DNA of 64,000 bases from positions 26,668 through 90,667 of IMG/VR virus record IMGVR_UViG_3300032116_000088. The stretch is one strand, 5' to 3'. Origin of the DNA: a virus. The position numbers and the translations under genes are program-made. The notes beneath the pieces are model-generated. The model ran no database searches. It saw nothing but the letters and a program-made list of their open reading frames with translations, and had not been told where the DNA came from. Shown one piece after another: positions 1 to 64,000 of this stretch. Position 1 is the first letter of the stretch, and each line of letters opens with the position of its first letter.

Positions 1-1
1 T

Positions 2-274
2 GTAGTGCAAAAAGAACTTATTGCTAATAATGACCGTAATGGTGCCGAGCAAACCACTATTCTTTTGCAGCATACAATTCTTGAAATTGATGGAAAGCCT
101 GTTATGGGTAAAGCTCAGGTTCAAGCAATTGGTTTAGCTGACCGTAAAAAAATTAGTGATGAAATTGTAAAGCGCCTTCCTGGCCCACAGTTTGAAGACA
201 TCGTAATTGACTGCCCTGATTGTGAAGGAAAGGTTGTGGTTCCAATTAATCTTGGAACTTTGTTTCGCCTGTAA
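2..274 (+). CDS. Tail assembly chaperone-like protein, C-terminal part (cut by window edge)
   Basis: The reading frame is open to the left edge, so this is probably the C-terminal part of a longer protein; an internal GTG at 5 is possible but weak. It carries a C-x2-C pair (DCPDCEG) followed by a short beta-like tail ending in FRL. That arrangement resembles the C-terminus of T4-type baseplate/tail assembly proteins (T4_baseplate family) that lie just before the tape measure gene. It sits 150 bases before the tape measure gene, the usual chaperone position. In this gene pair many phages use a programmed frameshift, and the next frame here is open across the stop. Function rests on position and weak similarity. 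Confidence 0.55.
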   Translation, partial: VVQKELIANNDRNGAEQTTILLQHTILEIDGKPVMGKAQVQAIGLADRKKISDEIVKRLPGPQFEDIVIDCPDCEGKVVVPINLGTLFRL

Positions 275-296
275 AACATCAAACTATTATAAGTTA

Positions 297-428
297 ATGT
301 CTGATTGGATGGCATTATCTATAACGTTTACCGGATGGTCTTTAAATGAAATTAAAGAACTTTCGTATAAAGAAAGAAGCAACTGGCTAGAAATGGCTAG
401 AGCTGCTGGAAAACTAGTGAGGACTTAA
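297..428 (+). CDS. Small helical protein before the tape measure; possible frameshift extension of the chaperone
   Basis: This 43-residue frame starts at ATG 297 (MSDWMALS...). It has the W-x(n)-I-x-x-L-x-x-x-E-R-x-x-W pattern seen in short helical proteins beside T4_baseplate-type chaperones (for example DUF6760-like proteins). No good ribosome-binding site precedes ATG 297. The same frame is open upstream through the stop of the preceding gene (+1 relative to it). It could therefore be made as a frameshift fusion, like the G/GT chaperones of other phages, or by reinitiation after the TAA at 272-274. Confidence 0.5.
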   Translation: MSDWMALSITFTGWSLNEIKELSYKERSNWLEMARAAGKLVRT

Positions 429-429
429 T

Positions 430-2997
430 ATGGCCGATAGCCTTCAAGGATTGATTGCTCAGCTTAAGCAGGCTGAGAAGGTCGTCGATTCATTAGTAAG
501 TAAGTCCGCAAAAGTTAATAATAACTTAAACGGAGGGTCTGGAGGACCCGGCAGCGGCGGAATGCCTTCAGCAAAAGACATGTCTGCCGCTATGGGTAAA
601 CGCACTGCTTTAAGGACTGGTGGTAATTTAGCTGCTGGTGCTGGTACTCGAATAGGAATGGGTTTACTTGGTCTTCAACAACCAAGTTCTTTTGACATTA
701 ATGGTGGTCCTGGCCAATTTGAGCGAATGCAGGAAATTAAACGCAATAACGAAGCTAAAATGGAGCGAATGAAAGACAGAGCTCAAACGGCTTATCTTGG
801 AATGCGTGGAATTAGTAATCGTAAAACACAAGTAATGTACGACAGCAATGGGGACCCCGTTTTAGATGCAAATGGGCAAGTTAAAATGCAGTCACGTTTT
901 TCTGCACTATCTCCAGCCGCTCAAACAAATATTACCAGCAGTATGTATGGTATTTCTGACACTTTAAAATTAATGCAAGGTATGCAAAATGCGTTTAATA
1001 CTTTCTTACCTAGTGTCGAAAAAACAATGGGAAGGGCAGCAAGCTACTATAACGCTGGAATTTATACTGGAACTGCTCCAGGAACTATACAAGACGCTAC
1101 TTTTGGCCGACTAAAAGCAATGTCTGCAATAACCTCTGTTGGTTCGGATGCTAAAGTTGCTCAGCTTCTTGCTAGTAGAGGGATGTCTGCTAATCAAAAA
1201 GTATATGGAACTACCATTAATACTATTGGTAATGCTGCCAGATATATGAATATTGCTAATGAAGAAGCTGCCGCATCTATTGAAGGATTAACTAATGCTA
1301 AAGGTGCCGCTGAGATGTTGCGAAACTTTGGTATTTATACTGCTGATTTAGCTACTGGAGAAGAAAAAAGCCAAGGACAAATTTTTGAAGAACTGGCTCA
1401 AAGACTTACGGCAGGTAGAGGCCAAGCTACACAAGAACAAACACTAAAGTCTATTCGTAGAGGCGCTCTAGGAGTAACTATTGACTCTTTCTTTGCTGGA
1501 GATAAACAGGGCGCTCAGATGTTTAAGCAGTATATGGTGGACAGGTCTAAGGGCGGCAATAATGTTGACTTATCTTCATCTACTGATGTTACTAGTGCTT
1601 TAAGTTCTAAAAATCCTTTGGCTGCACAAATGGCTGTTGATACATCAGCTACTGAAGCACTAGGTATGTCTCAAGAGCAATACATAAAAGGAATTAACCA
1701 AGCAAGCAATGCTCTTCAAGTATTAAATAAAGCAGCTGGTGGGTTAGCATCAGCTTTAGGTGCCAGCTCAGCCATGATTCAAACTTTGTTTGGGTCTGAT
1801 ACTGTTAAGGGACTAATTGGTGGAGCAAGTACTTTAATTGATTTTACTAGTAAAGGAATTGCTGGTATAGGTACTGCTTTGATGGGAATGGACGCATTAA
1901 ACCCTGCCCCTGCACTTGCTCAAGCGGGTATTATTGCTGGTAGTATGGGCCTAAGTCTAGGTGCTGCTGTTGCTACGACAGGAGTAGCACAACTAATCGG
2001 AGGATTTGGTGGATTTGGTGGTGGAAATACTGTCACTAGAAGTATTGGTGGAGTGGGTGATGGTGGCTCAGCCGGTAATTTATTTGATATGGGGCAAGTT
2101 GAATCTGGACATGGAGTTAACGAGGCTTTAGGAACTAAAAGAAGTGATGGAACGACTCACGGAGGAACTGATTACAACTACTCCTATGGAGATGCTGTAA
2201 AAGCTGTTGCAGACGGTGTTGTTACTGTAGCTGTAAACACCCACAAGTATCAAGACAATAGCGGACGTAGCATGGGAAACTACGTTTGTATTTTACACAC
2301 CGCTGCTGATGGAAAAGAATACACATCAATTTATGGACATCTGTCCGAAGTGTTTGTTTCAAAAGACCAAGTAGTTACTAAAGGTCAAACAATTGGTAAA
2401 GCAGGAAATACTGGAAATACTCGACCAAAAGCAACGAACTATGACCCTTATGCCGGTACTCATTTACACTTTGAAATTAGAGAAGGAAGACAAACTGTTG
2501 GTGGAGTAGGAAAATCAGTATCTCCTCAGGCAGCAAAAACAATTGGGTCTACTGGAGCATCAACACTGGGGTCTTCAAATACTCCAGGAGCTTCAACTTC
2601 TTTTGCCTTAGACCAAAAATTAACTCAAGAGCAGTTTACTGCGGCACAAAGTCAAATGGCAGTTCCTGGTAATGTCCAAGGAGCAATGACCGCATTGGCT
2701 GGAATATACTCTGGTGACACAGATAAAATATTAAGTTCTCTTCAAGCTATGTCTGCTGGAGTTGGAGTAACTCCTAGTAACTGGAAAGCAGGATTAAGTC
2801 AAAATCCGGCTATATATTCGGGTGCAGGACCTACTCCTGGAACACCTGGTCAGCCAAAACAAAATACTGTAAATAATAATGTGAGCATTGTTGTTCAAGT
2901 TCCGGATGTTACATCCGCTGATGCAGTTAAATTTGCTCAACTTGTAAAACAATACCTAGATGATAATTCATTGCTATCTAACACCGGAGGTATCTAG
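430..2997 (+). CDS. Tail tape measure protein with M23 peptidase domain
   Basis: This 855-residue protein is glycine/alanine-rich with long helical stretches and hydrophobic segments around residues 430-530, as expected for a tape measure protein. An M23 (lysostaphin-type) metallopeptidase domain follows at about residues 560-690, with zinc ligands in HGGTD (H577, D581) and HLHFE (H678, H680). Such domains in tape measures cut peptidoglycan during DNA injection. By the usual 1.5 angstrom-per-residue rule the tail would be about 130 nm. It starts 2 bases after the preceding gene and its stop overlaps the next GTG start. Its position before the baseplate genes supports the call. Confidence 0.9.
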   Translation: MADSLQGLIAQLKQAEKVVDSLVSKSAKVNNNLNGGSGGPGSGGMPSAKDMSAAMGKRTALRTGGNLAAGAGTRIGMGLLGLQQPSSFDINGGPGQFERMQEIKRNNEAKMERMKDRAQTAYLGMRGISNRKTQVMYDSNGDPVLDANGQVKMQSRFSALSPAAQTNITSSMYGISDTLKLMQGMQNAFNTFLPSVEKTMGRAASYYNAGIYTGTAPGTIQDATFGRLKAMSAITSVGSDAKVAQLLASRGMSANQKVYGTTINTIGNAARYMNIANEEAAASIEGLTNAKGAAEMLRNFGIYTADLATGEEKSQGQIFEELAQRLTAGRGQATQEQTLKSIRRGALGVTIDSFFAGDKQGAQMFKQYMVDRSKGGNNVDLSSSTDVTSALSSKNPLAAQMAVDTSATEALGMSQEQYIKGINQASNALQVLNKAAGGLASALGASSAMIQTLFGSDTVKGLIGGASTLIDFTSKGIAGIGTALMGMDALNPAPALAQAGIIAGSMGLSLGAAVATTGVAQLIGGFGGFGGGNTVTRSIGGVGDGGSAGNLFDMGQVESGHGVNEALGTKRSDGTTHGGTDYNYSYGDAVKAVADGVVTVAVNTHKYQDNSGRSMGNYVCILHTAADGKEYTSIYGHLSEVFVSKDQVVTKGQTIGKAGNTGNTRPKATNYDPYAGTHLHFEIREGRQTVGGVGKSVSPQAAKTIGSTGASTLGSSNTPGASTSFALDQKLTQEQFTAAQSQMAVPGNVQGAMTALAGIYSGDTDKILSSLQAMSAGVGVTPSNWKAGLSQNPAIYSGAGPTPGTPGQPKQNTVNNNVSIVVQVPDVTSADAVKFAQLVKQYLDDNSLLSNTGGI

Positions 2998-4355
2998 TGC
3001 CTACACTAATTACTGCTAGAGACAAAGCCAAAGCAGCTGCAGAGGACAGACAATCTGCTGTTCAAGAGTTTGCTGCCTTAACCACTTATGCTACTAAAGT
3101 TTCTAATCTAAAAAGGCAAATAACTGACGTTGATATTGAAATAGCGTCAACTACACAACAAATAAAGATTCTTAGAGATGCGGACCCTAATGGAACTGTT
3201 TACTCTGTTCAACAAGAAATAGACGTTCTAGAAAGTCAGTTAGCCCAATTAAAAAATGATAGAGGGGTTATCTCTTCTAAGCTAACTTCTTTAAATTTAT
3301 CTGTAAGTTTAAGTCAATCATTATCTAAACAAGAGTCTGGTATTAAAGCTAAAACTGATGCCAAAAAAATAACTAGTACAGGAACGGCTGCTTACAAGTC
3401 CATAAATAAGACTACATTTGCTCCTTTACAGTACAATGCTAGCTCGGTTAAAGAAGCATACTTTAGTACTAGAACAGACTTTATAAACAAAGTTATGCTG
3501 TCTCACAATCAACCAAGAGTAGTTCGTTCTGCTTCTGATTTATGGACTTCTGTTATTGCAAGTAAAGGAATGATTGTTACTTCAGAGCAAGTTTTAAAGG
3601 CGTGGAATTCTGGCTCAAATAAAGCACAATCAACAGACTATTTTGATAAACACAACTACGGATTCCAATTTCAATACAATCCAGGAACTGTTGCAATGAG
3701 CTATTTTACGTCACCAAACGTTGACGTAACTATGATTACCTCCGGTTCTGAAATGTTTAACTTAGCTGGTGTATCGGGTTCTCAAGGCTCTGTTTCTTTT
3801 CAAATTATTATAAATAGAATTTTTGATATGCAATATTATGATACTGACGGTAATTTGCGTAATCCAGAAAGATACTCCAAGAGGCCTGCAACAGTTCAGG
3901 AAGAAAAAGACATTTATAATAAAGGAACAATGTACGATTTAGAGTTCTTATTAAGAGTACTAATGGGAACTACTATGAGCAGCTACCTTCGAGGAGAAAA
4001 CACTGCTGATATGGGTTGGCTTCCTGCTATTCCTGTAGAACTTCATTTAGGTAAATCATTACGATACCTTGGAGTGGTTAATAGTTTGAGTGTAAATCAC
4101 ATTATTTTTAATGAAAGAATGGTTCCACTCTTTACCACTGTCGATATAGCCTTTGCTCGTTTGCCAGATTATCCGCCTGGAGGAACAAGCAGCAGTTCTG
4201 GTGGTCAACCAGGAGCCTGGTCTACTTCAACTTCAAATTCTGGAAATAATTCTGGGTCATCTGTTGGAAGTAGCGGAGGAAGTTTACCTGGAGGTACTTA
4301 CGATATGGGTAATCTTGGTGTTGGTGGCGGCTCAGGAAACCCTTACACAAATTAG
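2997..4355 (+). CDS. Baseplate/tail protein with coiled coil and CIS-tube-like domain
   Basis: The gene starts at GTG 2997, overlapping the tape measure stop by one base, with GGAGGT at 2986-2991. Residues 1-105 are predicted coiled coil (K/E/Q-rich heptads). The middle has an FQFQYNPGTV motif and a beta-rich stretch, a pattern typical of tail/baseplate proteins related to the contractile injection system tube/LysM adaptor family. The last 60 residues are a Ser/Gly-rich linker. It lies between the tape measure and a gp53/LysM-like gene, as in other contractile-tail phages. It probably connects tube and hub; the exact role is inferred. Confidence 0.6.
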   Translation: MPTLITARDKAKAAAEDRQSAVQEFAALTTYATKVSNLKRQITDVDIEIASTTQQIKILRDADPNGTVYSVQQEIDVLESQLAQLKNDRGVISSKLTSLNLSVSLSQSLSKQESGIKAKTDAKKITSTGTAAYKSINKTTFAPLQYNASSVKEAYFSTRTDFINKVMLSHNQPRVVRSASDLWTSVIASKGMIVTSEQVLKAWNSGSNKAQSTDYFDKHNYGFQFQYNPGTVAMSYFTSPNVDVTMITSGSEMFNLAGVSGSQGSVSFQIIINRIFDMQYYDTDGNLRNPERYSKRPATVQEEKDIYNKGTMYDLEFLLRVLMGTTMSSYLRGENTADMGWLPAIPVELHLGKSLRYLGVVNSLSVNHIIFNERMVPLFTTVDIAFARLPDYPPGGTSSSSGGQPGAWSTSTSNSGNNSGSSVGSSGGSLPGGTYDMGNLGVGGGSGNPYTN

Positions 4356-4364
4356 GAGACAGCA

Positions 4365-4640
4365 ATGATATATACAGATAGTAGATATGCAGATGGGTTA
4401 ATACTTAAAGCCCAAGATGCAAGAACTGAAACTTATAGGCTAGCGGTTTACCGTAAATTTCCTGATGCAAAGTTTCCGTTTTATTATTACACCTGGGTAC
4501 TTGGCGATAGAATTGATTTAGTTGCTAATGATTTATTAGGTAGTCCTAATTTTTGGTGGAAAATTATGGATGCTAATCCTGAAATTATTGACCCATTTTC
4601 AATCTCAATAGGTGCGACAATAAGGATTCCTAGTGTCTGA
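4365..4640 (+). CDS. Baseplate wedge protein, gp53/LysM-like
   Basis: This 91-residue protein shows the family pattern Y-x-W-x(n)-D-x-ID-x-x-A-x(n)-WW-I-x-x-N, followed by a G-A-T-I-R-I-P end like a LysM repeat. It resembles small gp53-like/LysM baseplate proteins of contractile phages. A GGAGAC ribosome-binding site precedes ATG 4365. It overlaps the next gene by 8 bases, so the two are probably translated together. Confidence 0.7.
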   Translation: MIYTDSRYADGLILKAQDARTETYRLAVYRKFPDAKFPFYYYTWVLGDRIDLVANDLLGSPNFWWKIMDANPEIIDPFSISIGATIRIPSV

Positions 4641-5904
4641 TGTTTTTGTTGGTAAATATAGGAAAGGAACCAATACTTCGGTTTCTTTTCCTACTTTACC
4701 CTCTTTAAGTGCCCAACCAAGAAGAATTGACCTTATTCAAAAACAATACTCTCATGATGTTTTAGTATTAGAATACCCTGCAGAAAGCCTTTTATGGTTT
4801 GACTCACTAAAGACAGGGGTTCCTATTCAGTTTTCTTGGAACCAAAATACTCTATATAAAAATTGGATTGGATACGTGTCTTCTATTTCAAAAAACAATG
4901 CTCCTCAAAGAATGAACTCTATGAAAGTTGTTTGTGTTGGAAGCTCTTTTCCGTTAAAAGATAGGGTAGCTAGAGTATTTGAAGACTCCTCTATACCTAA
5001 TGCTGTTCGTAGAATTGTTGAAGAATACGGGTTTAGATATATTGGAGATGACAATGGCCAATTATTTTCTCAGCTAACTATAGCCGGTTTAACTTATTGG
5101 GAATGGATTGTTGAACAAGCTAAACGTATTGGATATGGGATTATAGTTGATGGCATGAACTTTATTTTTAAACCGATAGATAAGCTTATAGATTTTGGGT
5201 TTAGTAGTGCTGCGGTTCTTAGTATGGGAGATGCAACTATCCCTTTTAACTCTCAGGCTTTAGATAGGACTCTTGATATTTTTAATGTTATTAGCGGAGA
5301 TAACATAGAAGACACAGTTAATTTTAGAACAGTTAAAAATGTGGGTGGAGTTGACCCTGTACTAAACACCCCGTATTTTTCTGAAGCAAGTCCAGCTGAT
5401 ATTGGAAACGGTCTACGAAGCAATACTAGTGACGTTTTATTTTCAGAGTATAGAACAGATAGAGTTATTTCTAACTCATTATCAGCCAAAATTGAAGCAG
5501 AAGGTGCGGCAGAACTAGCAAGATTTAACTTACCAGCTAATATTATGGGTCAAGGAGACCCTAAAATTAGGCCATTTTCTACAGTATTTATTTCTGGAAC
5601 GGGTAATTTAACAGATGGTTTTTGGATTGTAAAAGAAGTTAAACATATGTTCCATAAAATTGGGGAATATATGATTGATTTAAAAATAGCCACAGATGGT
5701 TTAGGGGATACCATTGAAACTTCTTTTAGAACCAGGGATTCTTCTTCAGTTGGGCTTATAAACTCTTCAGAAGCAGTAAAAAATAACGGAATTTCGCCTG
5801 TTTATTTCAACATGGACGCCGTAGAGCTAAGTTCAACTGATATGATAGTAAAAGAAGGAAATCAAGGTTATAAAAGAACTATTCAGCAATGGAAGGCACG
5901 ATAG
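4633..5904 (+). CDS. Baseplate hub protein (gp27 / late control gene D-like)
   Basis: This 423-residue protein starts at GTG 4633 inside the end of the preceding gene. The order of features matches gp27/gpD-type hub proteins: an N-terminal beta domain, a W-x-G-Y/V-S-S-I-S motif near residue 80, a domain with a WEWIVEQAKRIG helix, and a final barrel with the VKEVKHMFHK strand. Hub proteins form the trimeric ring holding the tail spike. The adjacent gp25-like, gpJ-like and OB-fold spike genes support this. Confidence 0.75.
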   Translation: MSDVFVGKYRKGTNTSVSFPTLPSLSAQPRRIDLIQKQYSHDVLVLEYPAESLLWFDSLKTGVPIQFSWNQNTLYKNWIGYVSSISKNNAPQRMNSMKVVCVGSSFPLKDRVARVFEDSSIPNAVRRIVEEYGFRYIGDDNGQLFSQLTIAGLTYWEWIVEQAKRIGYGIIVDGMNFIFKPIDKLIDFGFSSAAVLSMGDATIPFNSQALDRTLDIFNVISGDNIEDTVNFRTVKNVGGVDPVLNTPYFSEASPADIGNGLRSNTSDVLFSEYRTDRVISNSLSAKIEAEGAAELARFNLPANIMGQGDPKIRPFSTVFISGTGNLTDGFWIVKEVKHMFHKIGEYMIDLKIATDGLGDTIETSFRTRDSSSVGLINSSEAVKNNGISPVYFNMDAVELSSTDMIVKEGNQGYKRTIQQWKAR

Positions 5905-5913
5905 GAGTACAAA

Positions 5914-6321
5914 ATGGCTAATTCAGAAGTTGCTTTAAAGCTACCCCTGTCTTTAGATGAGTCAGGTAATTTACGTATTGCAACTACTCAAAAGGATATT
6001 TGGGCAGACAGAGTGCGTATTGCTCTTGGAACTAGAATAACTGAGCGAGTAATGCGTCCGGATTATGGGACAACTATAGGGGCGGCTCTTTTTGAAACTG
6101 TAAGCATTACTAGTGAAGCTATTACTAAAGAGATTAGAAGAGTATTTCACGAACAGTTTTCTCTGCTAACTTTAACCTCTGTTGTTCCTTCTTATAACGA
6201 AGCTTCAAGTACACTTACTATTACCGTAATCTATTTACTTCCTAATAAAGAAGAAGTAGTTACTGAAATAGGAGTAGTAACCGTTTCTAGCACAGCCAGC
6301 CCTTTTGAGGAGTTATCATGA
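5914..6321 (+). CDS. Baseplate wedge protein gp25-like
   Basis: This 135-residue protein belongs to the gp25/GpW lysozyme-like baseplate family. It has DIWADRVRIALGTRITERVMRP-type sequence near residues 30-50, followed by YGTTIGAALFE and a conserved helical and beta core. In T4 gp25 is part of the wedge that triggers sheath contraction. A GGAG site lies before ATG 5914. Its stop overlaps the next gene (ATGA-type), the common gp25-gpJ coupling. Confidence 0.85.
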   Translation: MANSEVALKLPLSLDESGNLRIATTQKDIWADRVRIALGTRITERVMRPDYGTTIGAALFETVSITSEAITKEIRRVFHEQFSLLTLTSVVPSYNEASSTLTITVIYLLPNKEEVVTEIGVVTVSSTASPFEELS

Positions 6322-9300
6322 CAGCACCAGCAAATAAAGTCCCTTTATCAGTAGACTATACTGGTAGAGACTATTACTCTCTTAGAAATCAATTAATTGA
6401 GAGAGTTAAAGAAAGAACAAACAATAATTGGCAGGGAAATGACCCCGCTGATTTTGGTGTTGCTATTATTGAGTCATTTGCATATATGGGTGACTTGATT
6501 AACTACTATATTGATAGAGTTGCAAATGAATCGTACATTAAAACAGCAACTCAAAGAGATACCCTAATTAATCTAGCCAAAATGTATGGCTATACTCCAA
6601 CAAACTATGTTAGTTCGATTGTTGATTTACAGTTTTCAAGCACAAATGGCTATTACGGAAATATTGGAGCTGCAATTATTGAGTCTGGGGTAATTGGAGG
6701 AACTACATACACTAATTTAGCTAAAATTATTGTTCCTAATGACCAACCATTCTCTGTTGGAGATACTATTAGGGTAACTGGTATTCCTACTACTGTAAAT
6801 GGAACTATTGCAGATACTCCTGTTGTCTATAATACAAGTGTTTATAATGGACAATTTGTTGTAGAAAGTATTGGCTATAATAATATTGGTAGAAATGTTA
6901 TTTGGTACCAACCAAAAGCAACAATTAGCAACATTTCTTTAAGTGGAACAACTTTTACTGTTACTTCATCAGGCTCTTTAAATCCATTTGAGGGTCAAAA
7001 AATAAAAATAAGTGGAGTATCTGTTACTGGTTCTACTAATAATTACAATGGAAATTGGACTGTAGACTCTACAACTTCTGCAACTGATTTAGCTCCAGCA
7101 ACATTTACTGTTGATGCATCTCTAAACGCTGCAGATATTACTCATATTCATTCAGATGGAACCACTGTAAGGTTTTCGGCTTGGAATGACTTTATTGTGG
7201 GTCAAAAAATAAATGTTAGAGATGTAATTAGCTCTGACAATACAGGGGGTACAGCTGGTTCTGGATACAACTTTACTGGTGCTACCGTCTCTTTAGTTAA
7301 AACAATTGATGCTTTGGTTACTGGTGCCACTTTTAGTGGAACGGGTTCTGGACAAATAGTTACCTTTAAAACAAATAAAGAGTTTGCTATTAACGATATT
7401 ATAAGTATTACTGGGGTTAGAAGTGCTGGAAATCCGAATGCCACTGCAGATTTAGGGTTTAATTTTGAAGATACCATTGTAGCTAGTTCTGGTTATGATA
7501 GTGCAAATATTACAGACGTTCTTGGAAACATATCTAATACTGGTTTTATTACATTTACAACAGCTGCAGCGCACGGATTTTTTCCTGGGGAATACGTTAC
7601 AATTTCTGATGTGGAAAGTACATCGGGAGGAACAACAACTTCTGTTTACGATATGCAATCAGTAAAAATTATATCTACTCCTTCAGACACAACATTTAAG
7701 GTTGAAGGTTATTTTACAGATGAGTTTGTTTCTGGTGGAATTGCAAAAAGATATAAATTTACAGTTTCTGCGCCGGCTTCTGAGCGTGGCACAGATTCTT
7801 TACCTGCTGGTGGTCACATTACTTGTAGACAATTTGAGGTAACAAGTAGTCAAAATACAACTGTAACCAGTGTTTCTGGGGCAACCGCAACTGCACAAGT
7901 TGGGGGAACGTACAGTGCCGGTGGTACTGTTTACTACTCCGAACTTCCCGCGTTACTTGTAAATGGTCAAATTAGAGAATATGGTTTTGATGTTGTTCCA
8001 CAAGGAACCCAGGTTACAGCTCAAGTCACGGATGCCGGGTCAACCAGAACGCTTAGTTTTATTACCCAAAGTGACTCTATAGTTCCTTATAGAGGGTCTA
8101 CAGATACTCCTGTTTTAGCAATTCAGGGTGAAGACATCTCTTTGCGTGCAGAAAACTTGGCTGATTTATCTGCAGTATCGTATGATATTCCAGGTGAAAA
8201 ACTAGGATTTTCTAAAGGAACTCCTGACCAGTCCTTTTATTTAAAAGAGACTCAGGTTGATTTAAGCACTATTAAAGTTTATGTAGACAATGGCCTTGAA
8301 TTTGAAGAATGGCAACAAGTACAGCATATTCGTGATTATGCTGCTGGAGATAAAGTATTTGATGTTATTGTAGAATCTTCAAATAGAATTGCAATTAATT
8401 TTGGTGATGGGATTTCTGGTGCCATTCCTACCTCAGAGGCTACTATAAAAGCTACTTATATTTATGGTGGAGGAGTTATAGGAAATGTTGGTGCTGGAAC
8501 AATCACAACAATCGGAGATATTCCAGGCCTAACTCTTTCTGAGCAAACCTTATTAAGGTCAAAAATAACTGTAATAAATATGGCGGCTGCAGCCGGTGGT
8601 GCTGACCCAGAAACTAACGATAGCATTAGGTATAACACCCCACGTTCTTTAAGAAGTTTAAACAGGGCGGTTACTTTAGAAGATTTTGCTAATTTAGCAT
8701 TGACTGTTCCGGGTGTTGCAAAAGCAAATGCTACTGCAACAAACAGAAGTAACGTGACCGTGTACGTTGCTCCCGTACAATCCGGGTCATCGGATTTATA
8801 TCCTGGAATTATTGGTAACGTTGAAACAGGAATATATGAGATTACAACTCAATTAGACTATCTTTTAACTACTGGTGTTCCTGATTTTGTTAATGATAAA
8901 AAATCTATTGGAACAACCGTAACGTATTCTCAACCAACGTATACTAACATTTCCGCTGCAATAACATACTCTCCTTTGCCACAGTACTCAAGTGCAATTG
9001 TAGAAGCAAACCTAAAAGCTGCTTTAGTTACAGAGTTTTCTTTTAATGAGGTTCAATTTGCAGATGTAATTACTCCTGAAGAAATTGAGTTTAAACTTCG
9101 CCAAGTAAGCGGTGTAAGAAATGTTAAGATAACAAGCCTGTATAGACAAGGTGGCTCAGGCCGCAACAGCCTTGTCGGAACTCCTGATGAAATATTTGTA
9201 TTCCAAGAAAGCAATATTACATTAACAAAGGCACTGAGCTTATCTACATTAACTTCTTTGACCTTAGTTGCCAAAAATTCTTCTGGCAGTGTTGTTACTC

Positions 9301-9551
9301 CAGTAACTTTCTCAAAGACATTTAATTCTTCGGTTTATAACTATATAATTACTGTTCCAGCAACTACTGCATCACTAACTGTAACACCTACTTCAACAGA
9401 CAATACCGCATCTATAACCGTTAATGATGTTGAAATTAGTAGCGGAGATAGCTCTATAGTAACAACTCTAAACAACCCAATAATTATTACCGTTACTGCC
9501 AGTGATGGTATAACAGTAACTAGTTATGCATTAAACATTACAGGAATTTAA
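6318..9551 (+). CDS. Baseplate J-like wedge protein (gp6/gpJ) with beta-sandwich insertions
   Basis: At 1077 residues this is much longer than P2 gpJ. The N-terminus (DYTGRDYYSLRNQLIERVKE, then PADFGVAIIESFAYMGDL) is typical of baseplate J proteins. Residues about 110-560 are Thr/Ser/Val-rich repeated beta-strand segments, probably inserted immunoglobulin- or OB-like domains. The J core resumes with GFSKGTPDQSF, FGDGISGAIP and LRSLNRAVTLEDF-type motifs near residues 630-790. The last 100 residues resemble a cadherin-like beta-sandwich domain. The insertions may decorate the baseplate periphery or bind the cell surface. Confidence 0.85.
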   Translation: MTAPANKVPLSVDYTGRDYYSLRNQLIERVKERTNNNWQGNDPADFGVAIIESFAYMGDLINYYIDRVANESYIKTATQRDTLINLAKMYGYTPTNYVSSIVDLQFSSTNGYYGNIGAAIIESGVIGGTTYTNLAKIIVPNDQPFSVGDTIRVTGIPTTVNGTIADTPVVYNTSVYNGQFVVESIGYNNIGRNVIWYQPKATISNISLSGTTFTVTSSGSLNPFEGQKIKISGVSVTGSTNNYNGNWTVDSTTSATDLAPATFTVDASLNAADITHIHSDGTTVRFSAWNDFIVGQKINVRDVISSDNTGGTAGSGYNFTGATVSLVKTIDALVTGATFSGTGSGQIVTFKTNKEFAINDIISITGVRSAGNPNATADLGFNFEDTIVASSGYDSANITDVLGNISNTGFITFTTAAAHGFFPGEYVTISDVESTSGGTTTSVYDMQSVKIISTPSDTTFKVEGYFTDEFVSGGIAKRYKFTVSAPASERGTDSLPAGGHITCRQFEVTSSQNTTVTSVSGATATAQVGGTYSAGGTVYYSELPALLVNGQIREYGFDVVPQGTQVTAQVTDAGSTRTLSFITQSDSIVPYRGSTDTPVLAIQGEDISLRAENLADLSAVSYDIPGEKLGFSKGTPDQSFYLKETQVDLSTIKVYVDNGLEFEEWQQVQHIRDYAAGDKVFDVIVESSNRIAINFGDGISGAIPTSEATIKATYIYGGGVIGNVGAGTITTIGDIPGLTLSEQTLLRSKITVINMAAAAGGADPETNDSIRYNTPRSLRSLNRAVTLEDFANLALTVPGVAKANATATNRSNVTVYVAPVQSGSSDLYPGIIGNVETGIYEITTQLDYLLTTGVPDFVNDKKSIGTTVTYSQPTYTNISAAITYSPLPQYSSAIVEANLKAALVTEFSFNEVQFADVITPEEIEFKLRQVSGVRNVKITSLYRQGGSGRNSLVGTPDEIFVFQESNITLTKALSLSTLTSLTLVAKNSSGSVVTPVTFSKTFNSSVYNYIITVPATTASLTVTPTSTDNTASITVNDVEISSGDSSIVTTLNNPIIITVTASDGITVTSYALNITGI

Positions 9552-9553
9552 TA

Positions 9554-9823
9554 ATGATAAAAGACTCTTATGGTAATGCTAGATTTTATGGGGTCTACCG
9601 TGGCGTAGTTTTTGATAATAACGATAAACAAAATCTTAAAAGACTACGCCTCCAGGTCCCACAAATTTTAGCCGACCAGCCAACTCATTGGGCATGGCCT
9701 GTGGAAACTCCTGGAGTAGCCACAAACACGCCTAAAATTGGGCAGGGAGTTTGGGTAATGTTTGAGGGTGGTGACCCCTCCTATCCTATCTGGCTAGGAG
9801 TTTTTGGTACTGAGGTGGTTTAA
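9554..9823 (+). CDS. Baseplate spike OB-fold protein (gp5/gpV N-terminal-like)
   Basis: This 89-residue protein consists only of an OB-fold domain like the N-terminus of T4 gp5 and P2 gpV. It shows the YRGVVFDNNDKQNLKRLRLQ strand pattern, then PxIGQGVWVMFEGGDPSYPIW. It lacks both a lysozyme domain and a beta-helix needle, so a separate tip protein or the M23 domain of the tape measure may supply the other functions. It sits between the gpJ- and gpI-like genes. Confidence 0.8.
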   Translation: MIKDSYGNARFYGVYRGVVFDNNDKQNLKRLRLQVPQILADQPTHWAWPVETPGVATNTPKIGQGVWVMFEGGDPSYPIWLGVFGTEVV

Positions 9824-9825
9824 TT

Positions 9826-11934
9826 ATGGCATTATATAACAGTTTTAAATACAATGATGGAACACTTTATGGTGACGGAAGTCCCTTAGACTATTCCGCA
9901 AGTCCGGTAGTTGCTACAGCAATAAATTATGGCCAAGTCTCTTTGTCCTATTCGGTTCCTACTGGAGGGTATATAAAGTTTAGAATAGTTAGAAATCAAG
10001 ATGGATATCCTGAGACTTCTGAAGATGGAAAAATTATTTATGAAACTGATTTGGGAGAATATCCTACTGGAAGTACAATTTTAGATACAAATTTAGTTTT
10101 AGGTAGATTTGTTTACTACAGAGTTTGGATTCAAAGAACTGCAAATTCATATTGGGAGCCTGCCGGAGATGCAATAACTCTTATGCCTTTAAAACACACA
10201 CTAACTAGCGGAAACAATGTAGTTAAAAGTGTAACTGGGTCAAATGGAGTAACTTATGATAGCCCAATTGCTGATGACGTGGAGTTTTCTACTACACATA
10301 AACGATTTATGTCTTATTTTCCAGCTGTTTTAACCAGTATGTCCTTGTCTCCTTTAGATGAAATAAATACAAATTACAGCTATATTGAACCAACAGGTTA
10401 TCAAGAAAATTCTTTAATTTCTAGGTTTTTTGAAGGATTTTCTTTTAGTATAGATGAGTTTTTAACTTTTGCTAAAATAATTGTTCCTGATGTTAGTGGA
10501 GCAAACTCTTCTCCATCAATCATAGGCTTAAAATCTTTTGAACTAGGAATCAAGCCTTATAATGAACTAGCGATTAAAGCTCAAAAAAGACTTGTAAGAG
10601 ATGCTGTTGCTATTTACTCTAAAAAAGGAACTATTGATGGTTTAACTTTATTTGTTAAAGATTTAACTGGTTATAAAACCCAAATTACAGAAACAACTAA
10701 TCTTATGCTTTCCTATGAAGAAAGCACTTTTAAAATAGAGTCTTGGGATTCTGGTGACCCTATTGGAAGTTGGATAGCTGGAGATGGAGTAACCTTAGAG
10801 GTATCAACTAATACTCCTCCTAGTTTAACAAATTCTTTAGACACTGTTTATTCTTTGAAGGCCGTGGCTACAGGGGCTTCGCAATATATTGCTTATGGAA
10901 TAAATAAACCAATTACAGATGCAATTCCTGTTATTCAAAATTCAAACTATTCCTTGTCTTTCTATTGCAAAGGTCCTAGTAATTTAACTATGACGATTAC
11001 TTGGCATGATAGATTAGGTAATAGTATTTCTACAAGTTCTAACTCGGCTACAGTTTCTAGCTCAGCCTTTCAAAGACACCAAGTACAAGCAAACTCTCCA
11101 ACAGGAAGTGTGTACGCATCATTTAAATTAGAGTTTGCTTCGACTGGTTCAGCAACTTATTATTTTGATTCATTCCAGTTTGAACCTGCTATTCCAGCAA
11201 CAGAATATTACGAACCTCGTGGAGTATTGGTCTCTCTTTTGCCTGATAAGATAAACTTTATTAAAAACCCTTCTTTTGAAGTTGATTCTGCTGGCGTTCC
11301 TATATCTTGGACATTTACTAATCTAACTGCTGTAAAAGTAGAGAGTAGCTTAGATGAAGCCCCAGGTTCAGAGCATATGGTTAAAATTACTACTCCAGGT
11401 TCTTTTCCCTCTGGACAGGGTGTGATAAGTTCAACTTACACTGGGACTGCTCCAACATCCAACTTTTATACTTTTTCTGTATATGCCAGAAGTTTAACTG
11501 GAGACCAAGTAGTTACTTTAGAGTTGAATGCTAATAGTGTGCCTTCAAACGTGTTTAGTTACGCTGAGGCAACGCTAACTTCTGAATGGCAAAGGATTTC
11601 TGTTTCAATATACTCCCCAAATATTCCTGGACAACTAGTTGCTAAAATTAAAACTCTAGTTCCAAATGCTGTTTTTTACTTAGATTCTGCTCAGTTAGAG
11701 GAAGGCTCATCTGCAACAGACTATTTTGATGGAGATAGGACGTACGATGGAAGTGTTTGGTTTGATACGGCCAATCCTGGAGCCTCTATATCTGGACATT
11801 ATTCAAATAGAGACCAAAGAATTGCTCATTTAATGGACTCTATTAAAGAGTACCTTCCTGTAGGAACTCCATATTATGTTACTTTTTATGGTAGCGATAC
11901 ATATACAGAAGTTGCGTTATCTGGAATTGCATAG
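9826..11934 (+). CDS. Tail protein I-like with carbohydrate-binding modules (tail fibre/receptor-binding candidate)
   Basis: This 702-residue protein has an N-terminal fibronectin-like region. A domain at about residues 150-290 resembles the P2 gpI family (PAVLTSMSL, ARFFEGFSFSIDEFL-like helix, KKGTIDGLTLFVKDLTG). Two beta-sandwich modules like CBM_4_9 follow at about residues 300-465 and 475-640; the second begins NFIKNPSFEVDSAG-PISW. The C-terminus is a short helix-beta tail. A gpI-like wedge fused to carbohydrate-binding modules suits host glycan recognition. It is the last baseplate gene in this block and is followed by a membrane protein. Confidence 0.7.
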   Translation: MALYNSFKYNDGTLYGDGSPLDYSASPVVATAINYGQVSLSYSVPTGGYIKFRIVRNQDGYPETSEDGKIIYETDLGEYPTGSTILDTNLVLGRFVYYRVWIQRTANSYWEPAGDAITLMPLKHTLTSGNNVVKSVTGSNGVTYDSPIADDVEFSTTHKRFMSYFPAVLTSMSLSPLDEINTNYSYIEPTGYQENSLISRFFEGFSFSIDEFLTFAKIIVPDVSGANSSPSIIGLKSFELGIKPYNELAIKAQKRLVRDAVAIYSKKGTIDGLTLFVKDLTGYKTQITETTNLMLSYEESTFKIESWDSGDPIGSWIAGDGVTLEVSTNTPPSLTNSLDTVYSLKAVATGASQYIAYGINKPITDAIPVIQNSNYSLSFYCKGPSNLTMTITWHDRLGNSISTSSNSATVSSSAFQRHQVQANSPTGSVYASFKLEFASTGSATYYFDSFQFEPAIPATEYYEPRGVLVSLLPDKINFIKNPSFEVDSAGVPISWTFTNLTAVKVESSLDEAPGSEHMVKITTPGSFPSGQGVISSTYTGTAPTSNFYTFSVYARSLTGDQVVTLELNANSVPSNVFSYAEATLTSEWQRISVSIYSPNIPGQLVAKIKTLVPNAVFYLDSAQLEEGSSATDYFDGDRTYDGSVWFDTANPGASISGHYSNRDQRIAHLMDSIKEYLPVGTPYYVTFYGSDTYTEVALSGIA

Positions 11935-11946
11935 TAATATGTAGTT

Positions 11947-12201
11947 ATGGATACTTTAATTACAGTTATTATTGTGGGTATGGCTACTGGTTATATCCTT
12001 GAATTTATTGGTTCTTTTCTTAAAAGCGATAGATGGCTAAAGCTGGTTTTAACTTTGCCACTATCCTCTACGCTAGTTTGGATAACAGGGGTTTCTGGAC
12101 TTATGATTGGCGTTGTTGGATTGGCTTCAGCGTTTTTTGCTCTTTCTATTTTGCATTTATTAAATAAGTCTGTTACTATTAACACCATAACCCGTCGTTA
12201 A
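11947..12201 (+). CDS. Small membrane protein, unknown (holin-like size)
   Basis: This 84-residue protein has two to three hydrophobic segments (about residues 3-23, 30-50 and 50-72) with a basic linker (KSDRWLK) and a basic C-terminus. No family is recognised. Size and topology would allow a holin, but it lies between tail and replication genes, away from the lysis-type genes near the right end of the window. A membrane anchor for replication is equally possible. Confidence 0.5.
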   Translation: MDTLITVIIVGMATGYILEFIGSFLKSDRWLKLVLTLPLSSTLVWITGVSGLMIGVVGLASAFFALSILHLLNKSVTINTITRR

Positions 12202-12208
12202 TAGGAGA

Positions 12209-12739
12209 ATGGTGAATAAATGGAGTGACGATGATGATAATTTAATGGGATTTGGATTACTTGATGGTGAAGTTTCTGGCCAAAAATCTAAACCAACAGT
12301 AAAAAAGAACCCTAAAACTCGTCATCAGAGGGCGAAAGAAGAATGGACTCCTGCAGATGTTGCAGCTGAGTTTAGTTGGCGTATCTACGACAAGGTTCGT
12401 GGTATACCAAATATGATAAATACCAAAACTCTTACTATTCTACTGGCTAAGAATCGTAGAGATTTTGGTATTACTGCAGTTACTGAACTTGAATTACTTG
12501 ACAAATTTATAGGTGATGAAAGAAACTTAATAGCAGTTAAAAGACAACCAAGTAAGACTATTAATATCTTTATGGTATTTATAACTAATAATGTCAATAA
12601 GATAAGTCAAACTAGTCAGGTAGTCATTGAAGAAGAAAATAGTAATTTAATAGCTAGTGATGGTAAAACATTTGACAATACTATCATTGGTAGGGCAGCA
12701 TTAGAACGTTATGAGTCTAAGTTAGGAGGACAAAAATGA
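12209..12739 (+). CDS. Unknown protein next to the helicase loader
   Basis: This 176-residue protein has an acidic start, a basic linker (about residues 25-50) and a helical domain with a TPADVAAEFSWRIYDKVRG helix. It ends exactly at the start of the DnaC-like loader (4-base overlap). It probably belongs to the replication operon and could act in loading or primosome assembly. No motif identifies it. Confidence 0.55.
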   Translation: MVNKWSDDDDNLMGFGLLDGEVSGQKSKPTVKKNPKTRHQRAKEEWTPADVAAEFSWRIYDKVRGIPNMINTKTLTILLAKNRRDFGITAVTELELLDKFIGDERNLIAVKRQPSKTINIFMVFITNNVNKISQTSQVVIEEENSNLIASDGKTFDNTIIGRAALERYESKLGGQK

Positions 12740-13470
12740 CATATGACATTTCACAATTAGACCCAATCAAGAGGCACTGGCTTCTTCGTGGGGCAAACAT
12801 TCCTAGGAGGTTTATTGGCCTTGAACCTCAGGACATTATTCACACAACAGGCGAGTTTCCAGAAGAGATTGACATCTGGCTAGAACAAGTTTTTGAGGGC
12901 AAGGTTATCAAACAAATTGGTGGTCTAGGTATGACTGGTGTTGGTCTACTATTTGACGGTGGTCCAGGACTTGGAAAGACTACTCATGCTGTTGTTGCTC
13001 TTATGGAACTTATTCGTAATCTACCAGTTAATGAAGATGAGGCCAGGGAGGTTCTTGCTATGAGTCCAGAAACTTTTGGTATGCAATCTCGTCCTATTTA
13101 TTACATGACTTTTCCTGAGTTTCTTAGCAGGAAAAAAGCAATCATCGATGCCGAAGGTGAGCTGCGTAAGGACCTTTATCGTGAGATGGAGGGTTTCCAT
13201 GGCCGTGCAAAAGAGGACTACTTAAACGTTCGTGTTTTGGTTCTTGACGACCTTGGAAAAGAGTACGGTTCAACTTACAATGACAGCTCATTTGACGAAA
13301 TACTTCGTTCCCGCTACGATAAAGCATTGCCAACAATTATTACCACTAATGTGAAGCGTGAAGACTGGACAGCACAGTATGGGGCAGCAATGGGCAGTTT
13401 TGCTCATGAAGCATTTACTCGTGTTCGTATTGACGGTCAAGACCTTCGTAAAACCAAGAAAGGAAAATAA
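12736..13470 (+). CDS. DnaC/IstB-like AAA+ helicase loader
   Basis: This 244-residue ATPase has Walker A GGPGLGKTT (75-83), Walker B VLVLDD (167-172) followed by LGKEYG, and a sensor region TIITTNVKREDW, all typical of DnaC-type loaders. The C-terminal RVRIDGQDLR fits the arginine region of this family. It overlaps the preceding gene and lies 0.7 kb before the DnaB-like helicase gene, its expected partner. Confidence 0.8.
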   Translation: MTYDISQLDPIKRHWLLRGANIPRRFIGLEPQDIIHTTGEFPEEIDIWLEQVFEGKVIKQIGGLGMTGVGLLFDGGPGLGKTTHAVVALMELIRNLPVNEDEAREVLAMSPETFGMQSRPIYYMTFPEFLSRKKAIIDAEGELRKDLYREMEGFHGRAKEDYLNVRVLVLDDLGKEYGSTYNDSSFDEILRSRYDKALPTIITTNVKREDWTAQYGAAMGSFAHEAFTRVRIDGQDLRKTKKGK

Positions 13471-13471
13471 A

Positions 13472-13771
13472 ATGACTAAAGAATGGCGCACTGTACAAAT
13501 ATTTCTAGAACCAACTAGTTTCAAAATCTATGAGGTTGAACTCGACACTGCCTCATCTACAAATATTCGTTGTAACTGTTCAATTTTTGTTGAAAACAGG
13601 ACCTGTAAACATTCAAGATATGTTCAAAATCATATGAAGAAAAACAATGGACACTATGCTATTCAGATTTCTAGCAGTGTAACTGATACAGATGTTCTAG
13701 AAGCTATGCAAAATCCAGACACATTCAGGTATTTTGTAATTAAGAATGCAAAAATAGAGGTTCTACACTAA
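13472..13771 (+). CDS. Small SWIM-type zinc-finger protein
   Basis: The start is ATG 13472, just after the loader stop with AAGGAAA upstream; a longer in-frame extension would lie inside the loader gene and is unlikely. The 99-residue protein has a SWIM signature C-x-C-x8-C-x-H (C34, C36, C45, H47). SWIM fingers bind DNA or protein and occur in recombination mediators and SF2 helicase-linked proteins. Its place between the loader and helicase genes suggests a replication or recombination accessory role. It overlaps the next ATG (TAATG). Confidence 0.65.
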   Translation: MTKEWRTVQIFLEPTSFKIYEVELDTASSTNIRCNCSIFVENRTCKHSRYVQNHMKKNNGHYAIQISSSVTDTDVLEAMQNPDTFRYFVIKNAKIEVLH

Positions 13772-14190
13772 TGAAGGGCGGAGACATTTCAAATGAAACT
13801 CCGCCACGCATTATAGTTTTAATTAATGTTGTTGGAGAGATTGAGTCTGTTAAAGTTAAAAAGAACTTTCTACAACAAGAATCAAAACAAGTAATTAAAA
13901 AACTTGATTTACGTTCTCTTTCTCATTTGTGGAATTTAGCGAATAAATACGGATTAGCTGTTGAGCTGGCTGCATTTGAGGATGAGGGATGGTCCCAAGA
14001 AGACTTAGATAAATTAATGGAGTCTTTAGAGCGTCGTATATCAAATCCTTTTAATTACGCTGAGGTGTACACTGATGTCGATGAGTTCATCTCTTTACTC
14101 CCATACAGGGCAAATCTAAAAGGCGTAGTAGATATTCCAGGAAGAGTTGCAATGTATGGGTCCTGGGGCTTAGAATTAAATAACTTATAG
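13771..14190 (+). CDS. Hypothetical protein with possible HAD-like fold
   Basis: This 139-residue protein is translationally coupled to the SWIM protein (TAATG). It has an L-R-S-L-x-x-L-W-N-L-A-x-K-Y-G helix and a closing RVAMYGSWG segment, reminiscent of degenerate HAD-like phage proteins, but the catalytic DxD motif is not apparent. It lies directly before the replicative helicase. Function unknown. Confidence 0.45.
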   Translation: MKGGDISNETPPRIIVLINVVGEIESVKVKKNFLQQESKQVIKKLDLRSLSHLWNLANKYGLAVELAAFEDEGWSQEDLDKLMESLERRISNPFNYAEVYTDVDEFISLLPYRANLKGVVDIPGRVAMYGSWGLELNNL

Positions 14191-14200
14191 GAGGCAAAAA

Positions 14201-15454
14201 ATGGCAGCAGATAACGAATACCGTTTAGTCAGCAAGGTTATTCTTGACCGCAATATTATTCCAGTATTGGAACGCGGTATCAAAGATGACTGGATTGTTG
14301 ATGATGATTTACGTCGTGTATGGAAGTTTGTTCGTGAACACTACGCTAATTATCGTGAAGTTCCGACAGCCGTAGCGGTAAACGATAACTTTCCAAATTT
14401 TAAAACACTCAAAGTCGAAGACTCTCTCGATTATCTTATTGATAAGATGGTTGAGTTTCGCCGTCGCACTTTAACTAGGAACAGCGTAGAAGACGTGGTT
14501 CTTGCTTTAAACAGTAATGACCATGAAGGTGCTTTAGCAGAGATGTCTCGTGCAATTACTATTGTAAATGAACAAGGTATCATCGGTACTACTCACGTTG
14601 ATTTGAGCAAAGACCCTGACCGTCGTTGGGAAGAGTACGAGAATCTTATGAATGCCAAAATGCTTGGTGTTCCTACCGGATTCGCAAAGATTGATGAGGC
14701 TACAGCTGGATTACAGGGCGGTCAGTTGATTACTGTTATTGCTCCACCAAAGACCGGTAAGTCGCAGATAGCACTTCAGATGGCTATCAATGTTCATTCT
14801 GCAGGATTAGTTCCTATGTTCCAGTCGTTTGAGATGAGTAACCGTGAACAGTCTCAACGTCACGATGCGATGCGTGCACATATTTCTGCTGGTCGTTTTC
14901 GTCGTGGTAAACTAAACACGTCAGAAGAAGACCGTTTAATTAAACTTTATGACGAAATGAAGACTGAGCATCCATTTCATTTGGTTGATGCTGTGAATGG
15001 TTTGACAGTTGATTCGCTGGTCGCAAAAGCGGAGCAGCTCAAGCCGGACGTACTTTTTGTGGATGGTGTTTATTTGATGATGGACCAGGTGACTGGTGAT
15101 GCAAACACTCCTCAGGCTTTGACTAATATTACTCGTGCTTTGAAGCGTGTGGCTCAGAAGTTGGATATTCCGGTTATTATTACAACACAAACATTGTTGT
15201 GGAAGATGAAGGGTGGCAAGGTTTCTGCTGATTCTATTGGTTACTCGTCTTCGTTCTTCCAGGATTCGGATGTTATTTTGGGTTTGGAGCCGGTTGAGGC
15301 GGATGATGAGATTCGTTTGTTGAAGGTTGTTCAGGCCCGTAACTGTCCTCCATCGGAGACCTCTATTACTTGGAAGTGGGATACTGGTTGTTTCCATGAT
15401 GAGACTGCTGCTGGTTCTTGCAAGTTTTGTACTCCTTGGTCAGGTAAGTTCTAA
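14201..15454 (+). CDS. DnaB-like replicative DNA helicase
   Basis: This 417-residue protein has an N-terminal helical domain (1-130) and a RecA-like motor domain with Walker A APPKTGKS (181-188), a QSFEM motif after the H1a strand, and Walker B DVLFVDG. An R-N-C region follows near residue 380. It matches the DnaB/gp4-helicase superfamily at near-family length. The C-terminus has an unusual Cys pair (CKFC). It overlaps the primase start by one base (TAATG). Codon choice shifts within the gene: leucine TTA early, mainly TTG after about position 15000, suggesting a mosaic origin. Confidence 0.85.
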   Translation: MAADNEYRLVSKVILDRNIIPVLERGIKDDWIVDDDLRRVWKFVREHYANYREVPTAVAVNDNFPNFKTLKVEDSLDYLIDKMVEFRRRTLTRNSVEDVVLALNSNDHEGALAEMSRAITIVNEQGIIGTTHVDLSKDPDRRWEEYENLMNAKMLGVPTGFAKIDEATAGLQGGQLITVIAPPKTGKSQIALQMAINVHSAGLVPMFQSFEMSNREQSQRHDAMRAHISAGRFRRGKLNTSEEDRLIKLYDEMKTEHPFHLVDAVNGLTVDSLVAKAEQLKPDVLFVDGVYLMMDQVTGDANTPQALTNITRALKRVAQKLDIPVIITTQTLLWKMKGGKVSADSIGYSSSFFQDSDVILGLEPVEADDEIRLLKVVQARNCPPSETSITWKWDTGCFHDETAAGSCKFCTPWSGKF

Positions 15455-16449
15455 TGCTTGTTGATATCCCGTTAGTTCTGGATGCGCTTGGCATTCAGTA
15501 CGATGAGCGTGGTGTTGAGGCACACGCGTTGTGCCCTATGCATCACGTTCGTACTGGTCGTTCAGATAACTCTCCGTCTTGGTGGATTAACACTGAGACG
15601 GGTATGCACATTTGTTTTTCATGTGGATATAAGGGTAACCTGTTTCAGCTAGTTTGTGATATTAATGAATTTTATAAAGAGGTCTGGGGCACCGCATCTG
15701 AGTATGATTATGTTGCTGCTAGGATATGGCTGTCTCAGGTTTCTGAAATTCCTGCTGAAAAGCTTTTGGAGATGGTCCAGGCTTTGCCTAATCGTATTGA
15801 GGCTATTCCTAAGCCTATTCCGATGTCTGAGGCTAGGTTGGCTATTTTTGTTTCTCCTCCTGTTGAGGAGTTAGCTAAAAGGAATATCTCTGTTGATGCC
15901 GCTAAGCAGTACGGTATTTTGTGGGATGCAAATAAATCAAATTGGATTCTTCCGTTGCGTGAGTCTGAAGAACTGAAACTGCTTGGTTGGCAGGAGAAGG
16001 GTACTGTACACCGCACGTTCTTTAACCGTCCCACTGGCCTTCAAAAATCAAAAACATTATTTGGAATAGGAAATCAAAATGAAGAAGTTGTTGTGGTTGT
16101 TGAGTCTCCCCTTGATTGTGCTCGGCTTGCTACTGCTGGAGTTATGGGAGCGGTTGCTATTTGTGGGTCGTCTATATCAGAGGAGCAAGTAAAGCTACTG
16201 CGTAGGTCAGATAAGATTATCGCTGCTTTTGATAACGACCCTGCAGGACGCAAGGCGTCTGAGGAGCTGAGGAAGTTGGCTCGTAAATACGGTTTAAATC
16301 TGTTCTTTTTCAGCTATCCTAGTAATGGAGCAAAAGACCCAGGTGATTTAACGGATGACGAGATTGCGTGGGGCATTGCCAACGCTAAATCGTCAATACT
16401 TGGAGAATCTGCTTATGTTCAAAGGGACACTGAAACCGTATCAAGTTGA
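15454..16449 (+). CDS. DnaG-like primase
   Basis: This 331-residue protein has a CHC2-type zinc finger (C27, H30, C54, C57), then an N-terminal catalytic region, then a TOPRIM domain with VVVVVESPLDC (catalytic Glu) and AFDNDPAGR (acidic DxD). It lacks a DnaB-binding C-terminal domain and is shorter than bacterial DnaG. It follows the DnaB-like gene with a TAATG junction, as in many phage primosome operons. Confidence 0.85.
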   Translation: MLVDIPLVLDALGIQYDERGVEAHALCPMHHVRTGRSDNSPSWWINTETGMHICFSCGYKGNLFQLVCDINEFYKEVWGTASEYDYVAARIWLSQVSEIPAEKLLEMVQALPNRIEAIPKPIPMSEARLAIFVSPPVEELAKRNISVDAAKQYGILWDANKSNWILPLRESEELKLLGWQEKGTVHRTFFNRPTGLQKSKTLFGIGNQNEEVVVVVESPLDCARLATAGVMGAVAICGSSISEEQVKLLRRSDKIIAAFDNDPAGRKASEELRKLARKYGLNLFFFSYPSNGAKDPGDLTDDEIAWGIANAKSSILGESAYVQRDTETVSS

Positions 16450-17965
16450 TGCTGTCGCCAAAATGGTCGCATCTAAGAAGATGCTTGTAGCCTATGAAAT
16501 GGGTTTAGGTAAAACACCAATGACCATCGCTGCATTAGAGCAGCTTAATCCAAACAAAATTTTAGTGCTTTGTTTAGCCAGTTTAAAATATCAATGGCAA
16601 AAAGAAATAGAAAAGTTTAGTGATTCCACTGCAATTGTTATTGATGGAACTCCGTCTCAACGATTTAAGCAGTATGCGGATGCTGAAAATTATAAATATG
16701 TAATTATGAATTATGAGCAGGTAGTAAATGACTGGGATACTATTAAGGCTTTTGATTTTAGTGCTGTGGTCTGTGATGAGGCGACCGCTATTAAAGGATT
16801 TCGAGCCAAGCGAGCTAAGAAAGTTAAAGATTTATCCAAAAACATTCCCGTAAGATTCGCTTTAACTGGTACTCCAATTGAAAACGGTAAGCCAGAAGAA
16901 ATATATTCTATTATGCAGTTTGTTGACTCAAAAGTTTTAGGGCGATTTGATTTATTTGATAGAACGTTTATTGTTCGAAATCATTTTGGCGGAGTTCAAC
17001 GTTACCGAAATCTGCCTACATTACATGAGATTATGAAGAAGCATTCTGTTCGTAAGTCTCAAAAAGACGACGATGTTAAACCATTTCTTCCTGATGCAGT
17101 ATATAGGCAACCCTTATTAGTTCCTATGGATTCTTACTCATCAAAAGTTTACGCTCATGTAGCTAAGGATTTGTATGGACTATTATTAGACGCACGTGAG
17201 ATGTTTGGTTCTAGTTTTAATTTAGCCGCTCATTATGGTCAATCGTATCAGCCAGGAGACCCAGCTAATGAACTGCGGGGGCAAATTATGTCTAGAATTA
17301 CAGCTTTAAGAATGCTTTGTTCTTCTCCTAATTCTTTACTTAAAAGTGCTGTAAATTTTGAAGAAGGTAATGGAGGAAGCTCTTACATACATTCTTTAGG
17401 AGAACTGCTAACGGGTTTGACACGAAATAATAAGTTAGACTATACTATTACCTATCTTAAAGAGCATTTAAATATTGATGAATCATATAAAGCTGTAGTT
17501 TTTTCCTCTTATTTAGATTCTGTAGATAATATTGTAAAAGAACTTGCTAAAAACAACATAAAAGCTGTAAAATATACAGGAGAGATGAATGCTAAACAAA
17601 AAGAAGAAGCCAAAGTCTCCTTTCAAGGAGGAGCTGATATTCGCGTTTTGGTTAGCTCTGACGCTGGTGGTTATGGCGTGGATTTACCTCAAGCTAATCT
17701 CCTCTTAAACTATGACCAGCCCTGGAGTTCCGGTCTTGCCGTTCAAAGAAATGGTAGAATAAATAGGACTTCAAGCGACTGGACAACCATTACAATTCAA
17801 GATATACTAATGAAAGATTCTATTGAGCAACGTCAGTACGAGATGCTCAAGCAGAAAGGCAACGTTGCGGGAGCAATTCTAGACGGGGCAAATATCAACT
17901 CCAAGGGAGGGGTTGACTTAACAGTTGGAAGTCTGATAAACTTCTTAACAAACAACTTGCTGTAG
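16415..17965 (+). CDS. SF2 (SNF2-like) DNA helicase/translocase
   Basis: The chosen start is ATG 16415 with GGAGAA upstream, overlapping the primase end by 35 bases in another frame. The 516-residue protein has motif I GLGKTP (30-35), motif II DEAT (121-124), motif III LTGTPIENG, a second domain with VFSSYLDSVDNI, and motif VI QRNGRINR. These are SNF2-type features. Phage members act in fork restart, recombination or replisome clearing. It is within the replication operon. Confidence 0.85.
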   Translation: MFKGTLKPYQVDAVAKMVASKKMLVAYEMGLGKTPMTIAALEQLNPNKILVLCLASLKYQWQKEIEKFSDSTAIVIDGTPSQRFKQYADAENYKYVIMNYEQVVNDWDTIKAFDFSAVVCDEATAIKGFRAKRAKKVKDLSKNIPVRFALTGTPIENGKPEEIYSIMQFVDSKVLGRFDLFDRTFIVRNHFGGVQRYRNLPTLHEIMKKHSVRKSQKDDDVKPFLPDAVYRQPLLVPMDSYSSKVYAHVAKDLYGLLLDAREMFGSSFNLAAHYGQSYQPGDPANELRGQIMSRITALRMLCSSPNSLLKSAVNFEEGNGGSSYIHSLGELLTGLTRNNKLDYTITYLKEHLNIDESYKAVVFSSYLDSVDNIVKELAKNNIKAVKYTGEMNAKQKEEAKVSFQGGADIRVLVSSDAGGYGVDLPQANLLLNYDQPWSSGLAVQRNGRINRTSSDWTTITIQDILMKDSIEQRQYEMLKQKGNVAGAILDGANINSKGGVDLTVGSLINFLTNNLL

Positions 17966-17974
17966 GAGGCAAAA

Positions 17975-18415
17975 ATGGCAAATCTAATTCCCGAAGAAGG
18001 GCGCGTATCCAATCCTGATGATTTTGAATCCCAGGTTCGTGAATACATTAAAATCAAAAACTCAATGGAAATCTTTGAGGCTCGTCAAAAAGAACTACGT
18101 GAGAAGCTGTTTTCAGTTTTAGACACTGATGGTCTTGAAGATGAAAAGGGTAACCTACAATTCGAACTAGAACAGGCTGTTGATGGCATTGTTCGTATTG
18201 AAAAACAACGTCGCTCATCTAGAAAAATTGATGAGTTCCGTGCAGATGAAATAATCGCAGAGCTTGGACTTGAAAATGACGTCTATGAAATGAAGCGTGT
18301 TATTAATGAAGATGCACTAATGGCCGCATACTATGAGGACAAAATTACTGAACAACAACTTGATGAAATGTTCCCTGTAACTGTTACTTGGGCGCTTCGC
18401 ACACTAAAGAAGTAG
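17975..18415 (+). CDS. Hypothetical replication-operon protein
   Basis: This 146-residue charged protein is mostly helical. It has a coiled-coil-like segment (residues 20-55) and a basic stretch RIEKQRRSSRK near residue 76. GGAGG lies 8 bases before ATG 17975. No family is recognised; it is probably a DNA- or protein-binding accessory of the adjoining helicase. Confidence 0.5.
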   Translation: MANLIPEEGRVSNPDDFESQVREYIKIKNSMEIFEARQKELREKLFSVLDTDGLEDEKGNLQFELEQAVDGIVRIEKQRRSSRKIDEFRADEIIAELGLENDVYEMKRVINEDALMAAYYEDKITEQQLDEMFPVTVTWALRTLKK

Positions 18416-18419
18416 ATTA

Positions 18420-18818
18420 ATGAAAAAACTATTTGCAGTAGCAGGAACCGCCCTGCTGATGATTGGACTAGCTAGCTGTTCTAGTAACAACTCTGCTACA
18501 TCATCACCAACGTATACAGCAACGTCGGAGCCAACTCCTACGTATACCCCAGAACCAACGTACAGCGTAGATGAAATTTATGTTGCAGCTATTCGCAACC
18601 AATACCCCTACTACGCAAGCTTGTATAGCGATTCAGAACTAATTAATATCGGAAAAACTGGTTGCCAGTACTTTTCTGAAGGAGGAACATTTGAAGAGCT
18701 TGCGTACTATTTAGTTTCAACAATTGATGCTGACGAAGAAGCCTTTGGTTTCATGGGCTTTGTAATTGGCGCAGGCGTTTCCTCTTATTGTCCACAATAT
18801 AAGTACTTGTTAAGCTAA
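18420..18818 (+). CDS. Secreted lipoprotein, DUF732-like
   Basis: This 132-residue protein has a lipoprotein signal peptide (MKKLFAVAGT, hydrophobic core, lipobox LASC with C20) and a Thr/Pro/Ser-rich linker. The C-terminal domain pattern (G-K-T-G-C-Q-Y near residue 80 and S-S-Y-C-P at the end) matches the actinobacterial DUF732 family. It would sit on the outer face of the membrane. A phage lipoprotein expressed from an early operon often blocks superinfection; that role is inferred. The domain supports an actinobacterial host. Confidence 0.65.
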   Translation: MKKLFAVAGTALLMIGLASCSSNNSATSSPTYTATSEPTPTYTPEPTYSVDEIYVAAIRNQYPYYASLYSDSELINIGKTGCQYFSEGGTFEELAYYLVSTIDADEEAFGFMGFVIGAGVSSYCPQYKYLLS

Positions 18819-18822
18819 ACCA

Positions 18823-19293
18823 ATGCCAGGACTACGTAGCGACGCCGAGATTCTCAAAGCATTTGAGGGTCTAGACAAAGCACCCGGTTCTAAAAAAGAA
18901 CGCCGTAAACCATCTGAATTATCAGAAAAACGTCGTAAACAAGCTTCCGGAGAATCAAATGGTTGGGATGCTAACCCAATTATTAAAAATTTAAAGGGAG
19001 TAGAAACAGAAGTTTTTACCATCAAAGCTCTTGCGGATGCACTAGAAAAGCAAGTGGTTACAATCCGCTTATGGGAGAAAAAAGGTTATATACCAATTGC
19101 CCCATATCGCTTGCGTTCCAAGAGCCTTAATGGTAAAAAGGTAAATGGGAATCGCGTTTATACTCGTGAGTTAATCGAGATTGCCATCGAGGAGTTTGCA
19201 AAACGCAATCTTCTCGGTACCGCTCGTGTAGAGTGGAAAAAATTGCATGATTTGACCGAAGTACTTGTGCAACGGTGGAAAGATGCATTATAA
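18823..19293 (+). CDS. MerR-like helix-turn-helix protein
   Basis: This 156-residue protein has a basic disordered N-terminus (residues 1-55), then a winged HTH of MerR/excisionase type: FTIKALADALEKQVVTIRLW followed by E-K-K-G-Y-I-P. The C-terminal part is helical. It may regulate the neighbouring SSB and polymerase operon or act in replication initiation. A 68-base leader with a GAAA-capped hairpin follows it. Confidence 0.65.
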   Translation: MPGLRSDAEILKAFEGLDKAPGSKKERRKPSELSEKRRKQASGESNGWDANPIIKNLKGVETEVFTIKALADALEKQVVTIRLWEKKGYIPIAPYRLRSKSLNGKKVNGNRVYTRELIEIAIEEFAKRNLLGTARVEWKKLHDLTEVLVQRWKDAL

Positions 19294-19361
19294 TAAATAA
19301 GTAGGCAGATGCCTCAAACAAAAAAGTAGTCGAAAGACTCAAGACTAAGGAAATATACATT

Positions 19362-20018
19362 ATGAATTACACACCAACAGTTAATGCAGATGACTATCTA
19401 GCAGAAGACACCGTTGACAATGCTGCAAAGCACGGTACCACCGTTCAGTCTGGATGGGGAGCTGCTGCTTCAGCATTAAAGCCAAAGCGTGAGGCTGGAG
19501 ATTATCCAACCGATTTCCGCTTTAGCGAGCAGGCACAACTTATCCGCTTTATGCAGGATGAGCCATTCGCAGTTTACGAATTGCACTGGATTGATGCCAT
19601 CAAGGAAGGCCGTCGTTCGTTTGTTTGCCTAGGTGATGATTGCCCATTGTGCACTATCGCAGGAGATAAGCCTCGCCCTAAGTTTGCCTTCAACATCATC
19701 GTTCTCTCCGATGGTGAGCCTAATGTACAAATCATGACTGCACCTCCGTCATTCGCTCGTCAGCTTCAGGCTGCAAATGATGACCCTCGTCGCGGTCCAC
19801 TGACCAAGTATTACTGGGCTGTTTCTCGCACTGGCTCAGGTAACACTACCCAGTACACATTAGACCGTGTACGTGGTACTGACCTGGCAGACGAGTGGGA
19901 GTTGGATGAAGAAAGTATTAATACTTTCGCTACATCGGCAGTAGCATATGACAAGAGCGCAGTCTACGTGAGCCCCCGCGAAGACTTATTGAAGGTCGCT
20001 CGCCAACTCATTTCCTAA
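19362..20018 (+). CDS. ssb: Probable single-stranded DNA-binding protein
   Basis: This 218-residue protein has an OB-fold-like centre with a zinc knuckle type C-x4-C-x2-C (residues about 85-96: CLGDDCPLC), as in gp32-like phage SSBs, plus aromatic-rich strands (AVYELHWIDAIKEG). It lies between replication genes and directly upstream of the DNA polymerase. Codon usage is richer in C-ending codons than in neighbours, as expected for a highly expressed protein. An isolated hairpin follows its stop. The SSB call is from pattern and context. Confidence 0.55.
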   Translation: MNYTPTVNADDYLAEDTVDNAAKHGTTVQSGWGAAASALKPKREAGDYPTDFRFSEQAQLIRFMQDEPFAVYELHWIDAIKEGRRSFVCLGDDCPLCTIAGDKPRPKFAFNIIVLSDGEPNVQIMTAPPSFARQLQAANDDPRRGPLTKYYWAVSRTGSGNTTQYTLDRVRGTDLADEWELDEESINTFATSAVAYDKSAVYVSPREDLLKVARQLIS

Positions 20019-20027
20019 CCACTCATT

Positions 20028-20073
20028 GTGGGGAGCCAGAGTCTTTTTGACGCCTTTCTATCTGGCTCCCCAC
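20028..20073. terminator. 13-bp inverted repeat after the SSB gene
   Basis: A perfect 13-bp stem (20028-20040 with 20061-20073) encloses a 20-base loop, directly after the probable SSB stop. No T-run follows immediately, so it may be a weak terminator, an mRNA-stabilising element or a processing site limiting polymerase expression. Confidence 0.6.
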
Positions 20074-20094
20074 CCATAATTTTCGGGGCTTAAT

Positions 20095-22086
20095 ATGAAC
20101 ATAATTACAACACTAAAACAGTTAAATGAATTTGTAGATTACTACTCTAAAGTAGACGCATTTGCATTTGACGTTGAAACTATTGGCGATAACCGCCTGT
20201 ATCCAGTCATTAATGATGTGTGCTGGATATCTTTTGCTACCGAAGGTCGTGTAGATGTTATTCCCATGGGTCATCCTAATGGAGAACTAGAAGGATATGA
20301 CAAACCTCTTTTACTTCAAGGCCAACGTCGTTTGGCTGAAGGTAAGACTATTCTTGAATCTCATTACTCTAAAGATGAGCGTAAATGGACTGCTAAATTT
20401 GGAGAGGCACCAGAACAGCTGACTCCTCGTGAAGTATTTGATGCTATTCGTCCATTACTATTTGGGCCACAGTTGAAGGTTGCTCATAATGCAAAGTTTG
20501 ATTTAAAATCAGTGGCTAAGTATTACTCAGGGCAAGTTCCTGTTGGTCCTTATTTTGATACTATGATGGCTGCTTTTATAATAAACAATTTAAATAAGTT
20601 TGATTTAGGTTTGAAGTCCTGTGTTCAACGTGAACTGGGTGTAGATATGGAAAAGGGTATTGGTGAAAATGTTGCTTTATATTCTTTTAGTGATGTCGCT
20701 AACTATTCTGGTATTGATGCAGATTTAACCTGGAAGTTATATAAAATACTTTCTTCTAAAATTACAGGAAACCTTGAAAAAGTTTGGAAGCTAGAAATGG
20801 ATGTTCTTGGTGCTCTGTGTGACATGGAGCTCACTGGAGCTTACATAGACCAGGATGCGTTAAAAATTCTTGCTCAAGAAATTGAAAAAGGTAAATTAGA
20901 TGCAGAGGCACGTTGCTACAAAGAGGCAGGTAAAGCATTTTCTATTAACTCCGTGCCTGTAAAGCAAGAACTATTATTTGGTGGAGAGTCTCCTCGTATT
21001 AAGCCTAACCCAAAGTTTAAAACGTCCTTAACTCCTAAAGGTGCAGAAGCACAAAAGAGTGGTGAAGAACTTACTCCAGCACACTTTTCGGTATCTGCAG
21101 AAGCCCTAGAATATTACCGTGGTAAAGATGCTTTAGTAGATGCCTTACTTGAGTACCAAGATTTGAATAAACTTATGACCACATATGTAACTCCTTACAC
21201 TGGTGGTGAAGTAAAGAGGACTACCAATGGAAAAGTAAAAATTGAAGAACGTAAATCACTGTTAATTAATGGGCGTGTACATACCAATTTTAAAGCTCAT
21301 GGAGCAGAAACTGGAAGGTTCTCATCGAGTGAGCCTAATCTACAAAATATTCCATCATCTGGAGAGTACGGTAAATTAGTTCGTGATTTGTTTGTAGCTC
21401 CTCCTGGACATAAGCTAGTAGTAGCAGATTATTCACAAATTGAACCTCGCATTATTGCTTCATTTAGTCAAGACCCTGTTCTCGTACAAAATTACTTAGA
21501 TGGCGGAGATGTTTATACTGCCATTGGAGACACCATGGGTGTTGACCGTAAAGCAGGTAAGGTTTTGGTTCTAGCTATCTCTTATGGCGTAGGTCCGGAC
21601 AAAATTGCGTCATCTGTTGGGTGCTCTGTTAAAGAAGCCAAAGATTTATTAAATAGGTTTGAAGATGAATTCTCATCTATTTCTAAATATAAAAGCAAAG
21701 TTATTCGTATGGCAAAAGAAGCCGGAAAAATTCCATTTGTAGAAACTATCTTTGGTCGGCGCAGGTACATACCAGAACTACTTTCAAAAGATTTTAGTTT
21801 ATTGGGCCGTGCAGAACGCCAGGCCTTTAACACAGTTATACAGGGCTCAGCTGCAGACATAATGAAGCTTGCCTTGATTAGGGCTCATTCTTGTTTCAAA
21901 GATGACCCAGAAGTAAACGTAATATTAACTGTTCATGATGAATTGGTTACTATTACCCCTGAAGACAAAGCGGAACAAGTTGCAGAAGCAATCCGTCAAT
22001 CTATGGAAGGAATTCACTTATCGCAAATTAGAGTCCCACTTATTGCAGATGTGAAAATTGTTGACAAGTGGGGTGAGGCGAAGTAA
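20095..22086 (+). CDS. polA: Family A DNA polymerase with 3'-5' exonuclease
   Basis: This 663-residue protein has an exonuclease domain (D26-x-E28; HNAKFDLKS; GIDADLTW) and a PolA polymerase domain: motif A VADYSQIEPR (D445), O-helix R485-x3-K489-x3-L493-x3-Y497-G, motif C VHDEL (H614, D615). It lacks a 5'-3' nuclease domain. The residue equivalent to E. coli Phe762 is leucine (L493). This variant is known from viral PolA surveys, where Leu762 was linked to slower or temperate-like replication styles. It is the main replicative polymerase of this phage. Confidence 0.95.
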   Translation: MNIITTLKQLNEFVDYYSKVDAFAFDVETIGDNRLYPVINDVCWISFATEGRVDVIPMGHPNGELEGYDKPLLLQGQRRLAEGKTILESHYSKDERKWTAKFGEAPEQLTPREVFDAIRPLLFGPQLKVAHNAKFDLKSVAKYYSGQVPVGPYFDTMMAAFIINNLNKFDLGLKSCVQRELGVDMEKGIGENVALYSFSDVANYSGIDADLTWKLYKILSSKITGNLEKVWKLEMDVLGALCDMELTGAYIDQDALKILAQEIEKGKLDAEARCYKEAGKAFSINSVPVKQELLFGGESPRIKPNPKFKTSLTPKGAEAQKSGEELTPAHFSVSAEALEYYRGKDALVDALLEYQDLNKLMTTYVTPYTGGEVKRTTNGKVKIEERKSLLINGRVHTNFKAHGAETGRFSSSEPNLQNIPSSGEYGKLVRDLFVAPPGHKLVVADYSQIEPRIIASFSQDPVLVQNYLDGGDVYTAIGDTMGVDRKAGKVLVLAISYGVGPDKIASSVGCSVKEAKDLLNRFEDEFSSISKYKSKVIRMAKEAGKIPFVETIFGRRRYIPELLSKDFSLLGRAERQAFNTVIQGSAADIMKLALIRAHSCFKDDPEVNVILTVHDELVTITPEDKAEQVAEAIRQSMEGIHLSQIRVPLIADVKIVDKWGEAK

Positions 22087-22511
22087 TGTCAAAGAAGAAA
22101 AATAAAAAGAAAAAACTAGATAATGTCATAACATTAACTGAAGTTAGTGCTCGTTTACGCGGGTTTTTAATTGACTCTCAAGTAAAGGATGCACACGAAC
22201 TAGCTGTACTACTAGGGTGCTCACCACTGAGCCCGGAAGTAAGGGAAATGGAAGACGAAGAAAGCGATAAAAGGATTGAGCGTATTACTCATCTGATTCC
22301 TTTGCTTTATGCTCAGGCCCATGCTTTGGCAGAAAGTTCAATGGAACATCAAAAACTCAATAATTCAAAAGAGATTGAAGGTCTGTCAGAAGAAGACCAA
22401 AAAGATTATCGTAAAGCTTTAGAACAAATTGCAATGTCAGCTTTAGTTGGTTCTGTATCACAACTAGTTGATATGGGATTACTAAAGCTACCTAAGGAGA
22501 AAAAGAAATGA
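22086..22511 (+). CDS. Small helical protein with poly-lysine N-terminus
   Basis: This 141-residue protein overlaps the polymerase stop by one base (TAATG). Residues 3-11 are almost all Lys/Asn and the rest is predicted helical, ending in a Lys-rich tail. The basic tails suggest nucleic-acid contact; a polymerase or RecA accessory role is possible. No family recognised. Confidence 0.45.
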   Translation: MSKKKNKKKKLDNVITLTEVSARLRGFLIDSQVKDAHELAVLLGCSPLSPEVREMEDEESDKRIERITHLIPLLYAQAHALAESSMEHQKLNNSKEIEGLSEEDQKDYRKALEQIAMSALVGSVSQLVDMGLLKLPKEKKK

Positions 22512-22882
22512 ACAACGCAGATTGGTGGGCTAAAAAACTAGGACAGCCAGCACAACAGGGGCGTCCTGACCCAACCCCTCCAATGCCACCGAGTCAACAA
22601 CCGATGGCACAGATGCCTTCCTTTCAGGCCGCAAATCCGGCAGAAAAAGCGCAATCGTCTAAGCAGACTGCTTCTTGTCCTGACTGCGGGTCGGGCAACT
22701 ACTTTTCTATTCAAAATGCGACACCACGTTGTTACGACTGCGGGTATCCCATTCAGCAATCTGGGTCGCGTTACGGTGGCCTCGCTGGTGCGCATGTTGA
22801 AGGCTCAACTAAACAAGCCACAGGAAACAACACAACAAACAACTGGAATCCACAAGGAATAATCGGGAGCATAAATGGATAA
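22508..22882 (+). CDS. Zinc-ribbon protein
   Basis: This 124-residue protein has a Pro/Gln-rich N-terminus and one zinc ribbon, C-x2-C...C-x2-C (CPDCGSGNYF ... CYDCGYP), near residues 57-80. The C-terminus is low-complexity Asn/Thr/Gly. It overlaps both neighbours by a few bases, in line with translational coupling within the replication operon. Role unknown. Confidence 0.6.
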   Translation: MNNADWWAKKLGQPAQQGRPDPTPPMPPSQQPMAQMPSFQAANPAEKAQSSKQTASCPDCGSGNYFSIQNATPRCYDCGYPIQQSGSRYGGLAGAHVEGSTKQATGNNTTNNWNPQGIIGSING

Positions 22883-23060
22883 CTCACAGATACAATTAAT
22901 AAAAGAAAAAACTTTCCTAGAAATTAGGGAGCATATAGCAAAAGTTCTAGTAGAACATAACGTATTAGATACCCACGAAGGTTCAGTAGGCTGGTGGGTA
23001 CATAACGGGACCCCTACCTGGATTTCTTTGTATGACGTGTTGGAGGAAATTCGTGATTAA
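22875..23060 (+). CDS. Small hypothetical protein
   Basis: This 61-residue alpha/beta protein (MDNSQIQLIK...) overlaps the preceding gene by 8 bases and the RecA start by 8 bases. The tight packing and a reasonable start support it being real. No motif recognised. Confidence 0.5.
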   Translation: MDNSQIQLIKEKTFLEIREHIAKVLVEHNVLDTHEGSVGWWVHNGTPTWISLYDVLEEIRD

Positions 23061-24099
23061 TTCAGAAGCATTAAAAATTATGGTTGCTCTAAATAAAAAG
23101 TTTGGAGAAGGCTCAGTTGTGTTAGGAGAGAATATTCGTGAAGACCTTATTGGCCGTGCTACTACTGGCTCAACTACTTTTGATTATGTGCTGGGTGGTG
23201 GTTTTCCTACTAACCAGTGGAACGAGCTTATTGGGGAGCCGTCGCATGGTAAGACAGCAATTGCTCTCAAAACCATCGCCGCCAACCAAATAGCAAACCC
23301 AGACTACACTACTGTATGGGTAGCAGCAGAACAGTGGGTTCCAGAATACGCTGAGATGTGTGGGGTAGATACTAGTCGTGTCATTGTTATTGAAACTAAT
23401 ATTATGGAGGAAGCCTATGATGCAGTCCTTGCATTTGCGGAATCTAAATCTGTAGACGCTATTGTTATCGACTCTTTACCAGCTCTAGTTCCAGGACCAG
23501 AAGATGAAAAATCTATGGATGAAATGACTGTTGGGCGTGGAGCATTGCTTACTAATAAGTTCTTTCGTAAAGCTGGTGCTGCTATGAAACGCAGCTTAAC
23601 AGAAGATGAACGCCCTATTTTAGGAATTATTATTAATCAATGGCGTATGAAAATTGGTGTAATGCACGGAGACCCCCGCACTACCCCAGGAGGAGTAGGA
23701 AAAGATTATGCTTATTTTACCCGTTCAGAAGTTAAGCGGGATGAGTGGATTGAAATTGGTTCGGGAAATAATAAAGTTCGTGTAGGACAACGTATTAAGA
23801 TTCGTGTTCTTAAAAACAAGACTGCACCTCCTCAGCAAATTGCTTATATTGATTATTACTTTCAAGACCACAGTATTTATCAAGCCGGTGACTATGACCG
23901 TGCAAAAGAAGTAGTTGCTCTTTCAATTATTAAAGAGATTGTAGACCGTCGTGGTGGCTGGATTTACTATGGTGAGCGTAAATGGCAAGGTCAAGAAGCT
24001 TTAGTAAACTCAGTTCGTGAAGAAATTGACTTGTTTGATGAACTCCGCGCAAAAGTACTTTCCACTCCAGATGGCCCTATGGCGGTGATTGAAGGGTGA
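23053..24099 (+). CDS. recA: RecA-like recombinase
   Basis: The start is GTG 23053 with GGAGG 8 bases upstream; an upstream in-frame ATG at 23032 has no site. The 348-residue protein has Walker A GEPSHGKT (61-68), Walker B AIVIDSL, an L1/L2 region with LPALVPGPEDEKSM, and a conserved GGVGKDYAYFTRSEVKR region. It is a UvsX/RecA-family strand-exchange protein. A PD-(D/E)XK-like gene overlaps its stop. Confidence 0.9.
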   Translation: MINSEALKIMVALNKKFGEGSVVLGENIREDLIGRATTGSTTFDYVLGGGFPTNQWNELIGEPSHGKTAIALKTIAANQIANPDYTTVWVAAEQWVPEYAEMCGVDTSRVIVIETNIMEEAYDAVLAFAESKSVDAIVIDSLPALVPGPEDEKSMDEMTVGRGALLTNKFFRKAGAAMKRSLTEDERPILGIIINQWRMKIGVMHGDPRTTPGGVGKDYAYFTRSEVKRDEWIEIGSGNNKVRVGQRIKIRVLKNKTAPPQQIAYIDYYFQDHSIYQAGDYDRAKEVVALSIIKEIVDRRGGWIYYGERKWQGQEALVNSVREEIDLFDELRAKVLSTPDGPMAVIEG

Positions 24100-24416
24100 A
24101 AAGCGAAGGCCAGAAGAACTCCCAGAAGCACGAGAAACGGCTTGCTAAGGCCATTGGAGGGTCTCGTACCGCTGCTTCTGGGGCCTTCTGGTCCCGTAAA
24201 GGAGACGTAAGAAACGATGACCTTTTAATTGAGCATAAATGGACCGGAAAAAAATCTAAAACGATTACCTCAGCAGAGTTGACTAAAATAGTAAACGAGG
24301 CTATTATGGATGGTAGGCTTCCAGTATTTGGAATTCATTTAGATGGAAAAGACTATGTAATTCTTATGGAAACCGACTTTCTAGAAATATGGAACAAACT
24401 TAATGGAACTGAATAG
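24096..24416 (+). CDS. Small PD-(D/E)XK endonuclease / Holliday-junction resolvase-like
   Basis: This 106-residue protein starts at GTG 24096, overlapping the recA stop. The sequence HEKRLAKAIGGSRT...GDVRNDDLLIEHK matches phage Hjc-like or RecB-like minimal nucleases: Asp near residue 41 and the E-x-K pair of IEHK. It probably resolves branched DNA with RecA. The RuvC-like gene at 27.1 kb would be a second resolvase. Confidence 0.65.
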   Translation: MKSEGQKNSQKHEKRLAKAIGGSRTAASGAFWSRKGDVRNDDLLIEHKWTGKKSKTITSAELTKIVNEAIMDGRLPVFGIHLDGKDYVILMETDFLEIWNKLNGTE

Positions 24417-24765
24417 TATTTACGAATTGGAATGGGTTGATGATGCAGCTTGCACTATGGCCCCAAATCCTGATATATTCTTTCCACCAAGAAATAAAGA
24501 CCTGTATAAACCAATAGCTGACGAGGCTAAAGAATATTGTTTTGGAATTGAAGGAGAAAGACCGCCATGCCCAGTAAGAAAAGAATGTCTTTGGTCTGCT
24601 GTACAATCAGAAGAACAACATGGTATATGGGGTGGGCTATCTCATAGAGAACGTAACGCTCTCGTTCGTAAATGGCAAAGACAGTACAAGGATAAAATGA
24701 CTTTGAAAGAATACATCTTTCAATTAAATAAGAAGGAAAAAGCAAATGCCGGTATCATCAAGTAA
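24403..24765 (+). CDS. WhiB-like Fe-S protein with extended cysteine spacing
   Basis: This 120-residue protein has the four WhiB cysteines (C17, C46, C56, C62), the GIWGG turn (74-78) and the SHRER basic motif. WhiB proteins bind a 4Fe-4S cluster and act with sigma factors in actinobacteria; phage copies can inhibit host WhiB functions. Here the usual C-x2-C between the second and third cysteine is C-x9-C, an insertion that may alter cluster binding. ATG 24403 overlaps the preceding gene. The family is actinobacteria-specific, so it is host evidence. Confidence 0.85.
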   Translation: MELNSIYELEWVDDAACTMAPNPDIFFPPRNKDLYKPIADEAKEYCFGIEGERPPCPVRKECLWSAVQSEEQHGIWGGLSHRERNALVRKWQRQYKDKMTLKEYIFQLNKKEKANAGIIK

Positions 24766-25600
24766 ATCAGACCTTAAAAGGTTTCTAGATGCAAAAACAA
24801 AACCATCACGTTTGATTGGGGACATCGAACGTCATCTCATGGCCCGTCCCGTTGGGGACCGCAGTACAACTGTATTGCACCCATCAGAAATAATTAAACG
24901 CGACTTCTGTCGCCGTTCAGCCTACTTTTTGTTAAGTGGACACACCAAGATTGCTGAAAAGCCTAATCTTCGCCTACAGTCCATTTTTGATGAGGGACAC
25001 GCTATTCACGCTAAATGGCAACGTTGGTTCCAAGAGATGGGTGTGCTATATGGTCGGTTTACCTGTACAGCATGTAAATTTTCATTGTTTGACCTGGGAC
25101 CAACTACTTGTCCAAATTGTGGGAATGACACTATGGAATACAATGAGGTTACTTTAGTAGATAATGACCTACGTATTGCTGGTCATACAGACGGCTGGAT
25201 TAAGGGAATTGGTGACGATACTCTTATTGAAATTAAGTCTATTGGTCCAGGCACCATTCGTTCAGAAGCGCCTAATTTGTTTATGGATAATGAGGGTGAC
25301 TTTATGAAGGCTTGGAAGAATGTTCGTCGCCCATTTCCGTCACACATCATGCAGGGGCAGGTTTATCTTGAACTTATGCAACGTATGGGTCACGATGTAA
25401 ATGAGATTGTATTTATATATGAACTTAAAGCGGACCAAGACTACAAAGAGTTTTCTATCAAACGTGACTTTGAACTTGTTCGCCATATCTTCGATAACGC
25501 TAAGCTTATTGTAGATGCAGTAGAGGCTGGTCTAGTTCCAGATTGCAATAACAATCCTGGAGGAACCTGTAAGCAGTGCGCACCTTATAAGGAGGACTAA
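24746..25600 (+). CDS. Cas4/RecB-like PD-(D/E)XK nuclease with Fe-S cysteines
   Basis: This 284-residue protein has C55 (FCRR), a PD-(D/E)XK core with H147/D149 (AGHTDG) and E162-x-K164 (IEIKS), and three C-terminal cysteines C267, C275, C278. The four Cys fit the 4Fe-4S site of Cas4/AddB nucleases. A zinc ribbon (C107, C110, C122, C125) is inserted before the core. No Cas genes are nearby, so a role in DNA-end processing during recombination is likely. It overlaps the WhiB-like gene by 20 bases. Confidence 0.8.
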   Translation: MPVSSSKSDLKRFLDAKTKPSRLIGDIERHLMARPVGDRSTTVLHPSEIIKRDFCRRSAYFLLSGHTKIAEKPNLRLQSIFDEGHAIHAKWQRWFQEMGVLYGRFTCTACKFSLFDLGPTTCPNCGNDTMEYNEVTLVDNDLRIAGHTDGWIKGIGDDTLIEIKSIGPGTIRSEAPNLFMDNEGDFMKAWKNVRRPFPSHIMQGQVYLELMQRMGHDVNEIVFIYELKADQDYKEFSIKRDFELVRHIFDNAKLIVDAVEAGLVPDCNNNPGGTCKQCAPYKED

Positions 25601-26046
25601 TGTCAGCAATGGAGAAGTTTAAAGACTGGAATCTAACATTCCATAAACCATCGGATGAACAAGTCCATCTTCCATCGGATATAACCACTATTGATTCTGA
25701 GGAGCTAGGTGAGTTATTTACTCGCCTAACTTCTTGGACAGATTATATTAACTCTCAGTTAACCATGGCCCAACTTGAAGAGCGTGCAGCTCTTAAAAAG
25801 AAAGAGTTTTTAGAAAACACTATGCTAGTAAAACGCATGGGTGCCCAAGTTAAGGGAGAGCGGGTTACTGCTGTTAAAGCAGAAATTGCAGTAAATGAAG
25901 AAGTTGTAAAACTTGACAATGATTATGAAGAGAAGTACGCTTATCGTAAGCTAGTGGAAATGCTACTTACAAACCACGAGCGTGACCTGTCTTTGGTCAG
26001 CCGTGAAATCACACGTCGTTCAAATGAATATAGGAGGAACATATAA
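25600..26046 (+). CDS. Coiled-coil hypothetical protein
   Basis: This 148-residue protein is largely helical with heptad-like segments at residues 45-100. Its start and stop both overlap neighbours by one base (TAATG), so it is coupled to the Cas4-like nuclease and may be its partner. No family recognised. Confidence 0.5.
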   Translation: MSAMEKFKDWNLTFHKPSDEQVHLPSDITTIDSEELGELFTRLTSWTDYINSQLTMAQLEERAALKKKEFLENTMLVKRMGAQVKGERVTAVKAEIAVNEEVVKLDNDYEEKYAYRKLVEMLLTNHERDLSLVSREITRRSNEYRRNI

Positions 26047-26519
26047 TGGGACGCATGAAAGATATATTTACAGAGATACAAGAGTTGGGTATTGACCCAA
26101 ATACAGATGAAGGTGCAGCCAAGTTTGCTGAGATAATAAATGAACGGTATCCTGGGCGTACAGTTAAGCCAACTTTTCCAGCAGAAATTAAGGACTTGCC
26201 AGACACAATTGTCCAAATGATTCGCAACAGCAATCCAAATAGTGCATTTGAAGAAGCTGTACAACAAAAGTTTCAACATGCAAAGCATGTGCTACTAACT
26301 AAGCACAAAGACTACGGACCAAAGAATATTGCATTTGCTCCAGGAGGAGCATTAAATGGTCTTCGTGTTCGTATGCATGACAAGCTATCTCGCATCAATC
26401 ATCTTATGGACACTGGAGCCAAACCACAAAACGAAAGTCTAAAAGACTCATTCTTAGACCTTGCTAACTATGCTATTATTGCAATGCTAGTAATTGATGA
26501 GGAGTGGCCAAATGAATAG
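26046..26519 (+). CDS. DUF1599 (nucleotide modification-associated domain 1) protein
   Basis: This 157-residue protein has the family pattern KHKDYGPKNI...GLRVRMHDKLSRINHL, then ESLKDSFLDLANYAII. DUF1599/Nmad1 is a MazG-like domain found in phages, often near nucleotide- or DNA-modification genes. It may act on a nucleotide pool. Coupled to the preceding gene by TAATG. The TGT-like gene at 38.7 kb is a possible pathway partner. Confidence 0.7.
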   Translation: MGRMKDIFTEIQELGIDPNTDEGAAKFAEIINERYPGRTVKPTFPAEIKDLPDTIVQMIRNSNPNSAFEEAVQQKFQHAKHVLLTKHKDYGPKNIAFAPGGALNGLRVRMHDKLSRINHLMDTGAKPQNESLKDSFLDLANYAIIAMLVIDEEWPNE

Positions 26520-26661
26520 TTGTGAAGGATACGTAGAACCAGGAGTGGTATTCTTTTGGGTTATGGGAACAATATTTTTAAGTGTTTTAATAACTGGACT
26601 AATATCTAAAGTACTACACCAATCAGATGAAATACATCAGTTAAGGAAGCCTAAAAAATGA
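26512..26661 (+). CDS. Small single-pass membrane protein (49 aa)
   Basis: ATG 26512 overlaps the preceding stop by 8 bases and its TGA overlaps the next ATG. The product has a hydrophobic segment at about residues 12-33 followed by a charged tail. It fills an otherwise empty 138-base gap exactly. Unknown function. Confidence 0.5.
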   Translation: MNSCEGYVEPGVVFFWVMGTIFLSVLITGLISKVLHQSDEIHQLRKPKK

Positions 26662-27089
26662 AAGCTGAAGGATTTGAACCTAGGTTTGACCGCGACATGG
26701 AGCGCGGTGAAGTAGGAGAAAAGCTACTTGACTTACTGTTTGAAGACAGTCAAGACCCCAATGTTACTATTGAAGTTAAGACAGATTACCGCACTAATGA
26801 AACGGGAAATATATATGTTGAAACTCATAAGTATCGTAATGGACGTGAAGACGAAGCCGTTCCATCCGGTATACTTGGTACAGAGTCTAAATGGTGGGCT
26901 CAGGCGTCCCCTGACGGTACCGCTGTGCTTCTAATTAAGACAGAAGCATTACGGAACTATATTGATATCGTAGAGCCTCCAAAGAGCGCACAACCCATTT
27001 CTAACGCACATTCTGCGGCTAGTTTAGGGGTGCTTGTTTCCATGAAGGGTCTCATGAAATTTTTAAAGATGTGGAAGTCTACGGACTAG
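26658..27089 (+). CDS. PD-(D/E)XK-like nuclease candidate
   Basis: This 143-residue protein has the segment TIEVKTDYRTNETGNIYVE near residues 37-55. The E-V-K pair followed by an acidic strand resembles the core of small phage PD-(D/E)XK enzymes. An upstream Glu (GEVGEKLLDLLFE) could complete the site. It lies beside the RuvC-like resolvase and may be a second recombination nuclease. Moderate confidence in the fold only. Confidence 0.5.
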   Translation: MKAEGFEPRFDRDMERGEVGEKLLDLLFEDSQDPNVTIEVKTDYRTNETGNIYVETHKYRNGREDEAVPSGILGTESKWWAQASPDGTAVLLIKTEALRNYIDIVEPPKSAQPISNAHSAASLGVLVSMKGLMKFLKMWKSTD

Positions 27090-27096
27090 GTATAAA

Positions 27097-27666
27097 ATGA
27101 GTATTAAGGAATTCGACGGAGGCCTTCAAGGCAACCAAGAAATTACAATAGGTATAGACCAATCTTTAACAGGGTTTGCTCTTTCAGCAGTCTCTGTCGA
27201 GTTCCCTAATAAGCATAAAACTTGGGTATATAAATCCGAGTTTCGAGGTGTCCAACGCCTTGTAGATATTTACAATTGGCTTGATGCCAAATTTGTAGAA
27301 TTTATGTGGAATGGCTGGCATGTTAAAGATATCGCCATGGAAGGCACCGTTTTAGCCTCCCATTCTGCTCTAGCTTTGGGAGAACTATCTGCAGTTGTAA
27401 AGCTAGTTATATGGTTTAAACACCACGAACCCCCTCTTCAAATTCCTCCAATGACCCTAAAAAAGTATGCCACAGGCAAGGGAACTGCTAAAAAACAAGA
27501 GATGCTCTTACAAATATATAAACGTTGGGGAGTAGAATTTAATGATGATAACGCAGCAGATGCGTATGCTCTAGCTAGACTGGCTTCAGGGTCAGCAATT
27601 GACGCCATAGAGCGTGAAACCCAAGAAAAAATAAAAGACCCTAAATATAGAGATTTTATACAATAA
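27097..27666 (+). CDS. ruvC: RuvC-like Holliday-junction resolvase
   Basis: This 189-residue RNase H-fold protein has the RuvC catalytic pattern: IGIDQSLTGFALS (D21), AMEGTVL (E82) and DDNAADAYALA (D151/D155). It is close to RuvC length. RuvC-like enzymes in phages resolve junctions before packaging. It is the last gene of the recombination block. Confidence 0.75.
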   Translation: MSIKEFDGGLQGNQEITIGIDQSLTGFALSAVSVEFPNKHKTWVYKSEFRGVQRLVDIYNWLDAKFVEFMWNGWHVKDIAMEGTVLASHSALALGELSAVVKLVIWFKHHEPPLQIPPMTLKKYATGKGTAKKQEMLLQIYKRWGVEFNDDNAADAYALARLASGSAIDAIERETQEKIKDPKYRDFIQ

Positions 27667-27722
27667 TTCCCGTATTCTTAATAGTGAGGATGGCATATAA
27701 CCCGTACACCCAAGGAATACAA

Positions 27723-28016
27723 ATGAGTGAAGAAATTGTCATCCCATCCACCGAAGAACCCTTTCTTCGAGTTTCGGCTGGGTCAAACCCACAATCCGTT
27801 GCATCGGCAATTGCACATGCTATCTACGAAAATAAAGCTGTAAAGCTTAGAGCCGTAGGCGCAGGTGCTGTTAATCAGGCTGTTAAATCAATCGCTATCG
27901 CCCGTGGTTATGTTGCACCACGAGGTTTAGACCTGACATGCAAGCCTGGATTTACTACTATTGAATCAAGAGATGGCGAAATCTCTGCAATAGTTTTCGC
28001 AATATCAGCAAGTTAA
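27723..28016 (+). CDS. spoVS: SpoVS-family protein
   Basis: ATG 27723 is preferred (AAGGAA upstream) over GTG 27684. The 97-residue protein matches the SpoVS family nearly end to end: LRVSAGSNPQSVASAIAHA, then GAGAVNQAVKSIAIARG, then a beta end with ESRDGEISAIVFAI. SpoVS is a small Alba-like nucleic-acid-binding protein known from spore-forming and some other bacteria. A phage copy beside recombination genes may organise or regulate DNA. Clear family match, unknown role. Confidence 0.85.
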   Translation: MSEEIVIPSTEEPFLRVSAGSNPQSVASAIAHAIYENKAVKLRAVGAGAVNQAVKSIAIARGYVAPRGLDLTCKPGFTTIESRDGEISAIVFAISAS

Positions 28017-28029
28017 TTAAGGAGTTCCA

Positions 28030-28464
28030 ATGGCAAGTTGGAAAGATATGGGACATGGTATGAGACGTCGTACCGGAGCCCCCTCAAGTCATTTAGAATC
28101 GACAGGAAAGAACATGGCACGTAATCACATGACAGCAGATGAACACATGGGAGCTGCAGCTACTGCAGGTAGTCACAGAGTACCTATGGGAATGGATGCC
28201 TACCAAGTAACCGCAACTCCAGCACTTAAAGGCACTTTAATGCCTAAAAAGAATGTTCAAGCTGGTGACCCAACTGGTATGGGTACTAAGCAGAATCGTC
28301 AGAACATTGAAAAGATTGGTGCGAGCTACCGCGTTGCTCCAAAGGCTACCTTTGTTCAACTAGACCCTTCTGCAGGACCAACCATGGCAAGTGCTAGAGT
28401 AGTTCCATCTGTGGCTGGCGTTAATGGTTCATTCCAGGATGCAGAGAACACCGCCTTCCTATAG
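28030..28464 (+). CDS. Hypothetical, possibly virion-associated
   Basis: This 144-residue protein is rich in Gly, Ala, Met and Thr, with little predicted core structure (TGKNMARNHMTADEHMGAAA). A strong GGAG site precedes it. It is the first of a run of eleven tightly packed genes of unknown function (28.0-36.1 kb) with shared composition, likely structural or internal virion proteins. Confidence 0.45.
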   Translation: MASWKDMGHGMRRRTGAPSSHLESTGKNMARNHMTADEHMGAAATAGSHRVPMGMDAYQVTATPALKGTLMPKKNVQAGDPTGMGTKQNRQNIEKIGASYRVAPKATFVQLDPSAGPTMASARVVPSVAGVNGSFQDAENTAFL

Positions 28465-28473
28465 GAGGTAAAA

Positions 28474-28671
28474 ATGGCAAACGGAATAATCCCAGAGTCC
28501 GATAAAGGACGACCTCAAGCTAACTCTCCAGTTAGTGTTGCGCCACATAACGCCCAGTTGAGTGGAAGAAATAGAATGACAAGTAAGAATTTTGTCATAA
28601 ATTCTCGTAATCAATTTAATATTCCTGAATCTTATATGGCAAGTAATGCAGGAAGTGTAAGGCAAGTTTAA
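28474..28671 (+). CDS. Small hypothetical protein
   Basis: This 65-residue Asn/Ser-rich protein has GGAGGT 9 bases before ATG 28474. It ends immediately before the next ATG. Low complexity and no motif; in the same coupled block as its neighbours. Confidence 0.5.
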   Translation: MANGIIPESDKGRPQANSPVSVAPHNAQLSGRNRMTSKNFVINSRNQFNIPESYMASNAGSVRQV

Positions 28672-28947
28672 ATGCAAAGCATGTCAAACCCACATCCAGC
28701 GCACATGGCACTAAGTGCTAGAGTTTTTGCTAGCAGACAAAACCCTTCTGCACGAAGCTACGTTCAAGGCTCAGAAGATTTTAATCCTGTAGGACAAGCT
28801 GCACGTTCAACAGGTAAACTAACTATGGGTTCTAACGTATTCCAGTTTTATAATGCAGATATTGCTGAACAACGTGGTGGTAGACCAAACGCTCTTGGTA
28901 AAGAAACTCTTGGAACAGTCTATGGGGGAAGAGTCGGTGAATTTTAG
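28672..28947 (+). CDS. Small hypothetical protein
   Basis: This 91-residue protein is rich in Ala, Gly, Ser and Asn (PHPAHMALSARVFASRQ). Its start directly abuts the preceding stop and its stop overlaps the next GTG by one base, so translation is coupled. No motif recognised. Confidence 0.5.
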   Translation: MQSMSNPHPAHMALSARVFASRQNPSARSYVQGSEDFNPVGQAARSTGKLTMGSNVFQFYNADIAEQRGGRPNALGKETLGTVYGGRVGEF

Positions 28948-29480
28948 TGGCTGGTGCAGTAAATAACTTTAGCCCACAGCAAAACTGGCAATCAATCGGT
29001 GGCCAAGGATTTTCTGGGTACAACAACCAAAGCGGTTATGGTGGACCGGTTGCACGTGGACAGTTAGATGGTATTCGGATTGGAACTGGCCGTGTTCCAC
29101 ATGCAGAATACCCTGATGGTTATTTAGGAACCATTCGTTCAAGACGAGATGACCGTCTACTTGACTCTATTAAAAACAGGGTTAATCAAAAAGCATATCA
29201 GCGTGGTGTTCACAAGGGTGAACGTATTGAGCCTAGTGCTTACTACTGGAGCATAGATTTTAATGACCAGTCAAGTCTTAAAAGACAAATGAAGGCTAAG
29301 CTAGTTAATATGAATGGCGTAAACATTTATATGGTTCCTAAAGGTGCACCAGAAATGCAGCTTATTCCTGCCCCTCATCTAGTTAACGATGGAAAATCAA
29401 ACCTTCGTTCAGATGGCCCTGGAGAATTTGACGTTAATCGTGCAAATAGAATGAATTATCTAAAGCCGAGGTGGGCATAA
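28947..29480 (+). CDS. Hypothetical protein
   Basis: This 177-residue protein starts at GTG 28947 overlapping the preceding TAG. The N-terminus is Gly/Asn/Gln-rich and the centre has basic stretches (IRSRRDDRLLDSIKNRVNQK). It could be a minor virion protein. Stop and next ATG share a base (TAATG). Confidence 0.5.
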   Translation: MAGAVNNFSPQQNWQSIGGQGFSGYNNQSGYGGPVARGQLDGIRIGTGRVPHAEYPDGYLGTIRSRRDDRLLDSIKNRVNQKAYQRGVHKGERIEPSAYYWSIDFNDQSSLKRQMKAKLVNMNGVNIYMVPKGAPEMQLIPAPHLVNDGKSNLRSDGPGEFDVNRANRMNYLKPRWA

Positions 29481-29830
29481 TGCCGTATACATTTGATGGA
29501 CGTTACGACTATACTAAGCCTTGGACTAAGGCCCCAATGCAACCAAAATGGTCGTATAATGGACCTTGGGCAAGTAATGAAGAAAGACTTACACAACAAG
29601 CTTTGATGGTAATGACAGTTCCAGGAGTACAAATTCAACAAATGGTAAAAGCCCCATTGCCTCAAATACAGTTATTTCCGGCTAGGTACGGCTATGGTGA
29701 CCGTCAACAGCCAGGAATTGATGATGTTGTTAGTATTAATAGAAATTATGTTGAACCTAGAATTTCTTGGTATTCCGGTGGAGTAGCGGGCTCTTTGGGT
29801 GCAAGCAGAAATAGTTTGGAGAGTAACTAA
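29480..29830 (+). CDS. Hypothetical protein
   Basis: ATG 29480 is chosen because it overlaps the preceding stop as TAATG and follows a GAGGTGG site; an in-frame GTG three codons upstream is possible. The 116-residue product is Pro/Gln/Tyr-rich with beta-like segments. Coupled to the following large gene. Unknown. Confidence 0.5.
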   Translation: MPYTFDGRYDYTKPWTKAPMQPKWSYNGPWASNEERLTQQALMVMTVPGVQIQQMVKAPLPQIQLFPARYGYGDRQQPGIDDVVSINRNYVEPRISWYSGGVAGSLGASRNSLESN

Positions 29831-31728
29831 TGGGTATGAAAGAATTTGGTGAAGGCCACAAAGGAGCCGGAGGCGCACCAGTACCACCAGCCGAACCTAC
29901 TGTTGTTGCATCCGAAGGAACTACAGGCGCATTAACTCCAGAAGAAATGAAAAGCCGCCTATCCGCTCAAGCATCGACCCCAACTAGAACCCCCTATATT
30001 CCTGGGCAAAAAGTTGAACAAGATGTTGTACTTGATAAGCCAGCTGAACGTCCAAGCATAACTGAAAAAGGAACAGGAAAAGTTCTAAACGTTCGTTACC
30101 CTGAAGACTTTGAAGCATCTACTGCAGGACAAAACGCCAAAAACCTCTGGAAACTTAAAGGAAATGCCGTTATTGGAGAAACTCACGATTTAAATGGAAA
30201 TCCTATAGCAGATACATTTGTTCAAAAGATGAGTGCTCCAGTAACTGTAGGGGCATCCTCAGAGAAACCATCAAGAAAATCTAGAGAAGCAACAGTTCTT
30301 TCTAATAGACCAGCACCACAAAGTGAGTACGAAGCTCAACTAATTGCTAGAAGAACAGCTGCTGGGTCTACAAGACCATCAAGAACTCAAGCAAGTATAT
30401 ATAAGTCTGCCAGCGAAAACCTTAGACTACTAGAGGACCACTGGAATAAAGTACACACATTGCTTGGTGGAAATGATGAGACTGGTGAAAAAGACTTAGA
30501 TATTAATCACCCAGTGTTTGCTGCCCACGTCAGAATTGGTGGAAATCTAGCTGCAGCAAGAATGTCATTAATAAATTCTAAAAATGCAGCACTACAAAAT
30601 AACACCGAAGAAGCAATTAGGCATTTAACAGATGCTACCCATATGATTCACGCTGCTAATAGTGCGGATGGCGGAATGCACTCTTCAGAGTATTACACCA
30701 GTGCAGGAAGTTTGCCTCCAGTAGGAACAGCAGGAACAGATAAAGACCGTGCACATATGGTTGTAGAGTACCCTACAGCAAAAACCGCAGGGGCATTGAT
30801 ACCTTCAGTAAAACTTGGTAGATACGGTAGTGTGGAAAACACTCAAGCTAATTTTGAAAAAGTAGAGAATCTTAGAAGAAAACTAAGAGCCAACGACCCT
30901 TCTGTATCTGGAGTAAACAGGCAACTATTTAACAGAGTTTATAGAATGCTTAAAAAAGGAACCGCTGTCGGTGGTGCTGAATTTAGTAGAGAACTTGGAA
31001 CAGGAACAAATGTTGCTGGACAAGATGCCATTAATCCAGCCGCATTAAAGACAGAAGGTGTTGTAAACATAAGCGAAGCCAACAAGGGCGGAGCTAGAGG
31101 AGACATCTCTAAAGGTGAACCTCAGCAGTTTGTATATGTACACCCAGACGCTATGCCAGGTAATGCTGTAGCATTCTTTAATAAAGAAACTGGAAAAACT
31201 TCCTTCCATGTTGATGGTGGTCCTCCAATAAAGAGACCAAGTACTCCTCCAATTGCAGTTCCTTATGGACAACACTTATTTAAAAAGGTAGTTGACAGAG
31301 AAGGAATGGAAATTCCTCATCTAAAAGATGATGGAACTCCATTAAGTTTTGAAGAACTTAAGGATGCAGGAGCTCTTACACAAACAGTAACTCCAGTAGC
31401 AGCAGCTCCATCTGCTGCTCAAGCCCCTAAGCCAAAAGCAGAAGCTAAACCAGAGCCACGTTCATGGGATGTTCTTACTAAAGAGCAAAGAGAGGCTGCG
31501 GCTCAAAAAGCGGCTGACCGTAAAGCAGAAACTGACAAGCAGCTATCTGATATTGATGCCCAGATATCCCAACTTCCATCCGTATTAAATAAAGCCTATG
31601 AATGGAAACTATCCCAAAAGAAAACAAGGACAAAGGGACCTAGAAAAACTGGACGTAAAAACATGACAGATGCAGAGCTTATTGCAGAAGCCTTGACTCA
31701 AGGCGTTACAAGGTCTGAAGGAAAGTAA
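29830..31728 (+). CDS. Large low-complexity protein with helical HL-DA-H module (A)
   Basis: This 632-residue protein is mostly Pro/Thr/Ala/Lys-rich and probably disordered. A helical region at residues about 195-290 has HVRIGGNLAAARMS...AIRHLTDATHMIHAAN. A beta-like region lies at residues 425-510 (FVYVHPDAMPGNAVAFF). The C-terminus (540-632) is basic and Ala/Lys-rich. The helical module recurs in the neighbours at 31.7 and 33.7 kb. Possibly an internal virion or ejection protein; no annotated family recognised. Confidence 0.55.
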   Translation: MGMKEFGEGHKGAGGAPVPPAEPTVVASEGTTGALTPEEMKSRLSAQASTPTRTPYIPGQKVEQDVVLDKPAERPSITEKGTGKVLNVRYPEDFEASTAGQNAKNLWKLKGNAVIGETHDLNGNPIADTFVQKMSAPVTVGASSEKPSRKSREATVLSNRPAPQSEYEAQLIARRTAAGSTRPSRTQASIYKSASENLRLLEDHWNKVHTLLGGNDETGEKDLDINHPVFAAHVRIGGNLAAARMSLINSKNAALQNNTEEAIRHLTDATHMIHAANSADGGMHSSEYYTSAGSLPPVGTAGTDKDRAHMVVEYPTAKTAGALIPSVKLGRYGSVENTQANFEKVENLRRKLRANDPSVSGVNRQLFNRVYRMLKKGTAVGGAEFSRELGTGTNVAGQDAINPAALKTEGVVNISEANKGGARGDISKGEPQQFVYVHPDAMPGNAVAFFNKETGKTSFHVDGGPPIKRPSTPPIAVPYGQHLFKKVVDREGMEIPHLKDDGTPLSFEELKDAGALTQTVTPVAAAPSAAQAPKPKAEAKPEPRSWDVLTKEQREAAAQKAADRKAETDKQLSDIDAQISQLPSVLNKAYEWKLSQKKTRTKGPRKTGRKNMTDAELIAEALTQGVTRSEGK

Positions 31729-31730
31729 TT

Positions 31731-33524
31731 ATGGCAAAATTAACAAAAGCAGAACAAGAGTTTTTGGCAAAGAAAAAAGCCGCTAGTCAAGAAAAGTCTA
31801 CAGCTAAAGCGACTAAGAAAAAACAAGACAAAGCAGCTGTAACTAAAGAGCAACTTCTAGAGCAGATTAAGCAAGCGGGAGAAAGAAAAGCTAGCAAAGA
31901 TGCTGAAACAAGAAATATTCTTGAAAATGGAGATGTTTCTGCTAACGAACTTGGTGGAGATACTTTAGGGTTTGGAAATCCTAGTAGCCAGTTAAGTAGT
32001 AATTATAACTATCACAAAGCATTTTTAGCTCTACATAATGACTTAAGCTTTAGAGTTCAAGGAATTCAAGATGATTTAAGAGATTCTGCAACTAAAAAAG
32101 CAAAGGAAGCAGCAGCTAAGCAGTCAGAAGAGCTTGGAAGAAAAGTTGATGTAGATAATTTGGTAAACGAAAAAGGAGAAAGAATTTCCTTTATTGATAC
32201 TAGAGTTCAAAAAAATATTGACCCAATTAACTATCACCTATCTGCCGCTTATAAAAAGTATTCTGATTCTGTAGAGGCGCACAAAGCAGGAAAAGCGTTA
32301 TCTTCAGTTCAGCATTTAACTGATGCTTCTGACCATTTAGCTGCAGCTATAAACCTTTTTAAAAACAATTTCAGTACTCAAAAATATGGAAAAATAGCTA
32401 AATTTAAAGGTGATAAAACCTTTAATATTAACAATGACAGTGACAATTTGTTGAACAATATTGTTAATGGGTATACGGACCACGCTTTTGAGAGGGCAAC
32501 AGCTTCTGGAGATTTAAAGCCATCGGTGGCAGAAAAAGCTCGTACTATATTAAGTCAATCAGAAGGTTCAGGTCAAATTAGGCAATATGGTCAAATCACT
32601 GCACCTCAAGAAAAGCTTGCTGTACCCCAGTATGCTGTAACTCAAACAAGAGAAGAAAAAGCAGAAGCAGCAAAGCAAGCTGAAGAAAAAAGACAAAAAA
32701 GACTTTCTTCAATACGTATGACTAAAGCTCAACTAGGACAAATCAACATAGTAAAACCAGCAACTGATACAAGTGGTGTTGAAGGGTTTATTGGAACTTC
32801 CGGATACGATTCCGAAGAATACCAAAAAAACTTTAATCTTCGTTGGAAGAGCGAGCAAATTATGCCAGCATTTCAAAAGGATGAAGAAAGAACTGCAAAT
32901 TCAGCTGCAGAAGTTGGTAAGCAGTATGAGCCAAAAACTTTTGTTGGGTCTCTAGCACATCAAAATCCAGATGAATGGCACAAATTAAAGCAAGTAAAAG
33001 ACCACTGGGTTTCTAAGGGAAATCGTCCAGAAGATTTTGAAGGAAGCTCTGGACATATTGACCCAGATTCCTATATAAAAGAAAATAAATTGGATGTATC
33101 CGAGATTACACCGTCTATGGATACTATTAAAAAGTGGGCAAGACTTACGACCTCTATAGATTCCTCTGGAAAAGTAGTAAACATGGAAGGGTTTGTTCCT
33201 ACTGCCGCAGAAACAGCAAGAGCAAATACTCAAGAAAAGTTGGCTAAACCAGGAGAGTGGGTTGGAGTTCCTGAAGATATTAATAGACGGCAAGCTGCAA
33301 GGGCTTCAAGAGGCGTTGTTGAGATAAAGGCCTCACGGTCATCCGAATTTTTAAAAACAGCTGACTCATCAAAATTGGGTTCTGATATGGAGCAAGAACC
33401 TGAAGCTACTGCGTCAGATGTTTTAAAAACCGAACAGGAAAAAATTATAAATAAACCAGTTACTGATACAGGAGTAGTTACAGGTGGGTTAAACTCACAC
33501 TTTGATACAGGAAGAGGTGTCTAA
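31731..33524 (+). CDS. Large Lys/Ala-rich protein with helical HL-DA-H module (B)
   Basis: This 597-residue protein begins with a basic Lys/Ala-rich coiled coil (1-65). Its central module (about 95-215) reads NYHKAFLALHNDLSFRVQGI...VQHLTDASDHLAAAINLFK, clearly like that of the preceding gene. A Lys/Glu/Ala-rich coiled coil follows near residue 305. It ends exactly at the start of a zinc-ribbon gene. Likely a paralogue of its neighbours; role unknown. Confidence 0.55.
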   Translation: MAKLTKAEQEFLAKKKAASQEKSTAKATKKKQDKAAVTKEQLLEQIKQAGERKASKDAETRNILENGDVSANELGGDTLGFGNPSSQLSSNYNYHKAFLALHNDLSFRVQGIQDDLRDSATKKAKEAAAKQSEELGRKVDVDNLVNEKGERISFIDTRVQKNIDPINYHLSAAYKKYSDSVEAHKAGKALSSVQHLTDASDHLAAAINLFKNNFSTQKYGKIAKFKGDKTFNINNDSDNLLNNIVNGYTDHAFERATASGDLKPSVAEKARTILSQSEGSGQIRQYGQITAPQEKLAVPQYAVTQTREEKAEAAKQAEEKRQKRLSSIRMTKAQLGQINIVKPATDTSGVEGFIGTSGYDSEEYQKNFNLRWKSEQIMPAFQKDEERTANSAAEVGKQYEPKTFVGSLAHQNPDEWHKLKQVKDHWVSKGNRPEDFEGSSGHIDPDSYIKENKLDVSEITPSMDTIKKWARLTTSIDSSGKVVNMEGFVPTAAETARANTQEKLAKPGEWVGVPEDINRRQAARASRGVVEIKASRSSEFLKTADSSKLGSDMEQEPEATASDVLKTEQEKIINKPVTDTGVVTGGLNSHFDTGRGV

Positions 33525-33727
33525 TGGATGACGGAGACGGCTCATTAACCCTTGAACTTCAAGCATTTCAAGTAGCTAAAAATTCAATTAATTACAGAGG
33601 CTCAGCCCCTTGTCCACAATGTGGTATTGTAATGAACCCAGTTCAATACATGTATGATGCTTTAGGAACTTGTCCTGATTGTAGCGAAAAACGACGTCAG
33701 GACCGTATCAGAAGAAAAATGGTTTAA
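33524..33727 (+). CDS. Small zinc-ribbon protein
   Basis: This 67-residue protein has two CxxC knuckles (CPQCGIV and CPDCSEK) about 20 residues apart and a basic tail RRQDRIRRKM. It shares one base with the preceding and following genes. It may bind nucleic acid or support folding of the neighbours. Confidence 0.6.
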   Translation: MDDGDGSLTLELQAFQVAKNSINYRGSAPCPQCGIVMNPVQYMYDALGTCPDCSEKRRQDRIRRKMV

Positions 33728-34113
33728 TGACACACCCAGCATTTAATCAGGCACATAATCTACTATGGCACATGGTGGATTACGCCAATATACACGGTCG
33801 TAATTTAGGTTTTGATAATGTTGATAAAATTACTGGACATTTAAGAAACGCCATGAATGCCTTACAGTCAGCGGATACGCAGCATAAGACCCAACCTTTT
33901 AGCACATCTGCTATGCTAGAACTAAAGGATGCAGGCCACCATTTAAACCAAGCTGCTAAAGCATTTGATATTAGGGATGAAATGGGTCAAAGGGTAGACT
34001 ATCCTTTAAGTACAGATATTTTGCAAGCCCAAATGGGTGAGCAGCAAAAAGAGTTCGTAGATAACTATGCGAACGATATGAATGAAGGAAGAAAAAATGG
34101 CCGTAAATACTAG
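33727..34113 (+). CDS. Small stand-alone HL-DA-H helical protein (C)
   Basis: This 128-residue protein consists almost only of the helical module shared with the two large proteins before it: NQAHNLLWHMVDYAN, ITGHLRNAMNALQ, ELKDAGHHLNQAAKAF. This suggests gene duplication and that the module is an independent fold. TAATG coupling upstream. Confidence 0.55.
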   Translation: MTHPAFNQAHNLLWHMVDYANIHGRNLGFDNVDKITGHLRNAMNALQSADTQHKTQPFSTSAMLELKDAGHHLNQAAKAFDIRDEMGQRVDYPLSTDILQAQMGEQQKEFVDNYANDMNEGRKNGRKY

Positions 34114-34309
34114 CCGTTCAATGAACGAAAGTTTAGACGCAGGCGCAACTGATGGTAAGTACCGTAAAGTTCGCCCAAACACCGAGGTTCTAGACCACGA
34201 TGGTCATGAAAAAACCTTAGATAACCGTCAGCTACTACACCCATTTGCTGGATATGGATTTGTTACGTCAGAAGCACCAGATTCGTCTAAAGTAAACCCA
34301 GGCAAATAA
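34097..34309 (+). CDS. Small hypothetical protein
   Basis: ATG 34097 (MAVNTSRSMN) is preferred over 34082 because GGAAG lies 6-10 bases upstream. The 70-residue protein is polar with no motif. It overlaps the preceding gene end by 17 bases. Confidence 0.5.
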   Translation: MAVNTSRSMNESLDAGATDGKYRKVRPNTEVLDHDGHEKTLDNRQLLHPFAGYGFVTSEAPDSSKVNPGK

Positions 34310-34327
34310 TTTTAAGAGAGTAATATA

Positions 34328-36115
34328 ATGGCTAAACCTCCTAGCGGTTCAGGTTCTCCTAGAAAAAGAGCACCTAGAACCGGAACTAAAAACCAACCTC
34401 TTGCAGTACCGGAAACATTAACAACCCCAATTGAAGCTAGTAGTCCGGAAAATGCTGAAAAACTTAAAGCCGCCCTTGCTGCGAGTCAACAGGGCGATGT
34501 TTTAGTTCCAAAAACTAGAGAATCAGAAACCGAGTTTAGAGCCTCAAGACCTGTCACAGATTACGTTAAAAGTGATTTAGAAAGACAACTTTCTTTTGAA
34601 AACAGTATAAAAGAAGATGTTCCGGTCAATCCAGTAAAGGCTCAAAGAAGCAGAGATAGAGCTAGTGTAACCAGAGCATTTGGACCAACTTCTGTAGCTA
34701 GGTCAACTGCTATTAACTATAATTATCCTCAAATTGCAAGTAGAATTTCTGTTGAACAAGTTCCACAGGACGCAACAATAAGGGGAATGGACGACTCTGT
34801 AACTCCAGACCCAGATGCTGGAAAAATATTTGTTAAAAGAGGTGAACCAGTATTTTCAGAAACCCCTACATCAGTAAGCCCTGGACAACCTGTTACTAGC
34901 CCACTATTTACTTCTAGACAAGAAGCAAATAGAAGACAGTTAAATAAACAGCAAAGATTAGCTCAACAAGCTAGCTACGGTCCTGAATATATGGACTCTT
35001 TGAAAGAAGCATATAAGTTTCATTTTCCTGGGAGTAAACTTCCTATGGATGAGCACGGCCTTTTTGACCATAACTTCGCGCACACAGCAATAGACTCAAA
35101 AATAAAAGCAGATGAACAAAAAGTTCAAGAAGAAAAAGAAAAAAATGCCCCTAGAAGGGTTGAACCAAAAGTTTCTTCTGGTATTGATTTAACAGTTAGT
35201 CCATCACCATCGATTCCTAACCAGATGATGTGGAGAGATGTCTTTAGACCTCTTGAAGGTGTTAAAACTGCCATGCCACATAGCCACAAAGTAGAATTAA
35301 AAAGTGATGGAAGTGCAGTTGTAACTCCTGTTTCAACTTCTCCAGGCTTGCCTGCCCCTGTTGAAATGCCTCAAAATGCAACAACAATTCCTGCAAATAA
35401 ACCAATAACTGCAGAGCATTATGAAGACACAGGAAAAGAACACGTTGTAAATGGTCAGCGTGTATTTGCATACAATAAAATTATTACACCTTATTCAAGA
35501 ACTAACAATAACGGCGTAGGTGGTCTATTAAGGGGCGCTCCACAGGTAGCACCAGGAACATTTTATCGTCACCCAGACACTGGAGAAATTGTTCAAACAT
35601 TTGAGCAGCCTCAAGAACAGAAACAATCAGCAGTGGAAATGCATCACGCCGCATTATTTGTTAAATATGCACCTTCTTCCTCCTACGGTAATAAAGAAGA
35701 TAGATATAGACAAACAGGAAGCACAAGCCGTAATTGGACAAGAGACGCACTACAAAAAGCAATTAAATCAGTTCGTAATGGTGATGTTGCAGGAACTATG
35801 CGGGATTTAGAGCAAAATCCAGATTATATTCACGATTTATTTAAAGAACATTTTCAAGTATTACCTGCAAAGCGTGCAGCATATCGCGAATATCTTGCAA
35901 AGCAAAAAGAGGATGAGACCAGTGTTCCAGAAAAACTTCCAGAAATTAATCAGGCAGATTTAGAAGCGCAAAAAAGAGAAATTAAAAATGCAGCACAAAT
36001 AGCAAGTTCATTTGGCCGTTTTGCTTCTCCAGATAGCGGAACGTTGTCTGGTCTAGGAAATGCCGCCAGAGCACAACGAGCAAAGAATAGAAGCGAAAGA
36101 TTAAAAGGATTTTAG
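34328..36115 (+). CDS. Large low-complexity protein (D)
   Basis: This 595-residue protein has Pro/Ser/Thr/Lys-rich disordered regions (1-220), a basic coiled segment at about 255-285 (KIKADEQKVQEEKEK), a His-rich segment near 320 and a helical part at 440-540 (RNWTRDALQKAIKSVRNGD...MRDLEQN). Composition and placement match the two large proteins at 29.8 and 31.7 kb. It is the last gene of the block; a promoter-like sequence follows. Confidence 0.5.
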   Translation: MAKPPSGSGSPRKRAPRTGTKNQPLAVPETLTTPIEASSPENAEKLKAALAASQQGDVLVPKTRESETEFRASRPVTDYVKSDLERQLSFENSIKEDVPVNPVKAQRSRDRASVTRAFGPTSVARSTAINYNYPQIASRISVEQVPQDATIRGMDDSVTPDPDAGKIFVKRGEPVFSETPTSVSPGQPVTSPLFTSRQEANRRQLNKQQRLAQQASYGPEYMDSLKEAYKFHFPGSKLPMDEHGLFDHNFAHTAIDSKIKADEQKVQEEKEKNAPRRVEPKVSSGIDLTVSPSPSIPNQMMWRDVFRPLEGVKTAMPHSHKVELKSDGSAVVTPVSTSPGLPAPVEMPQNATTIPANKPITAEHYEDTGKEHVVNGQRVFAYNKIITPYSRTNNNGVGGLLRGAPQVAPGTFYRHPDTGEIVQTFEQPQEQKQSAVEMHHAALFVKYAPSSSYGNKEDRYRQTGSTSRNWTRDALQKAIKSVRNGDVAGTMRDLEQNPDYIHDLFKEHFQVLPAKRAAYREYLAKQKEDETSVPEKLPEINQADLEAQKREIKNAAQIASSFGRFASPDSGTLSGLGNAARAQRAKNRSERLKGF

Positions 36116-36124
36116 TCCTTTTAC

Positions 36125-36155
36125 TTGCATTTATTACTAAATATAGTAGTATATA
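36125..36155 (+). promoter_or_regulatory. Putative sigma70-type promoter
   Basis: A 66-base gap separates the gene ending at 36115 from the one starting at 36181. It holds TTGCAT (36125-36130) and TAGTAT/TATATA (36147-36155) with 16- to 19-base spacing. It probably starts a new transcript for the 36.2-42.5 kb genes. GGAG lies before ATG 36181. Confidence 0.45.
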
Positions 36156-36180
36156 AGTATCACTAATAAGGAGTATAAAC

Positions 36181-36378
36181 ATGGAAACCAATGCCGCTCA
36201 AAATGCCTTAAATAAACTAAAAGAAGCTGCCCCAGAATACGCTGAGCGTTGGGAAGTCAATCCTAAATATGATGTTCCACATCTAGGCCCGTATATCTAC
36301 GTTGATGATAATACCGGCCATATAACTAGCCAACAAATGGGATTAAAGTATTACGGTAAGGAAAACAATGACGGATAA
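36181..36378 (+). CDS. Small hypothetical protein
   Basis: This 65-residue protein has a helical N-terminus (AQNALNKLKEAAPEYAERW) and a beta-like end (GPYIYVDDNTGHIT). First gene after a promoter-like sequence; overlaps the next gene by 11 bases. No family recognised. Confidence 0.5.
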   Translation: METNAAQNALNKLKEAAPEYAERWEVNPKYDVPHLGPYIYVDDNTGHITSQQMGLKYYGKENNDG

Positions 36379-36925
36379 ACCAATAATTGGTTCAAAGCCA
36401 ATAGATGGACCAGTAATTCGCCTACTTCGTTGTATGGTGTGTGAAACCTGGGAAGAACTACCAGACTACGAGGGTCCATCTAATTTTGATTATTTATTAG
36501 AGATTTCTCTAGAAAAACATAAGTTTCCATCGGGAGACCCTCACGTAGGAAAACTGTTTAAAGTACCAGTAAAGTCGTGGGCTAATCCAGAGCAAAAGCA
36601 GGCAATTCTAAAGCAATTGGCTACGGGTGGTTCTAAAGGTTTAGATGAACTAGACCCTAATAAAAAGTTTTATGAAACAAAAATGACATTCGCTGAGGAT
36701 GCCATGAATTGTTGGGTTGCACATAATAAAGTTACAACAAACTGTGAAGATTATGAATCGCCTAAAAAGCGTTTGTTACCTGATACAGCAGTTGAACGTA
36801 AAGAGCTGGGATTACCAAAGCCAGAACATTTGGAAGGGCCCCAGGTCTACACTTGCCATTTCTGTCCCTACCATGGTAAAGTGTTAGAACGTAAACGCCA
36901 ATTTCTTGGCCTATATAACAAATAA
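36368..36925 (+). CDS. Hypothetical zinc-binding protein
   Basis: This 185-residue protein has CxxC pairs near both ends: CMVC near residue 22 and CHFC near residue 165, the latter followed by PYHGKVLERKRQF. Two further Cys/His positions lie near residues 117-130. Together they could form zinc sites. Unknown function. Confidence 0.5.
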   Translation: MTDKPIIGSKPIDGPVIRLLRCMVCETWEELPDYEGPSNFDYLLEISLEKHKFPSGDPHVGKLFKVPVKSWANPEQKQAILKQLATGGSKGLDELDPNKKFYETKMTFAEDAMNCWVAHNKVTTNCEDYESPKKRLLPDTAVERKELGLPKPEHLEGPQVYTCHFCPYHGKVLERKRQFLGLYNK

Positions 36926-36933
36926 GGAATAAC

Positions 36934-37242
36934 ATGGAAAACAATAAAAAAGAAGTAAAAAAGCAATTTGTAGTTAACATTTATGTAGATGACACTTTCT
37001 CGGTGGATTTGGCTAAGCCAGAAGATTCACCAGAAACTCAACAGGACGCAACTGTAGCTGATGTTTATCAGTGGGCTCACCAGTTGATTAAAGAAATTGA
37101 TGACCAGCGTCTTGTAGAGCGTTTTGCATCAACATTAGTTCAGTTGCTAACACCACCGCAGGAAGCATCGGTTCCTGATGTAATTAGCGAAAAGCTAGCA
37201 GAGCGTGGAATTAAACCAGAAAGCTCAGAAGAAACCGCCTAA
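36934..37242 (+). CDS. Hypothetical protein
   Basis: This 102-residue acidic protein starts with a Lys-rich segment and a short beta strand (QFVVNIYVDDTF), followed by helices (VADVYQWAHQLIKEIDDQRLVERF). AAGGAA precedes the ATG. No motif recognised. Confidence 0.5.
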   Translation: MENNKKEVKKQFVVNIYVDDTFSVDLAKPEDSPETQQDATVADVYQWAHQLIKEIDDQRLVERFASTLVQLLTPPQEASVPDVISEKLAERGIKPESSEETA

Positions 37243-37251
37243 ACTAATTAT

Positions 37252-38127
37252 ATGAGCAATCCTACTTCATATTTCAGCGCACCCTCGACCGAATTAGACC
37301 CAAAGCTATTTAATGGCAGGTCTCTAAGGTCTTGGGTGCGTTCTGGAATAACCGGAATGCTAAATGATTTTATGGGCAGGAAGTATCGTCAAGCGGAAGC
37401 CTGGGCCAGACCATATTTGGCTGGTTCAGGTGTTTCGTATCAATGGCAAGCAGCACGCGAGCCAAAAGATTTAGATTGCCTGGTTGGCATTAATTTTGTT
37501 CAGTTCAGAAAAGCAAATCCGGATTACGCTGGATTATCTGATAAAGAAATTTCAGCACAGTTCAACGAAGAATTTGATGAGGGATTGCGCCAAGAAAACT
37601 GGAATGGGTACGAGTTAACCTTTTTTGCATTAATTAATGAAGATATTAAAACAATTAAACCGTATGCTGCCTATGACGTAAAAGATGACGAATGGGTTGT
37701 TACGCCTAATCCAAGTCAAACTGCACCATCTAGTTTGGAGTGGGATTCAGTTGTTGACAATGATAGAAAAGCAGCATCTGCAGTAGAAAATAAGTTTAAT
37801 GCAGCAATGCAGGATATTAGATATTCAAGAAATGATGCAATTAGAAGAAATGCAGAAAATAATTTAACAATGGCTGCCGCTCAAGGAAATGCATTATATA
37901 ATGAAATTCACGGAAATAGGTCAATGGCATTTTCTGAAACCGGTGAGGGTTACGGTGATTTCCACAACTATCGTTGGCAAGCAGGAAAACGTAGTGGAAC
38001 CGTTCAGTCGCTGAGAAATATAAGAGAATACATGAAGGCATCATTACAAAGCAAAAACCCTTACGGGGTTGAGCTGCCTGACGCTAGTACACTCATCAGA
38101 CGCGCGGCAATTTATAGGAACCAGTAA
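37252..38127 (+). CDS. Possible nucleotidyltransferase-fold protein
   Basis: This 291-residue protein has a GSGVSYQWQAAREPKDLDCLV segment near residues 58-78. The G-S and D-x-D arrangement resembles the nucleotidyltransferase active site, with a later strand YELTFFAL. The C-terminal part has an H-G-N-R-S-M-A-F motif and a W-Q-A-G-K end. Many actinophages carry NTase-like proteins of this kind. The substrate cannot be told. Confidence 0.45.
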   Translation: MSNPTSYFSAPSTELDPKLFNGRSLRSWVRSGITGMLNDFMGRKYRQAEAWARPYLAGSGVSYQWQAAREPKDLDCLVGINFVQFRKANPDYAGLSDKEISAQFNEEFDEGLRQENWNGYELTFFALINEDIKTIKPYAAYDVKDDEWVVTPNPSQTAPSSLEWDSVVDNDRKAASAVENKFNAAMQDIRYSRNDAIRRNAENNLTMAAAQGNALYNEIHGNRSMAFSETGEGYGDFHNYRWQAGKRSGTVQSLRNIREYMKASLQSKNPYGVELPDASTLIRRAAIYRNQ

Positions 38128-38237
38128 TGTCGTTGACAACTGTATGCCATTTATGTGGGCATGAATTATACGCAGGCATATGTGTAGAAGATTATTGTAA
38201 ATGTGATTGTTATGGAGAATCTTACGAGGACGATTAA
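38127..38237 (+). CDS. Cysteine-rich micro-protein (36 aa)
   Basis: ATG 38127 overlaps the preceding TAA and its own TAA overlaps the next ATG (TAATG at both ends). Six cysteines and one histidine in 36 residues (TVCHLCGHE, then C, C-K-C-D-C) suggest one or two zinc ions. The exact fit between neighbours supports a real gene. Confidence 0.6.
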   Translation: MSLTTVCHLCGHELYAGICVEDYCKCDCYGESYEDD

Positions 38238-38722
38238 TGCATATATTAGTAGATATAGATGGAGTATTACGCGGCCAAAATGATGAGCCAATTGGTACCG
38301 GAATCATTATGGTTGGAAGTTTAAGTTCCTGGAATCAGATAACTTTTATGGGCAATTCGACTGAGGCTGAGATTCAATATTGGGCTGATGTTAATAAGGT
38401 TGTTGATTTTGATAGGATTATCGATTCATCAGTTCACCTGGAGGGTGAGAATTTATCTGAACGTCAAATAAATGTTTCCCGTTCCAGGGGCCCTATTGAT
38501 TTGTTTATTACTAATAGCCCGAAAACGTGGGCGTACGCGTTTAATTTGGGTATTCCTAGTGTTATGTTTGCTGTGCCTAGTTATACTCGTACAGAGTTTA
38601 GGCCGGATGCACCTAAAAGGGTTCGTCAGTGGGATGATATTGAGCGTTCAATAAATGAGCAGAATAAGTTAAAAACAAATGATGCTAGGCTGCAGCGCAC
38701 TGAGGGGTTGAATTTTGAATGA
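38237..38722 (+). CDS. HAD-like hydrolase protein
   Basis: ATG 38237 is chosen because it overlaps the preceding stop. The 161-residue protein starts with HAD motif I HILVDIDGVLRG (two catalytic Asp). A later D-L-F-I-T-N-S strand fits motif II, and a Lys-rich part may supply motif III. HAD proteins are often phosphatases for nucleotides or sugars. Coupled to the TGT-like gene (4-base overlap). Codons are G/T-rich at third positions, unlike most neighbours. Confidence 0.65.
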   Translation: MHILVDIDGVLRGQNDEPIGTGIIMVGSLSSWNQITFMGNSTEAEIQYWADVNKVVDFDRIIDSSVHLEGENLSERQINVSRSRGPIDLFITNSPKTWAYAFNLGIPSVMFAVPSYTRTEFRPDAPKRVRQWDDIERSINEQNKLKTNDARLQRTEGLNFE

Positions 38723-40188
38723 AACTAATTTTTAATGGGGTGGAGATTCCATCCAATAGGACGTTATTAGAAAAAAACGGTGTAGTTCATGTGATGTTGA
38801 GTTACTGGGGGTTAAGGAAGCGGGGGCTTCCTAAGACTAAGCCGTATTTGATTGGTGAGCATTTTCTGCCTAATATGAAGGTTTGGGTGGATTCTGGAGC
38901 AGTTCAGGCGGATAAAGCTGGGTGGTCTAAACAGGAATTAGAAGATTACGCTGCGGATTATGAAGAGTTTATTTCGTTAAATTATGACCGTATTGAAGGT
39001 TGGGTAGAATTTGACAGCCAGGTGTTGGGGTTTGATTGGATTCTGCAGCAGAGGGATGTTTTTTCTGAAGACCCTAAGTTTTTTATTGTTTGGCATGATA
39101 TGTACGGGCAGAATTTATTAACAAAATGGGGTGCAGAATACCGTAATATTGCGATTCCAGGTGAGGCCGTAGAAAATGTTACATCCCTGGCTGCGGTTGT
39201 TCGTTTGATAAAGTCACAGTATTCTACTCAGTTTATGGCGTTGGCCACAGCAAAGCCAGATAATTTGCGTCAAATACCGTTCGACATGGCCGCTACATTG
39301 GCCTGGATAAGCCCTATGAGGCGCGGTGAGACCATTATATGGGACGGCATGAAACTTATGCGTTATCCTAAAAATATGAAGTCACAGGCCCGTTTACGGT
39401 ACAAAATGATTGTAGAAAAAGCTGGGTTGGATTTCACAAAGTTTGTTGATGATGACACCTTAGAAGCAACAAAAGTTGCAATTTGGTCGTATTTACAGTT
39501 AGAGAAGAAAATGGACAATAATAAAGACAATATAGTATCTGATAACAGTGATGATACCCTATACACCGGTTTGATGGAAACTGGGGTGGGGTCATCTAAT
39601 AACAGTGATGTTGAAAAGCGGAAAGTTGAACGTACGGAAGTAGTACAAAGAGACCCAAATGAGGTTCAACCAATGCCTGTTTTTGGATATAAAATGAAGA
39701 CAATCGTGGAAAATATTGATGGACATGATGTATTAAAAGAAGTTCCGGTTGTCCAATCAAATAATTCAAGTTTACGTCAGTGTGACACCTGTTTTGTGGC
39801 CGCTAATTGTCCAGCGTTTAAACCAGCAAATACATGTGCATTTAATCTGCCAGTAGAGGTAAAAACCAAAGAACAATTGAAAGCGTTATTGACCACAGTC
39901 GTTGAAATGCAGGGCCAAAGGGTAGCATTTATGCGGTTTGCAGAAGAAATGAATGGTGGATATGCAGACCCAAACGTATCCCAAGAAATAGACCGTTTAT
40001 TCAAATTGGTGAGTTCATTAAAAGAGCTGGAAACTAATAAAGAGTTTATACAAATAACAGCAAGTCGTCAGACGGAGGGAGGAGCGTTGTCACGTATTTT
40101 TGGTGACCGCGCATCCGTATTACGCAATCTAGATAAGCCATTATCTGAAGACCAAACCACGGGAATTATCAGGGATGCCCTGGAATAA
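38719..40188 (+). CDS. TGT/DpdA-like TIM-barrel protein with C-terminal four-Cys module
   Basis: In this 489-residue protein the N-terminal 270 residues follow the pattern of phage TGT-like proteins. VWVDSGAVQ (D58) is the family DSGxF/A site, WVEFDSQVLG and VWHDMYGQNL lie further on, and PFDMAATLAW (D189) is at the position of the catalytic nucleophile. A polar linker follows. A C-terminal module then has C355-x2-C358-x5-C364-x8-C373 and about 110 helical residues. TGT-like proteins exchange guanine in tRNA, or in DNA (DpdA) for 7-deazaguanines. No queuosine-type synthesis gene is visible here, so the substrate is open. Confidence 0.55.
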   Translation: MKLIFNGVEIPSNRTLLEKNGVVHVMLSYWGLRKRGLPKTKPYLIGEHFLPNMKVWVDSGAVQADKAGWSKQELEDYAADYEEFISLNYDRIEGWVEFDSQVLGFDWILQQRDVFSEDPKFFIVWHDMYGQNLLTKWGAEYRNIAIPGEAVENVTSLAAVVRLIKSQYSTQFMALATAKPDNLRQIPFDMAATLAWISPMRRGETIIWDGMKLMRYPKNMKSQARLRYKMIVEKAGLDFTKFVDDDTLEATKVAIWSYLQLEKKMDNNKDNIVSDNSDDTLYTGLMETGVGSSNNSDVEKRKVERTEVVQRDPNEVQPMPVFGYKMKTIVENIDGHDVLKEVPVVQSNNSSLRQCDTCFVAANCPAFKPANTCAFNLPVEVKTKEQLKALLTTVVEMQGQRVAFMRFAEEMNGGYADPNVSQEIDRLFKLVSSLKELETNKEFIQITASRQTEGGALSRIFGDRASVLRNLDKPLSEDQTTGIIRDALE

Positions 40189-40318
40189 AGTTATCTGATA
40201 ACATCAATATTTGATACCTGAATCCATATTGTCGCAATTTTAGTTGCGAAGTTAGCAGAAGGGTATTAGAGTAATACCTGAGATACTAGTAATCCAAAAC
40301 AAAGATATAGGAAATAAT
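40189..40318. promoter_or_regulatory. 130-base leader with three inverted repeats before the RNR gene
   Basis: The leader holds three palindromes: 40190-40202 (6-bp arms around T), 40232-40249 (TCGCAA/TTGCGA, 6-base loop) and 40262-40278 (GGTATTA/TAATACC, 3-base loop). The 8-base word ATACCTGA occurs at 40214-40221 and 40274-40281. They could be operators or RNA hairpins controlling RNR. The cobalamin-riboswitch B12 box was looked for and is not evident. Confidence 0.5.
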
Positions 40319-42361
40319 ATGACAGTTTTTTCATTTAAATTAGCAGAAGAATTCGTTGCCGGATACCGGGGTAAGAAACCACCGTTTGGTTATGCCGATG
40401 TTGCGGGGAATTCAGTAGGGGAAATAACATTCCTGAGAACGTATAGTCGTTTGAAAGAAGATGGAACCAAAGAAACATGGGCTGATGTATGTGAGCGTGT
40501 TATTAATGGCATGTATTCATTACAGAAAGACCACGCGAAGCAAAATCGGTTGCCCTGGAGCGATGCAAAAGCTGCGGCCAGTGCAAAAGAAGCGTATGAC
40601 CGTTTATATAACCTAAAATGGACACCACCAGGCCGTGGATTATGGGTAATGGGTACGGAAATTGTAAACGTTCAGAAGAATTCGGCAGCGTTGCAGAATT
40701 GTGCATTTGTTAGCACCAATGAGATGACCAAGAATAATCCAGCAAAACCATTTGGATTCCTAATGGAAGCCAGCATGTTGGGTGTAGGTGTAGGATTTGA
40801 TGATAAGGGTGCTGATAAAGGGTTTGATATATATGAGCCGGGAGCAGTACAAGAATACGTAATTCCAGATACGCGTGAAGGTTGGGCGGATTCTACAATG
40901 TCGTTGATTAATTCATATTTGAAACCAGACCAGCCATCATATGAATTTAATTATGATGATATTAGGCCATATGGGGCATTAATTAAAACATTTGGTGGGA
41001 CCGCATCCGGGCCAGAGCCATTGATTAAATTGCACAAGAATATAAAGAAGATGTTTGATGGACGCAAGGGCGAGAAGTTAAGCCGTGTTGATATTGCCGA
41101 TATTGGTAATATGATTGGCGTGTGTGTAGTTTCCGGAAACGTTCGCCGTTCAGCGGAATTGTTGATTGGCCGTATTGATGATGAGGATTTCCTAAACCTA
41201 AAAAATGGTGAGGTATTCCCTGAACGTAATTCATATGACTCTGAAAATCCAGGATGGGCATGGATGTCTAATAATAGCGTAGATGTTTGTGTTGGGACAG
41301 ACTTTGACCCTATTGTTGATGGGATTGTACGCAACGGAGAACCCGGCGTTATATGGATGGATGTAAGCCGTAAATACGGTCGTCTAGTTGACGCTCCTAA
41401 TAATAAAGACTGGCGTGTAGTTGGATATAATCCTTGTGCAGAGCAGTCTTTGGAGTCTTTTGAGATGTGTACTTTGGTTGAAACATATTTAAATCGCCAT
41501 GAGTCTCTCGAAGATTTCAAGAGGACGTTGAAGTTTGCTTATTTATATGCAAAAACAGTTACACTACTCCCTACACACTGGGAAGAAACTAATGCTATCA
41601 TGCAGCGCAATAGGCGCATTGGTACCAGCATGTCTGGTGTAGCTAACTTTGCTGACAATAAAGGTATGCAGACTCTCCGTGAATGGATGGATGAAGGCTA
41701 CAAGATTGTCCGTGACTATGATATTAAGTACAGTGAGTGGCTAGGCATTCGTGAGTCTATTAAGATGACTACAGTTAAGCCTTCTGGCACTGTGTCTATC
41801 TTAGCTGGAGAATCTCCAGGTGTTCACTGGCCTAGTGGTGGTAAGTTTTTCCTGCGTGCAATTCGTTTTGGAAACAATGACCCTATGTTGCCACTATTTA
41901 AGATGGCTAACTATACTGTAGAGCCAGCTAGTGAGTCGCCAGACACTACGTCTGTTGTGTTCTTCCCTATCAAGACTGACGCTAAACGTTCTGAAAAAGA
42001 AGTGTCTATCTATGAAAAGATGAACCTAGCTGCTACTGCTCAACGTTGGTGGTCAGACAACTCTGTGTCTGTTACTGTCACCTTTGACGCTGAAGAAGAA
42101 AAGAATGATGTCGGAACTGTGCTTCATATGTATGACGGCCAGTTGAAGACTGTAAGCTTCCTCCCTATGGGTAATCATGTGTACCCACAGATGCCTTACA
42201 CTCAGATAACTGAGGAGGAGTATAATGAATACGCTATGCAATTATTCCCAATTGATTTCGTAGGAGTGTACCAGGGTATGGCTGCAGACGCTGTTGGTGA
42301 AGCTTATTGCACCACAGATGCCTGTGAAATTAAACTAATCAAAGATAATACTAAGGAATAA
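40319..42361 (+). CDS. nrdJ: Class II (B12-dependent) ribonucleoside-triphosphate reductase
   Basis: This 680-residue protein resembles the monomeric Lactobacillus leichmannii RTPR type. Redox cysteine C128 (QNCAFVST), NPCAEQ with C373 and E375, C384 (FEMCTLVE), and the C-terminal pair C664/C669 (CTTDACE) are all present with family spacing. It has a TTVKPSGTVS finger loop. It reduces NTPs to dNTPs and needs adenosylcobalamin but no second subunit, suiting aerobic or anaerobic growth. It is preceded by a palindrome-rich leader. Confidence 0.9.
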   Translation: MTVFSFKLAEEFVAGYRGKKPPFGYADVAGNSVGEITFLRTYSRLKEDGTKETWADVCERVINGMYSLQKDHAKQNRLPWSDAKAAASAKEAYDRLYNLKWTPPGRGLWVMGTEIVNVQKNSAALQNCAFVSTNEMTKNNPAKPFGFLMEASMLGVGVGFDDKGADKGFDIYEPGAVQEYVIPDTREGWADSTMSLINSYLKPDQPSYEFNYDDIRPYGALIKTFGGTASGPEPLIKLHKNIKKMFDGRKGEKLSRVDIADIGNMIGVCVVSGNVRRSAELLIGRIDDEDFLNLKNGEVFPERNSYDSENPGWAWMSNNSVDVCVGTDFDPIVDGIVRNGEPGVIWMDVSRKYGRLVDAPNNKDWRVVGYNPCAEQSLESFEMCTLVETYLNRHESLEDFKRTLKFAYLYAKTVTLLPTHWEETNAIMQRNRRIGTSMSGVANFADNKGMQTLREWMDEGYKIVRDYDIKYSEWLGIRESIKMTTVKPSGTVSILAGESPGVHWPSGGKFFLRAIRFGNNDPMLPLFKMANYTVEPASESPDTTSVVFFPIKTDAKRSEKEVSIYEKMNLAATAQRWWSDNSVSVTVTFDAEEEKNDVGTVLHMYDGQLKTVSFLPMGNHVYPQMPYTQITEEEYNEYAMQLFPIDFVGVYQGMAADAVGEAYCTTDACEIKLIKDNTKE

Positions 42362-42364
42362 CAT

Positions 42365-42541
42365 ATGTTAAAGAAACTGAAGCAGCTCTGGTTTGAGCTA
42401 AATATTATTGCTGGTAGGGTTCAGGTCCTAGACAGTGACGTATCTAAGCTAGAGAAGAAGGTTAAGTCTATGGCTGAGCCAAAGAAGACAGCTACTCCAG
42501 CTAAGAAGCCAGTCGCAAAGAAGCCTGCTGTAAAGAAGTAA
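42365..42541 (+). CDS. Small basic protein with histone-like tail (58 aa)
   Basis: ATG 42365 lies 3 bases after the RNR stop. The product has a helical N-terminus (MLKKLKQLWFELNII) with heptad-like V-x-x-L-x-x-x-V, then a Lys/Pro/Ala tail (AKKPVAKKPAVKK) like histone H1 tails. It may bind DNA. Last gene before the convergent terminator. Confidence 0.6.
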   Translation: MLKKLKQLWFELNIIAGRVQVLDSDVSKLEKKVKSMAEPKKTATPAKKPVAKKPAVKK

Positions 42542-42542
42542 C

Positions 42543-42589
42543 TAATACTTAAAAGCCCCCTGTCATTTAGGCAGGGGGCCTTAGTATTA
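42543..42589. terminator. Bidirectional intrinsic terminator between convergent operons
   Basis: An 8-bp GC-rich stem GCCCCCTG/CAGGGGGC (42555-42562 with 42572-42579) sits in a longer outer stem TAATACT/AGTATTA (42543-42549 with 42583-42589). A-rich and T-rich flanks lie on the two sides. It separates the plus-strand RNR unit from the minus-strand cluster and overlaps the WhiB-like stop codon. Confidence 0.8.
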
Positions 42590-42799
42590 CAGGCGTATGT
42601 GTTTACGTTCTTCTTCAGTTTTACCGCCCCACACACCCAGCTCATTATTAGTTATAGCATGAGCTAGACATTCTTGTTGTATAGGGCATGATGCACAAAT
42701 CACTTTTGCCGCATATTCTTTTGCTTGTTTATTTTTACCTTCAGGGAAAAATATCTCTAAAGGTGCAGTTGCACATGCAGCGTCTGTCATATCAAACAT
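42587..42799 (-). CDS. WhiB-like Fe-S transcription factor
   Basis: This 70-residue protein has canonical WhiB spacing: C9, C35, C38, C44 (ICASCPIQQEC) and GVWGG (55-59) followed by the EEERK basic motif. It is a short, near-minimal WhiB form as in other actinophages. Second WhiB-like gene of the window; last gene of the minus-strand cluster. It probably modulates host sigma-factor-dependent transcription. Confidence 0.85.
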   Translation of the reverse strand: MFDMTDAACATAPLEIFFPEGKNKQAKEYAAKVICASCPIQQECLAHAITNNELGVWGGKTEEERKHIRL

Positions 42800-43011
42800 T
42801 ACTTGCCTTTCTTTTTTATTATTAATCCACCAGAACGTAAGTCACGCTCTATATTTTTAATAGCCCGATTATCTGATGGTGTGGATGATGTGAACACTAT
42901 CTTACCGTTAGGAGCAATAAGTTTGTAGTGCCCGTTATTTGTTCTACTTACTCTCCACCCCTGGTCTTCAGCCAGGGATAGTAGGGCTTTTAGTTCTTTT
43001 ATTAATGCCAT
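42799..43011 (-). CDS. HicA-like small protein
   Basis: This 70-residue protein has the double-stranded RNA-binding-like HicA pattern: GWRVSRTNNGHYKLIAPNGK, then S-S-T-P-S-D-N-R-A and an I-x-R-D-L-R-S end. HicA is an mRNA interferase, normally with a HicB antitoxin. No HicB partner is seen next to it, so it may be an orphan RNA-binding protein. The conserved His (GHYK) is present. Coupled to the WhiB-like gene by TAATG. Confidence 0.65.
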   Translation of the reverse strand: MALIKELKALLSLAEDQGWRVSRTNNGHYKLIAPNGKIVFTSSTPSDNRAIKNIERDLRSGGLIIKKKGK

Positions 43012-43014
43012 ATA

Positions 43015-43584
43015 TTATACCTTTACTTTTTCTTTTTCTTCAACTGGCCAGTAATACTCGTAACTAGTTGGTTGAACACCAGCATCTTCTGGCCACTCAA
43101 AATCACTGTAGTGTTCATAGTTTTTATTAAGTAATGCTATTCTATGAGTACGCGTGACAAGTTTAACTGTTTCAAGGTCACGCATCCATTCAGGAGTCAA
43201 GGATTCATCAGTAATCCAAGTATCCATTGAAAATGCTAAACCAGCATGTTTCATTGTATCTTTTAGTTTTTTCTCTAAGGTGCTTTTATAGCCACGACGT
43301 TTCCATTCCCGAACCATCTCTAAAATGTAAACACACAAGGCTGTTTCATAACCACGCCACATCCTAACGGCCGGGTGATTAACCCAGCCTTTAGGAGTAC
43401 GTGGATTACCGTCAGGGTCTACTTCTAGTAGGCACATAACTATCTGCCAGCCTTCAAGCGCTTGTTTGTGTAGGCGCTTGTTGTCTAGTTGCTTAGCAAT
43501 TTCTCTAGATGTAAATGCCCAGTTTTGTAGGTTACTTTCATTAAAACCTAGTTCAATTGGACTCGTCGTTAAAAACGTCTGCAT
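43015..43584 (-). CDS. MSMEG_6728-like protein (pyrimidine-dimer glycosylase related)
   Basis: In this 189-residue protein the N-terminal half (MQTFLTTSP..., A-K-Q-L-D-N-K-R-L-H-K-Q-A-L-E, then HPAVRMWRGYETALCVYIL) matches a family common in actinobacteria (MSMEG_6728) that is distantly related to T4 endonuclease V. If active it could repair UV damage. The substrate is uncertain. It overlaps the next upstream gene by 32 bases. Confidence 0.6.
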   Translation of the reverse strand: MQTFLTTSPIELGFNESNLQNWAFTSREIAKQLDNKRLHKQALEGWQIVMCLLEVDPDGNPRTPKGWVNHPAVRMWRGYETALCVYILEMVREWKRRGYKSTLEKKLKDTMKHAGLAFSMDTWITDESLTPEWMRDLETVKLVTRTHRIALLNKNYEHYSDFEWPEDAGVQPTSYEYYWPVEEKEKVKV

Positions 43585-43786
43585 ATGTTGTCTCCTCTAA
43601 TGCTCCGATGTCACGCAATATAATTGCAATTGTAGTTTCGTCAAACTCATTCTGTTCAAGAATAGGTATGAGTTTTTCTACAATACTTAGTTTCATATAC
43701 TTCATTCCTAAAGTAAATGACTCTTCCATCTGTTCGCGAACAGCATGAAGAATTGCTTGTGTTACTTGAGCGGTGTTGTTTTCCAT
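43553..43786 (-). CDS. Small acidic helical protein
   Basis: This 77-residue helical protein (MENNTAQVTQAILHAV...) is preceded by the cluster's recurring GGAGAAACAAATG start signal. It overlaps its downstream neighbour by 32 bases. No family recognised. Confidence 0.55.
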   Translation of the reverse strand: MENNTAQVTQAILHAVREQMEESFTLGMKYMKLSIVEKLIPILEQNEFDETTIAIILRDIGALEETTYADVFNDESN

Positions 43787-43799
43787 TTGTTTCTCCTTG

Positions 43800-44072
43800 T
43801 TATTTAAATTGAGAGAAGTCGACTACTTCTCCCTGCTCTACTATCATAGTGCCATCTTTTTCTATCTCATAATTAAAGCTACCTAGATAGACTGTGTGGC
43901 TGTCTGGAATGAATGTATTATCTACTGCCCACTCCATAAACTCTTCTTGCGCTTCTTTAATAGCGTTTTCTTTTGAGTCTGATTTGATACGTACAATTAA
44001 CATGCCTGTTTCTGTAGGGCAATGAAATATAAACTCTTCTAATTTAACTTGCTCTATTACTTCTGGTTCCAT
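43800..44072 (-). CDS. Small acidic alpha/beta protein
   Basis: This 90-residue protein has a strand-helix-strand pattern with net negative charge (FIFHCPTETGMLIVRIKSDS, AIKEAQEEFMEWAV). Its start shares one base with the preceding gene's stop. Unknown. Confidence 0.5.
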   Translation of the reverse strand: MEPEVIEQVKLEEFIFHCPTETGMLIVRIKSDSKENAIKEAQEEFMEWAVDNTFIPDSHTVYLGSFNYEIEKDGTMIVEQGEVVDFSQFK

Positions 44073-44257
44073 TAGTATTCCTCTTCTTCTTGTGAATCAA
44101 TCCAGTCATTAAATGCTAAACGATATGCTACAGGGTCACACTCCCGTAGTATTTGAGATGGTGACAAAGTAATACCTACAATATCATACTCTTCGTATAA
44201 CTCGTCTAGCAACTCGTCAAACATTTCTTCTGTGTATTCTTCCATTGGTTCGCTCAT
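44072..44257 (-). CDS. Very acidic small protein
   Basis: About a third of its 61 residues are Asp or Glu (MSEPMEEYTEEMFDELLDEL...). Such proteins in early phage clusters can act as DNA mimics, but nothing here proves it. TAATG overlaps on both sides. Confidence 0.55.
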   Translation of the reverse strand: MSEPMEEYTEEMFDELLDELYEEYDIVGITLSPSQILRECDPVAYRLAFNDWIDSQEEEEY

Positions 44258-44418
44258 TAGTTTTCCTCCAGTTGTTCTACTTCATAGTTTTCTAATACAT
44301 CATTGATTGCATCTTCTAAATAGTTGTAGAAGAGGTGTAGTTCAAGTTCGTCCATATGATTGACTTGCAGCTCACGCAGGTTCATACTCCAAACAATTTC
44401 TCCGTGTTCATGTTGCAT
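44257..44418 (-). CDS. Very small acidic protein (53 aa)
   Basis: The start is ATG at 44418 and the stop at 44257-44259, each sharing one base with the neighbour. The product is helical and acidic (MQHEHGEIVW ... YEVEQLEEN). The perfect fit into the overlapping chain supports it. Confidence 0.5.
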   Translation of the reverse strand: MQHEHGEIVWSMNLRELQVNHMDELELHLFYNYLEDAINDVLENYEVEQLEEN

Positions 44419-44621
44419 TACTGAATACCTTTCTCGTATTTGTATTCTTCTGCTAGGTGGTACAACTCGTTATCTACATACTCAGCAACAGCGTGCTCTA
44501 GAGCATCGCAGATGTTGTCCCATTCTTCATCGGTTAACTTGTGTGCTAGTGTGTCATCGATATAAGATTCAAAGTTTTCTTTATCGATTAACAGTTCTTG
44601 TAGTGCTATTCTTTTACTCAT
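44418..44621 (-). CDS. Small acidic helical protein
   Basis: This 67-residue helical protein (MSKRIALQELLIDKENFESY...) has AAGGAGAACC before its ATG, a variant of the cluster start signal. Net acidic. No family recognised. Confidence 0.5.
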   Translation of the reverse strand: MSKRIALQELLIDKENFESYIDDTLAHKLTDEEWDNICDALEHAVAEYVDNELYHLAEEYKYEKGIQ

Positions 44622-44844
44622 TTGGTTCTCCTTGTTCTAATAGATACTCTTCATAATCATCTAGTTCTCTAATAGAGACATTGATTACGTCTAGTTGTGT
44701 TACTTTGTTATTTAGTTGTTTTAGTGCTAGTTCTACTAACCTACCAGGACTTGTAGTCATATCTGCTAGAGTCATAGGCTGTGTTTCTACAACTGTAATA
44801 TATTCTTGTTCATCAGTTGCTAACGTGATTTCGTATTTACTCAT
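44614..44844 (-). CDS. Small hypothetical protein
   Basis: ATG at 44844 (MSKYEITLATD) is chosen over one 12 codons upstream, which would overlap the previous gene by 44 bases. The 76-residue protein has strand and helix segments. Overlaps both neighbours by 8 bases. Confidence 0.5.
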   Translation of the reverse strand: MSKYEITLATDEQEYITVVETQPMTLADMTTSPGRLVELALKQLNNKVTQLDVINVSIRELDDYEEYLLEQGEPNE

Positions 44845-45067
44845 CTTCATCATCCTCATCTTCCATGTAGTAAACATCATCTAACCATTGTTTAATATAT
44901 GCAGAAGACTCATCTGGAAAACCACTTGAATCAAGCAACTCTGCTCTAGCTTCAAAGTCGTCTTCATCCCAGTCAGTGTGTTCTGCTAGTATATATTGAA
45001 AGACCACTACTGTATTGGGGTCTTCAGTTTTTAGATGTTCAATTAGTTGTGCTACTGTTGTTGCCAT
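44837..45067 (-). CDS. Small acidic protein
   Basis: This 76-residue protein has a helix-loop start (ATTVAQLIEHLKTEDPNTVVV) typical of short phage early proteins and an Asp/Glu-only tail (EDEDDEDE). Coupled to both neighbours. No known family. Confidence 0.5.
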   Translation of the reverse strand: MATTVAQLIEHLKTEDPNTVVVFQYILAEHTDWDEDDFEARAELLDSSGFPDESSAYIKQWLDDVYYMEDEDDEDE

Positions 45068-45243
45068 TATTTTTTCTCCTTTATTTCTAGTGTTACTTTA
45101 ACATCGTAGAACCGTTCTACGACTTCTCGTGCTGTTTCCCAATAGCCCAAGTCTATTGCTGTTTCATTGTGCATCCTAACTAGTTCTTCTGCTAGACGTT
45201 CTAACAGTTCAATGTTGTTTAGGTGTTTTACATATCTACTCAT
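45067..45243 (-). CDS. Small helical protein (58 aa)
   Basis: ATG at 45243, stop at 45067-45069 sharing a base with the next ATG. The product is helical with mixed charge (MSRYVKHLNNIELLERLAEE...). A TAAGGAG signal lies upstream of its ATG. Confidence 0.5.
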   Translation of the reverse strand: MSRYVKHLNNIELLERLAEELVRMHNETAIDLGYWETAREVVERFYDVKVTLEIKEKK

Positions 45244-45396
45244 TTATTTCTCCTTACATATTGTTTTAGTGTGTACTCCATCTAAGTTTTGGTACTTGAT
45301 TTCATTACACTCATACTTTGAATTAAATATAACTATTGTACATACCAATAAAAATAACCCTAATGATATGAATAATAGTTTTGCATCTTTACTCAT
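45244..45396 (-). CDS. Small single-pass membrane protein (50 aa)
   Basis: ATG at 45396. One hydrophobic segment (residues about 6-24) is followed by a Cys-containing polar tail (YECNEIKYQN, TKTICKEK). It probably has its C-terminus outside, where the two Cys may pair. Next to another membrane protein gene. Confidence 0.5.
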   Translation of the reverse strand: MSKDAKLLFISLGLFLLVCTIVIFNSKYECNEIKYQNLDGVHTKTICKEK

Positions 45397-45571
45397 TTAC
45401 TCCCTCACAATTTAGTATTGCTTCTTGCTCTGTTGAGTACATATCCCAACAGTTTTTCTTTTGGCCTTCTTTTAGTAAGAAGTACCCGTACACTAAAGAC
45501 CCTACCATTGATATTAGAATTCCTCCAATAACTAATAGTTCTTTACATGTAAGTTTAATTGTGTCATTCAT
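45389..45571 (-). CDS. Small single-pass membrane protein (60 aa)
   Basis: Residues about 11-33 are hydrophobic (ELLVIGGILISMVGSLVYGY), followed by a basic patch and two Cys (NCWDMY, ILNCEG), similar in layout to the adjacent 50-residue protein. The two may be a pair acting at the host membrane. Confidence 0.5.
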   Translation of the reverse strand: MNDTIKLTCKELLVIGGILISMVGSLVYGYFLLKEGQKKNCWDMYSTEQEAILNCEGVNE

Positions 45572-45770
45572 CCGGGCCTACATCCACACAGTTTTCTGCT
45601 TCACAATATTCGCATTCAGCATAGACTTCGTGTGAGTTTCTTGAGCCAACTGTTTCTATAGCATCATTAAACTCTTCACAACTTTCACAGTCAAATGAGA
45701 CAGTCATTGCTACTTCATCATCCCACGGTGTTGCTAGTTTCCATCCATCATAACCTGGTATGTGTTCCAT
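45564..45770 (-). CDS. Small zinc-binding protein (68 aa)
   Basis: Two CxxC pairs (CESC near residue 28, CEYC near residue 53) and a further Cys in an acidic background suggest a zinc ribbon. Overlaps both neighbours (8 bases and one base). Confidence 0.55.
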   Translation of the reverse strand: MEHIPGYDGWKLATPWDDEVAMTVSFDCESCEEFNDAIETVGSRNSHEVYAECEYCEAENCVDVGPDE

Positions 45771-45865
45771 TATTTTACCTTTCTTATTAGTTTGCCTTGC
45801 AGGGTTGCAAGTTTAATTATTACTTTACTAATTAGTTTAATAAAGTAAAGTCTTGTGTCGTTCAT
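45770..45865 (-). CDS. Basic micro-protein (31 aa)
   Basis: ATG at 45865 has an excellent GGAGGAAGG site directly upstream, and the stop overlaps the next ATG (TAATG). The product is basic and hydrophobic (MNDTRLYFIKLISKVIIKLA...) and may be an amphipathic or membrane peptide. Too short to classify. Confidence 0.4.
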   Translation of the reverse strand: MNDTRLYFIKLISKVIIKLATLQGKLIRKVK

Positions 45866-45951
45866 CCTTCCTCCAATACATATTGAGCACAACATCCATC
45901 GCACTCATGCTTATGATATATGTGGATTAAGCCATGTTCACACTTAATCAT
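45862..45951 (-). CDS. Cys/His-rich micro-protein (29 aa)
   Basis: ATG at 45951, stop 45862-45864, overlapping both neighbours by four bases (ATGA). Four Cys and four His in 29 residues (IKCEHGLIHIYHKHECDGCC) suggest metal binding. Real by fit in the chain, but very short. Confidence 0.4.
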   Translation of the reverse strand: MIKCEHGLIHIYHKHECDGCCAQYVLEEG

Positions 45952-46121
45952 TCCATTACCTCTTCTCCATCAATAAAATACTTAGGCAATATATCGGGTG
46001 GACTATCCCACTCATGAGCATCATGCATTGCCCATTCATAGGCTTCATCTTCTGTATCAAAAGATGGAGCCCATTGTACTTCATCTCCATCTACATAAAT
46101 GTAGTATTTAATTTGTATCAT
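45948..46121 (-). CDS. Small acidic protein (57 aa)
   Basis: ATG at 46121, ATGA overlap at the downstream end. Aromatic and acidic composition (IYVDGDEVQWAPSFDTEDEA, WAMHDAHEWD) resembles small phage early proteins of beta-hairpin plus helix form. Unknown. Confidence 0.5.
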   Translation of the reverse strand: MIQIKYYIYVDGDEVQWAPSFDTEDEAYEWAMHDAHEWDSPPDILPKYFIDGEEVME

Positions 46122-46129
46122 TTGTTTTC

Positions 46130-46267
46130 CTATCTATCTTCGTGGCCACAGAATACTCTACCACATTCTGGACACATTTGATTTTCACAGTTGTGACACA
46201 TTTCCCACTGGTTTAATTCCTCTTGTGTGCATTCTTCATCACACTCAGGGCAATATATCTTCTTCAT
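46130..46267 (-). CDS. Zinc-ribbon micro-protein (45 aa)
   Basis: ATG at 46267 is chosen because the recurring GGAGAAACAA signal lies directly before it; longer in-frame starts overlap the upstream gene. It holds four CxxC-like knuckles (CPECDEEC, CHNC, CPEC, C-G-H) and could bind two zinc ions. Confidence 0.6.
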   Translation of the reverse strand: MKKIYCPECDEECTQEELNQWEMCHNCENQMCPECGRVFCGHEDR

Positions 46268-46385
46268 TTGTTTCTCCTTCATCTTGACATGAGCAACTGC
46301 AATACCACTTATTGTCATACCATTCAATAAGTGGTCTGCAGTTCTCGTGATGTCCTGTCATACAGAACCCACATATTCTACTCAA
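46245..46385 (-). CDS. Cys/His-rich micro-protein (46 aa, TTG start likely)
   Basis: The start is TTG at 46385, which gives an intact first knuckle ICGFC; a shorter ATG start at 46361 is possible. AAGGA lies 10 bases upstream. Further Cys/His positions are H-H-E-N-C and CSCSC. It overlaps the stop of the upstream gene and the start of the downstream one. Confidence 0.4.
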   Translation of the reverse strand: MSRICGFCMTGHHENCRPLIEWYDNKWYCSCSCQDEGETNEEDILP

Positions 46386-46698
46386 CGATTAGATATCCTT
46401 CGTTGCTTAGTTCAACTTCAATGGAATGGTCAATGACTGCTCCCCTTGCTTTGTTGATGGCTATACCAATAGGTAGTTCAATACCAGGAAGAACCATAGT
46501 TTTAGTCTTGTCTGGCTGGCTGTCAAGGAACTCTTGAACATGCTCAATTTCATTGAACATTCTCATAACTTCCTCGAACTTTTCAATGGTTGTGACACCA
46601 ATAATGTCTGCCCCATTGAATGCAGGTATCATTCTATACACTGCAAACGGTGACCCACTAATTTCGTGGTTGATGCGCTCTGCGATTTTTGATTCCAT
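46378..46698 (-). CDS. Hypothetical protein (106 aa)
   Basis: This alpha/beta protein has a helix-rich middle (IEKFEEVMRMFNEIEHVQEFL) and a beta-like end (VIDHSIEVELSNEGYLIVE). No motif identified. It starts 5 bases after the preceding gene. Confidence 0.5.
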   Translation of the reverse strand: MESKIAERINHEISGSPFAVYRMIPAFNGADIIGVTTIEKFEEVMRMFNEIEHVQEFLDSQPDKTKTMVLPGIELPIGIAINKARGAVIDHSIEVELSNEGYLIVE

Positions 46699-46703
46699 TT
46701 TTA

Positions 46704-47075
46704 TTACTCCATTTCACTTGATTGATTGTTAATAGCTGTCTCAATGGCATCTTGCAATAAGGTCATGATGTCAATGATATCGCTGTCTTTTAGGCCTAAA
46801 CTGTTGCCTTCTTCATCTGCACCACCGGTGATAACAACATCACCCATAATAACATCTGCATTAGGAAACATTTTATTCCATAGCAATGTGGCTAACACAT
46901 TAGGTTGTAGCCCATTTATTTTACCTTCTTCGTTCAACCACATATCTACATCTCTATTGAGTGATACTAGTTCAACTAGACCGTTAACTGATTCGAATAA
47001 GAAGTCATAACTAATGTCTTCTACTTCTTTAACGGATACGCTATTATCTGTTGTAATAGATAATACTTTGTGCAT
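46704..47075 (-). CDS. DUF3846-like protein
   Basis: In this 123-residue protein the segment LNEEGKINGLQPNVLATLLW, then VIMGDVVITGGADEEGNSLGL, matches the DUF3846 pattern found in phages and conjugative elements of Gram-positive hosts. Function unknown. The recurring GGAGAAACAAATG signal precedes it. Confidence 0.6.
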   Translation of the reverse strand: MHKVLSITTDNSVSVKEVEDISYDFLFESVNGLVELVSLNRDVDMWLNEEGKINGLQPNVLATLLWNKMFPNADVIMGDVVITGGADEEGNSLGLKDSDIIDIMTLLQDAIETAINNQSSEME

Positions 47076-47126
47076 TTGTTTCTCCTTAGTTTGTTTGTGT
47101 TGGCACGGCCTAGTGGCCCTGCTATA

Positions 47127-47145
47127 CCTGAGCGCTTTACTCAGG
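47127..47145 (-). terminator. Small hairpin at the stop of the Api92-like gene
   Basis: CCTGAG/CTCAGG (47127-47132 with 47140-47145) overlaps the stop codon at 47137. A second short repeat GGCC-TAGT-GGCC follows at 47108-47119. No T-run, so this may be only an mRNA-processing or attenuation element. Confidence 0.4.
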
Positions 47146-47904
47146 AGTCTGTTCTATTAGTGTTGCTTCGATTAGAGGCATAACATCATACGTAATCATC
47201 TTGCAATCTGGATGTATATCAAATTCATTTTCATATTGATGTAATGTATTCATTGCTGAATAACTATCGTATGCCTTGACTTTATGTTTATAAGTAACTA
47301 CAACTTCGTATTCTCCTATAGTATCTCTTGGACAATCATCAAACCAATCGTTAGGGTCATCTGCCCAACCACATCTACAAGAGTCTGCGGAATCTCTAGA
47401 CACCCAGTCAGCATGTGATGCTGGTGAATCATACTCAGTAATATCATACAATCCTGATTCTCCATGTATCTCAAGTGCTTCAGATTCTTCACCTTCAGAC
47501 CATATACTAAACTTAAGACCGGGGTTGTCTTCAATAAGTTTTAGGAAAGGTTCTCTAGGCCAATCATATTTAGTTTCAAACCTAATATGTAATGTTGATG
47601 AACCAGCATTTGTTGAATTAACATAACTATCAAGCTCGTGAGCTTGCCAGTTATAGGTACAATCCCAATTTTGTGCTCTCCATACATTTCCTTCCGCGGT
47701 CCACCATTCTCCAGAGATTAACATATCTTCTGGTGGAGGGGACAGGTTATATAACGACACACTATCAATACCTTCATCTGACCAAACAATATCACCTTCA
47801 TCATTGAGTTGTTTAGGATGTGGTGCTTGAAGTTTTTTCTCTAGTGCATCTATATATTCTGTCTTACCTTGTACGGTAATGTGATGTGTAATCCAATAAC
47901 CCAT
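47137..47904 (-). CDS. Api92/YubB-like (DUF1281-type) protein
   Basis: This 255-residue protein begins GYWITHHITVQGKTEYIDAL and has NWDCTYNWQ near residue 79, then a ferredoxin-like alternation of strands and helices with FETKYDWPREPF, as in the Api92-like ferredoxin fold of phage and plasmid proteins. The C-terminal 60 residues (EYEVVVTYKHKVKAYDSYSA) form another strand-rich segment. Its role in phage biology is unknown. A Cys cluster (CRCGW, C) lies near residue 178. Confidence 0.6.
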   Translation of the reverse strand: MGYWITHHITVQGKTEYIDALEKKLQAPHPKQLNDEGDIVWSDEGIDSVSLYNLSPPPEDMLISGEWWTAEGNVWRAQNWDCTYNWQAHELDSYVNSTNAGSSTLHIRFETKYDWPREPFLKLIEDNPGLKFSIWSEGEESEALEIHGESGLYDITEYDSPASHADWVSRDSADSCRCGWADDPNDWFDDCPRDTIGEYEVVVTYKHKVKAYDSYSAMNTLHQYENEFDIHPDCKMITYDVMPLIEATLIEQTPE

Positions 47905-47913
47905 ATGTTCTCC

Positions 47914-49854
47914 TTACTTACTTAGATTACGCTTGATGGCAAGTCTAACAATTGCTTTAGCAAGAGTTAGAAGTGAACTGCCGTCTTCAAGTGGCACAAC
48001 AATTTCTGAGTTGTGACCGTTGATTGTACGCTTCTCACCTGCTTCTCTACGACGCTGCATGAACTCTTCACCGTACTGTCTGTACTCATCAATAAAACCT
48101 AGGCTAGTGATAACACCATTGCGTCTAAGGTCAGCAATAATCTTGTCACCTTCTTTGCCATACCATTCACCATCAGTAATAGTGATAAGTATCTTGATAG
48201 CACGTGTGCTGTTGGCTAGAACATACTTAGCATACTTAAGTGCATCTTCTGGCTCTGTACCACCAGAGTCACTAGTAATTTTCTTCATAGGCTTAGCACG
48301 TTCGTCTGCTGAGTAAAGCAACTTAGCATCGTTGTCGAATGTAACTACTGTAGTAGATGCGTCTATCTTATCTAGTGAACGCTTGATAGCCCAAGTAGAG
48401 TCAAAGGCAGAGTCTCTAGTCCAAGACATTGAACCAGATACATCTAGAAGAATAACTGCTTCGATATCTGTAACGTCATCTCTACCGTTGTCCCACTGGT
48501 CAAAGCACTCATCAGCATCAACACCTGTAGCATAACGTTGAACATTAAGTCTACCAACTTCAACCTTGCGATTCCAACCTGGGTCAAAGTCAGCCTTGAT
48601 TAGTGATAGTTGATTGGCAAATGATTTGACTTGTGCTACAACATCAGCAGGCACAGCAGCAAGTTGCATATGATAACCTTTCTCTGGCTTAGCAACATAC
48701 TTGCTACTAAGTTGTGGGTCACCATTGAACTGTGCTATAAGGTCATTAACATCATCACGCAACAACTCTTTGATTTGGTTGTTATGCTTTTTGATATTGT
48801 TAACAGCATTATCAATATGACCTGTGCCTGCTGAACTACTTGTGTCATCTTGTGGTTGACCAGGTTGACCAGGTTGACCAGGCTGATTACCAGGCTGACC
48901 AGGACTCTTGCCAGGAACTTTAGGACCACAACCACCGTTAGAACCAGTAGGCTCAGGGTCACCTTCTGCTTCTTGGTCACCGTCTGGATTAGTAGGTTGA
49001 GCATTACGTTTCTTGACAATCTTGTCAATGATACGGTCTTGACCAGCCTTGTTAGTAGTCTTGGACTTGTCACTAGACTTAGCACCAGGATGACCACAAG
49101 TACCACCAGTAGGTGATGGTGGACGCACAGGTTCATTAGTATTTATCTTGAGTAACTTATGTAGTCTCTCGATAAGTTGCATAGCTAATGGTATGTGTGC
49201 ACTGTTAGACAGGTTAAGTATTGTATAGTCATCAATTATAGAACCAATCTCTGCAACAATACTCTGGTCAACAAATGCATCCTTGATTACTTTACGTAAG
49301 TCATCAGGTAAAAATGTTCTACCGTGTATCAAAGGATAAGCATAGGGTATAGAGTTTGTATCCTTCAATAACATCTGAGTGATAGAAGCAGTAAACCAAT
49401 GCTTGACGTTACTATACTTAGCATCTAAGAATACTTCAAGACGCTGGTCTTCAAGTATGTTGAATGCTATGTTGTATTCATTGTTTTTGACCCACTTAAC
49501 TAGATTGCTACTAGACCGTGGAGTAAACAATATGTGACCAACTTCGTGTAATGAAATACCCTTGACTGCGATAATTGAATCGGGGTCAGTAAGGTCACCC
49601 ATTTCATCTTCGTTGAACCAAATGTTTTCAGCATCAGACCAGGCTTCGATATGACGCATATGATTTGGATTTTTAGCACTTGTTGACATTGATACGTGAA
49701 TAAGTCTAGCAGTAAGAGCACTAGCAAATTTACTTACGACTGAAGTCATACGTGCATTGCGTTGCTCTGTTGTATCAGTAGGCAACATATTGTTGACAAC
49801 TTCTACATACTCAGACTCAAACAGGGCATCAATATCGGCTATATCTTTTTCCAT
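47914..49854 (-). CDS. VWA-domain protein with HExxH motif (CobT/DUF2201-like, MoxR partner)
   Basis: The start is ATG at 49854 (AGGAGA upstream); 12 extra codons are possible but lack a site. This 646-residue protein has HEVGH (H103-E104-x2-H107) in a helical N-terminal domain, a Pro/Gly/Gln-rich repeat linker (about residues 285-350), then a VWA domain with MIDAS DVSGSMS (D471, S473, S475). The pair MoxR ATPase plus VWA matches CobS/CobT chelatase and MoxR-DUF2201 systems. It lies directly downstream of the ATPase gene. The B12-dependent RNR makes a link to cobalt chelation tempting. Confidence 0.7.
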   Translation of the reverse strand: MEKDIADIDALFESEYVEVVNNMLPTDTTEQRNARMTSVVSKFASALTARLIHVSMSTSAKNPNHMRHIEAWSDAENIWFNEDEMGDLTDPDSIIAVKGISLHEVGHILFTPRSSSNLVKWVKNNEYNIAFNILEDQRLEVFLDAKYSNVKHWFTASITQMLLKDTNSIPYAYPLIHGRTFLPDDLRKVIKDAFVDQSIVAEIGSIIDDYTILNLSNSAHIPLAMQLIERLHKLLKINTNEPVRPPSPTGGTCGHPGAKSSDKSKTTNKAGQDRIIDKIVKKRNAQPTNPDGDQEAEGDPEPTGSNGGCGPKVPGKSPGQPGNQPGQPGQPGQPQDDTSSSAGTGHIDNAVNNIKKHNNQIKELLRDDVNDLIAQFNGDPQLSSKYVAKPEKGYHMQLAAVPADVVAQVKSFANQLSLIKADFDPGWNRKVEVGRLNVQRYATGVDADECFDQWDNGRDDVTDIEAVILLDVSGSMSWTRDSAFDSTWAIKRSLDKIDASTTVVTFDNDAKLLYSADERAKPMKKITSDSGGTEPEDALKYAKYVLANSTRAIKILITITDGEWYGKEGDKIIADLRRNGVITSLGFIDEYRQYGEEFMQRRREAGEKRTINGHNSEIVVPLEDGSSLLTLAKAIVRLAIKRNLSK

Positions 49855-49878
49855 ATATATTCTCCTATATAAGTTGGC

Positions 49879-49911
49879 GGGTAGCGGCAACCATTACCAT
49901 TGCCGCTACCC
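49879..49911 (-). promoter_or_regulatory. 12-bp hairpin between AAA+ and VWA genes
   Basis: A perfect 12-bp stem (49879-49890 with 49900-49911; GGGTAGCGGCAA/TTGCCGCTACCC) encloses a 9-base loop. It lies between the ATPase stop (49918) and the VWA start (49854). No T-run follows on either strand. It may set the ratio of the two proteins by processing or attenuation. Confidence 0.6.
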
Positions 49912-49917
49912 TAGAGT

Positions 49918-51276
49918 TTACTCGTTGTAGCCGTTAAGTGGCACACCGAGTTCTTGTGCGATAACATCTACGTTAGCATCAAAGGTCATCTTGATTGCTT
50001 CACGCTCACCGTCATCCTTAGGGAAGTTGTTGAGCATAGATGATACAGCAAAGGATAGGTTAAGACCCTTAGCCTGCTCTATGAAGTTGAGCAAGATACG
50101 GGTAGACATAGGCTTGCTGAACTGGTCAGTAGTCTTGCTTGCTTCACGAATGCTGTGTGCAAACTGTAGCAGAGCAGATGAAGGTATGAACTTAGACTCA
50201 AGTTCGATGTCGTAATCGAACTCTAACTTAGGTTGCATACGGTCATACAAGGCATCATCTTGACGTTGAACACCTGTATAACCCTGACCTGTGTTCTGGT
50301 CAGCAATGAACAGACACTCAGGATGAACCTTGATGACCTGGTTTAGCTGGTCAACAATAAGTTCACGCTCATTAAGAACACGAAGCAAGAGAGATGCAGC
50401 CTTAGGCTGTAGTCTGCTCAACTCGTTAATCAGAATGACTGATGGCTGTTGAATTGCTGTAGCAAACTGACTGTACTTCCACTTGGTGCTGTTGCCTACA
50501 CCTGTAGGAACAAAGCGACCGTGTAGAACAGTCTGGTCAATCTGCTGTGTACACTCTACAACTACGAACGGTATATTGCGAATGTGTGCATAGTGCTCTG
50601 CAGCACTAGACTTACCTGTACCGGCTGGACCAGTAAGCAAGACAGTTCGTTGGTTATCTCTTGCAAAGTCAAATACTTGACTCTCAAGAACACCATCGAA
50701 CACTCGCTCAATGTGTAGCCTACCGGCTGGAACAGTGATTGGTGTCTCGTTATCGGAACTTAACACGCTACTGTTGGTATATTGCATGGGTGTCTCCTGT
50801 ATAGGAAGTTCAATCTCTTGAACTTGTGGGTCAGGCTGTGGCGGAGTTGCTACAACCTGTTGCACCACTGGCTGTGGTGTGGCTTGTGTTACTTGAACAA
50901 CTGCGTTCTCATATACTGCTAGAGAACTTGGGTCATTCATAGTCTGCTCTACCAGAGTATTGAACTCATCTAGAGCAGAATTACTTGTCACATTGCTAGC
51001 AGTTAGTTTCTTACCTAACTTAACTAGGAACATTGACGGTGTAATTGTGGAGTTGATTATCCTGTCTTCTGCAGGAGTAATCTTTAGTGATACTGGGCTT
51101 CCGACTAGCATCTCATTATCTTCAATGAGAACGTCGCCTTCAACCCAAGCACCAGCACGACCTCGTCCTTCTCCAAGCCTAGAGAAAATACGAACATTAC
51201 CATCTGCTGTTGGCGTAATGGCTACAGTTCGTAGTTCTCCTTGACTGTTTTGGGACTTCATCATTGCTGCATACAT
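49918..51276 (-). CDS. MoxR/CobS-like AAA+ ATPase
   Basis: In this 452-residue protein residues 1-180 form a beta-rich N-terminal region plus a Pro/Gln/Val-rich linker. The AAA+ domain has Walker A GPAGTGKS (216-223), Walker B VILINE (280-285, Asn replacing the first acidic residue but Glu kept), a RLQPKAASLLLRVLNERE helix, and sensor ADQNTG. It is close to CobS/MoxR. CobS-like genes are known in marine cyanophages and were proposed to help make B12 for RNR. Next to a VWA gene as in such systems. Confidence 0.8.
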   Translation of the reverse strand: MYAAMMKSQNSQGELRTVAITPTADGNVRIFSRLGEGRGRAGAWVEGDVLIEDNEMLVGSPVSLKITPAEDRIINSTITPSMFLVKLGKKLTASNVTSNSALDEFNTLVEQTMNDPSSLAVYENAVVQVTQATPQPVVQQVVATPPQPDPQVQEIELPIQETPMQYTNSSVLSSDNETPITVPAGRLHIERVFDGVLESQVFDFARDNQRTVLLTGPAGTGKSSAAEHYAHIRNIPFVVVECTQQIDQTVLHGRFVPTGVGNSTKWKYSQFATAIQQPSVILINELSRLQPKAASLLLRVLNERELIVDQLNQVIKVHPECLFIADQNTGQGYTGVQRQDDALYDRMQPKLEFDYDIELESKFIPSSALLQFAHSIREASKTTDQFSKPMSTRILLNFIEQAKGLNLSFAVSSMLNNFPKDDGEREAIKMTFDANVDVIAQELGVPLNGYNE

Positions 51277-51308
51277 AGGACTACCTTTCTATAGTGGTAT
51301 GCTGTGGG

Positions 51309-51671
51309 TTATTCGATGTCAAGATTTTTGATAATGTCATCGAATTCTTGGTTAATTTGCTTTTGTGCAATATCATCACCTGATTGCCAAAGAATCTTGG
51401 CAGTTTTAGTAATTTGCATAATGGCAAATACAATTTCATGCTTCTCTCCGTCATCATCAACAATGTGGTGAACTCCATCAATAACTTCATGAGATTGTTC
51501 GTGCTCTTTGTGCATCTCTACAAGTGCTTCGAGATACGCATTAGCCGCCTTCTCTGAAGGAAACTCCATAGGCCAAGCCTCTGGTTCTTCTTCACATAGG
51601 TGGCAACGCTTTAAGATAATGTAATTTGCTGGAAACTTTGGCAAATCATCATCTTTAATACGATGTTCCAT
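51309..51671 (-). CDS. Hypothetical protein, acidic with CxxC
   Basis: ATG at 51671 (AAGGTAA upstream) is preferred over a start 37 codons earlier, because that extension would span the hairpin at 51696-51720. The 120-residue protein has CHLC near residue 23 and a charged helical end. It starts 25 bases after an intrinsic terminator, so its expression may depend on read-through or on a promoter overlapping the hairpin. Confidence 0.55.
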   Translation of the reverse strand: MEHRIKDDDLPKFPANYIILKRCHLCEEEPEAWPMEFPSEKAANAYLEALVEMHKEHEQSHEVIDGVHHIVDDDGEKHEIVFAIMQITKTAKILWQSGDDIAQKQINQEFDDIIKNLDIE

Positions 51672-51695
51672 AATATTACCTTTCATAGTAATAAA

Positions 51696-51720
51696 ACCTA
51701 GTAGCGACTTGCTACTAGGT
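51696..51720 (-). terminator. Intrinsic terminator (minus strand)
   Basis: A perfect 10-bp stem ACCTAGTAGC/GCTACTAGGT (51696-51705 with 51711-51720) with a 5-base loop is followed on the minus strand by TTTTATTACT. It would end transcripts coming leftward from 51.7-52.4 kb, that is, the 3' end of the structured non-coding stretch. Confidence 0.7.
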
Positions 51721-52392
51721 GTATCTGTATGACTATACAGAACTTTACAGCCTAAGATGTTTGTGTCGGCTAGGCTTATCACACCGACTAGGTCAATGCC
51801 CCGTGGCTACACTGTAGTCTGACTTATACAAGCCCATCTATATAAGATGCTGTTGACTTGTGTAGCCACGGAACATTAGAAGAGTTTAACCATCTAGTTT
51901 GCGCCCAATACTCAATATGCTAGTTACTCTTTACTCACTAAGGTTCACATATATCTAACGTCTTCAATTATCCGAATAGAAGCGAAGCGCCTATCTATAA
52001 GCCAAGCCTCCCACTTGAACGGGCTTTGATTGACTGGCCTAGCCACACCAGATACTATACATTGCTGTATAGAATTCTATGCAGTCTTTCACAACTAAAC
52101 ATAGACTCGAAAGTTTCTGCCTAGTTGTGAAAGTTTATACACTTAACTGCTTAGTGTTTGACTTTACGTTGTCATCGTTTGTAGTTTTACGAGGAATTGT
52201 TATGCTTTGGAATTCCACCTAATGCACACCCACCGACTCTACTCATTACTGAGTGCCAGCTGCTACCTTTACGTACGGGGCATCACGCTCGATGGTTTTT
52301 GTTTACGGAGAGCCATACCAAAAAACTCTCCCCAGTGCTCATTTATGACTTACGTCAAGGGGGATGCACCCCATCTAAGTATTGCTACTTAG
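51696..52392 (-). ncRNA. Candidate large structured non-coding RNA (about 700 nt)
   Basis: No convincing gene lies in this 700-base stretch between two minus-strand genes; short frames there have poor starts. On the minus strand it has a hairpin overlapping the upstream gene stop (CTAAGTA-GCAA-TACTTAG, 52375-52392), GGGG-TGCAT-CCCC (52360-52373), a 12-bp stem with 24-base loop (52086-52097 with 52122-52133), CTATACA-GCAA-TGTATAG (52055-52072), a 12-bp stem closing about 47 bases (51801-51812 with 51860-51871), and the terminator hairpin at 51696-51720. Two stems carry GNRA (GCAA) loops only if read on the minus strand. The layout suits a large ornate phage RNA (GOLLD/ROOL-like class); identity not established. 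Confidence 0.55.
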
Positions 52393-52699
52393 AATTCTTT
52401 TGTTTGAGGTTATTGAGTGCGTCAACAACTTCTTGCAAAGCCTTAGGTGTTTCTACAGGTTCAGTGATTTGAATACGGCTAATCTCATCACCATTTTCGT
52501 CATACTTAACTATTTCTGCTATCGCACCAGGGTCTTGAGCCATAAGCCTTGCCTGTATAACTTCTTGGTCTTCACCAGTTTTTTCTGATTCTTCCCATGC
52601 TTCAGCCATTTGGTCTAAGAACTTATCAAGGTCATTGATTCTCATAGCCGTTCCATTAGCAAGAATACGCTTTGATTCTTCTGGGTCTAATACAGTCAT
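52385..52699 (-). CDS. Hypothetical acidic helical protein
   Basis: This 104-residue protein has a long helix (INDLDKFLDQMAEAWEESEK) and a beta-like segment (AEIVKYDENGDEISRIQI). Its TAG lies inside the GCAA-looped hairpin at 52375-52392. It overlaps the upstream gene by 4 bases. No family recognised. Confidence 0.5.
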   Translation of the reverse strand: MTVLDPEESKRILANGTAMRINDLDKFLDQMAEAWEESEKTGEDQEVIQARLMAQDPGAIAEIVKYDENGDEISRIQITEPVETPKALQEVVDALNNLKQKNSK

Positions 52700-52917
52700 T
52701 TTTTAATTCCTAACAATTTTTTATTTTCTTTATACTCTTTTTGCCAACCTCTTAAGTCTGGGCAAAGCCAATCGTGTAACTTCCAAAGTAAAAAGTCAAA
52801 CGATAACCAATAACCTAAGGCACTAGTCTTCCATTTACGGTGGTAGTATATTTGGCATATGTATGGTGCTGTAGCACAATATTCTTTTGTGCAACCATAC
52901 AAGTTTTTTCTATTCAT
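52696..52917 (-). CDS. Small Trp/Tyr-rich protein
   Basis: ATG at 52917 is chosen because GGAGAAACAA lies directly before it (an upstream ATG 4 codons earlier is possible). The 73-residue product has four Cys and is rich in Trp, Tyr and Lys (GYWLSFDFLLWKLHDWLCP), possibly membrane-associated. Confidence 0.5.
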   Translation of the reverse strand: MNRKNLYGCTKEYCATAPYICQIYYHRKWKTSALGYWLSFDFLLWKLHDWLCPDLRGWQKEYKENKKLLGIKK

Positions 52918-53215
52918 TTGTTTCTCCATCTTCTTCTGGGTTATCGAACTTAGATAAACGTTCGTTCATCTCGTCAATAATATTTGTGCTAGGGGTTTCA
53001 AAAGCATTATCAAACACTTCTTTAGACCAAATTGCTATAGCATCATCATCTGTAGGGTCTATCCATTCTTGGTCTGGTATAGACCACACGTTGATAAGTT
53101 CGTGTAGTCTGCCTTTAAGAACAGATAACGCTTTCTCTTGGGCATCTCCTTCATAACCGATGTCCTGCTCTAGGTCAGCGATTACTAGTTTGTATGCTTC
53201 TTGTAGTTCACTCAT
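52910..53215 (-). CDS. Hypothetical acidic helical protein
   Basis: This 101-residue protein (MSELQEAYKLVIADLEQD...) is mostly helical and acidic. The start signal GAGAAACAAATG is a near copy of the cluster motif. Four-to-eight base overlaps on both sides. Confidence 0.5.
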   Translation of the reverse strand: MSELQEAYKLVIADLEQDIGYEGDAQEKALSVLKGRLHELINVWSIPDQEWIDPTDDDAIAIWSKEVFDNAFETPSTNIIDEMNERLSKFDNPEEDGETNE

Positions 53216-53421
53216 TTGTTTCTCTTTCTATCTCTGTTATCTTGTATAACCATTACTTTATATAAGATGTTCCATATAAAGAACGGAATTCTAATCCAAC
53301 CTTTAGGTTGCACATAAAAATCAATTTTATATTTTGATTTAGGTGACATACCTAATGTAAAGGGTTTAAAGTGTACGTGAAATACTTGTGTGTCAAGTAA
53401 TTCTTTAGGTAGTTTATTCAT
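53212..53421 (-). CDS. Small basic protein
   Basis: This 69-residue protein is rich in Lys/Pro/Phe (FHVHFKPFTLGMSPKSKYKI) with a hydrophobic stretch IRIPFFIWNILY near residue 42, so membrane contact is possible. Unknown. Confidence 0.45.
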   Translation of the reverse strand: MNKLPKELLDTQVFHVHFKPFTLGMSPKSKYKIDFYVQPKGWIRIPFFIWNILYKVMVIQDNRDRKRNK

Positions 53422-53424
53422 TTA

Positions 53425-53739
53425 TTACCATCCTTTTTCTATTGTTGTTATTAGTTCTGTATAGAACTCAACAGTTGTTATGCCTAAACCACGGCATAAA
53501 GCTTCTACAGTGCTAGAACTAGCAACCTTTTGACCTAGTTCTACTTCGCAAATAAACGCTAAAGCAACATTGCTATTTTTAGCTACATTGCGTAGTGTCA
53601 AGTCTTTGTTCATACGAATGCGTCTAAGTGTTCTACCTATTTGAGAGTTTAGACTATTGTGTCTGAAATAGTTAGTGGTTGTCTTAGGTTGTTTGTGTTG
53701 GCTAGGCGGCGACGCTAGACTAACGCTTGTTGTAGGCAT
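53425..53739 (-). CDS. ClgR/PopR-like XRE-family regulator
   Basis: This 104-residue protein has an XRE HTH at residues 35-90: LRRIRMNKDLTLRNVAKNSN, then VALAFICEVELGQKVASS and VEALCRGLGIT. The wording S-x-x-x-I-C-E-V-E-x-G-x-K-x-A-S-S is that of actinobacterial ClgR/PopR, which control Clp protease and other stress genes. A phage copy may mimic or counter the host regulon. It overlaps the upstream gene by 20 bases. Confidence 0.75.
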   Translation of the reverse strand: MPTTSVSLASPPSQHKQPKTTTNYFRHNSLNSQIGRTLRRIRMNKDLTLRNVAKNSNVALAFICEVELGQKVASSSTVEALCRGLGITTVEFYTELITTIEKGW

Positions 53740-53902
53740 CTATGTCTTTCCTTACTTCATCTAATCGTAGTTGTGTCATATGTATCTCACCATCTAATGA
53801 CTTGTTGGGTGTTTGCATTAGTTGTTGTAGGTTCTTTAACCTGGTGAGTTTCTTATCTAATGCATCTCTCCTGTCAAGGAGTTCTTGTAGTGAACTAGGC
53901 AT
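53720..53902 (-). CDS. Small coiled-coil protein (60 aa)
   Basis: It has heptad-like Leu spacing throughout (LQELLDRRDALDKKLTRLKN) and is highly charged. Overlaps the regulator gene by 20 bases and the upstream gene by 8. May form dimers. Confidence 0.5.
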   Translation of the reverse strand: MPSSLQELLDRRDALDKKLTRLKNLQQLMQTPNKSLDGEIHMTQLRLDEVRKDIDAYNKR

Positions 53903-54062
53903 GTCTACCTGCTGGTCTGTTGTAGAATGCTTGGCTACAACTAACTAACTGTGCATAACGCCAATGTTCCACGTGAAACATTTGTAGGAACTTGCGTGCT
54001 GATTGATACTTCTTGGCTCTACGGTAGAACGAACACTCTACGCAGTGCATTTCATTATTCAT
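53895..54062 (-). CDS. Small basic protein whose gene contains a parS site (55 aa)
   Basis: ATG at 54062, stop 53895-53897, overlapping neighbours by 4-8 bases. The N-terminus has CVEC and a basic helix (FYRRAKKYQSARKFLQ). The codons for FHVEH are exactly the parS sequence, so this stretch may be kept for DNA binding rather than for its peptide. Confidence 0.5.
   Translation of the reverse strand: MNNEMHCVECSFYRRAKKYQSARKFLQMFHVEHWRYAQLVSCSQAFYNRPAGRHA
53965..53980. promoter_or_regulatory. Perfect bacterial parS (ParB-binding) site
   Basis: TGTTCCACGTGAAACA matches the conserved parS consensus TGTTNCACGTGAAACA of chromosomal ParB/Spo0J at every position. The 16-base word is expected by chance far less than once in 64 kb. 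ParB-CTPase would load and spread from here. No ParA or ParB gene is seen in the window, so host ParB is the likely binder. Confidence 0.8.
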
Positions 54063-54238
54063 TTGGTTCTCCTTATCTTTAACTTAAGGTTTAGTAATGC
54101 ACAATAGAATTTCCATTGTGAATGTGTTATAACTTTGAATCCCATAGCAAGTGCTTGTTCCGTAGCGTAGTCATCTGCTGTAGCAGTGACGGCTTGCTGT
54201 AATGTGCCTGGCTTGTTCCAGTAAGTGTATACACTCAT
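54059..54238 (-). CDS. Small hypothetical protein (59 aa)
   Basis: ATG at 54238, stop 54059-54061 in an ATGA overlap with the next gene. The sequence is mixed (MSVYTYWNKPGTLQQAVTAT) with a basic C-terminus (KLKIRRTK). No family recognised. Confidence 0.5.
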   Translation of the reverse strand: MSVYTYWNKPGTLQQAVTATADDYATEQALAMGFKVITHSQWKFYCALLNLKLKIRRTK

Positions 54239-54681
54239 TTAGTTTCTCCTTCCCAACCAGGCTTATCCCAGGTTGGATATCTTTTGTATGCTATCCCCCT
54301 ATATGCAAGACGAGTTGGAATTAATCCACCAAGCCATCTTGGTATGTGAAAGTATAAGTAATGACAGTCACCCATATATTTAGGCTTAATAAAAGCATAT
54401 TTGTTTATACTTTTACGAGACTGTCTATCCATAGGCTTACCTGAATAATGTTGCAGTGTAATACAGCCACAAGGAATGCATATACTTAGTCGATAATGGC
54501 CTTCAAAGAATTTGTTTCTTGTAGAACTGTTCCACCAAGCAAGACTGTAAGCGTTTTTAGTAAACAATAGTTTTCCTAGTTGCTTATATTCACACCCCCA
54601 TTCAAAGCATCGTAATACTTGTCTAGGTAATCCTTTGACAAATTTTACATTGGGATATAACTCGTGTTCGTGTTCATTCAT
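54235..54681 (-). CDS. Hypothetical protein with Cys pairs
   Basis: This 148-residue protein is rich in Tyr, Arg and Lys. Cysteines at VLRCFEWGC and ICIPCGCI could form a metal site. Four-base overlap with the downstream gene and eight with the upstream one. Unknown. Confidence 0.5.
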   Translation of the reverse strand: MNEHEHELYPNVKFVKGLPRQVLRCFEWGCEYKQLGKLLFTKNAYSLAWWNSSTRNKFFEGHYRLSICIPCGCITLQHYSGKPMDRQSRKSINKYAFIKPKYMGDCHYLYFHIPRWLGGLIPTRLAYRGIAYKRYPTWDKPGWEGETK

Positions 54682-54955
54682 TTGTTTTACCTACTTTTCT
54701 AGTTAAACCTATTAAATTCTTTAGGTCACACAGGCACATTATGTTACCAAACCCACGCTTTGATTTAGCACAGGCTAATGTAATGTGATAGTCTACACCA
54801 AAGGTTTTATTACCAGTGTTTTTAATTTCACACTCGTTAGTTCCCCTACTACCATAGGTTCTACTGGCTATAAGGTTATACACACGCTTACGCTCATCAC
54901 GCTTGCCTTGGTTGTATATTTTACGCTCAGCATCAGTCATTTGACTTATTAGCAT
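54674..54955 (-). CDS. Hypothetical protein
   Basis: This 93-residue protein begins with a charged helix (AERKIYNQGKRDERKRVYNL) and ends in a short Cys-containing segment (IMCLCDLKNLIG). It is the first gene downstream of a 342-base structured non-coding stretch, which is probably its leader. Confidence 0.5.
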   Translation of the reverse strand: MLISQMTDAERKIYNQGKRDERKRVYNLIASRTYGSRGTNECEIKNTGNKTFGVDYHITLACAKSKRGFGNIMCLCDLKNLIGLTRKVGKTNE

Positions 54956-55297
54956 TGTTTTCCTACCTTTCTATAGGCTAAATGGGGCTTGGTTAATCTA
55001 TAGGATACGGTTCAATTGAGCGAGCTACCACGGTCATAACCAAGCCCCTTTGTTACCCTTAGAACGCCCCTACACCATGTAAATAGGGGGTTCTAAGGGG
55101 GCTTTGCCCCCTTACCCATAAAGGAGGTAATATCTCAAGGGGGACTTATTGTTTAGAGATACTACGTGCCCTAGAGAGCGGACTATGAGGCTCCCTAGGG
55201 CTTGCAAGACTTAGAGTATATAAATACCTGCTTGCTTGTTGAATTAGATAGGGCACAGAGATAATGCTTTGACTAAATCCGCCGTTATCTATTGATA
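54956..55297. other. Non-coding interval with several hairpins (342 bases)
   Basis: No gene seen. An 11-bp stem GGGGCTTGGTT/AACCAAGCCCC (54984-54994 with 55038-55048) is followed by the repeat element at 55056-55113. An imperfect 11-bp stem GCCCTAGAGAG/CTCCCTAGGGC lies at about 55169-55202, and TATATAAATA at about 55217-55227 could be a minus-strand -10 region. A similar set (GTGCCCTAG ... TAGGGCTTG ... TATATAAA) recurs at 56044-56120, so this is probably a repeated promoter-plus-leader module. Confidence 0.5.
55056..55113. repeat. Structured GC-rich repeat element, copy A
   Basis: Two hairpins in tandem: CCCTTAGAAC/GTTCTAAGGG (55056-55065 with 55090-55099, containing CGCCCCT/AGGGGG), then AAGGGGGC-TTT-GCCCCCTT (55095-55102 with 55106-55113). 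The two are mutually exclusive at the TTCTAAGGG strand, as in an attenuator. Copy B is at 55661-55707. Confidence 0.6.
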
Positions 55298-55630
55298 CTA
55301 GATGATTCTGTAACTAGCCAGGGTTCTGCCCCTGAACTTAGGTATGGAATCAGTGTAGGACTTGACAGACTGTCTAACTAGTTTTGCTACACCAGCGTTG
55401 ATTATAATGATATTCGCTGGCTTAGTGTCTTCAGTTACATTCTGTAGGTCAGCGATAAGGTCATCTATCTCGCTCTTGCGATTAGACAGTGCGTATTGAA
55501 AGCCACTAGGTGTCTTATAATACATCTCACCAGCGTAATGCTCTACTTCAAAGGCTCTTGCTAATCCTTGTTCCATCAACTTCATAGAACTAGACTGCTC
55601 AATGCCAAGTAGTTCTGCTACTCTAGCCAT
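55298..55630 (-). CDS. Hypothetical protein
   Basis: ATG at 55630 (MARVAELLGIEQSSSMKLM) follows GGGGGTGA; a 40-codon extension overlaps another gene and repeat copy B, so it is rejected. The 110-residue protein has a helix-turn-helix-like start and a segment FEVEHYAGEMYYKTPSGF near residue 30. It could bind nucleic acid. Unknown. Confidence 0.5.
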   Translation of the reverse strand: MARVAELLGIEQSSSMKLMEQGLARAFEVEHYAGEMYYKTPSGFQYALSNRKSEIDDLIADLQNVTEDTKPANIIIINAGVAKLVRQSVKSYTDSIPKFRGRTLASYRII

Positions 55631-55660
55631 GTTGCTCACCCCCTTTCTTTGGGTAAGGCT

Positions 55661-55707
55661 AACAACGCCCCTGTTAGCGGGGGGTTCTAGGGGGGCTTGC
55701 CCCCCTA
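55661..55707. repeat. Structured GC-rich repeat element, copy B
   Basis: Shares ACGCCCCT, then GGGGGGTTCTA, then TAGGGGGG-CTTG-CCCCCCTA (55688-55695 with 55700-55707) with copy A at 55056-55113. A GCTAAC/GTTAGC stem (55658-55663 with 55673-55678) is specific to this copy. It lies between two minus-strand genes. Confidence 0.6.
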
Positions 55708-55712
55708 AAGTC

Positions 55713-55877
55713 TTAGTCAGTGAGAATCTTAAAGCAAGTCTTACAGACATACTTATATCTCTTATGGACTATAAACACTAAGTCATACTTCTTAGAGTTC
55801 CAATAGTCTCTAGAACTGCCTTTACAGCAGTCACATCTCTCAGGCCAACCTGGAGGTGTAGGCTCTCTTTCAGCCAT
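55713..55877 (-). CDS. Zinc-ribbon micro-protein (54 aa)
   Basis: ATG at 55877, stop 55713-55715. Cys pairs CDCC near residue 15 and CKTC near residue 45 in a basic, aromatic background (NSKKYDLVFIVHKRYKY) indicate a zinc ribbon. Overlaps the upstream gene by 8 bases. Confidence 0.6.
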   Translation of the reverse strand: MAEREPTPPGWPERCDCCKGSSRDYWNSKKYDLVFIVHKRYKYVCKTCFKILTD

Positions 55878-56025
55878 TTACAGGCTCTTCAGGCTTATGA
55901 CAGTCACACTCACAAGGCTCACACCTAGAGTGGTCTCCATCTGTAAAGCAATTACCTATGAAGTAATGGACTGTCTTAGGGGTATCCTTACAGCCACAGT
56001 CTTCGGCTTCTGTGTATTTACACAT
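55870..56025 (-). CDS. Cysteine-rich micro-protein (51 aa)
   Basis: ATG at 56025, stop 55870-55872; AAAGGAG lies upstream. Eight Cys plus His (EDCGCKDTP, CEPCECDCHK) suggest binding of two metal ions. Acidic otherwise. Unknown. Confidence 0.55.
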   Translation of the reverse strand: MCKYTEAEDCGCKDTPKTVHYFIGNCFTDGDHSRCEPCECDCHKPEEPVNG

Positions 56026-56231
56026 AACGGCTCCTTTCTATGAGCGTGCCCTAGGCAGGACTATGCACCTACCTGTAGGCTGCCTTACGGCTTCCTATAG
56101 GGCTTGTCTATATATAAAGCCTACAGACAGGCTTAGGGACTGTTATACTTGATAACAGTGACGGGCAGGCTTCGTAAATCTGGCTACAGACTCACTTAGC
56201 CTGCCCGTCGGTTGGACAGTAGCCGAACGGC
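56026..56231. other. Non-coding interval with leader-like and terminator-like hairpins
   Basis: No gene seen. It contains an imperfect GCCCTAGG/CCTATAGGGC structure (about 56045-56102) resembling that at 55169-55202, a TATATA (about 56110) possible -10, an 8-bp stem ACTGTTAT/ATAACAGT (56139-56159), and a 12-bp stem GACGGGCAGGCT/AGCCTGCCCGTC (56160-56171 with 56198-56209). The last lies just after the stop of the 56232-56702 gene and is probably its terminator. Confidence 0.55.
56160..56209 (-). terminator. 12-bp GC-rich inverted repeat after the 56.2 kb gene
   Basis: A perfect 12-bp stem (56160-56171 with 56198-56209) with a 26-base loop lies 22 bases downstream of the minus-strand stop at 56232. 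No clear T-run, so termination efficiency is uncertain. Confidence 0.55.
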
Positions 56232-56702
56232 TTACAGGGTTGCTAGACCCCAGATGCCCTTTGCGCCACGGCTACGGTTGACACCCAACTCGCCTAGCCA
56301 CTCGTCTAGAAGAACGAATGTCTGGGCATCTGCTGGCTGTAGAAGACAAGGGTAGTTGGCGTCTTCTGGATTCACATCAGTGTTTCCTTCAGATAGTAGG
56401 AATTCCATAAGTCTCTCGTTACGAGAGCCGTCTGGTAGAACTACTGCCTTGCCTACGCGTAGACCGGCCTTGTAGAGAGTGACTAGCGTCTCAGCGGCAG
56501 ACTTAACAGTGTAAGACTTACCGTTGATGGTAGTGACGCTCTCTAGGCGAGCCTTAGCGTCAGCGTTTAGTATCTCAACAATCTCAGGGTGAGACGCGAT
56601 AATAGACGCGATGGCATCCTTAGTGAGCCAGTCTAAACTGGTTCGTAGGGATGTTTCCACAGGGGTTACCGTAGTGGTCACGGTGTCCATGGTTGTATCC
56701 AT
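56232..56702 (-). CDS. Hypothetical protein
   Basis: ATG at 56702 is chosen (GGAGTGATAGCC upstream); a GTG three codons earlier is possible. The 156-residue protein has a Thr/Val-rich N-terminus and a helical core (LTKDAIASIIASHPEIVEIL). The end (GVNRSRGAKGIWGL) is basic. Base composition is more GC-rich than the plus-strand genes. The long structured leader before it suggests tight regulation. Confidence 0.55.
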   Translation of the reverse strand: MDTTMDTVTTTVTPVETSLRTSLDWLTKDAIASIIASHPEIVEILNADAKARLESVTTINGKSYTVKSAAETLVTLYKAGLRVGKAVVLPDGSRNERLMEFLLSEGNTDVNPEDANYPCLLQPADAQTFVLLDEWLGELGVNRSRGAKGIWGLATL

Positions 56703-57087
56703 GGCTATCACTCCTTATTAGTGATAAAGGTGATACCTAGGCGATTACCTAGGCACGCGTGCCATACCTAAAAGATACGGCACACGCCTAAATACGCGGT
56801 TAGGTGTCTAGCCGTGTAAATAGGTGTATGCCGTAGCGTTTAGGGCGTTCATAACTACATAGATAAGGGCACTAGCCTAGTGTTGCCTAGTGCCCTTACC
56901 TAGTATGTAGGTCTATCTAGGCGTATTGCCTAGACCTAACTACTATCCACGCCACTAAACCCGTATTGGTTGCCTAGTGGCGATAATTCCATACTAGCCT
57001 AACCCCTTACCACTACCCTAACGCTAACACCTAAGAGATGGGCCAGGTGAAAAACACGGTTGAAGCTTTTTTATATTAAGCAGTAGC
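56703..57087. other. Structured CTAG-rich non-coding interval (385 bases)
   Basis: No gene seen. Hairpins: AAGGGCACTAG/CTAGTGCCCTT (56865-56875 with 56887-56897), TCTAGGC/GCCTAGA (56916-56922 with 56928-56934), CGCCACTA/TAGTGGCG (56950-56957 with 56975-56982) and GTGCC/GGCAC (56759-56763 with 56779-56783). The word GTTGCCTAGTG occurs at 56882-56892 and 56969-56979, each in a hairpin 3' arm. CCTAGG, CTAG and TAGGTGT are very frequent. It may be a leader RNA or operator array of the 56.2 kb gene, or an origin-like region. Confidence 0.5.
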
Positions 57088-57594
57088 CTAAACGAGTTCG
57101 CCATTGAGCCACATTTTGTCTGATTTAGCTAAATTGCATTCTGCATGGGTGGGTTTTACGTTATCGATGATGTCTGCTCCTTTTTTTGCTATTGGACGTA
57201 CGTGGTCTAGGTGTAGGCCACGGGGTTCTGTTCTCGGTATTTGTAGGTCTATTTCTTCATCACATAGATAGCATATTGTGCCCCAACGTTCTAATATCAT
57301 TTCTGTGGTGTAGAATTCCCATCCCCATTTACGTTTGTCGCGATTGGATAAGGTTTCGTCGCGTAGACGATAGTTGATTTTTGGAAAGCCGTGCTTTTTG
57401 AGGAAGTAGGCACGTCTACGTATTTTGTTGATTTCTTTGCCCCTGTAGTCTGGATGGTTGGGGTCGCGTTTGTTACGCCAGTACTGCACTTCTGCTTCGT
57501 GGCATTGTGGACATTCATCCTTAGGACGCCCCTGTACCCTGACATGGAGACGATATCCGGCCCTGGTGCCACATGGGGGTGCTGGCTTAGACAT
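57088..57594 (-). CDS. HNH endonuclease
   Basis: This 168-residue protein has CYLC (C108, C111), HLDHVRPIAKKG (D130-H131) and N-x(n)-H-A-E-C-N-x-A-K (C153), the zinc-plus-HNH pattern. A second Cys pair (ECPQC) lies near residue 28. Such stand-alone HNH proteins in phages are packaging-associated or homing enzymes. It is away from the terminase and next to a structured region, so homing is plausible. Confidence 0.8.
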   Translation of the reverse strand: MSKPAPPCGTRAGYRLHVRVQGRPKDECPQCHEAEVQYWRNKRDPNHPDYRGKEINKIRRRAYFLKKHGFPKINYRLRDETLSNRDKRKWGWEFYTTEMILERWGTICYLCDEEIDLQIPRTEPRGLHLDHVRPIAKKGADIIDNVKPTHAECNLAKSDKMWLNGELV

Positions 57595-57704
57595 AGAACG
57601 CCCCTGTAAGAGGCTGTGAGGCCCGTAGAAGGGTTTTGGTGTTTAGGAGAATAAACTGCTCAATTAACTTCATAATCCCAATTTATAGGGTGGTTAAGAG
57701 CTTG

Positions 57705-57998
57705 TCAAGTATTTTTAGATTCTTTTTTTGCCCTAAATTCGGCCATGCTGATTACGGGGGCTAAAGGCAGTTCTGTAGCTGGTTTTTCTGGTGCTCTTTC
57801 TATTTCGCCTTGTTCGTTGAACTTCCATTTACCGTATGTGAACCCCATAATGGCTTTGTGTCTCATTGGTTCGTACTGTTTAAATGGGCAAGAGGCGTCG
57901 TGTAAGCCAGAGTGTGACCAGTCGTCAAATTCTTTATTGTAGCTGATTGTTTGCCCGCATCCTCCGGGACACGGTCTATCTTGTATATGTGGATTCAT
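57705..57998 (-). CDS. Small zinc-binding protein
   Basis: This 97-residue protein has C-P-G-G-C near residue 10 (CPGGCG) and H-D-A-S-C near residue 33, a possible zinc site; the C-terminal half is Pro/Glu/Ala-rich. It is preceded by a copy of the GGCGTTTTA/ACGCCCCT word that recurs nearby. Unknown. Confidence 0.55.
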   Translation of the reverse strand: MNPHIQDRPCPGGCGQTISYNKEFDDWSHSGLHDASCPFKQYEPMRHKAIMGFTYGKWKFNEQGEIERAPEKPATELPLAPVISMAEFRAKKESKNT

Positions 57999-58013
57999 AT
58001 TGGCAGGGGCGTT

Positions 58014-58358
58014 TTAGCGCTTCTTTTTGCCAAGCCAGTTTACTTTAGGGCTAAGGTTACGGTTAAGTCTTTGCATTCCTTTAGCAGCTAGATAAGCACC
58101 AGTAACCACTGCGGTGTCTCTAAGAACATGTGGAGTAGCACTAGCTACTGCTTGGTCAAAAGGCATACCTGGAGTAGTCACAGTTTCAAGATTACGTAAA
58201 AGAACAGAACTTCCTCCACCATTCGGGTCATCTGCCCATTTTTCAGTAACTACATCTTTAGAGCCTGGAGCAGTTAAATCACTAACTCTGAGTGCAGCTG
58301 AAAGTGCTGCTGTTCCAAGAGCTGTTCTTGCTGCTTTAACAGAAGTTCTTAATGCCAT
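58014..58358 (-). CDS. Hypothetical Ala-rich protein
   Basis: ATG at 58358 has AAGGATTG upstream; an earlier TTG is weaker. The 114-residue protein is Ala-rich (SVKAARTALGTAALSAAL), basic at the C-terminus (NWLGKKKR), and resembles the small virion-type proteins at 58.4-59.2 kb in composition. It is the first gene of the minus-strand cluster; transcription diverges from here. Confidence 0.5.
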   Translation of the reverse strand: MALRTSVKAARTALGTAALSAALRVSDLTAPGSKDVVTEKWADDPNGGGSSVLLRNLETVTTPGMPFDQAVASATPHVLRDTAVVTGAYLAAKGMQRLNRNLSPKVNWLGKKKR

Positions 58359-58383
58359 AATCAATCCTTACTTTATATATTTA

Positions 58384-58415
58384 TTTTGACATACTACAGG
58401 GGCGTTTTAGGTATA
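58384..58415 (+). promoter_or_regulatory. Sigma70-type promoter, plus strand
   Basis: TTGACA (58384-58389) followed by TAGGTA (58406-58411, 16-base spacer) or TATAAA (58410-58415, 20-base spacer). It lies 35 bases before ATG 58450 in the divergent intergenic region. The spacer contains the recurrent word TACAGGGGCGTTTTA. Confidence 0.55.
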
Positions 58416-58449
58416 AACTATAAACGAATAAATAGTTTAGGAGATAACT

Positions 58450-58689
58450 ATGTTAACACGATTGTTTCGTAAAAGAGGAACTGGACAAGGTCCTGTAGTA
58501 GAGTCTACACCACAAAGAGACCCATTTGATTTTAATGCTCCACTTTCAACCCAAGACCAAGCATATGTAGCATGGAAAGCTTCTCAAGCAGTTCAAGATT
58601 CAGCTAAGAATGACGCTAACATACGTGAAAGAGAAGGGCTTAAAATGAGAAGACGAGAAGAACCTAACAATCCGAAGTGGAAAGACTAA
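58450..58689 (+). CDS. Small hypothetical protein
   Basis: This 79-residue basic protein starts RLFRKRGTGQG and has a charged end (KMRRREEPNNPKW). First gene after the divergent promoter; GGAG lies before it. TAATG with the next gene. Unknown. Confidence 0.5.
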   Translation: MLTRLFRKRGTGQGPVVESTPQRDPFDFNAPLSTQDQAYVAWKASQAVQDSAKNDANIREREGLKMRRREEPNNPKWKD

Positions 58690-58880
58690 TGCAAAGAGTA
58701 GGCCATGACAATAGAGTAGACCTCTACTCTAAAGCAAGAGCAGCCGAACTAGGTAAATACCAAAACGAAGTAAAAACAGCCAACACTCTAAACTGGATGG
58801 ACCGCTCCGGTAAACCCGACGTAGCAAGAGTACAATCCGCATTAGGCAGAGTTGTTAACGTTCCAGGTGGATTGTACTAA
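58689..58880 (+). CDS. Small hypothetical protein
   Basis: ATG 58689 overlaps the preceding stop; a GTG four codons upstream is possible. The 63-residue protein (VDLYSKARAAELGKYQNEV) is helical. A 12-codon open stretch with an AGGCC/GGCCT hairpin follows before the next gene. Confidence 0.5.
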   Translation: MQRVGHDNRVDLYSKARAAELGKYQNEVKTANTLNWMDRSGKPDVARVQSALGRVVNVPGGLY

Positions 58881-58929
58881 AAATGGCCGAGGCCGAAAAA
58901 AGGCCTTCCGTCGTTGACTAAGGATATTT

Positions 58930-59202
58930 ATGGCTAGAGATGCACAGTACTGGGCTAGATGGCGTTCTTATCAAGAAACAGGTAAATGGCCTGAAACTGA
59001 GAACCAGCGTAAGACCAGAGAAGCTAAAGAGCGTGAAGCAGCAGAGCCTGTTTCAACCGAACAAGCTCACCCTGCCGCATCCCCGCAGCTGGCTAACGCA
59101 CCTAAAATTGAAGAAGAACCTAAAGAAGAAGACCATGTATCTAAAGTAGTTAGATTATGGTGGGAAGCTCATCCAGAGCTAAAACCAAATAAAGACGAAT
59201 AG
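58930..59202 (+). CDS. Hypothetical acidic protein
   Basis: This 90-residue protein has a basic first half (WARWRSYQETGKWP) and an acidic, Pro/Ala-rich second half. AAGGA precedes ATG 58930. Unknown. Confidence 0.5.
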   Translation: MARDAQYWARWRSYQETGKWPETENQRKTREAKEREAAEPVSTEQAHPAASPQLANAPKIEEEPKEEDHVSKVVRLWWEAHPELKPNKDE

Positions 59203-59204
59203 TC

Positions 59205-59232
59205 TTGACAAACGTGTATAGTTTCCTTTAAA
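59205..59232 (+). promoter_or_regulatory. Sigma70-type promoter before hsp20
   Basis: TTGACA (59205-59210), a 16-base spacer, then TTTAAA (59227-59232). The leader to ATG 59322 has GTAC-TGAA-GTAC and an ACTG...CAGT structure with TTCG, possibly an RNA thermometer, as is common for hsp20 genes. AAGGAGA precedes the ATG. Confidence 0.55.
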
Positions 59233-59321
59233 ATCTATATAGATACGCCAATTGGGTATCTTAAATTAATTACTGTGCTTCGGGCAGTACTGAAGTACAG
59301 TTGTCGTCTAAAGGAGACAAT

Positions 59322-59840
59322 ATGTTCATTGAACCAAGCCCATGGGACCACAACAAGCCATGGAAACCAAATCCCTATGATAAAGACCACTGGAAAAAAG
59401 AATGGCACAAAGAACCAGTAAAAAAGCCAATCACCATTGATGACCTTTTTCCACGTCTAGACCGCCTATCAATTGGATGGTCACCACTTCTTGACCAACT
59501 CAAAGAAGTAACCTCAAACAAACCATCTTACCCACCATACGACATTGTTTTATTGGAAGATGATGTTACCCTACTTAACATTGCTGTAGCAGGTTTTGAT
59601 AAGAAAGAACTCAAAATTACTTTCCAAGACTCAACTATTACTATTCTAGGTAAGAAGGAAGATAAGCAACGTGGTGACGTAGTGTATCAAGGTATTGCTG
59701 GCCGTGACTTTAGGTTACAGCTTGCAGTAGCAGAATACTGGGAAATCACTAATGCCACTATTGAAAACGGTATGCTGACTATTCAATTCAATAAAGAACT
59801 ACCTGAAGAAAAGAAACCTAAAGTAATTGACATCAAGTAA
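59322..59840 (+). CDS. hsp20: Small heat-shock protein Hsp20
   Basis: The start is ATG 59322 (AAGGAGA upstream), not TTG 59301. In this 172-residue protein a disordered N-terminus of about 50 residues is followed by the alpha-crystallin domain: VLLEDDVTLLNIAVAGFDKK, GIAGRDFRLQLAVAEYWEI, then A-T-I-E-N-G-M-L and an I-D-I end. Hsp20 genes are frequent in T4-like cyanophages and may support virion or replisome protein folding. A strong terminator follows. Confidence 0.85.
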   Translation: MFIEPSPWDHNKPWKPNPYDKDHWKKEWHKEPVKKPITIDDLFPRLDRLSIGWSPLLDQLKEVTSNKPSYPPYDIVLLEDDVTLLNIAVAGFDKKELKITFQDSTITILGKKEDKQRGDVVYQGIAGRDFRLQLAVAEYWEITNATIENGMLTIQFNKELPEEKKPKVIDIK

Positions 59841-59860
59841 ACTTGGTGTATACTAGAAGC

Positions 59861-59886
59861 CTGGGGGAGATTTCGGTCTCCCCCAG
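59861..59886 (+). terminator. Intrinsic terminator-like hairpin after hsp20
   Basis: A perfect 10-bp GC-rich stem CTGGGGGAGA/TCTCCCCCAG (59861-59870 with 59877-59886) has a 6-base loop (TTTCGG). No long T-run follows, but the stem is strong and isolated between hsp20 and the tRNA region. Confidence 0.65.
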
Positions 59887-59892
59887 AGCCTA

Positions 59893-59972
59893 GGGCCTAA
59901 AATGGTGTCGATTGCACAGCAAAGCCGCAAGTCGGAGTGTGTAAGACCACAGTTCGATTCTGTGTAGGTCCA
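59893..59972 (+). tRNA. tRNA-like element of unclear type
   Basis: The acceptor pair GGGCCTA/TAGGTCC (59893-59899 with 59965-59971) and a perfect T-arm CACAG-TTCGATT-CTGTG are tRNA-like. The middle does not give a normal D-arm or a 7-base anticodon loop after U33; instead CGATTGC/GCAA(G)TCG pairs with an 11-base loop. It could be a degenerate tRNA, a tRNA with unusual arms or a tRNA mimic. It ends 4 bases before the tRNA-Asn. Confidence 0.4.
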
Positions 59973-59975
59973 CGA

Positions 59976-60047
59976 TGACCTTTAGCTCAATGGCAGAGCA
60001 GAGAGCTGTTAACTCTAAGGTTCCTGGTTCGAGTCCAGGAAGGTCAG
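59976..60047 (+). tRNA. tRNA-Asn (GTT anticodon)
   Basis: A perfect 7-bp acceptor TGACCTT/AAGGTCA, D-stem GCTC/GAGC, anticodon stem GAGAG/CTCTA (one mismatch), loop CTGTTAA with anticodon GTT, a 5-base variable loop and T-arm CCTGG-TTCGAGT-CCAGG. CCA is not encoded. It may serve translation of Asn-rich phage proteins. Confidence 0.9.
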
Positions 60048-60062
60048 CGATAGGAGAATAAA

Positions 60063-60173
60063 ATGGCAAAAGTAAAAGGTGCCCGTAATGACAATCGTAC
60101 CAATGGAAAAGCTTTTAAGAAGCGTCCAAAGGTATTCGATAAGATTAAACGGAAACTAGTAAACAAGGTATAA
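60063..60173 (+). CDS. Basic micro-protein (36 aa)
   Basis: ATG 60063 has AGGAG 9 bases upstream. The product (MAKVKGARNDNRTNGKAFKK) has about a third Lys/Arg and could bind nucleic acid. The stop lies one base before the next ATG. Short but well placed. Confidence 0.5.
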   Translation: MAKVKGARNDNRTNGKAFKKRPKVFDKIKRKLVNKV

Positions 60174-60174
60174 G

Positions 60175-60348
60175 ATGGCTACTTACGAATATAAGTGTGA
60201 AGTATGTAACTCTATTGTTAGCGTTACTAACCCCATATCTGAAGAAATTAAAATACCAAAGTGTCTGGCTTGTAAAAAAGATATGGTTCGTATATTTAAT
60301 GCCCCAGGGTTATCCTTTAAAGGAATAGGTTGGGGGTCTGACAGGTGA
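60175..60348 (+). CDS. FmdB-like zinc-ribbon protein (57 aa)
   Basis: MATYEYKCEVCNS followed by CLACKKD near residue 30 is the FmdB family pattern (Y-E-Y-x-C-x2-C ... C-x2-C). FmdB-type ribbons are widespread regulators or cofactors, common in phages. The stop overlaps the next GTG start (4 bases). Confidence 0.7.
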   Translation: MATYEYKCEVCNSIVSVTNPISEEIKIPKCLACKKDMVRIFNAPGLSFKGIGWGSDR

Positions 60349-60680
60349 TTCCAGAAACAATTAAAATAGGAACACAAGTTTGGACTATCGTTGAACATAC
60401 TTCCAAAGAAGACGGTATGCTCTACGAAGACAACTACGGGTATACGCTAGAACGTCGTAATATGATTGTTTTAGATAAAGACGCATCAGATACCCGTAAG
60501 CAACAGGTATTGATGCACGAGATTCTACATGCAATCAGGTTTACTTTTTTTACTGGAAATAAGATGGCACCTAAGTTAAGCTTTGAAGATACAGAGCATT
60601 ATTTTATTGGAATGTATGAAGAAACCATTTTAATGGTATTTAAAGACAACCCTCAGCTTATAAAGTATCTTTTATCTTAA
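60345..60680 (+). CDS. HExxH-motif metallopeptidase-like protein
   Basis: This 111-residue protein starts at GTG 60345. VLMHEILHAIRF gives H58-E59-x2-H62, a gluzincin-type zinc site, with a downstream Glu-rich helix (FEDTEHYFIG) that may hold the third ligand. ImmA/IrrE-like peptidases of this size cleave repressors, but a partner is not seen. A 105-base leader with stems TGTCG/CGACA and CGACC/GGTCG follows it. Confidence 0.65.
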   Translation: MIPETIKIGTQVWTIVEHTSKEDGMLYEDNYGYTLERRNMIVLDKDASDTRKQQVLMHEILHAIRFTFFTGNKMAPKLSFEDTEHYFIGMYEETILMVFKDNPQLIKYLLS

Positions 60681-60785
60681 TAACCACATCCCTATAAATT
60701 ATATGATAGGGTTTTTACATAACTGAATACTGTCGCTTCGACAATAAACGACCAAGTACTAACGCAAGGAAAGGTAGGTCGCTAA

Positions 60786-61313
60786 ATGAAAAAGTACGTA
60801 ATAATCGCCAGCATACTTGTAACACTTGCTGGTTGTTCTGCATCAGCCACAATGGCCGTTCAGCCAAAACCGGTTGCTGCTCCAACACAAACAAAAGAAC
60901 CAAAAACATTTTTGCAAATGGTAAAGCCACAAGCTAATACTAAGCAAATGAAAAAAGTAATTAAATACCTAAAAACTCGTGAATATAAAACAAGTTATGT
61001 GTTTTCTGGTTCAAGTCCTCGTGGATGGGACTGTTCGGGTCTAGTACGCTGGACCTATAAAAGATTCGGATTAGATATACCACACTCAGCAGACAAACAA
61101 GCTCATATAGGCACAAGAGTATCTAAGCCTAAACTTGGAGATATAGTAGTGTTTGCTTATCCTGGTTCCACACATTTCTATCATTCCGCCATTTATATTG
61201 GAAATGGAAAAATAATCAATGCACATTCTGGTGCTAAAACAACAATCATTCAGCCTTTGACTGACTATAAAGGTCATCAAATAAGATACGTAAGATTAGT
61301 TCCAACGCTATAA
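60786..61313 (+). CDS. NlpC/P60 peptidoglycan hydrolase lipoprotein
   Basis: This 175-residue protein has a lipobox LAGC with C17, a linker, then an NlpC/P60 domain with WDCSGLVRW (catalytic C83), FYHSAIYIGNG (H133) and NAHSG (H147). It would sit outside the membrane and cut cell-wall peptides, as in lysis or entry helpers or in cell-wall remodelling. A true intrinsic terminator follows. Confidence 0.8.
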   Translation: MKKYVIIASILVTLAGCSASATMAVQPKPVAAPTQTKEPKTFLQMVKPQANTKQMKKVIKYLKTREYKTSYVFSGSSPRGWDCSGLVRWTYKRFGLDIPHSADKQAHIGTRVSKPKLGDIVVFAYPGSTHFYHSAIYIGNGKIINAHSGAKTTIIQPLTDYKGHQIRYVRLVPTL

Positions 61314-61318
61314 GTATG

Positions 61319-61348
61319 GCCCCGCTGGTTTAGGCTGGCGGGGCTTTT
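61319..61348 (+). terminator. Intrinsic terminator
   Basis: GCCCCGC/GCGGGGC (61319-61325 with 61338-61344) with a 12-base loop, directly followed by TTTTACTTTAT. It ends the NlpC/P60 transcript. Confidence 0.85.
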
Positions 61349-61388
61349 ACTTTATGTCATAATTTATATTGATGTTAAAGGAGTTTAC

Positions 61389-61574
61389 ATGGGTGCCTTA
61401 GATGATAAGCCCTTTGGTGTAGTTAGTACCGATACTTCTATGCAGGACGAAGGAGAGGCTATGAGAAGAGACCCTAGGTTTCTTGGTGACCCTTCTCAAA
61501 GTATGCGGTTTGAGGGAAAAAGACCCGATAGAAACGTATCGGCAAGGCAGATGAATATGTCAGGACACGATTAA
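61389..61574 (+). CDS. Small hypothetical protein
   Basis: This 61-residue polar protein (DPRFLGDPSQSMRFEGKRPD) resembles the low-complexity proteins of the 28-36 kb block in composition. AAAGGAG precedes it. TAATG with the next gene. Confidence 0.5.
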   Translation: MGALDDKPFGVVSTDTSMQDEGEAMRRDPRFLGDPSQSMRFEGKRPDRNVSARQMNMSGHD

Positions 61575-61921
61575 TGCCAGCTCAGCGTAAGTTAACAGAT
61601 AAAACTAAAGGAATGTTTGCTGGACAAGCTGTTGACCTTGGTCAGTATTTAGATGCAAATTTAAATAAAACTAGTGGAACTTATCCTTATGATATCCGTG
61701 GTGCAAATACTCGTGGAGAACAACAGCAAAGCGATTTTGCATTTAACCAGTGGCCGTATATGGTTTCTGGAATGACACAGTATGACCCTTCTGCATTACA
61801 ACCAGGCTCTAATCTAAGTGCAGTTCAACTTGGAGCAAGAAGTCTTGCTAAAGCGGCTGGGTTAGATGGTAGGCCTATTGGTAATCCTTCTGGGTTGAAC
61901 GGTATGCCAGGTAATATCTAA
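61574..61921 (+). CDS. Small hypothetical protein, possibly virion-associated
   Basis: This 115-residue Gly/Asn/Gln-rich protein (FAFNQWPYMVSGMTQYDPSA) overlaps the preceding stop. No family. Its composition is like the unknown proteins at 28-29.8 kb. An AT-rich 86-base gap follows, which may hold a promoter for the lysis-type genes. Confidence 0.45.
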   Translation: MPAQRKLTDKTKGMFAGQAVDLGQYLDANLNKTSGTYPYDIRGANTRGEQQQSDFAFNQWPYMVSGMTQYDPSALQPGSNLSAVQLGARSLAKAAGLDGRPIGNPSGLNGMPGNI

Positions 61922-62007
61922 AAAAATTTTATATTATTAAATAGGAATCATAATATCTGTCTAATACCTCAACAATTCGTAATACCTTAAATTAGTTAGA
62001 GGTTAAA

Positions 62008-62268
62008 ATGAAACTTTTCATGATTATTTTCAAGAGAACTATTGCTCTTGTTATTTTAAAGGTTAGCGGTGTCTTAGCCGCAGGCTCTGTCTTTGGGGCC
62101 CAGTTGTGGCAGTCTGCTGCTATTGCCGCGTTTGTCGGTATTATGGAAGTGGCAGAGTCGCTGGCTCGTGCTTATGTTGTTGATGGAGAATTGGACAAAG
62201 ACGAAATTAATACCGCATTTGCTAGCTCTGCAGAAGCTAAAGTAGCTGAAAGCAAGAACAAAGAGTAG
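62008..62268 (+). CDS. Holin-like small membrane protein
   Basis: This 86-residue protein has two hydrophobic segments (about residues 10-30 and 33-50) and a charged, Ala/Glu-rich C-terminal tail (ESLARAYVVDGELDKDEINT). Similar short proteins precede endolysins in actinophages. The stop overlaps the next GTG. Holin role inferred from topology and the nearby lysis-type genes. Confidence 0.6.
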   Translation: MKLFMIIFKRTIALVILKVSGVLAAGSVFGAQLWQSAAIAAFVGIMEVAESLARAYVVDGELDKDEINTAFASSAEAKVAESKNKE

Positions 62269-63683
62269 TGCGTAGTCTGCGTAAAATCGCAGCACTATTC
62301 GGAATACTTTATGTAGTTTTTACTCCATTACTGTTCAGCTCACCAGCTCAAGCAGATACTCAAGTTGGGCTAACTCAAGACGTGTATACGTATGACCCGT
62401 CAAGCACACCCGAAAGACAGGCATATACGCTTTGCAGCACTGGTATAGTTTCAGACATTAACTGGGATGTAGGCGGAGGGGTAGTCGCTGGTTGTCAGGA
62501 AGACTTTGTTCTTATTCACTGGTATGGCTATATCACTTTGCCTGTAGATGGTGATGTAGTATTCCAATCTTATGCTGACGACGGTTTCTACATGACCATT
62601 GGTGAAAATGTAGTTATAGATAACTGGTGGCTAAAAGGCTGTTGGGGTACTCAAGGAACTGCCAAATTTGAGGCTGGCGTATCACAGAAAATAGACATTT
62701 GGTGGTACGAGTATGGCGGAGGGGCATGTAACTATCTATATTACAACGACCCTACGACAGGTCTTACTCTTACAAACCCGAGTATGTTTACTACTGAACC
62801 AGTTGTTCCTGTAATCCCTCCTTCGTTAAATGCACCAATAAATGTACAAACTTCTGTAGTTGAAAACAACATTACTGTAATCTGGGACACGCCTCAAGAC
62901 ACAGGCACCGCTATTGAACGTTACGCTTTGTTCTGGACATACGATGACTTAACGGGTTGGGCAGTAGCCGTAATTGGAAATACATACACATTAACAGGGT
63001 TACCTGAAAATAAAGACGTTAAAATTTGGTTACGTTCAGACAACGACACTATTCCCGTCTATTCTCCTAATACAGAAGTTGTAGTAGTTACTACTGGCAC
63101 TATTTATGTTCCGCCCCCACCTCCTCCCCCTGTAGACCCTCCGGTAGACCCACCAGTTGACCCGCCAGTTGACCCCGAACCAGTTGACCCTGAGCCTGTA
63201 AAACCAGAGCCACCTGTAGTTGAACCACCTGTAATAGAGCCACCTATTGTTGAACCACCGGTCACTACTCCAGAAGAAAAATTAGAAGAACTTACTGATA
63301 TTGTTCCTTCTGAATTAACTGAAGAACAAGTGGAACAACTTCAAGAAGCTGCTTACGAAGTGCTAGAAACTGCTGAAGAAGGTTCTCCCGAATATGAAGA
63401 GGCCCTTGATGCACTTTTTATTGCTGCTCAAGCAGATGATATTGAAGTTCCGGAAGAACTTGCTGCTATTCCAGTTCTTGGAACTCTAGCAGTAGGACTT
63501 ACAGATGCAGTTAACTTTGTAGGAAACGTCGGAGCAGACATGAGTCCCAAAGCTCGTGAAGCTGCAGAAAAACAAGTACTCGTGTCTGTAGTTGCTGTTG
63601 GAGCAGCAGTACAGGCAGCCGCAGGAGCAGCCACTAGTGCAGCAGCCGCTGCAGCTAGTTCAACATCTAGTAGAAAGAACTAA
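62268..63683 (+). CDS. Secreted PA14-domain protein with proline-rich repeats
   Basis: This 471-residue protein starts at GTG 62268. It has a signal peptide with a basic start and SSPAQA cleavage-like end near residue 29. A PA14/GLEYA-like domain follows (GYITLPVDGDVVFQSYADDG, then an I-D-N-W-W motif), then an Fn3-like segment (about 185-280), a VDPP/EPPV repeat linker (about 285-335), acidic helices and a hydrophobic, Ala-rich C-terminus. PA14 binds carbohydrates. It lies between two membrane-type genes and could be a host-surface adhesin or lysis-associated protein. Confidence 0.7.
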   Translation: MRSLRKIAALFGILYVVFTPLLFSSPAQADTQVGLTQDVYTYDPSSTPERQAYTLCSTGIVSDINWDVGGGVVAGCQEDFVLIHWYGYITLPVDGDVVFQSYADDGFYMTIGENVVIDNWWLKGCWGTQGTAKFEAGVSQKIDIWWYEYGGGACNYLYYNDPTTGLTLTNPSMFTTEPVVPVIPPSLNAPINVQTSVVENNITVIWDTPQDTGTAIERYALFWTYDDLTGWAVAVIGNTYTLTGLPENKDVKIWLRSDNDTIPVYSPNTEVVVVTTGTIYVPPPPPPPVDPPVDPPVDPPVDPEPVDPEPVKPEPPVVEPPVIEPPIVEPPVTTPEEKLEELTDIVPSELTEEQVEQLQEAAYEVLETAEEGSPEYEEALDALFIAAQADDIEVPEELAAIPVLGTLAVGLTDAVNFVGNVGADMSPKAREAAEKQVLVSVVAVGAAVQAAAGAATSAAAAAASSTSSRKN

Positions 63684-63684
63684 C

Positions 63685-63852
63685 ATGAAGAATTTCTTCA
63701 ATGACATCGTAGGCCAAATTTGGACCTTGCTTGGTATGTTTGTTGCTTGGATTGTTCTGGAAGGTACTGCTAAGACAGTAGTGGGATGGCTAATTATTGC
63801 CTCCACAATTATCTGGGTAATAACTTTTCCACTGCGAAAAGATGACGAATAA
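63685..63852 (+). CDS. Small membrane protein, possible holin or antiholin (55 aa)
   Basis: ATG 63685 (MKNFFNDIVGQIWTLLGMFV...). Hydrophobic segments at residues about 12-28 and 31-47 and a basic/acidic tail. It lies between the PA14 gene and the endolysin gene. Confidence 0.55.
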   Translation: MKNFFNDIVGQIWTLLGMFVAWIVLEGTAKTVVGWLIIASTIIWVITFPLRKDDE

Positions 63853-63886
63853 GAGACAATAGAAATATAAACCCGAAAGGAAAACC

Positions 63887-64000
63887 ATGCCAGAAGCAAT
63901 CTATATTGAACCATTCCCTAAAGCAAAACGTGGTGACGAATTTAAGAACATGGCTTCTTACCGTACAAACCCACACCGTGGAGTTGACTGGTCCGTACCA
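63887..64000 (+). CDS. Endolysin-like M23 peptidase, N-terminal part (cut by window edge)
   Basis: ATG 63887 follows AAAGGA. The first 38 residues include MASYRTNPHRGVDWSVP, the H-x3-D metal-binding start of M23 (lysostaphin-type) peptidases. The rest lies beyond the window. Together with the two membrane proteins before it, this suggests a lysis cassette. Confidence 0.6.
   Translation, partial: MPEAIYIEPFPKAKRGDEFKNMASYRTNPHRGVDWSVP

Follow-up and report, generated by a model that had tools for sequence, protein, structure and literature searches.

The window, by which we mean the whole stretch of 64,000 nucleotides analyzed here, corresponds to G000:26668-90667 of a virus record 90,667 bases long. 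On its minus strand, 713 noncoding bases separate the stop codon (at 52385) of an upstream gene (52385-52699) from a small downstream ORF, whose start at 51671 was placed from its homologues and which is followed by genes for an ATPase and its VWA-domain partner (Table 1). The MFE of the gap on this strand is -234.7 kcal/mol (z -7.5), and none of 20 shuffles was equally low; the plus strand of the same gap (51672-52384) gave a z of -6.1. An earlier note on this DNA had described a stretch lacking genes, rich in strong hairpins and including two with GCAA loops on the minus strand. This description holds: the minus strand is gene-free over 51672-52384, its fold contains numerous hairpins, and exactly two of these are perfect GCAA-loop hairpins (52374-52393 and 52055-52072), while hairpins of this kind with at least 7 bp occur just four times across the whole 90.7-kb record. 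The region is not unique within the window, since three further minus-strand gaps are about equally structured (55751-56231, z -8.0; 56712-57087, z -5.9; 54956-55297, z -5.5).

Table 1. Features of the structured RNA and its surroundings (window coordinates unless a contig is named)
Feature	Position	Strand	Remarks
Structured noncoding leader/intercistronic RNA, whole	51672..52384	-	z -7.5; homologous RNA in L002, L003, L004, L012
5' domain	52080..52384	-	not related to that of L002/L003/L012; L004 lacks it
GCAA-loop hairpin of 5' domain	52374..52393	-	overlaps stop codon of upstream gene
3' domain	51686..52079	-	kept in all five distinct members; alignments A1, A3
Hairpin P1, GCAA loop	52055..52072	-	two compensatory pair changes
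Ultra-conserved block UAUCUGGUGUGGCUAGGCCAGUCAAUCAAAGCC	52022..52054	-	alignment A5
Hairpin A, CUGG/CCAG	52034-52051	-	within UAUCUGGUGUGGCUAGGCCAGUCAAUCAAAGCC block; predicted loop pairing with 12-nt element
Long hairpin	51796..51877	-	position kept; relatives have a wholly different sequence (CAAGCCCCCU/AGGGGGCUUG)
Hairpin B	51749..51776	-	loop holds 12-nt element
Dispersed 12-nt element, here CCGACACAAACA	51758..51769	-	loop of hairpin B
Hairpin C	51725..51740	-	two compensatory pairs
Hairpin D (terminator of earlier note)	51696..51720	-	stem conserved and covarying; T-run in window alone
Small ORF directly 3' of RNA	51309..51671	-	ATG 51671, SD GAAAGG 51685-51680; relatives 30-39% identical
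MoxR/dynein-type AAA ATPase (AAA_5)	49918..51276	-	
VWA-domain protein, ATPase partner gene	47914..49890	-	
Element copy	47092..47103	-	17 nt upstream of DUF3846 gene
Element copy	53690..53701	-	inside 5' end of HTH (XRE-type) gene; present too in homologous gene of G004
AGGGGGCAAAGCCCCCTTAGAACCCCC...GGGGCGTTCTAAGGG element, window	55080-55145, about 55660-55720	-	intergenic gaps
AGGGGGCAAAGCCCCCTTAGAACCCCC...GGGGCGTTCTAAGGG element, relatives	L002:1554-1799, L003:1701-1964, L004:648-1007, L014:911-1322		
AGGGGGCAAAGCCCCCTTAGAACCCCC...GGGGCGTTCTAAGGG element, more relatives	L015:916-1265, L016:189-574, L017:3225-3506		

In IMG/VR, ATPase-based searches extended the clade by four distinct contigs (L002, L003, L004, and L012); a further contig, L037, matches L012 exactly over 3.5 kb and was not counted as distinct. 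At the same position, all clade contigs found in IMG/VR carry an intergenic RNA that shares this 3' domain, which makes five distinct sequences, gene calls in the comparison being mechanical ORFs. The gaps of the relatives are likewise strongly folded (L002, z -7.1; L003, z -7.8; L012, z -10.6 with 12 shuffles), and the 3' domain of each member folded lower than 100 of 100 shuffles, with z between -3.4 and -6.7. The 5' domain behaves differently from the 3' domain: L002, L003, and L012 have one in common, to which that of the window is unrelated, and in L004, as read from alignment A1, the gene homologous to the window's upstream one reaches right up to the 3' domain, which brings the RNA down to about 380 nt. 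In L002 the two domains are separated by an ORF of about 46 codons with an SD before it (MKIHKTSCKHHAECKWEAEVKSSG...; L002:4000-4145 approximately), read directly from the sequence. Because the 5' domain is replaced or absent and an ORF can stand between the domains, the "700-nt RNA" is better described as two modules. It is a genuine, conserved, and heavily folded RNA that heads a phage gene cluster.

The RNA appears confined to this clade in the collections searched, which were IMG/VR, the GTDB species genomes, and INPHARED. Queries with the ATPase and VWA proteins returned the same contigs together with more distant phages, among them Gordonia and Brevibacterium phages carrying distant ATPase homologues; pattern searches for further RNA members gave the same contigs again, the other matches being chance matches in coding sequence. 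Strong matches to our covariance model R1, run over 23 records, were restricted to the known members. No homologue of the upstream gene was found in IMG/VR with the query used, the ATPase had no match in GTDB, and a DNA similarity search of cultured phages gave no match to the region.

Covariation analysis, which the earlier note had proposed for its structured-RNA candidate, bears out the fold: compensatory changes occur in hairpins P1, B, C, and D, which covary among the five distinct members. The stem of hairpin B, for example, reads AGCCUA/UAGGCU in the window and GGCUAG/CUAGCC in L004 and L012. In alignment A4, both sides changed in 6 of 19 pairs and 94.7% of cells were paired, compared with 16 to 44% when the partner was slid by one to three columns; the covariation counts are small because there are just five distinct RNA sequences. 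Four of the five members have the 33-nt UAUCUGGUGUGGCUAGGCCAGUCAAUCAAAGCC block in near-identical form, and in L012 it is partly altered. The block contains hairpin A, whose loop is complementary to that of hairpin B (UGUG/CACA plus GG/CC), so that the two loops may contact each other; the window sequence also allows a long-range helix that would compete with this contact.

How the RNA begins and ends bears on what kind of RNA it is. The earlier note had ended it in a terminator; a scan does find a site there (51720-51696), but chance alone would give 1.6 such sites in 2.6 kb, and the T-run after hairpin D is absent in all four relatives (L002, L003, L004, and L012), and since it is private to the window, the terminator is unsupported. 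The promoter-like pair reported inside the region fares no better: the letters are present, but the pair fails a promoter scan, and the region holds 6 promoter-like sites versus 7.9 in shuffles. Conserved instead is the distance to the next gene, hairpin D and the end of the RNA lying some 15 to 20 nt ahead of its SD in all five members.

These features weigh on the suggestion that the region encodes a free-standing large ornate RNA of the GOLLD or ROOL kind, possibly a homo-oligomer, processed from the transcript. GOLLD (RF02032) is a phage-borne RNA of several hundred nucleotides with a conserved 3' domain and a variable 5' domain (PMC12286853), and the size, fold strength, and 3'-conserved, 5'-variable architecture of the RNA described here are all reminiscent of it; ROOL (RF03087) is similarly a large structured phage RNA. 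However, neither the region nor its relatives gave more than chance matches to Rfam families at gathering or permissive thresholds, and the only match at gathering score over the window was a tRNA (59976-60047). Across 13 related phage records, the GOLLD covariance model gave nothing at the locus even at an E value of 10, its weak matches elsewhere reaching at most 10.6 bits and including control genomes; the ROOL model also gave nothing at the locus in these records, a weaker negative because it matched no control genome either. GOLLD often, though not always, lies near a tRNA island, whereas the sole tRNA of the window (59976-60048 in a tRNA scan) is about 7.6 kb from the RNA, so that no such island exists here for a comparison with either family. 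Nor does a free RNA sit well with an SD directly 3' of it, with the lack of a conserved promoter and terminator, or with an RNA that shrinks to the length seen in L004 and accommodates a small ORF in L002. We therefore consider a free ornate RNA unlikely. The adjacency of the SD, the modularity, and the coding insert in one relative favor an operon-leader or intercistronic RNA. Of the class assignment made in the earlier note, the large structured RNA of a possibly new class stands, with conservation and covariation among relatives, while the suggested identity with GOLLD or ROOL does not; the RNA forms a family that is new and not represented in Rfam, and its carriers are uncultured phages.

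The loop of hairpin B holds a 12-nt sequence, CC(A/G)ACACAAACA, that is invariant in all five members and recurs well beyond this RNA. It is present in 5 to 10 copies in most long related records and in fewer in partial contigs, while its reversed pattern is absent from every record except one, which has a single copy. Pooled over eight genomes, CCAACACAAACA was the commonest nonrepetitive 12-mer, with 53 copies against none reversed. Intergenic positions account for 37 of 65 sites, compared with 5.5 expected (P = 5e-23; here and below, P values for the element treat homologous sites as independent), and where the neighboring genes share a strand, 29 sites are in sense orientation and 1 is antisense. 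Typically the element sits after a stop codon, ahead of either the next SD or a terminator, or in the apical region of a long hairpin, the last also at other junctions (G004:60030, G003:14514, and G010:5955 and 9342). The idea that the element always occupies a hairpin loop was rejected: its unpairedness equals that of flank-shuffled controls, and only 15 of 65 sites are apical by a loose criterion. As most copies lie outside hairpins, the fold is not required for the element.

Two exact copies in the window, at 41284-41295 and 4929-4940 on the minus strand, are antisense to genes, at positions conserved among the clade members G000, G004, and G002; they are possibly either conserved coding chance or functional complements. 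A further arrangement was seen at G000:10380-10480, where a GC-rich hairpin without a T-run is followed by the element and then by the SD of the MANKPTSPQD gene. The same order is found in G002, G004, G006, G007, G009, and G010, and in G011 with a GG-type element. It is a possible attenuator, probably located just downstream of the capsid gene; in Streptomyces phage BRock, the homologue of the MANKPTSPQD gene lies just 3' of the major head protein gene, and the 49 kb of BRock examined contain no dispersed element. An origin as a host motif was discarded, the GTDB matches listed being scattered over unrelated taxa with no freshwater-actinobacterial cluster among them, and a full-text literature search for CAACACAAACA returned no phage-genome paper among the matches listed.

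The element accompanies the ATPase-VWA operon across the phage family. The small ORF and ATPase are preceded by it in G005, G006, G007, and G010, and by its GG form in G011, each time amid otherwise unrelated sequence, so that the element is the conserved kernel of the leader. In G024 and G023, 11 sites each are strung along the operon at mean spacings of 1,165 (CV 0.31) and 1,159 (CV 0.24), respectively, both with P = 1e-4. Over the seven genomes with at least seven sites in series, the CV of the spacing is 0.22 to 0.49 versus about 0.9 for random placement, with a P of 1e-4 in those two; spacing in G038, G009, and G004 is less regular or not significantly so, and exact sites are sparser in the window's clade than in the most regular genomes. 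The long genes for the ATPase and the VWA protein themselves contain some of the sites, located where the protein is rich in proline and threonine and reads as a linker. The CA form of the 12-mer is absent from G011 and Cantare, and Cantare shows no dispersed signal of this kind. In G011, whose ATPase is 38% identical, the most overrepresented 11-mers assemble into CCAAGGCAAACA, present in eight copies at equivalent positions; among these are the GTGGCAAATAAA leader, the junctions at which genes of the ATPase operon begin, and a junction between a stop codon and its terminator. Because G011 carries GG where the others carry CA, the element is best written as CCAA(NN)CAAACA with a lineage-specific core, and the change of core suggests that the element is recognized by a factor that has drifted in specificity.

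Sense bias, presentation in a hairpin with a covarying stem, and positions between stop codons and terminators led us to infer action at the RNA level, with the element as a transcript-borne docking site for a putative factor, possibly one that antiterminates or protects mRNA; against such a reading, the accessibility of the element generally does not exceed that in flank-shuffled controls. The account that we prefer, and to which we would give an even chance, is that the region serves the small ORF-MoxR ATPase-VWA operon as an intercistronic leader RNA, elaborated and specific to the clade, and contains a family-wide element that is read in the transcript. A phage or host factor would recognize the element in the transcript and be loaded repeatedly along the early operon, where it would keep the RNA polymerase or the mRNA productive by antitermination/antipolarity or by transcript protection; the large fold would present or insulate the copy heading the operon. 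More tentatively, and with distinctly less confidence, we propose that this phage family marks its early transcripts with a directional CCAA(CA or GG)CAAACA every 1 to 2 kb or so, within genes too where linkers allow, that on long operons these marks serve the factor as a signal for serial loading or as a checkpoint, and that the 700-nt RNA is a dedicated platform at the head of the ATPase-VWA operon.

The element could instead be a DNA site for a phage repressor or silencer that blocks elongation at numerous points, with the hairpin-rich leader being incidental. Known stoperators are intergenic and placed in one orientation. In Cluster A mycobacteriophages, they are asymmetric sites dispersed across the phage genome (PMC9283540), and the element resembles them in its asymmetry, its dispersed and largely intergenic placement, and its single orientation relative to transcription; a role at the DNA level would produce the same sense orientation and intergenic placement, and the CA/GG core recalls the specificity drift of immunity systems. 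The element differs from stoperators in sequence, in its occurrence also in RNA hairpin loops, and in that no cognate repressor was found: an XRE regulator was considered as a universal factor and rejected, being found in only four of the proteomes scanned, which leaves this reading without a universal repressor candidate. A double-stranded site would, moreover, have no need of copies at junctions between stop codons and intrinsic terminators or in the loops of perfect or covarying stems. We judge a DNA site improbable.

Other dispersed or operon-leading signals invite comparison as well. The SAS/ESAS of Cluster K mycobacteriophages are dispersed, asymmetric 13-bp elements near gene starts, mostly in one orientation, some with adjacent inverted repeats, and of unknown function (PMC3203893). 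The SAS consensus, GGGATAGGAGCCC, stands immediately before the start codon, whereas the element described here has a different consensus and lies further upstream, as well as before terminators, inside genes, and at regular spacing. The ops element, through which RfaH is recruited, is a 12-nt signal in the leaders of long operons that acts on elongating polymerase, usually from one copy per operon; our element shares the length and the position in the leader of a long operon but differs in sequence and occurs in many copies in series. To our knowledge, stoperators, SAS, nut, and ops have not been described as series spaced by about 1.2 kb, and it is rare for signals along a phage operon to be regularly spaced, co-oriented, and in transcript sense. 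Should the element recruit an antitermination or mRNA-protecting factor, it would represent a new way for phages to keep long operons expressed.

The switch from CA to GG would then offer a ready handle for finding that factor. Presence or absence across element-bearing genomes singled out no candidate for the trans-acting factor because all of these genomes share a large core. One core protein (G006:81555-82079), present in 11 of 12 family genomes, has a WhiB-like cysteine pattern with a C-terminal extension and, judged by its sequence, reads as a WhiB-like regulator candidate. Together with the ATPase homologues in Gordonia and Brevibacterium phages, it suggests an actinobacterial host, and the phage family is probably actinobacterial.

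A set of independent attenuator or mRNA-stabilizing hairpins, conserved singly and without joint function, would agree with the separable modules and with the comparable structure of other same-strand gaps, but we think it very unlikely, as a 33-nt block near-identical in four of five members, an invariant loop element, and a possible loop-loop pairing would not be expected of stability hairpins.

Several other structured gaps were seen in these phages. The 5' 46 nt of the minus-strand gap at 56712-57087 are held in common with gaps in L012, L013, L019, and L005, and in two more distant phages, the gaps at L015:916-1265 and L017:1233-1530 are extremely rich in hairpins (z -14.5 and -12.5, respectively, with 12 shuffles). 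A second repeated, structured intergenic element with two hairpins, AGGGGGCAAAGCCCCCTTAGAACCCCC...GGGGCGTTCTAAGGG, is shared among members of the phage family and shows a weak Rfam match to Clostridiales-2 on the opposite strand (E value, 0.019).
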